Positions 1 through 64,000 of a stretch of DNA of 64,000 nt are shown piece after piece; within the stretch, counting starts at the first letter, position 1; each line of letters starts with the position of its first letter. A model generated the notes under the pieces. That model was not told the DNA's origin and did no database searches. It saw only the letters and a program-made list of their open reading frames with translations. The stretch is taken from NCBI RefSeq assembly GCF_000003815.2, contig NC_049982.1, positions 14,161,704 through 14,225,703 on the forward strand, written 5' to 3'. Source of the DNA: Branchiostoma floridae. Lineage: Eukaryota > Chordata > Leptocardii > Amphioxiformes > Branchiostomatidae. A program made the position numbers and the translations under genes.

Positions 1-2646
1 AATCAGTTTAATCCAGCTCTAGTAGATAATAGGTATTGAAGTGTATTTAGCAATTAGATGAGTTGATTAAATTATGTAGTTGAATATTGAACATAACACG
101 ACTTTGTTTATCATGGTGTAATTACAGTAGTCAGCAAATACCATCACAACTATCCAACATCATATAGGTTTGTTTTGGTGCATATCGACTCAAAGATAAC
201 AACAACAAAATAACAAGAAGGAATCCTACTCGTACAATTGTTAACAAATAAAAGCATCTGCACAATATTTAATGATGTTAGAAAAAAGTTTTCTTTAAAT
301 CTAACCCTAACTTGTCCCCTCACTGCAATACTGCTCTCACTCTCAGCCATGTATTTGAGCTGCAGCTTGTTTGGGGTCATATGCCCATTCATGGTCACCC
401 CTATACTCTTTGCCCTTTTAACAGAGAATTCTTCTAGAGCCATTCTATATAAATGGGAAGGAGAGGTACATTTAGTGCTGTGGGCCGACTACCATACATT
501 CTTCTCATGCATTCCTCGCAAGAAACAAAACAAGATGTATCTTTAACTTGATGATACGCCTCGTGCCCTGTAATACCCTAATGGTAGGGATTACAGTCAA
601 GTCAAGGTGGCTCAGCGGTGTATCCTAAAATAGACATTTCACATGAAGTAGTAAAACCCATGACAGGGTTAGGTCACCCTCTAGCCTTTCCTATTACAAA
701 ACAAATGCTGTCCTAATTTCTGTCATCTAAATGTCACAATAACATATTCAGTTGTTACGCTATTTGTATGGTAACAGTCATGTATCCAGGCTGAACTGAT
801 GCAGTTGTAATACTAGTACATGTTATGTGTATTGCAACTGCATCAACTGTTCAGATATTTTGCATAGAATTTTTGATGATCTAACAAAGCTACTGTACAT
901 CTAGCATAGATAAAAGCTTAGTAAATGGTATATTTGTCTTGTATGCTTGGATCTCCTATAGTTATGGTTGTAAAATTGCCTAAATTATAATCATATACAT
1001 ATATCGATGAATTTTCGACAGTCAGATAGAACATTATGTAATCAAAATGAATCATGAAAGACTTGTGAGAGATTTTGTACTACTTAACCCTGCTGCCTAA
1101 CCCTATGATCAATAGAAAATTGGTAACCAAATGGCTACTTAAGTGTACTAACTAAAGGTTAAACGTATGTAGATTATGTTGCTCTCTGTCCATTTTAGTT
1201 GGAATTGGAAGCACTGACATTCTATCAAATTAGGCTGTGAAGGGGAGGTGCCTTGACCAAAGCACATTTGCATGATATTTTTCCTCTTCCCTGTTATGGC
1301 CTACACTTCTTTTATAATTCTATTTTATTAATTGCATTCCCTAGAACTTTTAATTTTCTTGCAGACCGAATTGATACAAGTTGATGTTACCTGCACAATA
1401 GGATGGCAGATTAAGATACCCATCTGCTTCAAAGACTGATATTTTCATAGTGGTGTTGGCAACAGCTGGTTTGCAATGCTGTAATAAAGAATAGTCCATC
1501 TACTTTTAAGGACGAGCCATTTCCATGGGTGATTTGTATCTGTCCACTGATTATTTTGGTAACGTCATCGGAACTTGTCACATGCACTGTTCACCCTGCC
1601 CTTTTCCATTACTTTCAAGTTAGTGATTGGCACTATGCAGTGGTGTTTTGATGAATATTTGATATTGGGTTTGATCAGACATAGTGGTGCCTACCCTGCC
1701 CTCGACCATGATAACCTGCAGAACGTTACCATCATCTCACAAGAAGGAAGGCTACAGAAGACTAGTCATTTCTGATTTTCATGTACATGTATGGATAGGC
1801 GGGGCCATAGTGAAAAGCTCTATGAACAATGTAGAAGATGTTTTTGGACTGTCATCACAGGTAATAGTAATACCTACTAAAATTATTGCACTAATGGTTC
1901 ATGCTATGTTTTACATATTTTGTGTAAAGCATTGGATGTTGGCAATCTTTACAGCACTCACCAACATTTCCTGCACTGTCTACTTGTGACTGAGACCTTT
2001 GGCTCATGCTGTCACGCCCCCTTTTCTGTTCAGTTTTTTATTACACAATCAGTTTACACAGCAAATGGGGTGAGCCACTTGACTAACCTGACCTTTGTAC
2101 CCAAGCAGTGCCATTGTGAAAAACTATTTCACTATGCTGATGTCATGTTCTGTCGTCTGAAAATCAATCATGTAGAAAAAATGGAAAGTCACAGCAGAAT
2201 GCATTTGTCATCCACTTTTTTTGTTATTCTGCTAGTCATTTACTAAGTGTGGCTTTATGTTCAAGTCTCTAAGTTGAACAACTAGATAAATGATTATTGA
2301 TAAGTTAGAGAAGGGGTAATTCTTTAAAAGCCGTCATAATGTCATATCTATCAGTAGACACAAGTCTAGTCATGGTTGCGCAAAGGTCAGCATGGCACAT
2401 TTCAGACAAGGTCAGGCAAGTTGCTGTGGCTTGTTTACCACAACTTTTCTGTGCTGATGGCTTAGATAATGGGGAAGTTGACTCTGTAATTATGGCTTTC
2501 TCTCATTATTCCTACATCAGCATAACACCTCAGTTGAGTCTAGCTTTGTCTGGTACCCTTGCCCCAGGCTAAATATGTTCATGTGTAGAGTTGTACTGAC
2601 CGAACCACAAACATTAACTGTATTGTATTTTTATGTGCTGTTTCAG
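1..2646. other. 5' flank or first-intron sequence of PPARGC1
   Basis: This stretch precedes the first recognisable coding exon of the PGC-1 gene. That exon starts at an acceptor and has no initiator methionine, so this interval is probably intron 1, with the start-codon exon either at the left edge, outside the window, or in the weak candidate at 1822-1860. I see no other conserved coding signal; the open frames here are short and AT-rich. Confidence 0.6.
1822..1860 (+). CDS. Candidate initiator exon of PPARGC1 (weak)
   Basis: An ATG at 1822 opens 13 codons (MNNVEDVFGLSSQ) that end exactly at a good donor (CAG then gtaata) in phase 0. That is the phase needed to join the acceptor at 2647. 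The short acidic start is reminiscent of PGC-1 N termini, but the conserved tryptophan found near the vertebrate N terminus is missing and the start context is poor. The match could be chance; the true first exon may lie upstream of the window. Confidence 0.2.
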
Positions 2647-2844
2647 CTTCAGGAGAATGTGGCAGAGAATGCAAGCCTGCCACAGCTGTCTGACGGGCTG
2701 GACTCTCTGATGGACCTGGGTGGAATCGACACAGATATTGACTGTGAGGGCTTTCTCAGTGCCTTGAAATGGTACAATGAACAGTCTGGCATTGTCTCTA
2801 CACACCTGGAGGCCACTGACACGCTGGAAGACCAAGCAATACAG
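2647..2844 (+). CDS. PPARGC1 coding exon (N-terminal acidic region)
   Basis: Acceptor tttcag, donor acag/gttagt, 66 codons, phase 0 at both ends. It encodes a Leu/Asp-rich run ending in a segment (FLSALKWYNEQSGI) that aligns with the FLGGLKW region of PGC-1alpha exon 2, which is part of the activation domain. This match fixes gene identity and strand at the 5' side. Confidence 0.9.
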
Positions 2845-5800
2845 GTTAGTAGGTTGTGTAATGTTTGCTGTCTTGTGACCAATGTAAAGGTATGTCAGCT
2901 GGGGGTCATTATATGTGTGACTGTGTGAAGAAGACTAACCAAAGTACGCAGGTAACATAATCGTCATTAGATACTGTGTAAAGGTATTTTTGTGTGTGTA
3001 TTGTACAGTCACTGATAATATGTGAAACACTTATCAACAAGACCTTTGTGTTCCATTGATGTCATTTAGCCAAGTGAAAAGGCATTATCTCTTTAATCTA
3101 CTATGTAATGGGACTGTGGGGACTATTCAGGGTATTGTCTTACCTGTGTGTCTGATAGTACTATCTGAGGTGAGACAAGGTGGTGAATGTGTTACACAAG
3201 GGATACAATGAAACTCAAGGTCATTGTTAATCCCAGACAACAAGCAATCGCCTTTTTTTTTTTATTGACAGGATAGATAATAAAGTTGTTGAGGACCATG
3301 ACAACTAAAACAGCCATGTCGTCAAGATGCTCAGGTTGCATTTTTGTGTGTGTTGGCAGGCTGGCAAGCTGGCTCCTTGCCAGAATGTTGACACTTACAC
3401 AATGTGTATTATGTACTATGTAGCCACCACAGTATGGATATGATAATGGTTTTAGTCTGTGAGATATTTCAGCGGTGACAACTTGATGTGAAATATTAGT
3501 TTTGAGACACTGTGACACCATAGGGAGTTGTTGCAGGTGCTACATTTTGCTACACATTTCTTCACTCTGCAAAGTGAATAATCTGGAACAAAACACAAGG
3601 TGCTTTTGGGTAACCACAACAAATGACAGTTTTTCTGTAAACCAGAAGAGGGAGAAGTGTAAAAATTCTTTACCGCAAGAAAGATATTAAATCTATTCAA
3701 TAATTTGAGTAAAGTAGTACTTGTAGATACAGTAGTACATCATTTTATGTGTTCAGCCATATATTTACCCATTTGCCATCTAAGCATCTACTCTCACCTC
3801 TCAAATAAACGTACCGGTACGTTTATTTTTTTCCGCCTCAAAATCCACCCGGTACGTCCTTATTTTAGACGGTACGTTTATTTTTTTTTCAAATTGGGGC
3901 TTTCTTTACTAACCAGGGACCCAAAAAATATTGAAAGTTTGGTATTTTCTGCCCATATTTCCGCGGTATTTTTGCTTAATATTCACTATTTTTCGGACGA
4001 GGCATCGCGGATTTCCCTGCCCCTAGCGCTATGACCCAAACATAACTAGGGATGCGTACCGGTACGCAGGACCAGTTCTGGACTTGCAAAAACGTTTTGG
4101 TTCAGGTCCAAAAACAGCGGAACACAAGTGATTCGGTACTGGACTCGTAAAAAAATATATCCTTTTCGTTTAAGACCATCTTTAACCTTCCAAAAATCTT
4201 GAAATGTTGCGCTGAACAAAGACGAAAACATCGAGGTCACATGCTACACACACGGTCGCTTACTTCCGTAAATTCTCTATCAAAACACAGAAATTAACCA
4301 CCAACCAAACAAATTAAAAAGTTACCAATACTTTTCCACTATTTTTCACCCGTAGTCAACTTGTTTTAATGTTCCAGCAACGAAAAAATCATTCCAAAAC
4401 AAAGCATAGCGTTCAATCGGCTCGAAAAGATCCGCCATGTTGGATTCATCAACTCACGCCGAATCTCGCGGTAATGCGCGAGAGAATCATATATTTTCTG
4501 CAGTACCCGTATATCTCGATAGGGGGCAGTGTCTATGACCTTGGTTTCTGCAACATTGAAAATAGCACAAGTGGTGAATAAGGTAATTTAAGTTGGAATG
4601 TTTCTTCAAAATGTTATTTTGTAACAATGATTATAAAATAAACTTCTTTTTTTATTTCTTCAATTTTTATTTTCAGTCATTTTTTTACTTTTATTTTAAT
4701 CTTTGTTGATGGTGTGACACTCAGATAAAGAAAATATGTGCAATAGCATGGGAATTATTCTGTTCATTATTTATACAATTAACTGATATGGTAATAAAAA
4801 ATAAAAAATAAAAAATAACTGATATGGTACTGAGTCATAAATAAATAAAAAGAGCCTACCTGCTTATCATCTTCTCTTGGACTGAAGTAGCATGGGCACA
4901 GTTTACATGTCAATTTGGTAATTTTCCGGGGGGTACTTTTATTCCAGGGGGTACTTTTATTAGATTTTGAAGATTTGTCCGGGGGGTACTTTTATTCCAG
5001 GGGGTACTTCTATTTGAGAGGTGAGAGTAATCTAATTCATGGTATTTCATGTTTCAAATTTGCGTACTATATATGCGTGATATATAATATGACAAGCTGA
5101 TGATAACGTATATGCAATTTTATCCATTGAGAAATCTGCCACTGTTATTATTAATCTTAGCCCATAATTGTAGCATTAAGGGAATACAGAAAATGATGAT
5201 AAAAGTTGTATTGAATGATGATGTAACAGCTTCAGCAAAATACTTCTAGTTTAGTGTGTATCGAAATATATATTGAATTTGTTAATGACACAATCCATTT
5301 TTCTGATAGATTACCAGAGAGATTTTATATGTCTGTCCAGCTTTGAATATTGCTGTGGAAATTGATTGCATAAACCTTTAAGTTAGCTTTCTGATATGAT
5401 TAAGCTGTACCTCCTGCACCGTTCTTTGTCTAATCATTTATTATTCATTGTGTGTTACTGTGAACCGGGCAAGTAGATATTACGCGTACACGCATGATAC
5501 TCTTAGGTTTAATGCAGGCCGTTGTTATTTGTTGAGTTATGGCATGTCTTGTACGCAAAGAGGCATCCAATTGAGGTGGCTATTCTCACCATTGGGATAT
5601 TGATAGGTAGCCTGGAAAGCAAATGCAGGTGATGTATCGCAGGAAATGGAATTGGTTTTGAAAGACCGGAGATGGAAATAATGGAACCTGCAGTTCTGCA
5701 AGAAGAGTTGTACATGTTCCTGCCTGCATGGTTGAAGTTTGTCTGTATCACTTTTATAGGTGTTGACCTTGAAAGAAAGCATACATTCAGAGGATATTGG

Positions 5801-8800
5801 ATGCACGGATTTATAACATTCATACATTGTAGTAGTCAAATTTCATCTTGCCATTGTTTTTAGCAATACCAAAAGAACTTTATTTGGAAAACCACATTGC
5901 ATGAAAGGTCAGAATGAGCAACACTGGATGTTTTAGACAAATAGTAATTACAGATACACATTTAGGAGGAGCAATAGCAGATAGGCACGTAGTTGCATTG
6001 TTCTCTGGTTTCCACTCATTGTTCTAAGTGTTTTGGCTTGTGGTTCTTCCATCATTGTCTCTGCCTCTTAGTGGTAATATAGCCAGTACTTCACCATTGC
6101 TAGTGGAAAGGATCCTGGTTGACCTGCTTTTGTAGGCTGGTAATTTTAGATCACTTCTGGAAAGAATCCCTGGCCCAGCTGGGATTGCCCAGCTGTGTTG
6201 CTATGTAGCCATTCAGCTGGTACAGAATAGAATAATGCTGCTGAAGGCATCTGAGATACATGTACAACTTACACAAGTACAGGCCATACAGTTTTAATCA
6301 CTGTGACAGAGTTGTTATCTATGTTCATGTAACTTCAGTCTGACACTCTCACTTACTTACTAGTGTAAATGTGTTGCAAAATGTAAGGTTAGGGTATTAG
6401 ACAAAGGCTAAACATTGATTTGGTGGTCTTAACAATCAAATTAATTTTTTTTGAGGGGTGTCCAGAAATTTCACGCTATATTCTATAGTATAAGTTAAAA
6501 CTAGAGTTCCACAAACACATACCTTTGCCAAATAAACCAGGTTTGTTATGTAGAATGATGTCTGTAGACAAATGCGTTACTCATTTCATTTTCTTTATAA
6601 TTAAATGCTTGTAGTTGGTTTATAAAATTTCGGCATTTATTATGCAAATTAGATCCCAATTTACAATTAATTGATATCAAATTGTATCAAGCATTACTAA
6701 AGCTATCAGCATACCAAAAATCATGATGATCCTTTGATCCATTCTTGACTTATTCTCTTTCAAAGTCTTTAAATACACCTCTTACTCTCTTCCCTCTTTC
6801 TCAGTTACATATGTGACAACTTTGATGAAAGTACTATAGTTTGACAAGTTTGACAAGTTTTGACAAGTTTTATTGCAACATGTACGACATAGCAGCTGAT
6901 AGCTGAATTGCGTCGACATTCACATACTACAAACAGCTGTAGTAAAAAAAAAACGGGCACACTATTAAAAACTTTACATAATGTCCTACAAGCAATTCTG
7001 TACTAGAATATTGTAGGGTATTCGTCTTAAAATTTATAATAAGTATAAAATATCAAGTTGCCATACAAACGCTGTATCATTACTGAGTAATAAACATATC
7101 AGAAGCGGTTTCTAATGAGTAATTACTTATTCAGTAAGTATACCAGGTATGGTATCGGTGAGTTCTTATGTCTGTTAGTTCGGCAAAATGGAATGTCCAG
7201 TTTCTCAGAACTGCGAGTGGTACGTCCCATCGTTTGCTGTCTGGATGGGGGGAGCCAGTCCCGGAACTCTGATGACCGTAGTAACGACTCCGCGAATGTA
7301 GTGCAGATACTCATCCGTCGGTCTGCTAAGGTGTTGAGGTCAAGTGAGGAGAGTGCCGAAGCATAGTCAGTATATTGAGTTCCGAGGATAATCCTGCAAG
7401 CTCTCTTTTGAATTCTCTCAAGTTTTGCTGTTTGGACCTTGGTGAGTGACGAGTGCCACGCCGGTGCCGCATACTCAAGCGCGGGTCTCACATACGACGT
7501 GTATACTGACTTAATGGGATGCAGTGGATTTATGAACTTTTCCTAATCAATTATGCAAGTTAGCTGTAAACTTGCATAATAAGTATCACATTATATAAGT
7601 CTTCATTTAGGCTATCTACATGCCGAAAATCATGACGATCCGTCAACACGTTAATATTTTCTCATTAATTATGCAAATGAGATCATCATTTGCATGATAA
7701 ATATGTATTGACATTTCTCTCTTTCTCAGTTACATATGTGACAAGTTTTAAAGCCCTATCATGGAATGTAGTGAATTTATAAAATATCCTCATTAATTAT
7801 GCAAATTAGCTGTTGATTTGCATAATTGATATCTCATTATGTAGGTCTTCACTTATGCTACCTACATACAAAAAACATGATGATCCATCAACATGTTCAT
7901 ATTTTCTCATTAATTATGCAAATGAGGTCATCATTTGCATAATTGATATCTGTCGACATTTCTCTCCTTCCCAGCTACATATGTGACAAGTTTGAAAGTC
8001 CTATCATGGAATGTAGTGGATTTATTATTTTTCCTCATTAATTATGCAAATTAGCTGCTGATTTGCATAATTAGTATACCATTATGTAAGTCATCACTCA
8101 TTCTATGTACATACCAAAAATCATGACGATCCGTCAACACGTTGTAGAGTTATTCTCATCCAAAGTTTGAAAGGAAACCGGCGCCTGCAGTTCCAAAAAA
8201 GCCGCTAGGGGGCCCAAACTCACAGCACTTACTCTCTGCCTCGAGGGCTATCTACCACTCAAAAATCATGATCACAGCATGTCCAGAACACGAGATATCA
8301 AAAATTGAGGTTCTGCTGCAGTACCTTAGCAAGCCGCTAGGGGGCCCATTATCGAACTTGACCTTCGTTTTCCCGACCCCTACCCACCTACCAAATATTA
8401 TTGGGATCCATCCAAGACTTCTTGAGTTATGCTGTTAACAGACAGACACACAGACACACAGACACACACACAGACTCACAAGCCCAAAACATAACCTTAG
8501 CCATTCTGGCAAAGGTAATTAGTAGTATGATTTATATGTGTGACAGGCCTAACAGGTTTTGGTGTATATTTACATCTCAGCACCTTATACGGTGCATAAA
8601 TTGCCTTGTTAAGTATATCCAAGTTTGGGAACTGACCCCGACCAGCTATGCACTACTATATAAAAGATCAAAGTAAATCTGGTAATGAGGTATTTCACCT
8701 CATCATATAAGTGCATGCTCTTCCTGGAGCTGCAGTATGTGAACAAAATAGGGCAAATGAAAGTTCAGCTCTGCTGTAGAAGATTTACTGTCTCTGTCAG

Positions 8801-11800
8801 TGTTTTAAGACATTGTCACTTGACTTGCTCTGCATGTGTTGTAATTTATATTCAGCTCCAAGGTCAAGTTGATGTACCTGATCATCTCTCTCTTGGCTAC
8901 AAAGTAATTCTTGCAAGCTTTCAAAACTTTGACGTCAAATCCGATGTCACTGTACCTGAAATCATCTTTTTGTTATGGTATCGCCACTGATAACTTGTTC
9001 AACATATGAAGCCATGTGGCAAAAATAGGAAACCGTGTGCCTACCTTACTGTATTTCAAACCATCAAGCAGGAGAGAATATGATGGCAGGGTGATTTTCC
9101 TTCATACATGTGTTCAAGTTCAAAGTTAGTACAGAAATTGGCGCAATATTTTTTTTTTTAACTTAACTGTCTATGATAGGAAATTCTCTGTCCTCAGGCT
9201 GCTGAAATTTGCCTGGCCTTTTATCATTCTGTCAAAGCACTAGCTTGGTACATGTAACATTGGTCTTGAATCAGAAAATCCAATACAAGTTCTTAAGAGC
9301 AACGAATGACTGTAACTGTAGTAGTCCGTCAATCAATAGATTCTGTGTGATATAAATTATTTCAGCCTTGGAGATGTTACAAGGCCATGTGGGCTGTAGA
9401 ATTAATGTTGCATGTCTTTGACATTCATGGATGTTTTTTCAATAGTCTCCGAATTTCAAGCCCGATTCCTTCAAAGCCCAGTACGGTCATGGTTGAGTTT
9501 GAAGTCTCTTAATGTGTTACATGATAAATGATCACATCACCTTGCAGATGGCTCTCAGTCTGACCGTCTCCATCTCACTGATTGGATTTTGTGTTTATTG
9601 TAAATGAAGGTTACAACAGTGGCGGCTGAAGTCCCCCATGCATAAGTCGTGTAATAGTGTTTGTGACTGCAATGAAGTAAGATTATCCTCTGATCATCTG
9701 GCAAGCCTTATTGTGCCCCATGTAAAGGGGCCATAATAATAGCTGTAATCAGTGTTAGGTTTTTATTAGAGCCGTACTGGAAAGTTTCTCGTAATAACCT
9801 AACTCAGGGAGAACACTGCATAGTTGTCATACACATGTACGGTTTTATTTTATTTAAGTTATAGAAACTGTAATAAAGACCACTGGGTTTCAGCCAAAGG
9901 TCAATTTAAGACACAATGGCCTTTTTTATTTCTTTATTCATTTTCTTTACAACACAATGAGTCGAGTAACAGAAGAGTAAAAGTTGCTTTATTGCCAATT
10001 GCAGAGCAGGTTAACAGTGGGTAAGTTAAATAAGGAATGTGACTAGACTTGTAGTTAAAGTTATTAAAGTTGTGCAAGCACTGCACGGTATAGAGTGGTT
10101 CTTGCGCAAACGTTGGAAATTTCAACTAGTATGTGTTGGCAACAAATATTGAAAATACTGCAGAAAACATTGATCGTTTTCAGCCTAAAATGTTTTTAGT
10201 GGGAGAGGACATTATCTGGTAGTGGGGTGTGCTACCACCCAATGTGTGAGAACTCCCCAAGGACATTACAATCTGATTGGATTGCATCCATTAGTGATAA
10301 ATCTGAGAGCTGATCATCAGTCAGCCTGTGTTGGGAGTTATGCTTGGCTGGACATGCTGCCTAATCCTACAACAGATTGAACTTGGCCTCTCTCTGTCAC
10401 AAGACTAGAAAGTAAAGGAACTGCAATATTTTACAGGGGAGTGGTCAAGTTAACATATATGTACATTGAGTTGATAGGCTTTTGATACACAAATTATTTT
10501 TCACAAGTTTTAAGGTAACCTTCAAAATATGTATTTGGTAATACAAACAATTCTTTTTATTATGCATAGCGTGTCATCATGAGAGAAGAAAAACATTCTT
10601 AAATATCCTTCAAATTGTCTTATCTATTATTGATAACTTACTTCACAATGTGTAACCATCACATCTTCTATAGTTACCCACACTCAGAAGTAAAGTTCAA
10701 GATGTGCAAAAAGTAAAACTTAGATGTGTGAAATGCAGACTTCTTAAGCCTGTTTTTCTTCTGGCTAGGTGTTATAAGCAATGTAAGGTGACCTTTGTTC
10801 CCCCAGCCTGGTGGTGGCTACCTCACCCATTCAGTTGAAGTGACTTGTATTCATCAGTGACACATTCCTCGAGCTGTACATTAGTCTTCCCCAAGCTCTC
10901 TAACATGCCACAAAAAGGTCGCACGTGCAAGATTGCAATTAGCCCATACCTGTCCAGTCCAGTATTTCCATGTTAAGTAGTTAGATTGTGTTGTTGACCT
11001 TCTGGTGGCATAATTACCGCAGCGATCCCAGCTACTGAATTTGCTCTCGGTTTTGCATACTAAACAGGTCTGATGACCTAACGATAATGAAGGGCATATT
11101 CTATACAGAGTATAATGTAATCTATCATTTTCCTCTGGGGAAAAGGCTGGATTTGGATAGTACAGTACTTCATAGGAAAGGTAATCAAATGGGGGTCAGG
11201 TTAGGAAGTTAGGCAAGTATTCAAACAAGCTAACCATCTAAATTTTTAGCATTGCAAATTAACACTGTTGAGATGTCTACTCCTTTGAAGGCCAAGCAAA
11301 ACTGCATGTTGCAGAGATCTGGTAGAGATCTGCATGCAGTCTGCTATAGGTGACATACGTGTATTCTGTCACCTCTAGAGTGCTAAATCTAAATTGCATC
11401 ATTGTCATACTTGGTACCACACTGCATAAAACACCTGGTCTGTAGTCCAGCTGTTGAAAAAAAAGAAGGGTTTTCAAAACTGATCAATATGGAGAAGTGT
11501 GTGCATGTATCATATTTTTTTTGTATGTGTGTGTGTGTGTGCGTGTTTGTGATAGCTTGTGTGCTGCCGTGTACCACACTTTTCTTCCCTATAGGTAGAT
11601 TTGGTTCTTTAACATGTTCAAAGTACATTTTTTACTGTCCCAAGTGTAATCAATGTATTGTCCTGTTTCACAAATGTCATTTTCATATCCGTGTTTATAT
11701 CTTTCTTTCATCTAGGTACCTTGTTGTTCACAGGAAACTTTGGATGCTGAAAATGAAGCAGGACTGCTGGCCATCCTTAATGAGTCCTTTGACAGCATGG

Positions 11801-14800
11801 ACTCCCCCCTGGGGATTGTTGGACTGGACCAGCTTGGTCAGAGTGATGGAGAGCTGTCCTCCCCTGACAGCACAACAGGACCCACCAGGAGGGATGACAG
11901 GGAGACGTCACTGGTGAGAAAATAAGTACAAGTTTGGTGACTAATAGACCCCTTTCCAAATCCTGGCATATTAGTTGAAAACAAGAAATTTTTATTGTCC
12001 CACTCTCATTTTTGTTCAATGCACTGGAGAGGAGTCTGATGTCTTTTGATCTGCGTATGAATGTCTTGCCTGAAGTTGCCAAACTTTTATTATAACATGT
12101 GCACAGTTGATTTTTACTAATAGTAATAGTTGTTTAGTTTTATTTTTTAGTGTCACGTTTTGTTGCATATTTTAGACCTGATGTGCAAGTTTAAGTTTTT
12201 TGCTCCTGCCCTAAGGTGAATATCATATCTGCAAATCGTGGTGCCAAATACTCTTTGCTATTGATCTGTTCCATTCATTTTGCATTTACGGAAGACAGCA
12301 TGGTGAAATGATCTATGTTAACAGCTTTCTGTTGCTTCTCGCTCAGCTTAAAAAATTGCTGCTGACGCCTCCTAACACGCCGATGGGATACAGCAGGGAA
12401 CCCATCAGGCTGGAAGATGTATTGCTTCACAGGAAAAACCAGGTAAGGGACAAACCACAAAACCTAATGGAAGGGGTTTATGGGAGCACACCCTTTGATT
12501 TCTTTTATTGTTTCTGCATCATGTAGTTTGTGGTCTGTCCCTAATGGGTTTGTGCCCAGCTTCAGGGGGTTAGCTTGAAAGGATGTGGGATAAGCTGGAC
12601 AGCTTGTATATAGAAATATATAGTTATATACTAATATAGCATCATGGCCCACTCCAGCATTTATCTACATTGCGAAAATGGCCTGCATCCTTGAAAACCG
12701 ATTGCATCTTTTATTATACGTCATTTAGCATTGAAGTGAATGCTGCTACTATAACGTCATCATCAAAGCTGATCATCAACACAGCTGCTGAATTTGATCT
12801 TCTTAACCAACTGCATGTTTTAGTATAGTGCACAACCTTTGTGTTCTTATTGCTATAGTGCAAAGTTGGACTTTGTCGTTTCCTAGCTGGCCAAGTTGGC
12901 GTCCAGTTCGAAGACGGAAACTGCCTTCCCGTTCAACACCCCGGCCAACAGTTTGAGTCCTCGGACCAACGACTCGGCGTCTGACTCCACCCCCAGCTCC
13001 CCATGTAAGCACTCCGAGGGTGTCAGTACCAGTGTACATGAGCATGAGAATGGCCATAAGCACCCTGAGCTGGAGAAGCTCTTGTTGAATGGCGAGGCTG
13101 TGCTGGAGGCCCCCCTGCCTCGCCGAAGACGAGCGTCAGGCCATGAAATAGGTGAGTCACAAACCACAGTGTCATGCCCTTGTCACATGATGTTCACCAC
13201 GCATGCATGTGCAAATCCCAGGCAGTGCCAAGAAACTTATACCAATATGTCCCCCTCTGGTTGATGCGACGCAATGAGAAATGTATGCCTGTCTGTTTGA
13301 TGGGTTTTTCGGTCAGCGTGTCTTATGGACCATCCATATCCCTGCCCCTCTAAAGTCCTTGGAGCCAGCTGAGGCAATCCTGGTGTTAGAAGGAAGATTA
13401 GTGCCTAATGGAATAGTGGAGATCAATACCTATGTTTTGTGCAGTGCAAGACTTGGTTAATGCCAGGGGTAGAATCTGCTATAATGTAACATCACTGATC
13501 TTAGATGTATATGGACTCATCTTTCAAGCCAGCTGGCTGATCATTGGCCCGTCTTGTTTAAAGTCAAGGCCAAAGTAATTCTGGGTTCCTGTAATGTTTT
13601 TGGATTTTAATGAGAACACCCTACATGATGGGATTGTCATCATTTGTTGTAATGAACTGGGCAGCAGATATTACAAATTTTTGTTACGTGGTTTCACATG
13701 CTCGGCACCAAGCTCGCTCAGATAAAGGTTTATGTACCAAGCTGTGAAAGGGTGATGAATTAATTATTGTGACCTTGAATCCGTGTGGTTGCCAAATCTG
13801 CAGTCTAAAATCTGACCAGAGTTGTTCATAATCCTGGATGCAGCGGGTCAGTACACAGGTAATGCTGCCCGACTGTGTTTTAATGTGTTTGAAGGGATCT
13901 GTAGGAAATAGAGCCTCAAATATCATGCAGTACTCTCTATCACACAGCCTCGTATTTCACAAATAGGAAGTGAAGCGTCGAAACCATTTTTCATTGGGTG
14001 CAACTTCTGTCTGCTACATTGCAGTTGCATGTTTATGTAGTCATATGTATGCATATACACAATTTCAAAAGGATATTATGTATACAAAAAGATGTTGATA
14101 ATGATAACCACAAATTCAAAGTAAGATTTTCCTGGATATAGAAGTCTATACGTTCATGGCTCAGATACATCACCAATAGGGAGGAACCTAACAATTTTAG
14201 ACTCTAGCCTCACATATAGTAACCTACTAGACAGGACGGTCACAGGATCCATGCTCCAGGGAGCGATAAAATGAGGGCATTTCCCACCAGACTACAGAGC
14301 CATTTATAGCTCCTATGATGTCAGAGCAGCCAGGCTGAGGACCAGTAGGAGGCTGCAACGTGGTGCAGCAGGGTAACATTGACGTCACAGGCAGGATCAG
14401 TTTCCCGGCTCACATCATGCCTCACTCTTCTATGTAGGTGTAGTGATAAATCAGTTCCAGGAGCAACATCTCAAGTTAGCATCCCTCCTATTTTAGAAGA
14501 GACTCTGAGGATGATCAGATATAGGACCAGTGTAGTAAGATAATTTGATGATAGTGGTAACTCCTGACCGTCAGTACCAACCATGAAAGAAGGGTCACAT
14601 TGCTCTCACTGGTTTCACTGCATTGCTACAGCTGACTGACACTGATGCATTAACATGCCTACAGCTTATGTTATAGTACTCAGTGGAGAAGGAATTCTCT
14701 ACATCTCCTGATCTTTGTGGACTGTAAAGGGGAAATGCTCTCCAAGCAGAGGTTGATTGGGAAAATTGTGACCTTTTTGTTACATGCATTTTTTTGGTCA

Positions 14801-17800
14801 GCCAACCCCACTAACACTGACAGGTCATGATTTTCCCCATCATCCTCCGCTTGCAGAGTAAAAGAGGAAGTGTTCATTGGTGGTTTTCATCATAACCTCT
14901 TCACAGTGAATTTAAAACCACCACAAAAATGTTTGTCCTGTCTACTGAATACTGACACCATATATGTAGCTACATACATTGTGGTTCCGTTTTTTATAGT
15001 AAAGCTACTCTCTAAGCAGAGATTTTGAGCCAGGGTAGGGCCTGTGAAGCAATAAAGGCAGGGTTATTCAACACTGAGGGCAGTTTGCAGGGAGACAACC
15101 TCTCATGGCTTGAGATGGAGGCACTGTTGTTGAAATGGTGGTTGATGGCACTCAGGGAGGGGTACTGACTTTAGGATGATAGCCCTGCCTTGGTGAATTC
15201 TGTGGCAGTAGTGAAAGAAATCGAGGACACTACAAAACCAACTCTGTGTTTAAAAGTAGCTTGCTAGAATTTTTGTCCGAGGAAAATGGCCTTGATGACA
15301 GGCAAATGATGACCCATTTACATGAAGATTTACCCTGGTGTGTCTCCTGGACTGGTACATGTCACATCTGTAACTGACACCAACAGCCATGTCAGTTGGG
15401 AGGCAGATATGAAATTCTATAAATGTCATCGTCATGGCCAGCTATGCTTGTTCAAAAATTATTCGCATAGCTATAATATAACATCTACTGTCATGCAATA
15501 GTCAAACGTACAAGTAGCCGGAAGAATAACTAAAATAAGAAATCTTCAGATTTTCTGGATGCCTGGAAGCTAGCTTTTGTAGTAGTATGACTATGTCATT
15601 GTTATATAGTAAGATAGTAAGATAGATATATGTCCTTGAATGTGATCTAGTTTAGCTTGTATTACATAAGCATGCTTGTTTCCAAGGAAAGAAATACATT
15701 TTGTACATGTAGTATGTGTGAGACATCTGAGATAAAATTTTGTTAACCTTTGTGAAAGCTATACATCAATATGCAACGTTACATGTAGGTTGCCAGAGAG
15801 AATGTGTAGCTGATAGGCTGGCAGATTGTTGGCCTCATCAAATCATGACATGGAATGTGGCCCATAGTGTACCCTTTACAACATTGTAGTAGTCCAATAC
15901 GAGCACCATGGCCAAGACAGTACAGATTAGTCTCTTCTCAGCAACAATTCAACCTGATGCACCATTCTCCCCATTATGTTTCTAGCAGGAATTGATGTAG
16001 GAAAGTCCATGAAGGCATTTCACAGTGGGTAGTATGGTCTAGTTCAAATCTGTGTGCTCACTGATAATAGAATTTGTCCTGCAGTATTGGTAATGTATTG
16101 TTGAAAGTATTGATGATAGTAATTATGGGAAGTTTTGTGATTATAGGTAATGTGATTTGTGATTGCAGGTAATATAATAAATGGTGATCTGCACTACATG
16201 TAGTTAACCTTCAGCTATAATGTTGGCATGACGGCATAGTTTTCATAACCATAACCATATCCTCTTCATCCCTTGTGAGACATAAGGCAAAGAGTTTTCA
16301 TGCTGTTATATGTATGTATGCTAAATGCTGTTCAATTTGGTACCAACTGGCCCAGAATGTTACAGTATCAACATGGTCAGATGTCAATGGTTCATCTTGT
16401 CCGGAAATGTTTGATTATGTTAGGACTTGAGTTAATGGATTGTGCTTGCTATGTCCTGGGAAGATTATTTTCAGTGCTGGTACTGTTTGTGTAATCAAGA
16501 AAAGCTCACATAGATAGGTAAGCCAGCTAAAGTGGCTTCAGCATGCTTGGCTTCCTGTCACGTCTATGATGAGTATGGCTAATCCTTTAAGTATGGGAAA
16601 TATATTTGGGGAAGACTGGAAGAAATTTGTAATGATCAGGCAACACTGGTTCTGACTGGATTTTATTAAGACATGTTCTATCTTAAGACACATTTTAACA
16701 ATTTAAGAACTGTAGATTTCCAGGTCTTTCCTACAATTATGATGTTGTTTAACGTTAAGTCATGATATAGATTAATGTCCACATGAAATCTAGTACGAAT
16801 CAAATCCTGTTTTGTACCTGAAAAATGGTAACACAATCTTTGATAGCGTTTTCTCACTCTACAGTAGTAGTGCTTTAACAAAAACACCAATATTACTTTG
16901 TACTCACAATACAGTTTTCTGGTTTTTATCTCACATATTCAGACTTTCATCCATCCCTGATGACAGATATTTTAGGTGAGCCAAGTCTCACCATTTGCAT
17001 GCTAGCCTCTCTAAGAGTACATATGTATGCCTCCCTGATTTGCAGTGCTCTCATGATGAGAACATACTCCTGGGTCTATTTTCCTGGAGCTGCAAGCTTT
17101 GATAAGGAAATGGTTGGCCAAATTAAGCCGTCATGCATCAGGGTTGCCAGCCAAATGGCCCTGAGAAATGGAGAATGATCTGCCTTGGGAGACAGACTCG
17201 TACATTTACATCAAAGCATTTTAATCAGCTGGCTACAGTCTGTAATCCTCTCTCTATATCAGTCAGCAGGAACTCAGCTTCAGCATCTATCACCATGGTA
17301 ATGTCTGCACTTGCAACCGAAAGGTTTCTTCATGTGTAATGAGTTCCTTTTGGCATGATGTTTCTTGACTCCTCATCCTGATTGTACTCGGTACCTGACA
17401 TTTCCGAGGTATTTTAAATTTGGCGTTGAAATAATTCTGTAGTACAGCAGTCAAACAAGTAGCAGTCATCCAAAAACTGTGGAAAAAAAACAACAACACA
17501 AGACTTTCAGTTATCAAAGGATGAGATTTTCTTTTTCTGTAGTTGTTCCCACCAGGATCTGATTTTCCCTTGTCTCAAACATGGCCCCTAAACATCTTGA
17601 TGAAATACCATCTGTGTTTAGAATTTCTTGGCACTACCTGTGTTTTTGATGGCTAATTAAATGACTGGGTGGGTAGAACTAACATCTGGATAATTACATC
17701 TGATGATTCATTAGATCGTTTCTATTATGAAACAATCATTTTGAATGAATTAGACAAATTTACAGAATATTATAAGGCAAAATAACTTTACTTTGTCATT

Positions 17801-19812
17801 CATATTCTGCCACTGTTGTGATATATACTGTGATTCTGTAATTTTGAATTCATCCATGACATGTGTGTATAATGTGCCTTTTAGTTACCAATTTACAGTT
17901 CTTGCCATGAAAGCTTAAACAAGTATGATGTATAGTCAATGTTGTGTTATGTATAACCTATCTGCAAATTTATCATCTGAGAGGAAGTGGACGTCCATGC
18001 TCTTATTTGCCTTTCCTGCATGTTACATGTCTAGTTCTCAATAAGTACTGTACGGATTGAGTTTGGACTAAGCAATTTTATGAAATGTATTGCATTCAAG
18101 CTGTTCAATATCAGAATGATTTTTCCAAACCCTAAAACTTCCGAGGAGAAATTACCCACAAGGCTAGCATACAGATGATACAGTAAAATGCCTATTGTGC
18201 ATTTTTATTGTGATAAATGTAGAAACAACTTATTGAAGTACAAATTACATTATTTTCCTTTGTCATGAAATCTGTATATCACTATATGTTCATGTTCATT
18301 ACATCATCTTCATATTTCTTTTCTGTATTCCCACCCCCTCTTTCTGTGTGTTTGTCGTTCGTCTGTGAAGATAGGCTGTCTAAATTTTCATTGCTCTCCC
18401 TCACATGTTAACATTGACAGAAGATGTGTAAAATTCAAAAGGCAGCATGACAGACTGGCTTGCTACACGCTGAATGCCAAATGGAATCTTTGCTGCTTTC
18501 TTGAACCCTAACACTTGGGAATGATCGATTTGACATTCTAGGTGGTTACCAGCTTTCCGAACCCATTTTCAAAGATATAGGGAACTGCAAGAAGCAAATC
18601 TCAAAGTTTTGGAGACAATACTAATACCTTAGGGTGAACATAACTGTGTGGTTCTGTGCATGTATTTGTAACTGTGGTTTGCGTATGGTGCAGTGTGTAG
18701 TACATGTCTGCTGTGTTCTGTATATGCAGGTATCGAGGCCACTGACGTCACCAACCTGCTGGAGCAGTTCGAAGAGAAGGCAGAAGGTACATCTACCAGA
18801 GAAGGATTTATTATTCCATTACGTCATTATTCACACATAAAGACTTTCCTGGCCCGTCAGTAGGACATTTGCAGCCTTATCATGACTTGCCAAGAATCGA
18901 TTCCTGCTTGTGTACACTTGTAATTGCAGTCCTGAGCAGGCCAAGAGTGCCTCCGCTATAGAACAAAATGTAGCTCTGAACAATTTCCAACAACACTGCA
19001 GACAGCGCATTTTAAGAAATAGAAAAAAAAGTACATCAGTTTGAACATCAGTTTGCAAGATTGCAATAATATTTCGAAGGGAGTATCTGTACTGCTGAAA
19101 GATCAATTGCTGTCTGCACTTGATTGTAAGGAAATGTGCTGGACATTCCACTGAGATGTAACATACATTGTCCAGAGTGCAAATCCCTAAAGAACCCCTA
19201 CATGTAGTTACTCCCTCATGCTGACCTAAGCCACCACCACGTGGCAGAGAGGAGTCTTAATGCAGCGAGTGATTCATGCTAGTGCCTTAATGGAAGTGTG
19301 ATGTTGATCTCTCCTCTAGGTCCACCAAAGAAAGTGAACGGAAGGATGCCATACCTCAGACCTAACCTCCAGGCAAGGTGAGTTTGGCATCCATGATGGA
19401 AACAATTCTTCTGTCTAAAGGCACTGGATGTGGTATGTAAGAGGCTTTCTCCATGACTGTAAGGTTATCTACGCTCACGGATATGTGTTCTGGTATCAGG
19501 AGTGCACCGTTCACCTCAGCAACATGTCTCACAGTTTCGTCTGAACACAGGCATCAATTTCTAATGATTAAGCCTTTTTATGATCTATGAGTGTGACTGT
19601 GTTCTTATTACACAAATGTAGCACCAGTTTCCTCAGTCCACATCTTACAGTCCTTCCATATCCTACTGTTACATTTGTACATGTTCATTGTGGTGATCTG
19701 TTGCATTTTGTGTTCACAGTTCAAAGCTGGCTGCCCTTGTGACTGCCAATGGGATGTCCCTGGATAAATCCAGTAAGTGGCAACTGCCAATGATTCAACT
19801 TTGTTGAGATGG

Positions 19813-19846
<34 letters not shown>

Positions 19847-22800
19847 AAATGGATATGTGTATGTGTGTCTGTGTGTCCATTGACAACATGTGGTACATGG
19901 CACACTGGTATTGAAGTAGGATGATATGGGCTTCATACCATTGGAATGTAATTCCATTCAGACATGTTCTTAAGTTTATCAACTACAATAGTATTACTCA
20001 ATATAGTCACTGGTAAGTTTTCACTGGTACATATGTGCCCAGTTTATGATGGAGAATCTAAATCAAGAAGAAGATAAAGTAGAGTTTGGAATGATTCAAC
20101 TTATGATACCAGTAGACAAAAGCATATAAGGAATAACATTTAACCTCCATGTATGTTTAATGTTCCCAGGGAGAACAACTGACCGTTTGAGGGCTTTAAT
20201 CAGCAGTACAAGGAAAGGAGCCATTCTTACCGATCCACTGCCGAAAAAGACTAGGAATCACCAGTCTTCCGCAAAGTCTTCCAGGGGGAAGTCTACAGAC
20301 CATCTCAAGAACCCAAAATCTCCCAAGTCCATCAAGTCCAAAGGCAAGAAGGTCGTCAGTAAGAAGAGGAGGACTTCATGTGACTCTCAAAAGAGCCGCA
20401 GTGATGACTCGGGGACGGACAGCCGGTCCAGTGACAGCCTCCTGCAGCTGTCCGCCTCCAGCGACCTGAAAAATGGCGACAGCGCCCTCTTCCTGGATCA
20501 CGACTACTGCCACTCGTACCTGGTCCAGCAGGTGCAAGGGGACACGAGATGCCGATGTAGACACCGCTCACAACCCGAGCAGTCCAGTAGCAAGTCTGAT
20601 GTCACTGGAGACACCAACACAGCGTCTGAAGGCCAGTCCTTGTTGCAAGACATGTGTGTCCCCATCGCAGATTGTAAGCTGGAGAATAGCACTGAAGGAG
20701 AAGACCTTCTGTCCCTACCGGTCAACGGAAAAAAATCAGATACCCAGATAACAGACCAGGAAGCCAATGAATTAGAAACAACATCCCAAGTGGAGAAAGA
20801 CACCAAGCAATCTTTAGGTGAAGCAAAGCCTGATGCAGAAAAAACTCAGCAAGAGCTAGAAGCAGAAATGGAGGAAGGGGAGCTCCCAGCATCGGATGAG
20901 GAGCCTGGCTTCTTCTCCAAGCTTCCACCTTACATAAGCAGTGGTAAGATCATGCCCACTCCTACGGCCAGCCGGGAGAACTCTCGACCCTCTTCACCTG
21001 TGGAGGAACAGCCGTCGGCTGCAGCCTCAATGGAGCAGGAAGAGGATGGCAGCTTTTTCTCACGACTACCCGGCTACATGGAAAGTGGCAAAGTGTTCAT
21101 TCCTCCTGAAGCAAATAAAGAAAACTCTAAAGCTGACAGCTTACCGCGTGAGTCAGACATGGACATGAGTGAGGAGGAAGATGATGATGCAGAGCACTAC
21201 TCACGTCTTCCAGAGTATTATCAACCTACAACTGTGAAAAGTAGGACTTGTTCTCCATCTTCAGATCGTGAAGAAAACAGGAGACGGAAAAGTTCAACAG
21301 ACAGAATGAGAAACTGTAGGACTAAGGATGTTCTGAAGGAAAATTCAAAGCATCGGTCCAGGTCTCGCTCTCGATCACATTCTCACTCTAGGTCACATTC
21401 TAGATCTCATTCCAGATCGTCTAGAAGATCAAGGACTAGGTCCCATTCAAGGTCACGCTCTCGGTCAAGGTCACCGTATTGGTCGCGTTCACACCCCAGA
21501 CATTCCAGCAGGCTGCGCCGTAGCAAGCGGTCTTCACAGGACGAACGTGAATACCTGCGACAGGAACAACTGTGGAGACAACGGGAGCAAGAGATGAAAC
21601 TGGAAGAGAAGAAAAAGAAAATTGTAAGTGTTCATATTACTTTCTTATTCTCGTATGGTGGGAATGTCCTCCAAAACTAATGACTCGTTCAATCATTGTG
21701 CAAGAAAGACCGACTGCAGCTGTAAGATGTGTAATTAGAGCCTCTCAGGAATCCCCTCTTACCTTTCTTACTAACACACAGCATATTTTCACCACACCAT
21801 GGCGCCTGTGGTTTGTTTAAAAAGAGAGCAATATATATCATGTGTACCAACTGTCGCAACATTAACATACACATATCTATAACATGCACATGTATATAAT
21901 TATAGCAAGACGTAACGAAAACAAGTTGCGTGTATGATTAGCTGCATATGTCATAATGTATTAGACAGGGGTATTTGAGTCTACATTATGTGGACTGTGC
22001 TGAAGCAGAGCGTTTGTAAGATGTTTGACATGGCGTGTTTGTGCTGTCAGGAGGAGAGACGTGTGGTGTACGTGGGGAAGATCCGGGTAGGAACCACCAA
22101 AGGGGAACTTCGCAGGCGTTTCCAAAGGTTTGGGCCGATCGAAGAAGTCAGTGTTCACTTCAGGGATGCAGGGTGAGTAGGCCTAGTGATGTGTCATGTT
22201 TTTACTGAGCCCATATTAATTGTTATTTCATGAGCGATCAATGTTCCAAAATTTAATGATAATTCACTTCATAAATATTTGATGTGCTCTTCAATAGCTA
22301 GTACATAAGTATGTCAAATTAGAGGGTTAAGTATCTTGATGAATTGATAGATACCTTGCTGGTACTATCTTTGTACTGCCAATTATCACACAAGATTTAT
22401 GTGATGTTCTACATGAAATTATTTTTCTTACAGTACAATTTTTTAATGAAAATCATTGCGTGCTTCCATGTGGACAGGAGGCAATTTGAAAGTAGAACAC
22501 TTAATGACAGAGGAATTTGCTGTTGGTTCATTGCAGGGACAACTATGGCTTTGTTACCTACAAGTACACCTGTGATGCATTTGCTGCAATAGAAGGTACA
22601 TAGCTTTATATTTCTGTCTGTAGTTTTTATCATTCCACCTGGCCTCTGCAGCTGTTACATTGTTCCAAATGTATATTGGAATTTGTCTGCAATGGATGTT
22701 TATTTCACATGCAAGATTTGTTCCAAGCAAGATTTGTAGTATTTTGGCATACTTGACTAGTCAAATGTATCACAACTAACAAATCACTTCCATTAAACAG

Positions 22801-23205
22801 AGGGAAATCAGGACCTGGGTCCCCGTGAGCCTGTGTATGACCTGTGCTTCGGAGGCCGGAGGCAGTTCTGTCAAACTGACTATGCTGATTTAGGTAGGTC
22901 CATGTTTGCATCATTGTGTTCTTTAAGGGTTGTATTTGTGAATCCATTATCTACTTACCTTTACCCGCATACCTCCCTAGTGCTTCCTACCTAATCCATG
23001 ATTTACAATCTTGAAAATGTCAATATTGTAATGTTAGCCAAAATGTCACTTTTCATTAATTTGTCTCATCTTTACAGACTCCTACCATGGTTCCACGACT
23101 ACGGGGAGGCAAGGTGGTCGTAGCAGTGGTGGTAAATTCGACGCAATGGACTACGGAGAACTACTGCGCCAAGCACAGAAGAAATCCTCCCGGGGCAAAA
23201 GATGA
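2647..23205 (+). CDS. PGC-1 family transcriptional coactivator (PPARGC1 orthologue), 5'-incomplete
   Basis: Coding exons seen: 2647-2844, 11716-11913, 12347-12442, 12887-13151, 18730-18786, 19320-19377, 19720-19772, 20170-21623, 22051-22172, 22537-22595, 22801-22893 and 23078-23205. They sum to 2781 nt (926 residues plus TGA) with consistent phases and GT-AG borders. Numbering from the first visible residue, there is an acidic N-terminal activation region with LLAIL (about 83-87), LKKLL (133-137), LEKLL (226-230), a DHDYC motif (from 418) that in the family binds HCF-1, three FFS(K/R)LPxY motifs, an RS-rich segment (about 700-765), a charged helix and a C-terminal RRM (about 797-875). Vertebrate PGC-1 proteins are nuclear coactivators of nuclear receptors and NRF1, driving mitochondrial biogenesis. 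The domain order and the RRM/C-terminal tail match PGC-1alpha closely. The length exceeds PGC-1alpha (about 800). The initiator exon is missing, as noted upstream. Confidence 0.95.
3789..5029. mobile_element. Non-autonomous DNA transposon with perfect 19-bp TIRs
   Basis: The termini 3789-3807 (tactctcacctctcaaata) and 5011-5029 are exact inverse complements, starting with TA as would fit a TA target duplication. Just inside each end, GGTAC-(g/t)-TTTATT motifs are repeated (left about 3815-3880, right about 4930-5008). A 26-bp perfect palindrome sits at 3803-3828 and a 16-bp one at 4053-4068. I see no transposase reading frame, so the element is non-autonomous or decayed. Superfamily is uncertain; the TA flank suggests Tc1/mariner-like mobilisation. 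Confidence 0.75.
6838..7514 (-). mobile_element. 5'-truncated CR1-like LINE fragment
   Basis: The minus-strand frame 7491-7123 encodes 122 residues typical of the C-terminal end of CR1/Jockey-group reverse transcriptase proteins (PALEYAAPAWHSSLTKVQ, IQKRACRIILG, LADRRM). It ends in a stop and a short 3' UTR with AATAAA, then a tail of short tandem repeats (aacttgtca units, about 6838-6875), as CR1-like LINEs have. The flanks on both sides are pieces of the octamer repeat, so this is a nested insertion. The 5' part, including the RT catalytic core, is absent. Confidence 0.8.
8441..8478. repeat. CACAGA microsatellite
   Basis: Short imperfect (acacag)n tract at the end of the interspersed repeat, as many such elements show at their 3' end. 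Confidence 0.8.
11523..11550. repeat. TG microsatellite
   Basis: Imperfect (tg)n run just upstream of the 11716 exon of PPARGC1. Confidence 0.85.
11716..11913 (+). CDS. PPARGC1 coding exon (LLAIL activation motif)
   Basis: 198 nt, phase 0 to 0, donor ctg/gtgaga. It encodes ENEAGLLAILNES, equivalent to the ENEANLLAVL helix of PGC-1alpha (the L1 activation motif). The upstream acceptor tctag at 11715 has a good pyrimidine tract; a second in-frame acceptor (cacag) lies 18 nt further at 11733, so the exon could start at 11734 instead, dropping six residues. Confidence 0.9.
12347..12442 (+). CDS. PPARGC1 coding exon (LKKLL nuclear-receptor box)
   Basis: 96 nt, phase 0 to 0, between gctcag and gtaagg. 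The exon opens with LKKLLLTPPNTP, matching the LLKKLLLAPANT segment of PGC-1alpha, the main nuclear-receptor-binding LXXLL box. Near-identity over this short motif is strong evidence of orthology. Confidence 0.93.
12887..13151 (+). CDS. PPARGC1 coding exon with second LXXLL box
   Basis: 265 nt, phase 0 to 1, acceptor tcctag, donor g/gtgagt. Mostly Ser/Pro/Asn-rich. An LEKLL motif lies at 13070-13084, in the place of the LLKYL box of vertebrate PGC-1alpha, followed by a basic PRRRRAS segment that could serve as a nuclear localisation signal or phosphosite. Confidence 0.85.
13152..18729 (+). other. PPARGC1 intron, no recognised content
   Basis: A 5.6-kb intron between the LEKLL exon and the run of small exons. 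Stops are frequent in all frames and I recognise no repeat family or conserved exon. Confidence 0.7.
18730..18786 (+). CDS. PPARGC1 small coding exon
   Basis: 57 nt, phase 1 to 1, acceptor tgcag, donor gtacat. It encodes GIEATDVTNLLEQFEEKAE, an acidic short helix. The exon is a multiple of three with matching phases, so it could be skipped without changing the frame. Identity as an exon rests on phase agreement with both neighbours and good splice sites. Confidence 0.75.
19320..19377 (+). CDS. PPARGC1 small coding exon
   Basis: 58 nt, phase 1 to 2, acceptor cctctag, donor gtgagt. It encodes PPKKVNGRMPYLRPNLQA, a basic/proline stretch. I do not recognise a motif; the assignment rests on splice signals and frame continuity. 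Confidence 0.75.
19720..19772 (+). CDS. PPARGC1 small coding exon
   Basis: 53 nt, phase 2 to 1, acceptor gttcacag, donor gtaagt. It encodes SKLAALVTANGMSLDKS. Exons of 57, 58 and 53 nt follow one another here, a run of unusually short exons before the large one. Confidence 0.75.
19813..19870. repeat. TA/TG compound microsatellite
   Basis: (ta)n followed by (tg)n and diverged tg repeats, shortly after the 53-nt exon of PPARGC1. It produces a spurious His/Thr-rich open frame on the minus strand. Confidence 0.85.
20170..21623 (+). CDS. PPARGC1 large central exon (DHDYC, repeated FFSxLPxY, RS domain)
   Basis: 1454 nt, phase 1 to 0, acceptor ttcccag, donor att/gtaagt. In order: basic Lys/Ser-rich segment, DHDYC at 20496-20510 (the HCF-1 binding motif conserved in PGC-1alpha and PGC-1beta), long acidic region, three spaced FFS(K/R)LPxY motifs (20910, 21054, 21195), an RS-dipeptide domain at about 21350-21500, and a charged EREYLRQEQLWRQ-type helix. 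Vertebrate PGC-1alpha has one FSKLPMFINSG motif, so the three copies are a lineage feature. It corresponds to the large exon 8 of mammalian PPARGC1A. Confidence 0.93.
22051..22172 (+). CDS. PPARGC1 exon: first half of RRM
   Basis: 122 nt, phase 0 to 2. It begins EERRVVYVGKIRVGTT, near-identical to the EERRVIYVGKI start of the PGC-1alpha RRM (RNP2 motif VYVGKI). Acceptor tgtcag, donor g/gtgagt. Confidence 0.95.
22537..22595 (+). CDS. PPARGC1 exon: RRM RNP1
   Basis: 59 nt, phase 2 to 1, acceptor attgcag, donor gtaca. It encodes DNYGFVTYKYTCDAFAAIE, matching DSYGFITYRYTCDAFAALE of PGC-1alpha (RNP1). This is the most conserved run in the gene. Confidence 0.95.
22801..22893 (+). CDS. PPARGC1 exon: end of RRM
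   Basis: 93 nt, phase 1 to 1. It encodes a short linker and VYDLCFGGRRQFCQTDYADL, aligned with FELYFCGRKQFFKSNYADL of PGC-1alpha, the last strand of the RRM and its C-terminal extension. Donor g/gtaggt. Confidence 0.95.
   Translation, partial: REIRTWVPVSLCMTCASEAGGSSVKLTMLI
23078..23205 (+). CDS. PPARGC1 terminal coding exon
   Basis: Acceptor tttacag; 128 nt ending with TGA at 23203-23205. It encodes a Gly/Ser-rich stretch and then KFDAMDYGELLRQAQKKSSR, which aligns with the KYDSLDFDSLLKEAQRSLRR C terminus of PGC-1alpha. This confirms that the full 3' end of the gene is present. Confidence 0.95.
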
Positions 23206-25235
23206 CATGGCCTTTCTTCCCTTTCACCCCAGAGGTCAAAGGACATGTTCCCTCCCATGGTGTTTCAGGTGTGTTCTCCAGCCAGTATCCCCAAATACCA
23301 GAGGCCACTCAAGACCTGAGACCAACCACGTTGCAGAATTGACTTGAAATGGAACATAGATGTAATACAGACGTGTTTGCAGCTCGAAATGGTCTGCAGA
23401 TTGGATGGTTCAGAACAATCGCCAGATGTACTGAGAGGGGGGACTGTAGCTGTCAAGTCACTGTCACAGATTTAGTCAATGGGGGTTTGTTCTTGGCCAT
23501 GTGCATCATACAGTGACAAAGAGCACATGTACATTGTAACTTGTATACCCTACATGATTCAGACTGTAGACAATGGAAGAATCTGAATTCAGTTTAAGTG
23601 TGTGAACCAAAAGACAGGTGTGAAAACTCAGTCAAAGCAGGGACGTGAACACAGCTGCAGCTGAAAAGACCAGGGCACCAAAACAGTCTGATCACAGGGA
23701 CTTAAATCTGTTAGTCTCCAAGAACTGCTACAAATGCAAGGGGCTCACTGTAGAAAGGCTACCAAGGAGAGGTTGTTACTGAACTGACCTTCAAGAGTTA
23801 AGGTTGTTGGTGAATATGTGTTACTGAAACCTACAGAGATTATTCTGTATGTCTTTCATAATGCCATGCCTATGTATAGTATAAGAAATAGCAATGTCGT
23901 CCTTCTCGTGCTGATGATCTGGCAGATATGATTTATTGATTTTGTTTCTGTTTTTTGCTTGTTTTGTCATGTTATACATACAAATGCAGTATGTAAGGTG
24001 ACTATGAATTATGTTATACTATGTATACTATTATATAACGTACTCTCCTTGCTAATTGGACAATAGTACATGATTTGTAACAGTAACAAGGGTAGGCAGC
24101 AGGGAGAAGTAGAAATGTAAGACCAAGCATTGTTGTAAATGCTTGATATTTTAGTTTTCCCTCCATTATTGGAACGAAGATAAGACTAGCATCCAGATAC
24201 CTGTTTACAACTGATTTATAATGTGCCTTGCATAGAAAATGAGTAAAAAAAATTCTTAAGACAGGAGCAGCTAGAGTAAAGCAGGTTGAATGGGACAGCT
24301 CATGAAGGTCGTTGTGGATTTGTGTGATCCTTATGAAGATGGTGGAGAGACAGCAGCTCCACGTATAACTATCTCTTGTAAATGTAAGTCTAATGCTGCC
24401 TGACTAGAGGCAGAAAACTGTTTCAGTTGGAATATGACTCTCCTGATATTACTGACATGTTTTGACCCCTATTGTGGAGAATGTACATCAAAGGAATTTT
24501 ACTAGCAAATAACAATCATTTGCTTGGCTATTCTCAGAGAGTAAAGGTAAAACCATAGCTTTCCCTTGAGCCCAAGCAAGACTGTTGTATGGATGCCCCG
24601 CTGTGATGGGTGTGATAAACAACAACAAAGAAAAGAGATGAAAATTTCAAAGAGAGAGAGAGACTTTCTTGTAGTGATAGATTCACGAATATGCTCAATT
24701 TTAACATTGCGATTTGGTAATTGGTGACTTTATCCTTGTCTGAGTATGAGGCAAGTATCTAATGAAATGCCAGAGATATCATTCCAAACCTGTGTCTCTG
24801 CAGCATGGCATGTACACCTTGAATCAGTTTTGATACTAATTTTTTTTCTAATTTGGATGGCTGAAGTTGGAATGTAACGTTTTCCTCTATGCATGCATTT
24901 TGATAAAGTCTTGAATGAAGTTGATTTTGTTTCTTTTGAGTGATAAACTGAGCGTTGTAATGTGGAGTAGTATTGTATAAAAGATGGTGAATCAGTACTC
25001 CAGTATAGATAAGCTGAATCGATAGTTTACTTTTGTAAAGAGCTATAGAGGAATTTATGAGATTGTCGGTATAGTTAGAACTGACATAGGAATGCATCTA
25101 CCTGGAGAAGTAAAATGCAGTTGCAAGGCTGCTAGCTTATAGCTGTGTTTATGATGAGCAGAGTCTAACTTCAGTTGTAAACAGATGGACCTGTAGGGGC
25201 CATTGCTAATAAAAGGGATCTCTGGTTGATTTCTA
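23206..25235 (+). other. Probable 3' UTR of PPARGC1
   Basis: No coding signal follows the stop codon. The first canonical AATAAA on this strand is at 25208-25213, giving a UTR of about 2 kb; an ATTAAA lies further on near 25602. The extent is inferred from these signals alone. Confidence 0.5.
25208..25213 (+). terminator. Candidate polyadenylation signal of PPARGC1
   Basis: AATAAA in an AT-rich context, the first canonical hexamer that I found downstream of the stop codon at 23205. The transcript end has not been shown. Confidence 0.4.
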
Positions 25236-25624
25236 ATCCAATATGGTTTTGTGTATGTTTGGTTTATTTGACTATGCAGGTGTCTCACCACTATCCATGA
25301 CAGGGTACATGTTTATGTATCATTTTCCTACATGTACCGGTACTTTGACTTTGGACCCACTGACAAAATACAGTGGATGTTTTCTGCTTAAGTAACTTTT
25401 GTATTGATTGTGTCCTTAAATACCTGGATGTCTCATTTTTATTGATACTTGCACTCATGTTTGAATTGATGGTTTTTCTCCCAAACATGTGATCAAGTGA
25501 AGACATGGACAAGTAACAGCATATATACATGTTCTTTAAACCATATACATTCTTCTACAACATTTTTGAACAATACCAGAGTATGCTTGTAATAAGCACT
25601 GATTAAAGGTATCCTTTACTTTTT

Positions 25625-26344
25625 TCCAATTTACTAGCAATTACTTTATTTTTTCATACTCTTCAAATTTATTGCAACGTCCTTGCTCATGTGGGATATT
25701 ACAGCATCAGCACAGCCTGATAGCATTCCTTGCTTCACCAAAAGAAAGAGTATGGATACTACAGTATTATAAAGCTACTTTTGTGTTGCTTATTACACTT
25801 ACAAAACACATGGTAGGTCTACATTAAAACAGTTCACTATTTTGATATTCAGAAAACCATTTTTTCCCAAGAATTTTTGGAAAAACCCTACCTTGCATTG
25901 CAATGGAATGGCTCAAGCTGAGGGTGAACTGACAGAACAATTCACATTAGAACTGGTTTTGACAACATTTTCACTGTACCGATCGCTATAAAAAGGAATT
26001 CCATGTCCGAAAACTTCATTTAAAAGTGATGTAGCTGAACCAGTGGATTTGATTTTCTTCCAACCCAAGCATACACTGTAAACAAGAGGACTTTGACAAC
26101 TCTTGACACTTGGCACTTTTCAAACATCGCCATAAAGTGTGCACTTCCTCAAGTTATGTGATGCACACATTGCAGTCAACATTCCATATTTGGTTATTGT
26201 CAACATCCATTTTTCTTCTCTCTTAACTAAAGGGCATCTTTGCCACTTCTTTTAACAGACAGTTATACTCACTGCTATTTACACATTCATAGGTGCATCT
26301 ATTCAAGCTGATACATGAAGCATGTACTAGATGAAAAGACTTGC
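25625..26344 (-). other. Probable 3' UTR of the DMRT gene
   Basis: Minus-strand AATAAA hexamers are present at 25645-25650 and 25668-25673, about 0.7 kb after the stop. Sequence between them and the stop has no coding features. This would leave only about 400 bp between the 3' ends of the two convergent genes. Confidence 0.45.
25645..25673 (-). terminator. Candidate polyadenylation signals of the DMRT gene
   Basis: Two AATAAA hexamers on the minus strand (seen as tttatt on the plus strand), 23 bp apart, the nearest canonical ones downstream of the DMRT stop that I noticed. Confidence 0.4.
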
Positions 26345-26751
26345 TCACTCTTCTCCATTGTTTGGTGCACCCCAGCTAATATTCACAGTCTGCTTGGGAC
26401 TGCTGCTTTTTGTCATAGAGACGGTGGGCTCGGCAGGCTTGCACTCCTCACTCTCACCCATGGTTGTTCCTGCCATAAAGTACCAGTTGTTTTCCTCGCA
26501 CTTGATGGAGGAGGCCGGTTGGTTGTCCTGGCTCATGAGCAGCTCCTTGATGGAGTGTCGGATTTGCTGGTTCTCGTCGTTTGTGATGGTGGAACCGTCG
26601 TGTTGAGTGAGATTTGAAGCAGATGGGGCACTGGTGGTGTTGGGTGGAGACATCTCTCCCTCTGGCGAGCTGTGTTTGGAGTGTGCAGGGGAGGCGTACA
26701 GGTTGATAAGAGCTTCAGCAGCTGCATGGTCAGCTTCGCCCCCTTGTGATG
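26345..26751 (-). CDS. DMRT terminal coding exon
   Basis: 407 nt, phase 1 to stop (TGA 26347-26345), acceptor cattgcag. It encodes an Ala-rich helix ([14 protein letters not shown]), Ser/Pro-rich sequence, a helix with IKELLMSQ, and an ending of Asn/Gly/Glu. I do not recognise a domain. Confidence 0.85.
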
Positions 26752-29423
26752 CTGCAATGAAGTGCATGGTGTTAATTGTATTGGACCCAGGTGCTGTGTC
26801 AGGCGAGAACTATTTAGAATGTCGAGTCATTCTGGTAAAATCCTGGGGACAAGTTACAGAAAATCAAGAAGTTTTAGCCAGCTAGTTGTCACTAGTGTAC
26901 AAATTGAGAATGCCATGATTGTCATAAAATCTATCAAAATTAATCTCCAAGCAGATCCTACAATGGCATAAGATAGTACCAAACTGGCCAGGAGATAGTC
27001 AGAGGTGTACATTTGCCCCGGTAGCAAAACACACTCCTAAGCCAGCTTCACTCCTCTGCCAGCTTTAGATACTATCTTATGCTACCGTAGGATCTGCTTG
27101 GAGATTAATCAAAATGGGATCAACTTTTTTTCACATGCATCAGATACATGGTGAAAAGGATGTTACCCACATCTTATGGCTCTAATAACTGTTTTTTTTC
27201 CACCATGTTAACTTGAGGAGAGTTTGATATACCAATTGGCAACCATGAACAAGTAGTGCTGCTGACCTTGACTGCTTGCGTTACTGTCGCCATCAGAGAA
27301 GCTCAGAGACCTAGCGATGGGTGTGGGCTGACCGTAGCGGCGGCTGTAGCCTGGCACTAATGGGGATGCATTCTACCAGGGGAATGAGAGTCAGTGAGAA
27401 TTGTGAGAAAGTTGCCCAGTGACTTCTCCCACATTTTGAGTAAGGAATTATATTTTTTTTAAGGATGAAATTTCCAATAGTGATTTCTGATTAACTACTT
27501 AACCTTTATATGTTCATGTACTAGATGCAGCAAGTTGAAGCAAAGTCTGTAGTGTTGAATAAGGTAATGCATTGCAAAGTGAGGATTTTGTGGCTCTTGG
27601 TGCATTCTGGTTCCAATCTACAGATCTTGGTTGAAATGTCTTAGATCCTATATATATTGGTCAGTATAATGCCATACCTGTGATTTTTCCTGCTTGGGAG
27701 TCTGCAGTGCCCCCTGTTGAGTCAGGACCCTGGTCTGCAGCTGAGCGCTGGGATGGACAGGGGAGAAGGCAGAGCTGTACTCCCCCACGGTGGGCAGTAC
27801 AGAGACAGGACTGAGGGTGTGGGGCAGGGACAGAGAGGTGGGGGTAGGGCTCGGGTACTGAAAGGGTGCTGCTGTCTTCTGCGTGCACTCCAGCTCCCTC
27901 TGGTAGGCGTGGCAGGCTATGATGTTCTCGATAGCCCGGACTATGTCTCCAGAACAGCGATCTAGAAGTGCAGTGTTCATGCAATGAGAAGAGAGAAGAC
28001 CTGATTGTCAATGCCTAATATACCAAAAAATTCCTTGACAAATGGCAATTTAAAGCTTTGCAGGGAAAAGGAAGCAATGAAAGAAGAAAGAAGTGCCTTA
28101 CCTTCCATTTTCCTTTGTTTGATAGTGCAACATGTACAAAGAGATGTACATAAGCTAGTCAGTCATGAGTGAGAAGAAGTCAAGCCAGTTCATGAAGTGT
28201 GAACATGAAAGTAAACAGGAAAAGTTTACATAATGAATATCAAGTTTTGATGTATGAGCCTTTCAAGCATGGATGTGTCACAATGACATACCTAATATAA
28301 TCTGCAGCACGTGAGGTCGGTGTTCGGGGAAGATCTTACACAGCAGGGCCAGGTGGTTTGGGGCGAGATGTGGCGAGTAAGGCGACATGGGTGCCTGGTT
28401 AGCGTAGTATGCGTTGGTGATCTGGTGCAGGTTTGCCACGGGGCTGCCCATGGCTGCGATGGGGCTTCCCAGGGGGCCCTGCAGGGGGCTGGGCATGTAG
28501 TTGGACATCAGTGGCATTTGATTGACAGGTGTCAGTTGTTGTGGAAGGGGCCTGGGTGCAACTGGGGACTGTTCCATCTTGAGTATGGGGGTGGGCTGGG
28601 TTGCCAGGATTGGAGGGGAAATGCAGTCAGGCGTGGCTGAAGAGGAGTACGGGTGCATGCGCCGGGTTTCTGTAGGAAATGAACAAACTTTAGATAAGCT
28701 CCTAAGTGTGGCTCTAAGTAAGATACTTCTGCTCAATGCCAGCACAACAATCTAGAAACACAAGAAGCTATATTGCAGTACTAAATAGACTTCAGCTGAC
28801 TTTTGTCTTGTCACTGAAATTGAATAAGCTGTAAAGCTGACATTCTTGGCTGCAAAGTCCTCTATGTTTTTAGTCCCCCCAGTTATGAAATACTTGGTAT
28901 GTAATTTTTGCTGACCTGTGTAATTATCAGGACTAACACTGCTGCAGCTTCTACTGGCCGGGCGGCTGCCTCCCCTGGAAGCACGGGAGCCAGGGCGAGA
29001 TGCGGACCGAGATGACGACCGTGAAGCAGCGCGGGAGGACGAACGAGACCCACCGCGGGACTTGGGAAGCTCCATGCCCTGCATGGGGGAGGGGGTGCTC
29101 TGTCTGCTCTTGTCTTCAGCGTCTTGTGCACGACGCAGTGCAACCTGGGCCGCCATGACACGTCTGCGCTCACTGTGAACACGTGCAAGATACAGGAGGT
29201 CACAACTCATAAAGGAAGATGCATTTGCATGTCACATCAGCCATTCTTTCACTGGAAATTCAAATGGTACTCACACAATCAGGTAGCATTTTGGGCATTC
29301 ACAGTCCCTCCACTGGCACTTCTTCTTGTGGCCCTTCAGGAGTGCAGAAACACCATGGTTCCTGCAGCGGGCACACATCGGCGGCCGACAGGCTATTGTC
29401 TTGAAGGTCAAGGGTGCCTCCAT
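26345..29423 (-). CDS. DMRT family transcription factor (DM domain plus DMA motif)
   Basis: Exons in transcript order: 29423-29275, 29172-28916, 28669-28292, 27961-27678, 27372-27267 and 26751-26345. They sum to 1581 nt (526 residues plus TGA), with consistent phases. Residues 17-46 hold all eight DM zinc ligands (CxxC, H23, H32, C36, C41, C43, C46), followed by [15 protein letters not shown]. An RS-rich linker (about 85-120) and a Pro/Met-rich region follow. The DMA motif ([17 protein letters not shown] joined to [15 protein letters not shown]) is split by an intron. DM proteins bind DNA through the minor groove and act in sex determination and neural patterning; a DMA motif marks the DMRT3/DMRTA/dmrt93B group. 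The DM domain is divergent (MCARC for the usual KCARC), so the subfamily is unresolved. The start is the first ATG in the DM exon, so 5' UTR exons must lie upstream. Confidence 0.93.
26940..27109. mobile_element. MITE-like inverted repeat in a DMRT intron
   Basis: The left arm at about 26940-26977 (taatctccaagcagatccta and following gcataagatagta) is repeated inverted at about 27071-27109 with two or three mismatches. About 90 bp separate the arms. It is typical of a miniature inverted-repeat element of about 170 bp, in the intron between the last two coding exons. Confidence 0.8.
27267..27372 (-). CDS. DMRT small exon
   Basis: 106 nt, phase 0 to 1. It encodes [18 protein letters not shown] and a serine-rich end. 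No motif recognised; supported by phase agreement and splice sites (ctggtag, g/gtcagc). Confidence 0.8.
27678..27961 (-). CDS. DMRT exon: second half of DMA and Pro-rich linker
   Basis: 284 nt, phase 1 to 0. It begins [18 protein letters not shown], matching the G-D-V-L-R-A-V-E core of DMA motifs, then a proline/serine-rich linker. Acceptor cttctag, donor cag/gtatgg. Confidence 0.92.
28292..28669 (-). CDS. DMRT exon: Pro/Met-rich region and first half of DMA
   Basis: 378 nt, phase 1 to 1. Proline-, methionine- and asparagine-rich low-complexity sequence, ending in [21 protein letters not shown], the first helix of the DMA (CUE-like) motif. Acceptor cctacag, donor g/gtatgt. Confidence 0.9.
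28916..29172 (-). CDS. DMRT exon: DM recognition tail and RS-rich linker
   Basis: 257 nt, entering at phase 2 and ending at phase 1. It completes the DM recognition helix ([17 protein letters not shown]) and continues into a Ser/Arg-rich stretch of about 35 residues ([10 protein letters not shown]-type), unusual in DMRT proteins. Acceptor ttcacag, donor g/gtcagc. Confidence 0.9.
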
Positions 29424-29434
29424 GCTTACTTGAC
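29275..29434 (-). CDS. DMRT exon with the DM domain and start codon
   Basis: Acceptor attcag at the 29435 side, ATG at 29423-29421, donor gt/gtgagt after codon LI. The 11 nt before the ATG in this exon are taken as 5' UTR; an upstream exon is required because the exon begins at a splice acceptor. It encodes 12 residues and then the two interleaved zinc sites of the DM domain. Confidence 0.9.
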
Positions 29435-32400
29435 CTGAATTTGATAAGATCAATATAATAGGAATATGCATGTTCAAGAATACTGGCATCATGTTATAAG
29501 ATATTGTATACATTTCTTGGGTGCTCTCCCGACTTTTCTTAAGATTGGATGCTTCCCCAAACAGTCATAAGATTTTGAAGTTCCCAAATTCATCAAAAAT
29601 ATTTGCACAAAATTGTGCCCAGTTGTACCCAATGATATAAAGGCATTTGGCCTCTACCATGCTTTTGTTACAAAAGAAAATATCCCTGTGACTCTTGTTG
29701 AATTAACTATTTTAGTTAGATATACCTGGATACCGTCTTCCATTCTACCATATTCAATCTCTTTTGTCCATTCGTCCAAGCCAAAAATTAAGCGATTGTA
29801 AAGATCGTCACCGCTGTGCATCCATTCGATATCAGGCTTTATGTTCGCCTTCTCTATGCTTTGACATTTACTTTCCCATTAAGGTATATATCAATGTGAA
29901 GCAAATAAGTACGTACCGTAGGCTATAAAAGACAGTGTACATGAAGGTGAAATTCATCTACAAAGCTGATGTTTGTAACGTTAAGCAGTAACTACGACTT
30001 TCGAGACAATGTCAATGCATGCTAACGCCCTTTCTGGAAATTTGAATTTTCGCGCCAAAATGATATCGGGCGAGTCTGACAGAAATTCAACAAAACTTTT
30101 ACGAATTTGTCCCTGCGTTGTTCGTAGATCATATCTAACTATGTAACATGGGAATAAACAGTGTTTGTATTGAACATTTAACTCGGAGGATCGATGCCGA
30201 TTTGTTATGATATGATGATCTGATTTAGGAATTCAATACCAAGATACGTGACGGCCCGGAGAGTAAAGTGTTCGACAGCTTGAAGCTCATAACGGCACAA
30301 ACTGTATATTCGACATCCCTTTTATCCGACACTTTTCATCACCTATCTGTCAGTAAAAATCTACCGCTGGCATGCAAATTCTTTCTAGTGCTTTATAAAA
30401 CCAGTAACATGTATGACATAAAACCTTGAAAATTTGAGCTCTCAAAGATCGTATGTTGGAGCAGCAAGTTAATCAATCTTCCGGTGTGTTTTCCTGCCGT
30501 TAATGAAGCCGTGGGACGGCGGCAGAGGTCATGATTTCGAGGGATCTTACATTACGTCTTTACATTACAAAACCATAATCACAGTGAATAAATAACAAAT
30601 CAATGAACTGTCCATTGATGACAACCAACATGCCTTGGAATGTTTCTCCTTCAAGTACAACGTGGCTTTGTTATGCTTATCGGCAGCCTTCCGAACACAG
30701 GCGCCATTTTGAAAATGTGCATCAGCACCCCCAATCTGTAATGCTCACATCCCAATACACAGCAAGGCGGATCTCACCGGCGATACCAACAGCCCCACAT
30801 GGGGACGTACTGTAAGGAGTTTGTAGTGTGTTGTGTGGGTATATTTTTTGGGAGCCATTCACAAAACAACGTATTTACCGACATTTGCTTATCAAACAAC
30901 GGATTAAAAGTTTCATAGAACGTCATAACCGTGTAGTGGAACAGCAGAAAGGATTTGCCACTGGTTGATGCATTTTCGGGCCATGTTTAGATCGCGATGC
31001 CGGCAGTTTACCAACATGCCGATTTGCCGATGAAACCTTGAGTAAGTGACTGCCGATTGATACAAATTTGACGTTGTAAATATGAAATTCGTTGATAATC
31101 AGCCTTGTCATATTATTGTGACGGATTAAAGTTCCCCTGGGAATAGTATCCCAAGGGATTTGCTATCAGTTACACTCTCTTCGAAGTGTTAATTTCTGCT
31201 GATACCACAGAAAGTGGGAGACCAATGCACGTGTAGTGATGGCCGGGGAAACATAGTAAGCAGTGCACTAAATAGTTTTCGGAATGCCCAAAAGCCTGCT
31301 TGTTTATTCATGGTCCAGTGTTGAAAATGCTTGAAAGTGTCGGATAAATGTTCTATGCCGTTAAATACAAATTCAAAAGCCCTTAAATCAACAATTTGTC
31401 AAGAAACTACACTGTTGGTCACTGGAAGTGTTAAAAATTAGACTCGCAAAGGATTTCTGTGTTTTCAAGTTTTGCGAGAATCTTTTTGAGAGAGCGGACA
31501 GCTGTGGTCTCTTTACAACGTCTTTTTAAAACTTGAATCGGTTTTGCAAATATATTTCGACATGGCATGAAAAAAATTCTCTATGAAAAGCCTGCACAAC
31601 ACCCTCAACTGATGCCAAAATGTGTGAAACCTATCGATCTGCGTTGTCAATTTATAAGAAATGCAGTGGTGTCGTCTGCAGCCTAAGATCCTGCTATGCT
31701 CCAATCCTAAAATTACACTCATTTAGAATTCATAACGCATATTTTTCATAATGCAATGATGTTTGCAAATCTTGATTGTTGTCCTAAAAGCTTGAAGTCA
31801 AGAACTCAATGAAAAAGTGTACGGCCCATGAGACGGAAGTGGCTCAGCTTGAACGGTACAGTCTCTGAAACAATACAATTTTAATGCACCGATATGACAT
31901 GAAAATGATATGACGTTTTGAAGGTTTCGCCATCGAAGTCATTGTCTGCTGTGGATATCATATCTCTATTGTTGATAACCAATGACTTTAAACTAAAGAA
32001 CTCCTTCCTTAGTAAGACATCACCCACCTGTTGATGAAATCTATGTCTGTTGATGAAATCCACAGCAAAGACCCGTTAAGGTAGGACTAAAGAAGGAAAC
32101 GCCGGCCGGTGAAGTTGATGAAGTTGGGACTGCGTGTACCCCACACCCGGTCTTACACCAACGTGGTTTTCAAACTGTGGCCAATCAGCGAGTGAGATTT
32201 TGCTGGGCTGTTTGAAACTAACCAATTACAGAAAAGTGTCGGTTTCACGGCGCCTGCCCAGCATGAGCCAAAGTATCACATTTTTCTAGTAGTCACTTTT
32301 GTAGCTCCGCCCACTGTGGGATTAATGCCACAGGGTAGCCAATGAGGAGCGTGTAACAACTTTGTGACAGTCCCGAGCCGATGATTGGCACTTTATTTTT

Positions 32401-32600
32401 GGTTCGAACTCTGGCGTTCCTCGTCTGAACTGCACCCAGCTATTTTGGCAATGCTACGGATGCTTTTGTTTGTTTTATCATTTTCTATCAGTTCCACATT
32501 ATGTTAGATCTTCAATATAAATTTCTTGCCTTGCAATATTAAACTCTGTCGTATTAGGGCATGGCATGTCCATTGAACTTCGTTCAAGAAGTATGAAGCC
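29435..32600. other. DMRT upstream region
   Basis: No supported coding exon. The DM exon begins with an acceptor, so at least one 5' UTR exon of the minus-strand gene should lie here. The CCAAT cluster at 32.2-32.4 kb is the best promoter candidate. Confidence 0.5.
32181..32388. promoter_or_regulatory. Cluster of CCAAT boxes, candidate DMRT promoter
   Basis: CCAAT at 32181, 32222 and 32339 and inverted (ATTGG) at 32384, so four NF-Y-type pentamers in about 210 bp; another lies at 32901. At least two have the preferred CCAATCA/CCAATGA context. The region lies 2.8 kb upstream of the DM exon. Promoter function is inference. Confidence 0.45.
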
Positions 32601-33923
32601 CAGCGTAGATCGAGAGAACATCATATGTGGCAGCCGCTTTGTAGATTGCATATAAACGTGGCTTCACGTGGTTTTTATGTAGAAATAGGCAAGATTATAA
32701 TCAAAGACAAATCAACGCATGCTAACGGATCATATATGTGTAACACTGTAAGGTATATTCGGAGAGGAGAGCAGGGAATAGGTACTTCATTCAATACAAG
32801 TATTTCTTGTGTAGCTTATTTTGATCAAGCATTGAATGCTCAACGCGCAACGTAATTGGCGAAGACACCCACTAGTGCACTAAACCGCCTGCAGCCATGA
32901 CCAATCAAAATGCAAGCTTGCCTCACATAAGATTTGCGTAATTATCTATTAATAGTCCAAGGGAAAGCCTAAGGCTAGATCTATATAAATCAGCATTTAG
33001 GAGATTTCATGGGTCATTAGTCGAAGAATTGAAAAGAGGCAATTGATGTCCATGGCTCTTTTTTTTACTATTGAGGTTCAGCATACATAGATCTAGATTT
33101 ATACAGTTTTTCTACTTTTAGCAGCTTTGTTTCAGAATGCACTTTTCGTTGGTTAGATCTAGCCTCCTTCGCAGACTTTCGGCCGGGAGACTATAGTGCC
33201 GTTCGGGAGCGGTATAACTCATTCTTCCGGCCAACTTCCTTCCCTGCATAGAGAGCCTTAGCCCATGTTGAAAATCGCGAATAAGAGCTCCCCAAACGTG
33301 GCGTGGTGGCTGTCAAAAATAAACACCGTGCGCCGTTCCGATAGTCTGCGAAGGGGGCTACGTTATATTGTGTTCCTGTTGTTACGGGTTTGCATCTCAT
33401 CACCAAGGGTAATAAACGTGACAAGAGGGGCGAATGTCAATGTATTTCTGCCCTGTGCAGTTTATTCCACGCAGCACCAACCATTGAAAATGACGGCAAG
33501 CTTCTTTGTGACTGTTATTCATCTCACTCAATGTGTCGTTTCTTTTAACAATCAGTATCATAAAAATCATTTCTATTGGCTTACTCCGAATCGGACTCAG
33601 CTGTATTTGCGCTCTTGTGGAGGTGTCGCGACCTCAATTTCTTGTGTAGAATTGAGATAAGAGTAAAGCAGTAGTCAGGCCAGACCGGCGAGTGAAGGAC
33701 AATGGGACATTACGGAAGCACGCAGGAATCAAAGCTGCGGGGTCAGACCCTTTTCAAATTGCCTTCTTTGCCTGAGTCCCCACCCGATAATCTGGTAATA
33801 GATTATATAATTTAAGACGTGAAATCCAATGGCGGGGCGAGAGATTGTATCTGCACAGAGAATCAGGGACAGAACTGATGGCGCTAGCTAACATAGGGAT
33901 TAAGATTGAGCTACGTTGGATAC

Positions 33924-34090
33924 TGACGTCGGCTGGTCGTGACGTTGGTCTCACGATGTTGGGTACGTTACGTCAGTGTTGACGTCAAACAAGTGGGTGA
34001 AAATGTGACATCGTCATTATTGACTCTGGGAGGTCGTTTTGCTCAATTTGTCCCCTCGTGTGGTGGCGTTACGTAACGTATGTGCGTCAT
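33924..34090. promoter_or_regulatory. Dense CRE-like (CREB/ATF) motif cluster
   Basis: A perfect TGACGTCA at 33980-33987, TGACGTC at 33924-33930, TTACGTCA at 33968-33975, GACGTT at 33941, the palindrome GTTACGTAAC at 34078-34087 and a TGCGTCAT at about 34083-34090. Six related sites within 170 bp is far denser than the surrounding DNA. It may be an enhancer or an unrecognised promoter. Confidence 0.4.
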
Positions 34091-34099
34091 GGTCGATAT

Positions 34100-37000
34100 A
34101 TGCAAGGCGTTAAATCGAATCTTAAATTTTTCAATGTAAAAATCACACTCCAAACTAAAGGGGTGTCATAGAAAACAACGTTTTTAGACTTATGGGGACA
34201 AGAACTTGGGTTTTAAAGGATGGTCAAATTGTCTCTCGAGGCCCTGATTTCTATAATGACTAATTGTGACCGATCTCTCCGTGAAGAAAACATCAGTCAT
34301 GTCACTGTTTGCGCGATGGAGCTGTGTACTTTTTGGAGATGCACAATATCACATCAGGACACATTCCGTTCCTGATATCAACTTATCACACTATCCCTTT
34401 TTATCACATTTACCAAAATTCGATTTTTGTTCACCATAATAGCCCTTCCCTTTCTCCCCTCCCATGTCAAATGGGAATGGACTGGTCCCGGACAGTGCTG
34501 ACAGAAGTAAGTTATTCCACCTCTAAGTTGTGTCAGCACCATCTGTTCAGTCCCTGACGTATTCATATAACCAGTATCGATCCTTGTCACTTCCAATCGC
34601 ACTCCGCCCGGACCCGCCGGCAGACAAAGGACGATGGACCTCTTCGCCCACCCAGAACGGATTCATCCCCGGACAATATCCGGACTCAGCGGAATTGGAG
34701 GGAAAATCTTTATGCCCAGTCAGTGTGAAGGGAAAATCGACTTCACTATAAAGGAGAGGGGTTAAGTGGCATGGGGTGACTCGGAAAAAACAACATCGTT
34801 GAAAACATGGTTTAGTTAGGACTTTTCGGCCATAGCTAGCCTCTTCACCCATTGTAGACGTTTTTTCCTCATCACAGAATGATTGCCTTCCGAATGCTAA
34901 TTACTAATGGCCGTAAGAGGATTTTTGAATCAAGCAAAATTTGGTCACAAAACAAGACTCACTGATCGAAATTTTGACATTTCAGCAGAACTGACAGACC
35001 AAATTGCAAGGTGATATGCCAGAAACCTTCCTATGTCTACATTAAATAACTAAAACTATAGTTTTGTTAATACTATGTGTTATGTAATGTTCACGTGATT
35101 GTCATAAGTTCAGCAAAACTTATACTTTTCCACTTGCCTTTCGCAGGTCCATGGTGTGTTCATTACGCATGTCTGTCTATTCTCGTTAGTGTGTGCAATG
35201 TCCCATGAAATGAACCTATACATAGTTTATGAAAAGTCTTCAGTTCACTTATTCTGCGACTCGATGAAAAAAGAGCTTCTGAGAGCACAACCGATCGCCT
35301 TTTATTTCAAGACTAGATAATTAAAGAAAGCCGAATGGCAAAAATTGCAAATTTTAAAGCGATGGACATGTCGAGTTTTCCAAATCACTGTGTTTGACGG
35401 CTACCTCCTTATCTTAAGTGATCAGAACGACATAGTCCTTGAAGGAATCAAAGTCAAATTGATAGCTATAGCGAGGCGTATTTGTCCCTTAAGACAATTT
35501 TCTACTTTATGGCTTTTTCTCAGTTTAAGCAATGATTAGGAACGCTGACGGACACTCGGTACTGGACTGAGCGGGGGTGACATCCATCCCTGTGTCGCGT
35601 GCGGACATGATGGATTGAGCCCATTTCGTCCTGTAACGCTAATACGGTCCACTGGCCTAGGAATGGCCTATTGACGAGATTTATCATGTTAGCCAGCCAC
35701 CTCCACTTCACGCCTGTGTCCCAGCCGGAGTCGGCCGCCCTGTCTCTGGTGTGCCGAAGACACACGGACAAACGAGGTCGGTCACACATTACAGATTTCA
35801 ACATGAACTTCGTCTTTTATACATTATGATCAAGACATTGTATCATATCATTCCAAAACATCCGCCGAAGAAGATCTTGTTTGAATTGTTGGATTGTCTA
35901 AAAAAACAAACATTTCAGCAACTTTCACAATATTCTATCTGGTCTATCCATCATTTAGTGTCCTTTCTCCCTTTCAATTTTCTTTCTCCCTTTCAACTCC
36001 TCTCTCTAATTGATGGTACTGCTTCCTTAAAACCAATTATTGTAATCCCACCTTAAAAGCAATTATTGTCATAACAAACATATTAGCTGCAATAGTTTTG
36101 AGATTGCAACCCATAAGAAATATCTAATTCCATGCTACCAAGTTAAAATAGCAAGTCCTAGCAAAATTTATTTCTTGCCGAGAAATCCATCAATCACTGA
36201 GGTAAAGATCAGGTGGCTACAGTTTCGCTGTCCTTGGTGCTGATCCGCAAGATTCTCTAATAATTGTAATCATAGGAGAAGACTAGCATAGCATTCCTAA
36301 TAGAGAAGTTGAGGAGAAACGAGGAAAGGCGTTTCTAGCTTTACCAAAGACATAGATGTGCGGTTGAGTGCTAACCAGAAGGAAAATGAATTATTCAAAA
36401 TAGTTTAGTCAGATTGTCTGCCATTATCAGATAGTCGTCTAGTCACTCTGAAAGCAAATATGTCATTCGTCAGTATCAAACATTTCAAGACAATAATTCG
36501 TTTTATAATTTTTCTTTTTACTCTGTAAAACGGGATCCATACAAGCATTCCTCATTTTTCCCTACAATTCAAACCTATTACATACAACCGTTCCGTAGAT
36601 AGGCTCATTGTTGTTCCACTCGGATGATGTCGGTATTATGGCAAGCAGCCAAGAGAGAAACAATTTCCCATGCTGCACGTTAGGCGTAGCGCGATTTTAA
36701 TTGGTTAAAAGGTTTTCAGCATTTCACATCTCGTATTTCAGTATCACAGATGACGCCGGTCATGTGCGCCAAACTAAAGTGCTATTGCTGCAGATTGGAT
36801 TGAAGGAAAGAATAGCTCTAATGGGCTCAAATCTCACCACTTTTGTGGACTGGTCCAAAATATCAAAGGGCCGTTTTTGTTCACCCGGCCTTCATTTTTT
36901 GATCCACGGTTAGCTCTAACCTTAAATTTTGGAATAGAGTTCAGTCTTGGGATAGTGAGCTATTGGACGTACAAATGTCGGGACAGCAATTAAGGAATTC

Positions 37001-38805
37001 TATTACTTTGAGTATTGAATTTTTTATGGAGAAACTTTTCCCTGCTCCCCCATTAATTTTCGCCCTGAAGCCATTTCTGATGTTGAAACAATAAAACAAA
37101 TCCGCACCTCATTATGAAGCACATTACCGCCTATTCCCCAGACTCTTGACTCACTTTTCATGTACAAAAAGATTGCTCATCAATATTTGGGGCACCCTTT
37201 CTATTTTCACGGAGGCAATGTATACTAAAACGTGACGTACATTGAGCCTTGTTATGTCCAATTCTTCGAAGCGCAATATACCTTTATTTCTCTAAATGTA
37301 CATTTGTGACATAAAAGGATGTCTGTCAATTAAAGGTTCCACTCTATGGCACATATAGCAATATACAGATCGGACAGCGTCTTCCTTTTAAGCAGGAAAA
37401 CATATAAGCTTGTCTCTTTTGATTCCATACAAGAGTGAAATTGCATTACATAACACTAGTTCTCTCGAGGATGGAACAACAATTCTTTATATTTATCATA
37501 TTCGTCAATGTTCGAGTTTGATACATTAGTCTATTTCTCTACCATTCTCCTCACCTCTCCCCATCGATCTTTCCCTCGCCCGCATCCCCTTCAAAACTGA
37601 CTGAATAGAACCGTCCGTACGGAACATCTGTGCGGGTGACTTTTGACTGAAACGATTACGACTGTAGCGAACTCTGATGAGAGGATCACAGTCCCTTGTT
37701 AATTCACAATCAATAACTCTTCACATGACCGCTGCTTAGCAGAATGTCATGTCATGTGCAGCCAGCAATGTTCTAAGTACCCAATTCTAACTTATGAGCC
37801 AAACATTTTCTGTACAAACCAGGTGTGACTATGTGACTATCTAAATCAATCTTAAATGAAATTTAAGAAAGTATAACTGCCAATCCGCAAACGTTCCCTT
37901 GTGGTTAGTCTCTATTGCTGCGGGAACATAAATTTTATAAAGCAAATTCAAACAGGTATGTCTGACTCAATCTTGATGGACCCAAGCTCACGACTGTTTG
38001 AAGTCGCTGAGATATCCGCCCACCGCATCCCTCTCTCTCCCGGAGCAGCACACCGCCCCCTGCGGCACTAGTGGGGAGCGCGGCGCGGTGGGCCAGTCCC
38101 CGCACACCGTCCACTTGTCTATCCCAGACGGCAGCATCGATTTTCCAGGCGAGTGTATCCGCACGTGGATCTTCTGCCCACTAATCCACACTCCGCCGCT
38201 AATGGGGAAGCGGCTACAGGCGGCAAGGACGATATTAAACGGTGATTGGAAAGATATATAAGTTATTTCTCTGTGGGCGCTTTACTGCGGATTGGCGTTT
38301 TTCCCATGAGCGATATGTGATCACGTGATCTGAGGAAGAGCCCTGTCATTTGACGTTTGGCGGAGACCAGGCGGTAGTACACTAGGGCGGGAGAAAGGAC
38401 GTACGGTCGCCCTCTGCGACGACTTTCTCCACCATCTGCATCACTTTTCTTCAAACGCAGCACGTACGAACCTCTCCACATCGCTTCTTAGTGCGGCATC
38501 ATTCTGTTTCCCTACCCGATGACTTCCCCAACACTCATTACAGTACTTTGTTATCGGCACCGGACCGGCTTAGACTGAACATCGCTTCAGAGTCGGACTT
38601 TAACTGGATCTCACTACGTCTCCTTGTCCTTGTACTGGCGCGGACGTTCGAGAGGAAGGGCGTTATCAGTTCTGCACATGTACTGCAGTTGCAACCACCA
38701 GGCAGTTTTGACTGTAGTAGATTTGATAGAGTAAGAGTAACAAACCATTGGTCCTTAAAGGTTTGATGGTAGTGCGTGTTCTCCCGAAGCTTTGTCTATA
38801 AAGAC
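34100..38805. other. Intergenic region or 5' flank of the membrane-protein gene
   Basis: I see no convincing exon. The part just upstream of 38806 (about 38040-38520) is GC-richer, with many CpGs, and may hold the promoter of the downstream gene. Short open frames here lack any family resemblance. Confidence 0.5.
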
Positions 38806-38920
38806 ATGTTGTGTCGACCGAGAATAGATGGTACTGAGGCCTTAAGGTGGGCATTGTTCATCTTCTCACACCTGTACTTCTTCGCCACCGGCTGGGCAAC
38901 GGCTGACTTCACAACTGCAG
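38806..38920 (+). CDS. Membrane-protein exon 1: signal peptide
   Basis: ATG at 38806 with G at -3; 38 codons plus one base, donor gcag/gtagga. The hydrophobic core LRWALFIFSHLYFFATGWATA is a good signal sequence, with likely cleavage before DFTTA. Confidence 0.7.
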
Positions 38921-41900
38921 GTAGGAGCGTCCCCTTCATGTGTTATATAGGGCAATCCTTGTGTATTAGTTCCTACTACATGTATATACGTTAACATGTT
39001 AGAACACTTATATCAGACAGAGTGATTGTTGTTTCTCTCAAACATTAACTAGCAGTGTCATGATACCATAGTCATAGAGTATGTATCGTTCAGATGACGT
39101 GCATAGTGGGAAGATCACTATTGTCTTCAGTCTGCAATTAGCCCTAGTAGTGACAGCAATTTTATATAACAGTTCCACGTGTGCTTACTTGAGTCCCTCC
39201 AAATTTCAAACGCTTATGGCGTCTGTACTCGAAACTATTTCGCAGCGACGCTATAACACACCTGTTCGTATGTCTTACTCGACGCCGAAATAGTCCATGT
39301 GTCTGCTACATTGTTGTTGTTTTTTCTCAGTATATGTCTTAGTCTGTATAGACTGACTGACAATAATAGCCCTAGTATCTACTGCAAGGCTAACAGTGCT
39401 GAAAGCATTTACCATATTAATCATAACGATGTATAATTCCATCAGCGGTATCTTTTCGTGAGTGCAACACCAACAATCGTGGTTTCAGCACCCTGGAGAG
39501 TGCCACCAAAAACTTCCATTCAGCTTTAATTGTCATTTACACAATTTTACACAAAATTGTCGGCAATATGAACACCTAAACATCCCCAAGCAGGTCAGAC
39601 TTGTTATAAGATGTCGAGACCGAAGCTACTCTAGTATCCAAGACAGCAGATAACGTCTTGACAGTTCTCTGCTTTAATCCATACAGCACAACTGAATTAT
39701 TCCTTTCTGATGGAAACTTTTGTTTTGATTCTAAACTTACGAATATGATACAAATGCGCTTACTAGAATAGATTATTTTTGCTAAGATCCATATTTTGTC
39801 CCTACCCTTTTTGTGTGAAGGTAAATTTTGAATGTATTGATGCGAACTCTGATGAGATGACTCAACCTTAACCAATAAAAGGCCATTCCAAATGAATCCA
39901 TGCACATTTTATTCCTCGTTATACGGTGCATGCCGCTGCAGCTGTTTACAAGTAGTCTCCCTGGGGACCACCGTATTCCTCCCGCCTGCTATAATCGCTT
40001 TGTCGGCACGGCCACTGGTATGTGTGATTGTGATTGCGGACATGTACGGGCGCCGTTTCTCCAGTCCCTCGGGAAATATCGACCACCGGGACCGCCTAGT
40101 TATCTGGGCAGTAACGTAACATTAACGGCACAAAAACCTGTCATACGTGTGCTATTGTCATGATTTTACTAGAAGAGCCTGACTAGTTAGATGGGTCGTT
40201 TCCCTCACAGTTTCCGAAGGTATATAGACATTATTTACGGTTGTGGATGCTGGCCCTCGTGCACGCGTGAAGTGCGCTGTTCACTCCCTTCTTGTCAGGG
40301 TGAACGTTAATGTTTTAAGTGCCCAACAGCTACAAAAGTCTCCATCTGTCTTCACGCCACCTTCTCACCCTGTTCTTTGTCGACGTTCTCCAGTCGCAGT
40401 AAATATCAACTCCACATAATGAGTGACTTCCGGCTCTGTGATGACGAATAGCCCTCTTTTCTCCCAGCTGTAATATATACATGTAACCGATGTTATTAAG
40501 GTAATCATTCAGACTTAACTCCAATACTCATGGCAATTCGTACCCATCCAGCCGAAAGACGTGTGGAATAATACTGAGACAGGATTCCATTTTTCATCAC
40601 ACTGTAATCTTTAGAATCTTTTCAATTTCAAAACCGCAAAAATTTGAAAGGTAAACAAAACTTTTTGAATTGCCAACACAAGAAACGTAATTGCGGCTAA
40701 AAATATGCACATCATGACCACAGGTAATTAATTGGAATATCCCAGGATAAGCACTCTGCATCCACATTTTGTACATGTTACCATCCTCAACAGTTATCAC
40801 ATACACCAGTACTGTTTTAGAATGGAAGATCTATTGAGTAAAGTGTGTTGAGATGCGTTGGAGACATTTCACGCGGCGCGTCACTCCGAGGACGCACCAG
40901 TCGCTCTGAATCAGTACCGGGGGTGGCCTCAGCCCTCCCGCTGTCTCACCCGGCACACAGACGCACACATCGCTCAGGTTTTCACCGCTCTGACGTGCGG
41001 AGCTGATCGCATAACGCGGGTCTGAGTCATGGTAACGGCAGTCATTGCCAACGCAAAGTTCACGGATATCTTAGCGTAAAAGATTATATTAAGTAGTACG
41101 TCACAGCAGGGGAATACGGAACTGGGCTTCCATTTGCTAATGTGACTCAGTGGAGATTATATGACTCACCTATGATACAACATGTTTGTAAAGATTTCAT
41201 ATAGCATTTAATCAAACAACTGAATATGATTTTGGAAACGTTGGTGACACTGAAGAAAAAAGTGGATGCTATCTGAAACGTCTGACCGTTTTCAAAATCA
41301 TATCCAGTTTCTTGAGTAACTGCTCTTTGGCATATCTTATTACCTGGATGTCTTACCTTCATCAACGTATGGTTGTAAATAAATGTTCTTTCGGCCCGTG
41401 TCCCATTACAGAGTTCACACCACAGGGGCGCTTGAACTATAAATCAAACAACGTTTGAAATGGTTCGCCGTGCCGGAGGACCCTCCTGTACTCGTCATTA
41501 CTTTGAACCGACCCGACAGCCTCGTCTCTACTCTCGCTTGATGAATCTTCGGAGTCATAAGATCTGCGGTGGGACAAAGGCTCATGAATAAAGAATCCGT
41601 CTTCATGCGTATTTGACTTGTCATTATGTGTGCACAGGCGTAATCAATGCATGAAATGTTGTTATGTGGTCGATAATGAAGCAACAGGTGAAAATCAATA
41701 ATTTTCACTTTATTAGGAAATGAAGCACCACTTCAATCCGACAGCTGTGTAGATATACTTGGATCTATAGCGGCATTTTGACATGTTTTGATGCGATTCT
41801 CAGTTCTTATACTTGTACATCGAGTTACAATGAGGTGCAATGGCGTGGCAAGTAGGAGATTAACTAAATGCATTCCCTCATCTTATCACGCACACTTGTG

Positions 41901-44900
41901 ATAAGAAATATCCCTGAGATGTTCTGTAGATGTTACTCGTCCTACAAAAAAAAGGATCATTATTGAGCGCCTCTCCTTATAATTAAGGTTATTGAAAAAG
42001 TTGATACAGAATACGTGGTCTTGCATTATACAAGCGTCATTTTTCCAACGACGTAAAAAAAAACTATAAATTGCCTTTGGTATTTGACTAGATAACCTGG
42101 CCTATAAAGCAGCAAAGCCAAGCTTTATCTGTTTATCTTTGTTCACATCAATGATAAAAGGGTAGTGTTATTGATCCGAGCTTTTACACTTTCGCGCTAG
42201 ATGTTACTAAGCGACACTCGCCAGGAATCTGGTAACACATATCACATATCATATGTCAAAAAGCGTCCGAACGCAAGTCTTACTAACGTATTCATAAATC
42301 CGTTTTATGGAAAATGAATAGGCCTGTGAATGTACGTGACATGCGAGGCCGAAGTGGGCATCAGTATTCCATCAGCAGTGGGTGTTCCCATGCCGGTGAT
42401 TACGCGTCTGTGGCCGCAGTGGCCGCGGGTTGGTTCCCGCAGCTCCCCGCCTGGTGATTGCTCCAATAATCATCTTCATTTCAGCAGCTGTTCAACCACG
42501 GTCCCAAGGTCCTGTCAAGGTCTCATCCACCTTTGTAATTGACTCAGTAGAGGGCACAGAGGACAAACATGGCCTTATAGAGATGGCAATTTTTTCGTCT
42601 TCTCGTTTTCCTTTTTACTTCCGTTTTGTAAGGCATTTGGCTTTGTTACCTATCCCTTTTCGGGACGCACGGTGCGATAGCGATTAATTCATTCTAACTT
42701 AACTTGCAATTCTTCAAAATCGAACAGATTTCCGACCTAAGAATTGCAAACGGATGGTAAAGGAAGTGTCTTGTCGCTTGTACGATCAGATTATCTCCTT
42801 TATCCTTATATCAAGAAGTCAGGTCTTCACTGTGAATTGCCCGAATTCGCCAGAACTGATATTACCAAATGCCCCTCTTATTTGTTGACAACGCCCGGGC
42901 CATCGATTTCGTCATCAATGTCAAAAGATCACTCAGGATCAGCGACCTCCTATATATGCCTACTCTTTGTACATTACCAACGAAGTAAAAGTCTGACCTC
43001 AGAAACGTGCGTTGGACGAGCACTCTCTCTTTTTTTACTCTGTTGACTTTTATCAGGGGCTGGCGAATGCCTACAACCAGGAGATGTGCAATTTTACCCA
43101 TCCATTAAGGGTGTGTAATTTCCACCTAAAAGGTCAATGGAGACGAGCACTTTCCAAGTCCATCCCAACGCTAACCATCCCATAACACCGCCGACGGCAC
43201 CTCTGAGAGCCGGGATCGTCAAAAGGCACTTCATGAAGCAACAGAGATGTACTTCTGATCACTTACTAAGGAATCGTGATTTTCACCTTAAAATGTCATT
43301 GAGGAAGGTCAATTTCCCCGCTCTGCCGCCGTTCCAATTACCATAGAATACAGCGGCCACTGTGACGTCCGTAAAGCCTGTAATCTTAGTGATGAGAACG
43401 GAGTGTCCGGGTGAGTGCGCCATCTACACCCAAAGACAGGTGGACTTGCAATTTCCGTTCCATAAGACCTCCCCATCTTGTTGTTGCCCCCGTCGTTGCG
43501 CACATAGTCCCTTATCAAGTGCAAAGAACTGCCTACGTAAAGACAAGTTGCAGTCAAAGCGAGCCTATCGCTGCAGCAGTATACGTTTTGTTTAAAATAG
43601 CAGGTCTGTTGACTTCTGAAATTAAGCTTAGCCCCTTCGATTAATGTCAACAGAGTCTTGAGATCAACTTAATAACACATGGCTAACTTAACACAACACG
43701 TAGTATACTTTATCAGCGGTATAAAAACTATTTGACGAGTGCAATATAAGACAAAGAAGGGTGTTTGCAGTATGTACATAAGACATGGGTTTGGCCGAAT
43801 ATAGCAGAATCCTCACGAATTCATAATCAGTTTTGAATGGGAAGACAAACTTTCTCATGTTTATTCTTCTAGTTAGTGGACTTTCATGATCTCACATCAT
43901 ATAGATTGTGTTTAGTGGGGGTGACTGGTGCTGCGATAAAACCTATGCAGCTGGGACGCACACCACTTTAGGTGCTCAAGCACCGAAGGAGAAAACGTAA
44001 ATTTCATTTCCAAATGGTGTTTTACGAGTTGATTGCTGACTTGAGCGAGAGAGGATCGATCAGTCAGTCCGCTTCAGTCCACTTGACGATATGATTATTG
44101 AAAGCAAATTACTTCCAAAAATCTCATCAACAAGATGTGAACCATACCACGTATACTGATTGTTTCGAGATTAAAGTGTATATTCAGTATGAAATAAGGC
44201 AATACTTAAAAGTGCCATGAACGTTTAATATGTTAATTGTAGAATTGACCTGTCCTTAGTGCTGAATTTCATGTTGTCTCAGCCATGCACAAACACTAAA
44301 AGTGGATCCAGCAAGAAGCAAATGCACAAATCTGTGCAAACCTTTGGCAACACCTATATATTCAGCATGATGTTTATGATACGCTTTGACGTGGTTTGTT
44401 CAGCGACTAGAATAAGAACAAGCCGTCTAGGACGGAAACAGTTTTACTCTGACGTCAGGTTGCGTGCGCAAATTGGGCCGTCTTCATACATTTTAACAGG
44501 AGTAAGTCGTGCTCGTTAGTAGAGCAACCAAAGATGACTAAAAGGGTCGTGAAGTGTGACTGATAATGCTGACGATGTGACAAATATGCGAAATTATAGG
44601 TAACCAACCAGCTTCTAAGGTGAGTATTAAGTCCAAAGATTCTTCCACTATAACTAGCGTTACCTGTAGAGGCGGATTGTGTTATCAAAGTTAACGTTAT
44701 ACCTATAGAATGGTATGTTTTCTTCATCAACAATGATATATTTCTTTTCTACAGTTGTCGGCAATGTGACGGACATCTACAATGTTACAGATGCGCCTAC
44801 AGAAGTTCCTAGTGCCGTGGTGAAAGACAAAGCAGGTACGTTTCGTTCCTTTTATCGTCTTTACTAAAGAATATATAACAACGCGCGGTGAGACAGATTT

Positions 44901-47900
44901 CGCTAAACATTTACAGCTGTGAGACAGACAAACCAACGAGCCGTTCCTTTGATAAGTTTGAACCGGAAAGCACTTAAACTAATCCTGTTGTATGAATGGC
45001 GGTCTAAACCGATAGATAAACCATGAATTGGTATTACTGCGATTATTTGTCTCAGCTAACGAACGCTAATGAGCAAATACGAATGAAAATTATCCTCTGA
45101 ATAATTGAAATGCCATCTGTAAAGTGTTGTCTGGTAAAAAAGTTTGAAAAAGTTTCTATTTCTGCAGCAATTTACCAATCAATGAAATTTAACCACCGGA
45201 AAAGGCAATAAGAATATCAGAATACGACGGATTACTCACCAATGCATTTCATAGTGGCGTCACGTGCATGACATATGATATTTGATTATCTTTCAGACCC
45301 AAACAAACCGATACGCGTAGAACACGTTTTGGGATATGTCATATTCTACTATCGCGTATCTGAACAACAACTAGCCCGAAGGCAAATGTGTCTAGCGTTG
45401 GTTCAATAGTACAGCAGTAGAAAATACATACTAGTATATATGGTATTTATGTTGTAGTTTCTTCCATTGGTTCCGCTGACATTGGTTGTTATTTTTGATC
45501 TGGACGAATGATGTAAAATCGAAGGGAGCACGCTTCGTCCTACACGGGTCATGTGCAGGCCCCAATTACTGATATATCGCGATAAAATATTGATGAGATT
45601 TACTGGGAACATCGCATTGGTATCGACGTACCTGACCCCTGTTCGCACTGTAGCGTGGTATTGGACTGATACATACACATTGATCCCATACAAAAGGACG
45701 TCGACTCCTACGTCGCCAAGCCTTGCGTCAGAAGTGTAAATCTCCATGGTGTTAACTTAAACACCTGCATGTGTTCTTATACTCACCTGCGGAGTCTGTA
45801 CGTCATCGGGTGCACAGTTGGTACGTCATCAGTTATCATCAGGTGTTCCTGTACTCACCTGTGAAAACTGTACGTCATCAAGTGCTCATGTACTCACCTG
45901 TGGAAACTGTACATCCTCAGGTGTTCATGTACTCACCTGTGGAAACTATACGTCATCAGGTGCTCATGTACTCACCTGCGAAGATTATACGTCATCAGCT
46001 CTGCGTGTAATACCCTGTATAGTTTGGTGTAAATTTTATATGCACTTGGAGGCTTTTTTTAGGCTTCATGTAATTTTTGAATCTTCAGAGTTTTGTGTAA
46101 ATTTCATGTACTTTTGGAGGCTCCACACCTTACTCGGCCGGCATGAGTGAGTAATTGGTGGATTGTATTCCTGGTTATGGGAGAGCACATCAACTTTGTG
46201 ACACCTTCGGCCCCGCAATCAATACCCGCCATCGATCGGACTAGGCCACTAAATCCCTCTTTGTGAATTCTCACAGGTCGGCCACATTTTCTGACCTGTG
46301 ACTCAAGGCTCGATGTTTTGTACAGTGAATTACGCTTGACAAGCTGTCATTATGAAAGATATTGATTTATGAAGACGTCTTTTCATCGATTCACGCCAGT
46401 CATTAGATTAAACACAAAGGCACCTTTATGATTGAAAGAAAAAAGAAACGTGCTCCGGCTCTGCAAGGCAAAATATATCTATTCTAAGGATTTGAAATGT
46501 CCAGGAAGATTTGTTGCCCCAACTTACAAAGCGTTAGAGCGTACGTGAGTGTTGGTGGATCAGCTCATCTCTCAGAAACATCTCTACTGGGCATGTGTCT
46601 TTGATATTGTGATCGCGTGCATTCTCGCCTTCTCAATATACAAGATTCTGTGCGACGAATGTCGGACCTTTCGGCACATCCACAGTTCGGTACCTGCTAG
46701 TCAAGATTCACATAACAAGATCTAGCTATGTGAGTCACGTGCCACTCAGTAGTAAAGTAAAAAGGAACGCCAAGAACTTGCCAGTAGCAGTGCAATTCCA
46801 AACTGCATTCAGTCGGTACTTTCTGGTGCCTTCGTTGGAGCGTTGGTGTAAAGCCTTTATAAACGCTTTTGTCGATGATTACATTGATTTATGCAGCAAA
46901 ATATTAAGCTTAAAAGCTCTAGTAAAAGTAAAAGTAGTGATACTGATAGTCGCGGTAAGCATGGGTCTTGGCTCTTGTCAGGTGATTGACCGTTAGCAAG
47001 AGCAAAGGAAAAGTAGCTTCTGCCGTTAAAAATCAGGTTGTTCTGCAAAAATAGAAATGAAACAGCAGTGGAATGAGTATCAAATTGTTTTCTTCGATCA
47101 ACTACAAACGTTGCCTCCAAGAATGGCCCAGAAAAGGGAGCAAACCACAATCGATTGACCGAGCACTGCTGTCAACAACTCAAACTTCGCTGAAGTTCTA
47201 TATGGGACAGTGGGAATTAGGTCACAGGTCTATCAATGACGCTGGCAAAATTACATACCTGACCATTGGCCTTTCTCCATTACACTTTCCATCAAGTAGA
47301 AAGGTATTGGAAACGCGTTTTTCACGTTATCGACCACAGGAAACTAATATTGCAATTGTGTCATACTCACCTTTAATTCTCAATGTGATTCTATGTCGAT
47401 CCCAGCTGAGAGGTCTATCAGGACTACTGAGCTCATTTCATTGAGTTGGTGGCATGTGGAAAGTGAGCGAGTGAGTATGTGAGCGTGTGCTTGTGAGTTA
47501 AATCAACGGTGAATGTGCGTGTCTGTGAGTAAGTATGCAAATGTTTTATGCAAAGAACCCTTTTGTTACGATTTTCCAAGGAGTGTTAAACAACAGGTCA
47601 CAAAAAGTTTGGCTATTTTCAAATGTGTCGAATGCATTGTCTTTAAGAAGATTTATCGCATTAGGATTCGGCACTAGTTTAGTTATGGGATCATTCTTGT
47701 CAAAACTATTTCCTTACTATCGTATGTCTATCTTTACGGTTAACACTCCCCATACGCTTTTTTGGTATCAAGTGCCGCTGGCATCTAATCACACCACACA
47801 GTACCGCCGTCAAATCAAGCTTAGATCGCCTAATCAAGCTGGCGCGATTGGACCTCGAATTCGTAATATAATATGCATCTGCCTCATCCATCTTAGTACT

Positions 47901-50900
47901 GTTAATCACTTGATTGTTAATTCATGCTGCATTTATGGCTAGAAACAACCGAAAGAGATTTATAAGCCCGTAATGGTGACGAGCATCGCTAACTCCATAG
48001 AAACGAAGGCTGTGTGGGTTTACAATCATTTGTTTGAGCATTAAATGGGATCTGTCCTTTTACTGAAATCGCATGTTTAATGCAAAATAGAAGCAATTAC
48101 TAAATGGTATTGACCGTCTGTATTGAGAGAGGGAGAAAGTGGTGTATTGGCCCATTACCGTATTGAAAAACGAAAATCACAAGCCTCACAGTAATGCATT
48201 TTAATTTTGTCTTTCAAGACTTCAAAATTTGTTATGAAATTTCCTAATGTACCGAGCTGCCTGCACAATGTTTTCTTCACCATCCTGGGAGATGACTTTC
48301 AATGTCAGAGAAAACAGGAACACGGAACCGCAGCTTTATGTAATGAATGTTTACAATGTTCAAAACACTGCGTCAGCGATGTCTTTCTTCTCAAGGTCAT
48401 GTATGCATGGCGTCAGTCATAATTCCTGTTTACTATCAATATCATATACGTTTGATGGCAGCCTAAAACCACCCTAAATCCGATGCAGATCAATTTCCTT
48501 GTTTCATTTTTGCCACGTCAGTCGGTATCTCGCCGCCATCTGACAGCGAATCGATCAGCCCAGCCTGCTGGAGGTTAATTAAAAACGAATGCCACACTTT
48601 CCGGAGAGCTGACGTCTACTTGCTGTTCGTTGTCCGTACACTTTGAACATCTGGGGAGGATTCACTTATCGCAAGTGTGACCGGGCATAGTCTGATTGAT
48701 AACGTCTAACCAACAACACAAGATTGGAGGCTTTATAATCTAAAGCTACTGAAGGGATGTAATGATATATCATACGTTATAGCAAATGCTTGCCAGCCCT
48801 ATCCTGTACACCTGTCGTCAGTAATACGTTATCATCACGAACACCCCTTTTCTGGATGATCGGGAAGGAGGCACTGAAGCTGTGATCAACAAATTTGATT
48901 TTGCAACAACAAACTATGAGCCGTTTGTTTCTATGTCTCGATAAAATGACAATCGTCGTAAGAGAAAGAGAAAGAGCGGGGGGATGAAAGCACACTAATT
49001 CAAAGAACATCCAAGCATGTGGAATGATATGTCACATTTCTCTCAGTTTCTACTCATATCAAACCTTAAAAACAATCAAGAACAGTATTACAATTTCAGA
49101 CAGACTCTACCCCAGGGCTTTATGGGTAATCGATGAAACATGGCGTCGTGTCAAAAGAACGGCTTACCTTGTCTTGATAAAATACTGACTCGTTATGAAC
49201 TTTTAATCATTACTTTTTTGAAAATAAGCGTTAGGTTTCGTGCCTAGATTTCCTTTCCAATCGTACATTATCCTTCGAGGAATCATTATTTCTTGTTATC
49301 TTCTGAGTTGGCATTAGATACTTAGTAGTTGGTACGTCTATCATTTGATTATTCATTTCGTTAATCATACATTTTCCTCCTGTTCTCTAGTGACATCCAC
49401 TGCAGGTCCGTTTAAAGTTTTGTGACACTACTGTTGTATCCGTTAGTATCTATTTTTTAATATTTTTTGACTGATAATGACAGATCCAACAGGAGATACA
49501 CACTATCCAGGCTGGATGTCACTACATACACAATTACTAGTATATAAAGATATATATAGTAACATCCAGACTGGAGGCATATGGGCAAAATTATAACTGT
49601 TGTTTACCTTAAAGGGCAAAATAGTAATCTATAATAGCTTCGTCACCTCCGACTTGTTCAAACATTTGGAAGAAAGATAGAAGATGGAATCGAACTTTTT
49701 TTAGTTCATAACATATACCTAACAGAAGTATGCCTCGTGTACATATGATATCACGCATTTCCTGGTCCATACCGTTGCAGTTACTTAGGGGACATGTTAT
49801 GCTGTTGTTTCACCCAATTTTAGTGGCAGAAGAGGGAAGGCGCTTCACACTAGTGCCCTTTTCGGCACAGAGAGCGAATAATCTATAAACAGTCACAGCG
49901 AGAGAGCCTACGTCAGGCCAAATGTTACTCTGATTCCTCACACTTCATGGACTAGCACTCCTCATTGTTGATTCACTTATAGGAAGTCATCATCATACTC
50001 TCCTGGGAATCAGAGCAAAGTTGGAATCTACAAGTTCAGGATACCAACAAAACAACATTTTGGTCTATTCTTAAATCATGAAACAAAGGAGTAAACAAGA
50101 CCGGCTCAAGTTGGTGGAAGGATGGTGGAAACCGGCCCAAGTTGCTTCCACCTTCTCCCGAGAACCAGAGAAAAGTCCGAATCTATTGACGTCGTTGCTT
50201 TCCTAAGCAAAAGTCCGAATACCTTAACATAACGTTTGTGCTGTAATCAGGGACAACACTCGATCTTTAGCTAGACTGCGACATTTTCATGCGTCACGGT
50301 TCGTACAGCCATCTTTTCAGCACCGTGGACAGGGTGGATTTTCCAAGAGAAAATTTAAACAGTGTATTCAAAAGGTCTCTGGCAAATATGAAAAAAAATC
50401 GATTGGTTTACCGGTATGCATTCCGTTATTTTGCACTACATTAGAATTTGTATCATTCAGTACCCTGAAACTGTACTTCCAGACCACACGAGGAAGGCTG
50501 CGATCCACACCTCCAGAGACAGCGGCAGGCACTTCCCCAGCCTCCGCAACATCGTCACCATATTCGAGGTGCTGGCCGTGGTCGCCGTCTTCACCATCCT
50601 GTTTTCCGCTACCGCCAGCAGGTTGGTGCACTTTGGGCCTCTCCGGTCCAATTAACCTTTTTTTCTGAAGCACACCTATCTCTTGTCTTACAATAAACGT
50701 TAATAATATGTTTAGTTTGTCACTGGACATAATATGATGTGAATTTGAGAAATATCTGTGCATTACAAGCTAACTATGGCCTTTTACCACCACAAAGGCC
50801 TGTCACTGCCACTAGCCGCAGCTAGGTACTCATTCACACCTGAGTTAAGTGGGGAAAGTCGTGTAAAGTGCATGTTCGGGCATGACGCACCCGCCATGAC

Positions 50901-53900
50901 ACATGAGTCAGGGGTAGGAGGAACCCCTTGCATCCTTGGTCGGAAGTCCTCCTAGGAGACGGAAACTCCAATAAACAAACCTGCATCTGCTGGGGCCGTC
51001 TTACACGTTGCATACAGTTGCCCCTGTAGGACTAGTGTGCCAGTGGACGAGAGGGTGGAGAAGGACGTGCACACCCCTCCTTCACCTTAAAAAACCCAAG
51101 TGCAGGCCAGGCAGACGGGTCGCCTTAAAAAAACCCGTCTGCCTACCATTGTCTTCCGAGACAGACGGATGCCAACCAACAAGCTAACTACAGTATCGGT
51201 GGATTCTAGATATCAAACCCAGTCAAATTCACAGTATTTGTGGTATCAAGATTACTGCGATGTTACCGGCCTAGTCGCCTTTCAGTCTCAAACCTCGGAT
51301 CTTCTGGACAAGTTTATATGGAGATAAATGACGAGAGTATCCCATTACAACTGGGGAGTAAAAGTGGGGTCTTCTGACTAACTTCTGTAATCCCTTCTCA
51401 CGGAGCTATGAAGAGATGTCACGGGCGGGTGACAGGAAGAGAGGGATGGTGGGAAATGGGAATCCAGCAGGGGGCTGAGGCAGAATGCAGCGTCTCGTCA
51501 CCAAATTACACCCGCCTGGAACTTTGATCTCTTTAGAGAACATAATTTGTAACGCGGGATTACGCAGCACTTAGAAGTTGAACTCATATGACAACTTTAA
51601 AAGCAAATTAGGCATAATCCCCAAGCAGATGTTGGCTACAAAATCCTAACGTTTTCGAACGGTCAAAGCCAAAGTCGGAGAGGCTAGACCAGTCAGAAAA
51701 CATAACAATTTTCTTATCATGGAGCCATGGATACATATACAAAAATATATTGTGCTTGGCAGAGAGGCGGGCCTTGGTGATATGGCAGAAAAGTCATCAT
51801 CGGATATGTCAAAGTTAGCCCCCCCCCCCCTCCCGGCTACGCCCACGAGCTGACATTCTCCCTGTCCTTCCACAGCCAACTGTTCAAAATGACCCACCTG
51901 TGCACAGCACATCAAACCTAAAGTCCAGCCGAGCGTCCCATCCCTCTAAATACCAATTAGTTTGCAGTTTCCCCATTTGCAGGCGCCGTGGAATGGCTTG
52001 GATCCATTTGGCAGTATATTGAAGCGCCCCGTAATGGTTTTGACGGTGACCTTAAAGAGCTGCATTGTCAGCTGATATTCCACTATGTGTGGGAAATGAA
52101 ATAAAGCGTAAAATCAATGTAACGTCTGGAGGTCGCAGATGGTCGTTGGGAAGGATTCCCTTCACTCTTGCTGGAATTAGGAACGCATCAGTGAGCTTGC
52201 TTTAAGGGATGACGATTTGCGTCAGTGCGGGTCAGAGGTCAGAAGACGCAAATCTGTCGTGTATGTCCTCTCGGCCCAGTTCTGCAAAGTGTTCCGTTTG
52301 TTAGCTACCCTGAGATCCAGCTGTGAACACTATACCCGCTCCAATCTACCTCCGCTCTGAAGGCAGATGCCATGCGTCAGTGATGCGATGTCGGTCCACG
52401 ACCTCATAATTTCGTCAATGATATCAACCTTTTTCGAGTGAAGTATTATAAGTATAACACTCGTTCTCATTGAAATGTCGAAAATGGCATTTTTTTGGTC
52501 GAAAAATAAATCGGCTTTATTTTCACTGAAAACTACTTGGTTGTTTGGGAAAATTCCTCTTTTAACCATAGCCAAAAAATGACAACTTATTACTAGTATT
52601 TTCGGTCCCATTGGTAATGCATTACAGGGCAGGTAACAAACGTTACCGGTAACGTTTGTTACAACAGTAGACTTTACCCTGTTTTCTTCGAAAGGACTTA
52701 CCTTATTGACTACATCTTTTAGGTATAAGTGAATGTCCCTAGTGACATTTGAAAAGTGGCCAGCTTTTTTACACCAGGTCAAATAGAAAGCCTAGACAGT
52801 ATCGAACAATGGTAACGTTTGTTACAGTCATTTCTGTACAACATTTTGTAAGCAAGGTAGGATACAAATGACAGTCAACAACCCTTTCTTGTTTCTTTAG
52901 AAAACCAGAAAAACTGTACAGCGTCACAAAAACGGCCATTTCTAGTCTTATACGTGCATAATATAACCGTGGCAACCATCGTACTAGTGGTGGTAACGTT
53001 TGTTACAGAATCTGGCGACAGGCATAAACCACCTCACACAGCCTCCAAGATCAGTGACAGGAGCGATCTGACGTAATCGGGCAGAGGGCCTGGGTAGCTG
53101 GTTTCACCTGCCGAACAATCATTCTGGGAACTGAATTGTTGAATTTTTGGCTACTATTTGAATTCTTCGTTTCTTCTCAGGCGACAGCCATTTTTTAGGG
53201 TGTGAAATCCCACCCGTGGCTATAATAATCTTTTAAGCCATCAACCAATACGAATGTTGTGGTGCATCTTTTGTAAAACATTACAGGGGTTGTGGAAAAA
53301 TGAAGAAACCAGTGATGTTGTCTATAATTTGCTCTATATCAAGGCGTAAAGTCAGGCGACAGCATTTCGACATTTAAATGAGAACGAGCCATAAGTATTT
53401 CCCATTGATTATACAAATAAGTTCCTCATTTACATAAATCGTATCAGTTGATCATCTTCTTCAATTGTTCAAAGTATGAAAATCGTATCTTATAAAAGAA
53501 GGCTATTCTAGCGGTTCCTCATAGTGTTCATCCTTAGTCCATCATTTACCACTATGGAATTAATATTATAGTACGTATTTCCTCAATAATCATGCGAATC
53601 AGCTCTTTATTTGCATTATTCATATGTATAGACATTTCTCTTTTTCTCAGTTACATATGTGACAACTTTGACAATCATGGAAGGCAGGGGATTCATAAAC
53701 TTTCCTCAATAATTATGCAAACTAGCTATTGATTTACTTAATTAGCATCTTTCTATATCTTGATGGTCTGTCAACATGTTTTTGAGTTATTCTTGTCTAA
53801 AGTGAAATCAGCCTTTGTATTTTCAAAAGGCCACAAAGGGGTCCCAACCTTATACAGTAGTACTTACTCTCTGCCCAAGCTATCTACCACTTAAAAATCT

Positions 53901-55216
53901 ACCACGACTACGGCATGTCCAGAACATGAGACTTCAAAAATGGAATTTCCGCTGCAGTACCTTAAAAGCCACTAGGAGCCCATCATCAAACTTGACCTTT
54001 ATGTTCCTGACCCATACCTACCTACCAAATTTCACCATCCAAGGCTTCTCGAGTTACACGTACGATGACGCATCCCAATGGACTCGTAAACGGTCCATGT
54101 GCATAACAGATCCGCGCACATCTGGACGCAGATCTAGAGCCGCCTGTTATCGATTTTCAATTGCAGTCTTTACTTAAATAAATGGCCAGGGGATATACAC
54201 AACGAAATGTGATTGCAGGTGAAATACACAGCTCAGTAGCGATACGCGAGACCAGCAGCGATGGTACGGCCGCCAATAATTCTCTGTATCCATGCCCATG
54301 ATTCCAAGTACGAAGTCACTTTGGCATTTCTGAATTATTCAAAGCAACACAACCACGACGCGTGCCTAAGTACATACTTGAGATTATTTCCATATTGATA
54401 GAGGGTTCATTTTAATTTTTTTCTTTAGATGTTGGTCCTTATTTCCAATCTGAAGTTTCAAATTCCTTAATCACTGCCAAAATCTAACAATTCTAACTTC
54501 TTTTTCATTTTCTTTACTTTTAGATATCGAAATAGACATGACAAGATGCCCCCTGTGTCTTGGAATAAGATTCTTCTTCAATAAGCAAACCCAAAAAATG
54601 GTCCAACTATTGGGATGCAGATGCATGTCTTACTGAACCGACAATCAGCATAACTGTCATACTATCTTCTCGTTGAGTCCCTGTGGACGGTAAACGGACC
54701 AGTATTACCCGTGATGCCATGTGCGTGAGATGGCTCCACAGGGATTCTTGTCTTCGGCACAACTTAGCGGGCCAGTTTGAACCCTTGACCCAAGGCGATG
54801 CTCAAAGTCACTGGATATGGACACCCTATCTTTCAAAACATCTGTCACCACCATCGCTTACAGGATCTTACAGTTCCCGGACTATAATGAATGTGAAGTG
54901 TGAATGAGATCACAGGACTTCTTTTCCCTCAAAGATGTCATGAATATTGTCACCGAAGATAGGCACATTAGTCTATTACAACCGTGTATTTCTGATATAC
55001 TAGTATGTAAACGATGATGAATCTTTTTTGTTTATCAGGAGAAAGAAGCCTCAGAAGAGAAGAAAGCCACGCCTTGTGAACGACTTGACCTTGAGACTGG
55101 AAGACCTGGAGAAGGTCGGATTACATCTTGATCCAGAATTGTCCAGGAACAACTTCACTATCCTGCCGAAAAACGACAACAACAATTACCTCCCGGGACC
55201 TACCATCATGGTGTAG
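38806..55216 (+). CDS. Unrecognised type I single-pass membrane protein
   Basis: Four exons 38806-38920, 44755-44835, 50483-50621 and 55039-55216 (513 nt, 170 residues) join in consistent phases (1, 1, 2). The N terminus is a signal peptide (ALFIFSHLYFFATGWATA). A short ectodomain follows with two NVT N-glycosylation sequons, then a transmembrane helix (about residues 87-108, IVTIFEVLAVVAVFTILF), a strongly basic stop-transfer segment (RRKKPQKRRKPR) and a cytoplasmic tail of about 50 residues ending in TIMV, which fits a class II PDZ ligand. I cannot assign a family. Introns are long (5.8, 5.6 and 4.4 kb), so further exons may have been missed; those that fit phase are listed separately. Confidence 0.7.
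44755..44835 (+). CDS. Membrane-protein exon 2: glycosylated stalk
   Basis: 81 nt, phase 1 to 1, acceptor ttctacag after a pyrimidine-rich tract, donor gtacgt. It encodes VVGNVTDIYNVTDAPTEVP and following, with two N-glycosylation sequons, fitting an extracellular stalk. Confidence 0.7.
45297..45409 (+). CDS. Candidate alternative terminal exon (soluble or truncated isoform)
   Basis: A good acceptor (gattatctttcag) is followed in phase 1, the phase left by exon 2 of the membrane-protein gene, by 36 open codons ending in TAG. The product would lack the transmembrane exon and carry DPNKPIRVEHVLGYVIFYYR instead. An open run of this length is not rare by chance. Confidence 0.25.
45770..46000. 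repeat. 39-bp minisatellite
   Basis: About five to six units of about 39 bp, each containing gtactcacctgtggaaact and tacgtcatcaggtg segments. The unit is a multiple of three, so two plus-strand frames remain open across it; these are not evidence of a gene. It lies in an intron of the membrane-protein gene. Confidence 0.85.
46023..46125. repeat. Diverged direct duplication
   Basis: The segments tggtgtaaattttatatgca (about 46025) and tgtgtaaatttcatgtactt (about 46094), each followed by ttggaggct, are diverged direct copies spaced by about 69 bp, immediately after the minisatellite. Confidence 0.6.
49506..49575. repeat. Small imperfect hairpin
   Basis: tccaggctggatgtcacta at 49506-49524 pairs with 49557-49575 with two mismatches, enclosing an AT-rich loop. 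It could be a relic of a small inverted-repeat element. Confidence 0.6.
50483..50621 (+). CDS. Membrane-protein exon 3: transmembrane helix
   Basis: 139 nt, phase 1 to 2, acceptor cttccag, donor ag/gttggt. It encodes a basic juxtamembrane part (DHTRKAAIHTSRDSGRH) and a hydrophobic helix of about 22 residues. The exon is GC-rich compared with its flanks, as coding sequence here usually is. Confidence 0.75.
51109..51144. repeat. Perfect 12-bp hairpin
   Basis: aggcagacgggt (51109-51120) and acccgtctgcct (51133-51144) are perfect complements with a 12-nt loop containing ccttaaaaaa, which also occurs just upstream near 51084. Function unknown. Confidence 0.75.
52448..53397. mobile_element. Candidate inverted-repeat element with palindromic core
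   Basis: The segment at 52460-52486 (ctcgttctcattgaaatgtc and following) recurs inverted at 53363-53388 with few mismatches. ATAAGTA flanks both ends (52448-52454 and 53391-53397), a possible 7-bp target duplication. Inside are a 30-bp perfect palindrome (52633-52662) and two more copies of its half-site ggtaacgtttgttaca. I see no transposase. The two termini are not symmetrical to the base, so the limits are tentative. Confidence 0.5.
53380..54065. repeat. Second, diverged copy of the octamer interspersed repeat
   Basis: This segment matches the repeat at 7530-8420 in order: attatgcaaa and ctcagttacatatgtgacaa modules, then the tail with gcatgtccagaacatgag, ccgctgcagtacctt and cctacctaccaaatt. 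It is shorter, with many mismatches, and lies in an intron of the membrane-protein gene. Confidence 0.75.
54524..54584 (+). CDS. Candidate alternative terminal exon (short cytoplasmic tail)
   Basis: A long pyrimidine tract and acceptor (tctttacttttag) precede an exon that, joined in phase 2 after the transmembrane exon, reads RYRNRHDKMPPVSWNKILLQ then TAA. It begins with basic residues, as the stop-transfer segment after a membrane helix should. It lies 455 bp upstream of the constitutive last exon and would make a mutually exclusive short tail. Confidence 0.4.
55039..55216 (+). CDS. Membrane-protein exon 4: cytoplasmic tail
   Basis: 178 nt ending in TAG at 55214-55216, phase 2 at entry, acceptor ttatcag. 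It encodes RRKKPQKRRKPRLVNDLTLR, then an acidic/Leu helix (LEDLEKVGLHLDPEL) and an Asn-rich end finishing TIMV. Confidence 0.75.
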
Positions 55217-57378
55217 CTGCACGTATTGTCCGCTGTGTGTCGCTGCTGTAAGAAGAGGTTGGCACACAGAGAGCCGAAGTTGACTTGCAAAAAAACAACA
55301 ACTTGATTTTGATTACAACTTGGTTGTTTGGATGAATATCTTCCTAGGTTACGATCTGGCACGCTTTGTACTATTATACTGATGTAACAACATAGATTCG
55401 TTAGATTACTAACACACATTACCGGCCACGCGACGTGTATAGTGAACTGAGACCTGTCCAGGGTTCCAAAACCTAATGTGTATATATTCTATTGTATATA
55501 TGTATGATAGTGAATGCCAGTAGAATTATGCCAGTATCATGATGAACAAGAAAGCGTTCACCAAGGACATGAAATAGAACTAGTATTTTTGTGATTTCCG
55601 ATTCATATCACTGAGTAGTGCCATTGTGAGGTTGAATAGTTGCGGAGAAATCCATTATTTGACATGGAATATTGTAATTTCTAAATTATAAGAGCAAGCG
55701 TAAACATACTTAACCAGATAATGTTAACAACTATGCAGATTTTACATACAAACTCTGCGGAAACACAATTTCCATATCCATGCTCATTGGAGTGTCGCAA
55801 AGTATTTAATCGTCGAAGCTTCCCTGACGGAATAATATTAAGTTCAGATAACAACCGATCAGATGGACAAGATAGAGGTTGTGCCAACGAGATGTCAATA
55901 TGTCCATGTATCACAGCAAGATGGGGCACGTACATCCCTGTTTGAAGGCTGCTTACTTTGCCTGTATCAGTGCATGTATTTACTCGCGATTTACTCCAGA
56001 CGAGACATGTGCTGTTTCACAAGACAAGAGAACAGTTGACGATCTGCATGGTCCCAATGGGCATGCTGAAGCGTGGTTGGGATGATCCACAGCGCAGACA
56101 GACACGACGTGTGGCGTCGGGCGTGGCGTTCAGCTTAGAATCTAGAGGTCCTGAGTTCGATCCCCGCCGTGCCCCCGACGTTGTGCCCTTGGGAAAGGCA
56201 CTTTACACGACCTTCCTCACTATACCCAGGTGTAAAAATGGGGAGGTAAAAGACTATCTTTACCTTCTGTCTGTACAGTGTATGTGGCACTGTTAATATA
56301 AGTTACAAAACTTGAGTGCAGTGCCACACTGTCCTCGTCAGTCCAAAAAAGCAAATAGAATAAAAAAAGACACGACGTCTGGCGCTAAGCAAACTCGGAA
56401 GACAAACTATAACAATATGGAGCCTAATGACCGTGATATAGATTCATGAAGAGGCAACGAAGCCTACGATACATTGTTGGTAGCATCCACTGTGACTCTA
56501 TAAGTATAGCTGGTGCTACATCCAACTGTTCCGACTGCATGCATCTTCATAGGCTTCGTCACGAGTTCAGCTGAACGGATAGACGTAAGAAGCAAGAACG
56601 GCCTGAGTGGCACTGCAGACGAATGACCACATAGGTATCACTATAACATATGCGGAGAGTTTGAAAGATATTTTCACATGTCGAAGTAGTTTGTATGTGG
56701 CATACATGTAGGAAAGGATGTTTCTGTGAGTGAAAAAACACTGAAATGACAAGTGAGCACACTGTCAGTAACAGTCGTCAATGTAACATAATGATGAACA
56801 TACCTTATATACGTATACATTGAAATGTATGGAAAATTGCGTTAGTGAAGCAAAACAAAGACAAGATGATGAAATTTATTATCGATCAGGATTCCATGAG
56901 AAAGAAAATGACTACCGTCTAAACATGTACAGTGGTGTATTCGGGTTGTCAGGAGTCGCCAGACTAGCCCACACTGGCCCGCTAGTGACTAAAACAAGAC
57001 CTCTGGTCCTGTAGATATCTCACTATGCACTTGTAAATTAGATATTCTACAGCAATCAACTCATCTTTACTGACATAGATAGCTGTACATAAGTGCACAT
57101 CTGTAGCAATTTGAAAATAAACAAACAGCAAGTGGACGTTTTGCTTGACAAAGTATTGTGTCTTAAAGAATCGCTACACTAGCCTGCCAGCTTGTTGAAC
57201 ACACATCTGGTCCATACCCAAACAATATGAGATGATAGGTGAAAATGTATCACATCTATCTTATTTACAGTTGGAAGACACATCTGTCGTACGCGTAAAA
57301 AGCATAACTCTCATATGTCCTTGGATAATTTCCCTGGATTCTTTTAACTTAATATCATCTCCTGTGGAGATTGACAGT
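55217..57378. other. Intergenic region with one SINE
   Basis: Between the stop of the membrane-protein gene and that of the minus-strand gene. Apart from the SINE at about 56100-56285 I see no feature; there is no canonical AATAAA soon after the 55216 stop. Confidence 0.6.
56100..56285 (+). mobile_element. tRNA-derived SINE
   Basis: The head contains a tRNA-like T-arm/B box (ggtcctgagttcgatccccg) at about 56147-56166 and a degenerate A-box region upstream (gcgtggcgttcagcttagaa). A conserved-looking body (ttgggaaaggcactttacac, ttcctcactatacccaggtg) follows. The lack of a complete cloverleaf rules out a functional tRNA gene. Confidence 0.75.
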
Positions 57379-57813
57379 TCAGGTGGACGTTTTGCTGCTT
57401 TTCCGCCGCTTGTGTGGTGACTTCTTGTCGCCTCTGATGGTCCGATGGACAGAGGCGCCTGTGGTTGTAGTGTGCAACGGTTGAAGTCGGTCTACCTTGA
57501 AGACTTTGCTATCCGTGTGTGGATACGACACGCCCCCAGCCGAATTCGAAACTGCCAGCTTCGGCAAACTGTTGCCAGTGTTGGCCAAACCTTTCGGTGA
57601 CGCTCGCCGGCGTTTAGAGTTGCTGCTGCTCTTTTGTGCTCTTTTCCCCGACTTCTTGTGATGTTTCCTGTGCCTCACAGACTCGTCAGAAGATAAAGGC
57701 GGGAAGCCTGAGGTTCCTGGGGTGAGAAGGCTGCTGCTGTGATGGGACGAGCCGGTTACGGTCGGCAGGAAGGTGGATGGTCCGCTGTACTTAGTGACCA
57801 AAGTCGAACTTTT
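57379..57813 (-). CDS. Basic-protein terminal exon
   Basis: 435 nt, phase 0 to TGA at 57381-57379, acceptor atcccag (alternative ttcgag, nine bases upstream, also in frame). Low-complexity Ser/Lys/Arg-rich sequence with a Gly/Thr/Pro-rich start. Confidence 0.6.
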   Translation of the reverse strand, partial: KSSTLVTKYSGPSTFLPTVTGSSHHSSSLLTPGTSGFPPLSSDESVRHRKHHKKSGKRAQKSSSNSKRRRASPKGLANTGNSLPKLAVSNSAGGVSYPHTDSKVFKVDRLQPLHTTTTGASVHRTIRGDKKSPHKRRKSSKTST

Positions 57814-59143
57814 CTGGGATGACTCGAAAAGGAAAAAGTTTTTGTTAGAGCTGACGACAACAACAATGCGGAAAACTAAGCAAGAAGAACAAGGGTCACA
57901 ATTTGTCACATTTCACCTTACCCCTTATTTCAAACGTCTTACCATTTTCCGGGTCCTGTTCTTTGGATCGGTCAGATCAGGTCCCATCATAGCGGTTACC
58001 TCCTTACAGCGGGTCATCAGCTTCTCCCTCCCGTTCTCCTGCGCCACCTGCCGGGAATACCTGCAGGTGCAACGGAAGTGCAAGTTGCCAATGCAGAATA
58101 GTCGCAGACAAAACCGACTTCCGCTCGACATGATTGAGAAGTCGCCGTCTTACCAACACTCACCGTCTTACCAACCTTTACCACCGAATGTCTCTGACCC
58201 TGAAGGCCACTGGACATCGGTAACTGAAAAGGACAAAAACATCTTTATACAGATAGATATGATACAGAAGTAACTAAAAATGACAAAAACATCTTACAGA
58301 TAGATATGATACAGAATGACATGTTATTCGGCTCTTAACCCTATTCAGACAGGACTTTTTTGGCATATCTAAGATACCAGTTGGGCTCCACTATCTTCTA
58401 CGACCTTGAATTTACCAAAATATATTTTTTGCAACAAATAACTCAAAAGACAATGAAAATAGACTAAAAACATTCATTTAAACAATTTTTGATGAAAGAA
58501 TACCAGGTAGTTAAAAAATTCTAAGGGATAACAAGCTAGTTATTCTTGAACTAGTCATATGATCCGCCATCTTGGATTTTGACCGATGACGTCATCAAAT
58601 TAGCTTAATCTATGCTTATTTAATTATATCAATGGTATTTTAGATAATAGAAGTTTTTATATGTAAGAAAATAGAAGTAATGTGGCAAATAAACGTGAAA
58701 AATACGTTGTTAGAGCCGACATTCGTCAAAAATGCCTGTCAACAAACGGTTGTCATGGCAAGACGAAAAAATGGAAAATTTTTCATAGTACGTGAAGTTG
58801 TTGCCAACTAAATTTCAAGAAAAAAATATTGGCTCTAGCGTAAGACGTTTTGGCGCTATGCGACATGAAAGTTGTACTTGTCTCTAGGGAGCGATCCGCG
58901 CGGTGCCAGGCCTAGTTTGTTGAGATCTGGCGGGTGGAAGTGCGTGCCCGTGCAGCCACACTGCGGGCTGTCCGGGGAGGAGGCTGCCGCTCCGCCCGCA
59001 GGGGAGAGCCCATCCTGGTCCTGGTGTGTGATGGACGCTCGGGACGCCGCCGGCGCAGAGGGCTCGTCAGGAGTCCGGATCAGTCCGTGTAACGGATCCG
59101 GATAGTTCCGTTCAGCTTGATTCTGGTCTGGTGGGGATGTCAT
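57379..59143 (-). CDS. Unrecognised basic, Ser-rich, probably nuclear protein
   Basis: Exons in transcript order 59143-58878, 58060-57943 and 57813-57379 (819 nt, 272 residues), phases 2 then 0. The N-terminal part is Pro/Ala/Ser-rich, the middle exon encodes a conserved-looking helix (QVAQENGREKLMTRCKEVTA), and the C-terminal exon is Ser-rich with several basic clusters (HRKHHKKSGKR, SKRRRAS, PHKRRKSSK) resembling nuclear localisation signals. I cannot name it. An in-frame ATG at 59206 would add 21 hydrophobic residues (MIVVVFPCVIFVRW), but that stretch reads better as the pyrimidine tract before an acceptor at about 59151, so I chose 59143. The last exon may start at 57822 instead of 57813. 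Confidence 0.6.
57943..58060 (-). CDS. Basic-protein exon 2
   Basis: 118 nt, phase 2 to 0, acceptor cctgcag, donor atg/gtaaga. It encodes YSRQVAQENGREKLMTRCK and MMGPDLTDPKNRTRKM; the best candidate for a conserved core of this protein. Confidence 0.6.
58219..58317. repeat. Tandem duplication of about 49 bp
   Basis: Two adjacent copies of a segment containing gacaaaaacatctt and acagatagatatgatacaga, with one small deletion between them, in an intron of the basic-protein gene. Confidence 0.8.
58878..59143 (-). CDS. Basic-protein exon 1 (coding part)
   Basis: ATG at 59143-59141 with G at -3, 88 codons plus two bases, donor aa/gtacaa. It encodes MTSPPDQNQAERN and following, rich in Pro, Ala and Ser, ending LGLAPRGSLPRDK. 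A tandem NAGNAG acceptor (cagcag) sits 8-11 nt upstream of the ATG. Confidence 0.55.
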
Positions 59144-60403
59144 AACTTCTCTGCTGTATGGGAGCCATCGCACAAATATCACACATGGAAAAACAACAAC
59201 AATCATTTTTGTGTCTTGGTTGAACAGACGATGTCAGTGTTACCATTGCTGATTGTTATCATCAGCCACTCTGGGCGTTAAACTCGTAATTTTTTATCTT
59301 TATTTGAGGCATTGCCCTATTGGCTCACTTTCAACAAAAAAAATCATTCAGCTTCAATTTTCCAGATATTTAGGCAATAATGGACTATCCGCGACTTCAC
59401 GATTCACATTTCCCCAAAAATTACCTTAATCAACTTTCCCCCTGTATTCGCGTCTGGTATATTACTTGTTTTTCGGGTTTTTTTCTCATCAAATCAACAT
59501 TGAGGTAACACATACACACCTGGTAGTGTCAGGGGAACAAGGCTCCACCCATACTTGACCCCAGCCACCCGTGCCTGACGCCACGCGCCCCTCCGTCAGC
59601 TGCGCACTTGAGGTGACGGCACTTTCCTGTAAACATCACACAAAGTTACGTCTAATGGACCCTCGTTTCCACAACATCGGCGGTAAGACTCCTGCCCAAT
59701 CCTTAACTGATCCCACTTCACATTTGTATGGCGCGCTGTATGGTACGGGCTCCGCCTTGTCTCCAATGGCAATGACCGTTACATGTTAACTGTATGCCGA
59801 TCATTATTCGTATAGATGATTTTAACTTTGATATTACATGAAGAGAGACAGCTTTCTTCAATCTCTCAGTAGACATTGCAGGACGCATTACTTAGAGGAC
59901 AGTAGCAAAACAATTTTAGTAATTGGTCACAAAAGGAGTACTACCACTTAATCAGATGCTAACTTGGTTGAAAGCAAGCTTGTTGCACATGGAATGCCAA
60001 ACGAAATTACCTTTTCTGTCTTTTTATAGCCGATGTTGTTCTATATCTTTTATATCATTCTAAAACATTATCAGAACATTTTGAAACAGTTCAACATGTC
60101 GACCTCTGCAACATGGTTGTGAGAATAGAAGGATCGAAGTCGAAGTCGAAGTAATCTTACATGGAGTATTGTAAACGTTGAAAAAGAAGTTAGTGGCTTG
60201 CACGTTGGTGGTGGGGGTGATGATTTTTGCAATTGTGAAAAGGAGAAAATATTTTCAAACTATACTGGATGTGGGATCATTAAAGATTTAGTTAGGTCGA
60301 GGACACAGGGGGGAGGACACAAAGCGACAAACATCTCAAAAGTACTCACTCTACGATAATGGAACGGTAACCTATGAACAAACACTATCTACATCTTACT
60401 TAC

Positions 60404-60700
60404 CAGGTATTTACCGACTGACCAGGAAAGTTTGAATCAAGACACGGGAGTCTCTGTGTCCTAGTTGTCGCGTTTCTTCTCATAGACGGCCAGGAAGACG
60501 TCAGAACAATCTGGGGCTTATTTATGCGGCAAAAACGACTTTTGAAAGAGAAAAGTTGCGAAGGACAAGTGCGTTGTTCTAGAAATACATATAACATAGT
60601 CCGTGTTGCTATATGAAATGTGACGTCATAAAGGTTGTTTGTAAAGGGACATTCCGTTATGGTCCACGCGCATGCGTCTTGCTCAGACGTGGGTACTAAC
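60404..60700 (-). other. Possible 5' UTR exon and promoter of the basic-protein gene
   Basis: On the minus strand a near-perfect donor (atacctg/gtaagt) ends at 60404 with CpG-containing sequence before it. Spliced to the NAGNAG acceptor near 59151 it would form the 5' UTR of the minus-strand gene. The exon start is unknown; the overlapping 100-codon frame has no family resemblance. Confidence 0.3.
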
Positions 60701-61319
60701 ATTACCGCAAAATGATTTCTTGTCGTAAAACCTAATTTTTCTGCAGGTTGGGCTATTTTAGTCCGCTTATTACCTACAGTATGAATGATGTAAGTGGTTC
60801 CCGAGATTTACCAACGTGTTCGTGCATGTGCTGTGTATGTACATGTATGTAACTCAACTATGTTGGTGTAAAATCAGTAACATCAGGAGCAAGGGCGTCC
60901 ACTCTACTCCACTCCAGTGATCAGGAGGAAGCAACAATTTTCATCTAGAGAAGTAGACGAGCGTTCAATAGAAAGAAATGGCTGTATCGTTTAAGAACTT
61001 GCCTTTTCTTTCACTTCTTCTCGGGAGTTGCGACTGTCTCTAGCTCTAGCAATCGGTCGAGTAATGATGGTGCTGATGCCGCGGACCCGATCAGACTTTC
61101 CTGCTAGCATCTGCGTGACCCTTTCCCTTCTGTATACCCAAAGACTACCGTTTCAGCAGCTTCCTAGCCATGGAACATCGACAACTCTGTCGTCACGGTG
61201 CACAAAACTATTTGATTAGGTATTAAACGTTAACCGACCGTACGAAGTTAACGTTAACGTTACCGTAACGGTTACCAAAAGTGTTATGGAACATCCTAAT
61301 TGTTGCCGATTCATGATCA

Positions 61320-61360
61320 CTTTATGGTATGACACACACCTACCTACCTACCTACCTAGT
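61320..61360. repeat. CCTA microsatellite
   Basis: Short run of (ccta)n, about four to five units, in intergenic DNA. Confidence 0.8.
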
Positions 61361-61619
61361 CCCTTGACCTCCAGGTCGTTGGGGGGACAAGGTAGCCATG
61401 AAGATAGAGAGTTGCCTCCACACACACACCACTGACCTCAGATGACCCATAGGTTACATGCCACACAACAACTGGAGATGACATCTGGTGACCATGGCAA
61501 CGTCAAACCAGGGCAGCAAGGAGTTCAAGGTTCTGGCGTCATGGTATGATATATCAGATCTACGAGTGGCAAGACTGTATCCATGGGCTAAAACAGTTAT
61601 ATCCACCTGGCCACCAGAA

Positions 61620-61955
61620 CTGCTAGAGTAGAGTAGAGTAGAGTTCTTCAGGCTCAGGTAGGAACTGAAGTTCCAGTTTAGGCCGCTCTTTCCTTTCTAA
61701 GTCACTGACATCCCAGGTAATTGCGGATCGTCCAGGGCTCTAAAGTTGTAATACACGCTGTGCTTCTTCATGTGGTTGTCTAGTCTTTCCTTAAAGCAGT
61801 TTACACTTGGGGATGTCACCACCGGCTCTGGTAGATTGTTCCACCATGAGACAACTCTGATGCAGAAGAAGTGTGATCTTCTGTTACTTTTCTCTTGCTT
61901 GGATACTATTTGAGCCCATGGATACAGTGAAGAGTCATGATGCCACTCCACCTTA
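61620..61955 (-). mobile_element. 5'-truncated CR1-like LINE tail
   Basis: The minus-strand frame 61951-61697 encodes the extreme C terminus of a CR1/Jockey-group pol protein (SHFFCIRVVSWWNNLPEPVV, FKERLDNHMKKHSVYYNF). After its stop, the minus strand runs into a tail of (ctcta)n at about 61625-61645, the short-repeat 3' end usual for CR1-like LINEs. The element is different from the copy at 6.8-7.5 kb. Confidence 0.8.
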
Positions 61956-62059
61956 CATCTACTTGGGGATTAGCAACAGTGCAGGGATGGTGCAGTTTCT
62001 TACTACTCCACAAGGTGGCGCTCTAAACTTCTAAAACTGTCTAGCTCCAACAGTGCAAG

Positions 62060-62227
62060 ATGGTCGACGAGCAAGACAGGCGCGATGCTGCATCAAAAGT
62101 CGATTTTCTTCTAAATTTATTCACCCTTTCTAGTGGTAAACTTTGTCAAAAGGTAAAAAGTACTACAAGGCATTCATGGTTCTGTAAAAATTGCCCAGAT
62201 TCGTCGCAAGTCGACTTCAAATGCCTG
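62060..62227 (+). CDS. Probable first coding exon of an unrecognised gene
   Basis: ATG at 62060 in a good context (gcaagATGG), 56 codons, ending at a consensus donor (ctg/gtgagt) in phase 0. It encodes MVDEQDRRDAASKVDFLLNL and a Cys-containing part (FCKNCPDSSQVDFKC) that might bind zinc with downstream residues. I recognise no family. The rest of the gene would lie downstream, possibly including 62991-63158 or beyond the window. Confidence 0.4.
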
Positions 62228-62809
62228 GTGAGTTCGATTTGTGCTTGGCGCGTGGCGGTCCGCCATGGCCATTTTCACTTTGCTGTAGTGTTAACGCAAT
62301 TGGTTAACGTTACTGTTCGTTACAATTACAATTATAAAATTAACGTTAACGTGTTAAACATGCTGTTGTTCATAAAGCGACAATCTCCGATTTCTTGTGG
62401 TGGATATAAGAACCACTCCTTGCAGCGCGTTCTTCGTCCGACATCGAAGTTTTGGCATCGCCCCCCTCCCCACGCGCCAACTTTGTTGACGAGGACCGAG
62501 TGACGTGATCTGTTTCTCCAGCAGCTGTGCACACCTAGAAGACTTATGGGGAGTTGTGGGAGCGGCCCAAAGCTGAAGTAGGCAGAATACGAGACTGCGT
62601 TCAATAATGGTTGCAGAACTGAGTAATTTTAGACAAACTCCAGTTTCAGATTTGTTGTGTTGAAGTTTGTGACTGGCGGAAATGCTGCTGTGATCACTGA
62701 TAAAGCTAGTCTCTACCAGACTCCGGATCACTGGAAAAATCGTAGAAATGGAACAAATAGAGGAGTAAGCCGGCCAGAGGAATATAGCTGGGTAGGGAAC
62801 AGCACGCGA

Positions 62810-62810
62810 C

Positions 62811-62849
<39 letters not shown>

Positions 62850-62850
62850 G
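62810..62850. repeat. CAA microsatellite
   Basis: About 12 uninterrupted (aac/caa) units, which create an artificial poly-Asn stretch in one frame. Confidence 0.9.
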
Positions 62851-62890
62851 CTCACTCGATACTGCTGTCACGAATGGAGGTCTAGAAAAA

Positions 62891-63250
62891 CATGCAGGTG
62901 GCGAGCGACAAGAGAAAACATAGCGAGACTGTCCACCACAGACTTAATAACGGTTCAGAAGTCAGGACCAAACTCGGCATTGAGGTTTAGCGGCGAAGAA
63001 CTCGGGAGGACGTCAGCGAATCGGCCACGCGATCGATCAAGAAGGCGTTCCAGAAAGAAGTCGCTCGCCTCGGAACGAAGGAGATTACAAACTTCCCACA
63101 CAAAAACATCAACAGGCCCCTGAAACTTGGTGACCTCGATGCGGTGTTACCGGACTTTGTAAGAACCACGAGGCGCCATTTTCTTTGTTGTCGTAAAGAA
63201 TTTGTTTGTGTATGCTTTCATACCCATGCTTTGATACCCTTGCGTTTGTA
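62891..63250 (+). pseudogene. Open reading frame with one in-frame stop, candidate exon 62991-63158
   Basis: From an ATG at about 62891 the frame reads MQVASDKRKHSETVHHRLNN and on to a TAG at 62988-62990. It then stays open in the same frame (TREDVSESATRSIKKAFQKE, later LKLGDLDAVLPDF) to 63250. The TAG falls exactly where ggtttag could be an acceptor, and a strong donor (ttt/gtaaga) follows at 63159. So this is either a 168-nt phase-0 exon or a decayed gene with a nonsense change. No family recognised. Confidence 0.3.
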
Positions 63251-63479
63251 AAAAAAAATTCCGTATAAATAAACGTTTTGTTTCTTGAAGAACAACACAC
63301 TTTTATATTCTTGTGTGAATTACTAGTGCTATGTGTGCATCTTTCGGTTACGAAATGGAGCATGATTGTGAGCGTACTAGTATAAACATGACCCGACACC
63401 AGTAAACAGTGCCGCATCAAGAGAGAGGGGGTGGATTCGCGTAATCAAAAAGTAGCCACCGGATGAAAATTTGGGTGTG

Positions 63480-63540
63480 CCTAAACACCACAAACGACCA
63501 CAAACGACCCAGAAACACCACAAACGACCACAAACGACTC
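63480..63540. repeat. Short tandem duplication with caaacgac units
   Basis: A segment of about 30 bp containing accacaaacgaccacaaac is present twice in direct orientation, itself built of accacaaacg subunits. Confidence 0.8.
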
Positions 63541-63593
63541 TTAATATGCCGTGTATATGGGTCAAAGACCTTGTGTTGCGCTCTGGAGACATT

Positions 63594-63997
63594 GTTTATA
63601 CATTTATGAATTTTTAAAAAATGCAGCAACTCCAACGTATTCACCATTTATTTCGAGTTAGTCCGGTTTCAAGATTAAAGCCATTCTTGGTCACCATGTT
63701 GGATCGTGTTTGCTTGCATTTGAGGCTGAAAAACACTTAGTATACAAGTTTTATAAGTTGACAACGATAGAATTACGGTATTTTATATTCTATGGACCAA
63801 CAGCTTCCATAGTTCTATCGCCCTGTCGTCTATGAAGCTGAGGAAGTTATCGAGAACTTCCCCATGCAGACTCCTAGAACGGATGATCCAACATGGCGGC
63901 CAAGAATTCCTTCGATCTTGAAACCAGCGGACTAACTCGAAGTAACTCGTGAATACGTAGGAGTTGTTGCGTTTTTTAAATTCATAAATGTATAAAC
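63594..63997. mobile_element. Foldback/MITE element with inverted repeats of about 113 bp
   Basis: The left arm 63594-63705 (starting gtttatacatttatgaattt, ending ccatgttggatc) and right arm 63885-63997 are inverse complements with scattered mismatches. The spacer of about 180 bp contains a second, smaller palindromic area around ctatggaccaacagcttcca. No coding capacity. The right end lies almost at the window edge, so a target duplication cannot be judged. Confidence 0.85.
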
Positions 63998-64000
63998 ACT

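Follow-up and report, generated by a model that had tools for sequence, protein, structure and literature searches.

A putative PGC-1/Spargel orthologue with a motif in three copies, two of which appear to stem from an old tandem duplication

The metabolic coactivator PGC-1 acts as a central switch for mitochondrial gene expression. Vertebrate PGC-1alpha is taken here to contain a single copy of a short motif, which in the human protein (PPARGC1A) presumably reads FSKLPMFINSG and is situated around residue 500, in the MEF2C stretch and upstream of the MED1 stretch. This presumed human sequence is the one used in the comparisons below. The passages of a 2026 review that deal with PGC-1alpha interactions map MED1 to residues 551/565-677 and MEF2C to residues 403-570 of the human protein, describe a role of DHDY in HCF-1 binding and call PGC-1alpha intrinsically disordered; these passages assign no partner to the motif (PMC13282225). 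The RS region of human PGC-1alpha binds RNA and NXF1 (PMC10485026). Proteins with several PY motifs each are known among the adaptors of Nedd4, namely Ndfip1/2 and the alpha-arrestins, and PMC5892558 describes the Ndfips as membrane proteins and the alpha-arrestins as acting at the membrane.

The window, meaning the whole 64-kb stretch of Branchiostoma floridae DNA that was analysed, contains a plus-strand gene whose assignment as a PGC-1/Spargel orthologue is supported by its predicted product (Table 1). The traced exons form an unbroken frame of 926 codons ending with a stop codon at 23203-23205, and every traced junction is GT/AG; the 5' end was not found in the exon tracing within the window. 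The earlier note had assigned the gene to PGC-1, and the assignment is borne out by the arrangement of the protein, where an NR box, DHDY, an RS region, an RRM and a C-terminal helix of the CBP80-binding type all follow one another in order. DHDY, the motif, the RS region, the RRM and the CBP80-binding motif presumably come in the same order in human PGC-1alpha. The locus represents an existing type of coactivator, PGC-1, with a real and old motif duplication and a third motif copy of uncertain origin.

The N-terminal NR box is an LxxLL sequence of the LLKKLL type, SLLKKLLLTPPNTP, and PGC-1alpha peptides (E 0.023 and 0.061) were its sole two matches in the PDB with E up to 10. The RRM matches Pfam RRM_1 (E 2.8e-8) and is 48% identical to the RRM of Drosophila Spargel (dPGC-1) as printed in PMC10468312, the comparison with Spargel being by RRM sequence alone. 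RRM proteins alone are found among the best 60 of its 142 PDB matches, with Msx2-interacting protein at the top (E 5.7e-6), while the NCBIfam models were matched solely below their cut-offs. The C-terminal helix, YGELLRQAQ, can be compared with the CBP80-binding helix FDSLLKEAQ, and the sole PDB match of the C-terminus with E up to 10 was the PGC-1beta peptide 6d0y, whose E of 0.38 is weak alone. A second LxxLL, LEKLL, is encoded at 13070-13084 of the window (residue 226) and may correspond to a further PGC-1alpha nuclear-receptor box. Searches with the exon 8 protein gave no relatives in prokaryote contigs (42 pattern stretches) or viral contigs (five), and an alignment of the window RRM with the Drosophila Spargel RRM likewise gave none in prokaryote (74 stretches) and viral contigs (55). 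Since these collections are prokaryote and viral, the misses carry no information on animals.

Table 1. Positions in the window of the predicted PGC-1/Spargel gene and of the motifs and blocks discussed in the text.
Feature	Position	Strand	Basis or remark
Putative PGC-1/Spargel orthologue	2647..23205	+	12 coding exons; traced without 5' end
Exons 1-4	2647-2844, 11716-11913, 12347-12442, 12887-13151	+	splice sites, phase
Exons 5-7	18730-18786, 19320-19377, 19720-19772	+	splice sites, phase
Exon 8	20170-21623	+	splice sites, phase
Exons 9-12	22051-22172, 22537-22595, 22801-22893, 23078-23205	+	splice sites, phase
DHDY, HCF-1-binding type motif (DHxY) of PGC-1	20496..20507	+	sequence pattern
First 32-codon block of the duplication, EEPGFFSKLP...RENSRPS	20898..20993	+	codon comparison
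Motif copy 1, FFSKLPPYISSGK	20910..20948	+	translation
Second 32-codon block of the duplication, EDGSFFSRLP...KENSKAD	21042..21137	+	codon comparison
Motif copy 2, FFSRLPGYMESGK	21054..21092	+	translation
Motif copy 3, HYSRLPEYYQPTT, begins HYSRLPEYY; diverged, without SGK end	21195..21233	+	translation
RRM and C-terminal CBP80-binding-type helix	22051..23205	+	encoded by exons 9-12

All three motif copies are encoded within the single exon 8 (1454 nt) with no intron between them; DHDY lies upstream of the copies, and the RS repeats are found downstream of them in the same exon, ahead of the RRM. The triplicate motif described in the earlier note is present in one open frame, and its copies start 144 and 141 nt apart, corresponding to 48 and 47 codons. 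The motif pattern was set after the copies had been seen; written as [FYHW][ST][KR]LPx[YF] it has three sites and no fourth in a six-frame scan of the window, and three occurrences of [FY]S[KR]LPxY never arose when the 926 traced residues were shuffled 20,000 times at constant composition (mean 0.0001). The residues S, L, P and Y are identical in all three copies, and the consensus can be written acidic-x(1-3)-[FY]S[KR]LPxY. An acidic run had been claimed ahead of each copy. It is evident for copies 1 and 3 (7/16 and 10/16 Asp/Glu), but modest for copy 2 (5/16).

The copies had also been suggested to result from intragenic tandem duplication. This holds for copies 1 and 2, whose linkers are more similar than shuffles, but is not clearly shown for copy 3 when the flanks are considered. 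The 48-residue units of copies 1 and 2 are identical at 16 of 48 positions, a score that none of 10,000 shuffles attained, and when the 12 motif residues were left out the flank score was matched by 10 of 10,000. Over the 20 residues C-terminal of the motif the ungapped score was reached in 2/10,000 shuffles, and the gapped score of the post-motif residues was equalled in 0/5,000. The residues N-terminal of the motif are unlike each other (6637/10,000 shuffles as high), and the duplicated unit thus spans the motif and the linker that follows, FFS[KR]LPxY..SGK[IV]..P..A..[RK]ENS. When the protein was compared with itself (30-residue stretches, offsets 20 to 399), copy 1 against copy 2 gave the best score, 84, and the RS repeats gave 72. 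The protein comparisons thus show a true tandem duplication behind copies 1 and 2.

The two blocks agree at 18, 22 and 10 of the 32 first, second and third codon positions, respectively, and the same codon is used for seven of 15 identical residues, with 6.0 expected from the codon usage of the exon. By the method of Nei-Gojobori the pS is 0.89, which is saturated (841/1000 codon-order shuffles as low), while the constraint on copy 2 is read solely from this codon comparison, with a pN of 0.36 (0/1000 codon-order shuffles as low) over 32 codons of one species and with limits picked after the alignment. As the silent sites are saturated and the amino-acid sites are not, we infer that the duplication is old and that replacement changes have been restrained in both copies. 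Such restraint is evidence of function obtained from one species by itself. The motif repeat was missing from the output of two DNA repeat searches, which consisted of RS codons and one short intron repeat downstream of the exon; this miss fits the age of the repeat, which survives at the protein level.

Compared with the presumed human segment, copy 1 agrees at 8/11 motif residues and 5/14 upstream residues (189/10,000 shuffles as high), copy 2 at 6/11 and 0/14, and copy 3 at 3/11 and 2/14. Copy 1 is the best match and likely corresponds to the one motif of the human protein. The human protein differs from that of the window in presumably having one motif with LPMF against three with LPxY, and the linker downstream of the presumed human motif is unlike that of copy 1 (2/21).

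The motif segment between DHDY and the RS domain is apparently disordered. AlphaFold2 predicted an unfolded chain for a 199-residue stretch containing the copies, with a mean pLDDT of 52.3 and no residue reaching 70 or above, values that are weak as they come from a single sequence, and Pfam gave no family with E up to 1 in exon 8. A short invariant core that follows acidic residues in a disordered chain has the structure expected of a linear docking motif, and its repetition at intervals of about 48 residues has that expected of multivalency. The reading that we consider reasonably probable is that of a PGC-1 orthologue with a repeated linear docking motif, copy 1 being the ancestral one, in a multivalent disordered segment between DHDY and the RS domain. 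An ancestral single motif, presumably copy 1, would have been duplicated inside the exon together with around 20 residues of trailing linker to give copy 2, and both copies would have been retained since then. The core, consisting of an aromatic residue, Ser, a basic residue, Leu, Pro, any residue and an aromatic residue, would fit one pocket of a partner in transcription or RNA processing, and its repetition along a flexible chain, with linkers of about 48 residues, could give higher avidity or room for more partners. The array is most likely a multivalent docking site; the docking module and the altered partner stoichiometry proposed in the earlier note are inferences.

No partner of the motif was found in the literature searches or in the passages on PGC-1 covered. 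Copy 1 gave no match in the PDB set, and a profile of the three copies matched a single chain there at chance level, Glypican-3 (E 2.2). The string FSKLP led to no PGC-1 paper as judged by title, and none of six longer pieces taken from the motifs of the window and of the human protein occurred in the literature searched. Among the matches listed for PGC-1/PPARGC1, amphioxus, spargel, lancelet, cephalochordate, invertebrates and RRM there was no paper on the motif. Its constrained repetition here marks the motif that lies between DHDY and RS as functional, with S, [KR], L, P, x and Y as the key residues, and the three-copy segment could serve directly as a multivalent bait in a search for its partner.

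A rather unlikely alternative is that the triple LPxY binds a protein with several WW domains, for example a ubiquitin ligase of the Nedd4 family or a coactivator of the YAP type, the repeats supplying the multivalency that suits tandem WW domains, and that the presumed vertebrate LPMF is a weakened form. LPxY, which the earlier note does not mention, is read in all three copies, and neither LPxY nor PPxY is found elsewhere in the traced protein; three LPxY occurred in 0/20,000 shuffles and three [LP]PxY in 8/20,000, counts that are not independent of the duplication. The core also lies in a stretch modelled as unfolded, as a PY ligand should, although the low-confidence model is weak evidence for disorder. 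However, LPxY is embedded in a longer shared core, with [FY]S[KR] before it and in copies 1 and 2 SGK after it, which is unneeded for WW binding and sets the protein apart from the Nedd4 PY adaptors. The presumed human motif has no Tyr, and the common ancestral function was therefore probably another than WW binding. The protein of the window should moreover be a nuclear coactivator, unlike the membrane-associated adaptors. WW domains of Nedd4 ligases do accept LPxY, but this motif is rarer than PPxY among the interactors of the family, 15.7% against 33.3% (PMC8509885). Ndfip and other Nedd4 activators are described as characteristically having multiple PY motifs (PMC5892558). The covered part of the 2026 review on PGC-1alpha is silent on Nedd4 and WW domains (PMC13282225). 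The titles and abstract beginnings of the matches listed for PGC-1 with Nedd4, WW or PY reported no such interaction. That pre-vertebrate PGC-1 was multivalent, with three LPxY tying it to a WW partner, and that vertebrates cut the array down to one Phe-bearing motif, appears quite improbable. If true, the WW partner would be a Nedd4-type ligase setting the turnover of PGC-1 or a YAP-type coactivator joining growth and mitochondrial programmes, and the reduction to one Phe-bearing motif would have changed the control of vertebrate PGC-1.

The segments might also be clusters of Phe, Tyr and Leu in an acidic setting that make loose contact with Mediator or p300, the copy number setting the strength and no specific pocket being involved. 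The Asp/Glu content ahead of the copies, the aromatic residues that open each motif and the unfolded model all agree with this. Acidic activation domains have a loose grammar, and the strict S-[KR]-LP-x-Y core with its basic residue and proline is unlike them; the human MED1 region furthermore lies in the RS part, downstream of the presumed place of the motif. We regard such activation patches as unlikely. For the multivalent docking site, the origin of copy 3 must be considered as well, as this copy may be an eroded third duplicate or an independently gained, convergent motif. Its core shares five of eight residues with that of copy 2, with a pN of 0.25 over eight codons (0/1000 codon shuffles as low), and the pN against copy 1 is 0.43 (15/1000). 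The ungapped score of the whole unit was reached in 16/10,000 shuffles against copy 1 and 2/10,000 against copy 2, and the gapped score, core included, in 0/5000 with either copy. The flanks behave differently from the whole unit, since without gaps 3640/10,000 (copy 1) and 1439/10,000 (copy 2) shuffles scored as high, while the gapped comparison gave 134/5000 and 906/5000 downstream of the motif and 3366/5000 and 1751/5000 upstream of it. Flanks that are not clearly above shuffles are what would be seen if copy 3 were a functionless likeness, due to chance or convergence, in a low-complexity acidic and Ser-rich segment. The closeness of its core to copy 2, the rare whole-unit scores and the lack of three pattern matches in any of the 20,000 shuffles make this very improbable.

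An exitron in exon 8 that would remove motif copies was rejected for now, as the internal donors are weaker than the real ones. Weak internal sites are found at 20944 and 21148 (donors) and at 21264 (acceptor). Joining 20944 to 21264 would remove 321 nt in frame and drop copies 2 and 3, while joining 21148 to 21264 would remove 117 nt in frame and drop copy 3; many other in-frame pairs of donors and acceptors exist in the exon. Seven internal donors are above the listing threshold, the best scoring 6.3, and the gene's 11 true donors all score at least 7.3 with a matrix that was derived from these 11 and hence favours them. Compared with synonymous shuffles the exon has no donors of at least 8 (0.25 expected) and 13 acceptors of at least 3 (10.4 expected).

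Exon 8 encodes two KEN tripeptides, at residues 625-627 and 698-700, each as KENSK. One is part of the duplicated linker and the other is located just ahead of the RS repeats; at least two KEN tripeptides occurred in 291/20,000 shuffles of the traced protein. Ahead of copy 1 the sequence EEGEL is encoded at 20871-20885 of the window. It resembles what we take to be short acidic GE[LI] motifs binding ARS2, and would as such fit a partner in the cap-binding complex.

Two further features of the window are found on the minus strand. The open reading frame at 7123-7542 had no Pfam match above the cut-off, and by eye it presumably resembles the final part of a reverse transcriptase of the LINE type. 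An exon at 29277-29420 encodes a DM (DMRT-type) DNA-binding domain (Pfam DM, E 6.6e-18) and probably continues into 28752-29231, placing a predicted DMRT gene downstream of PGC-1 on the opposite strand.
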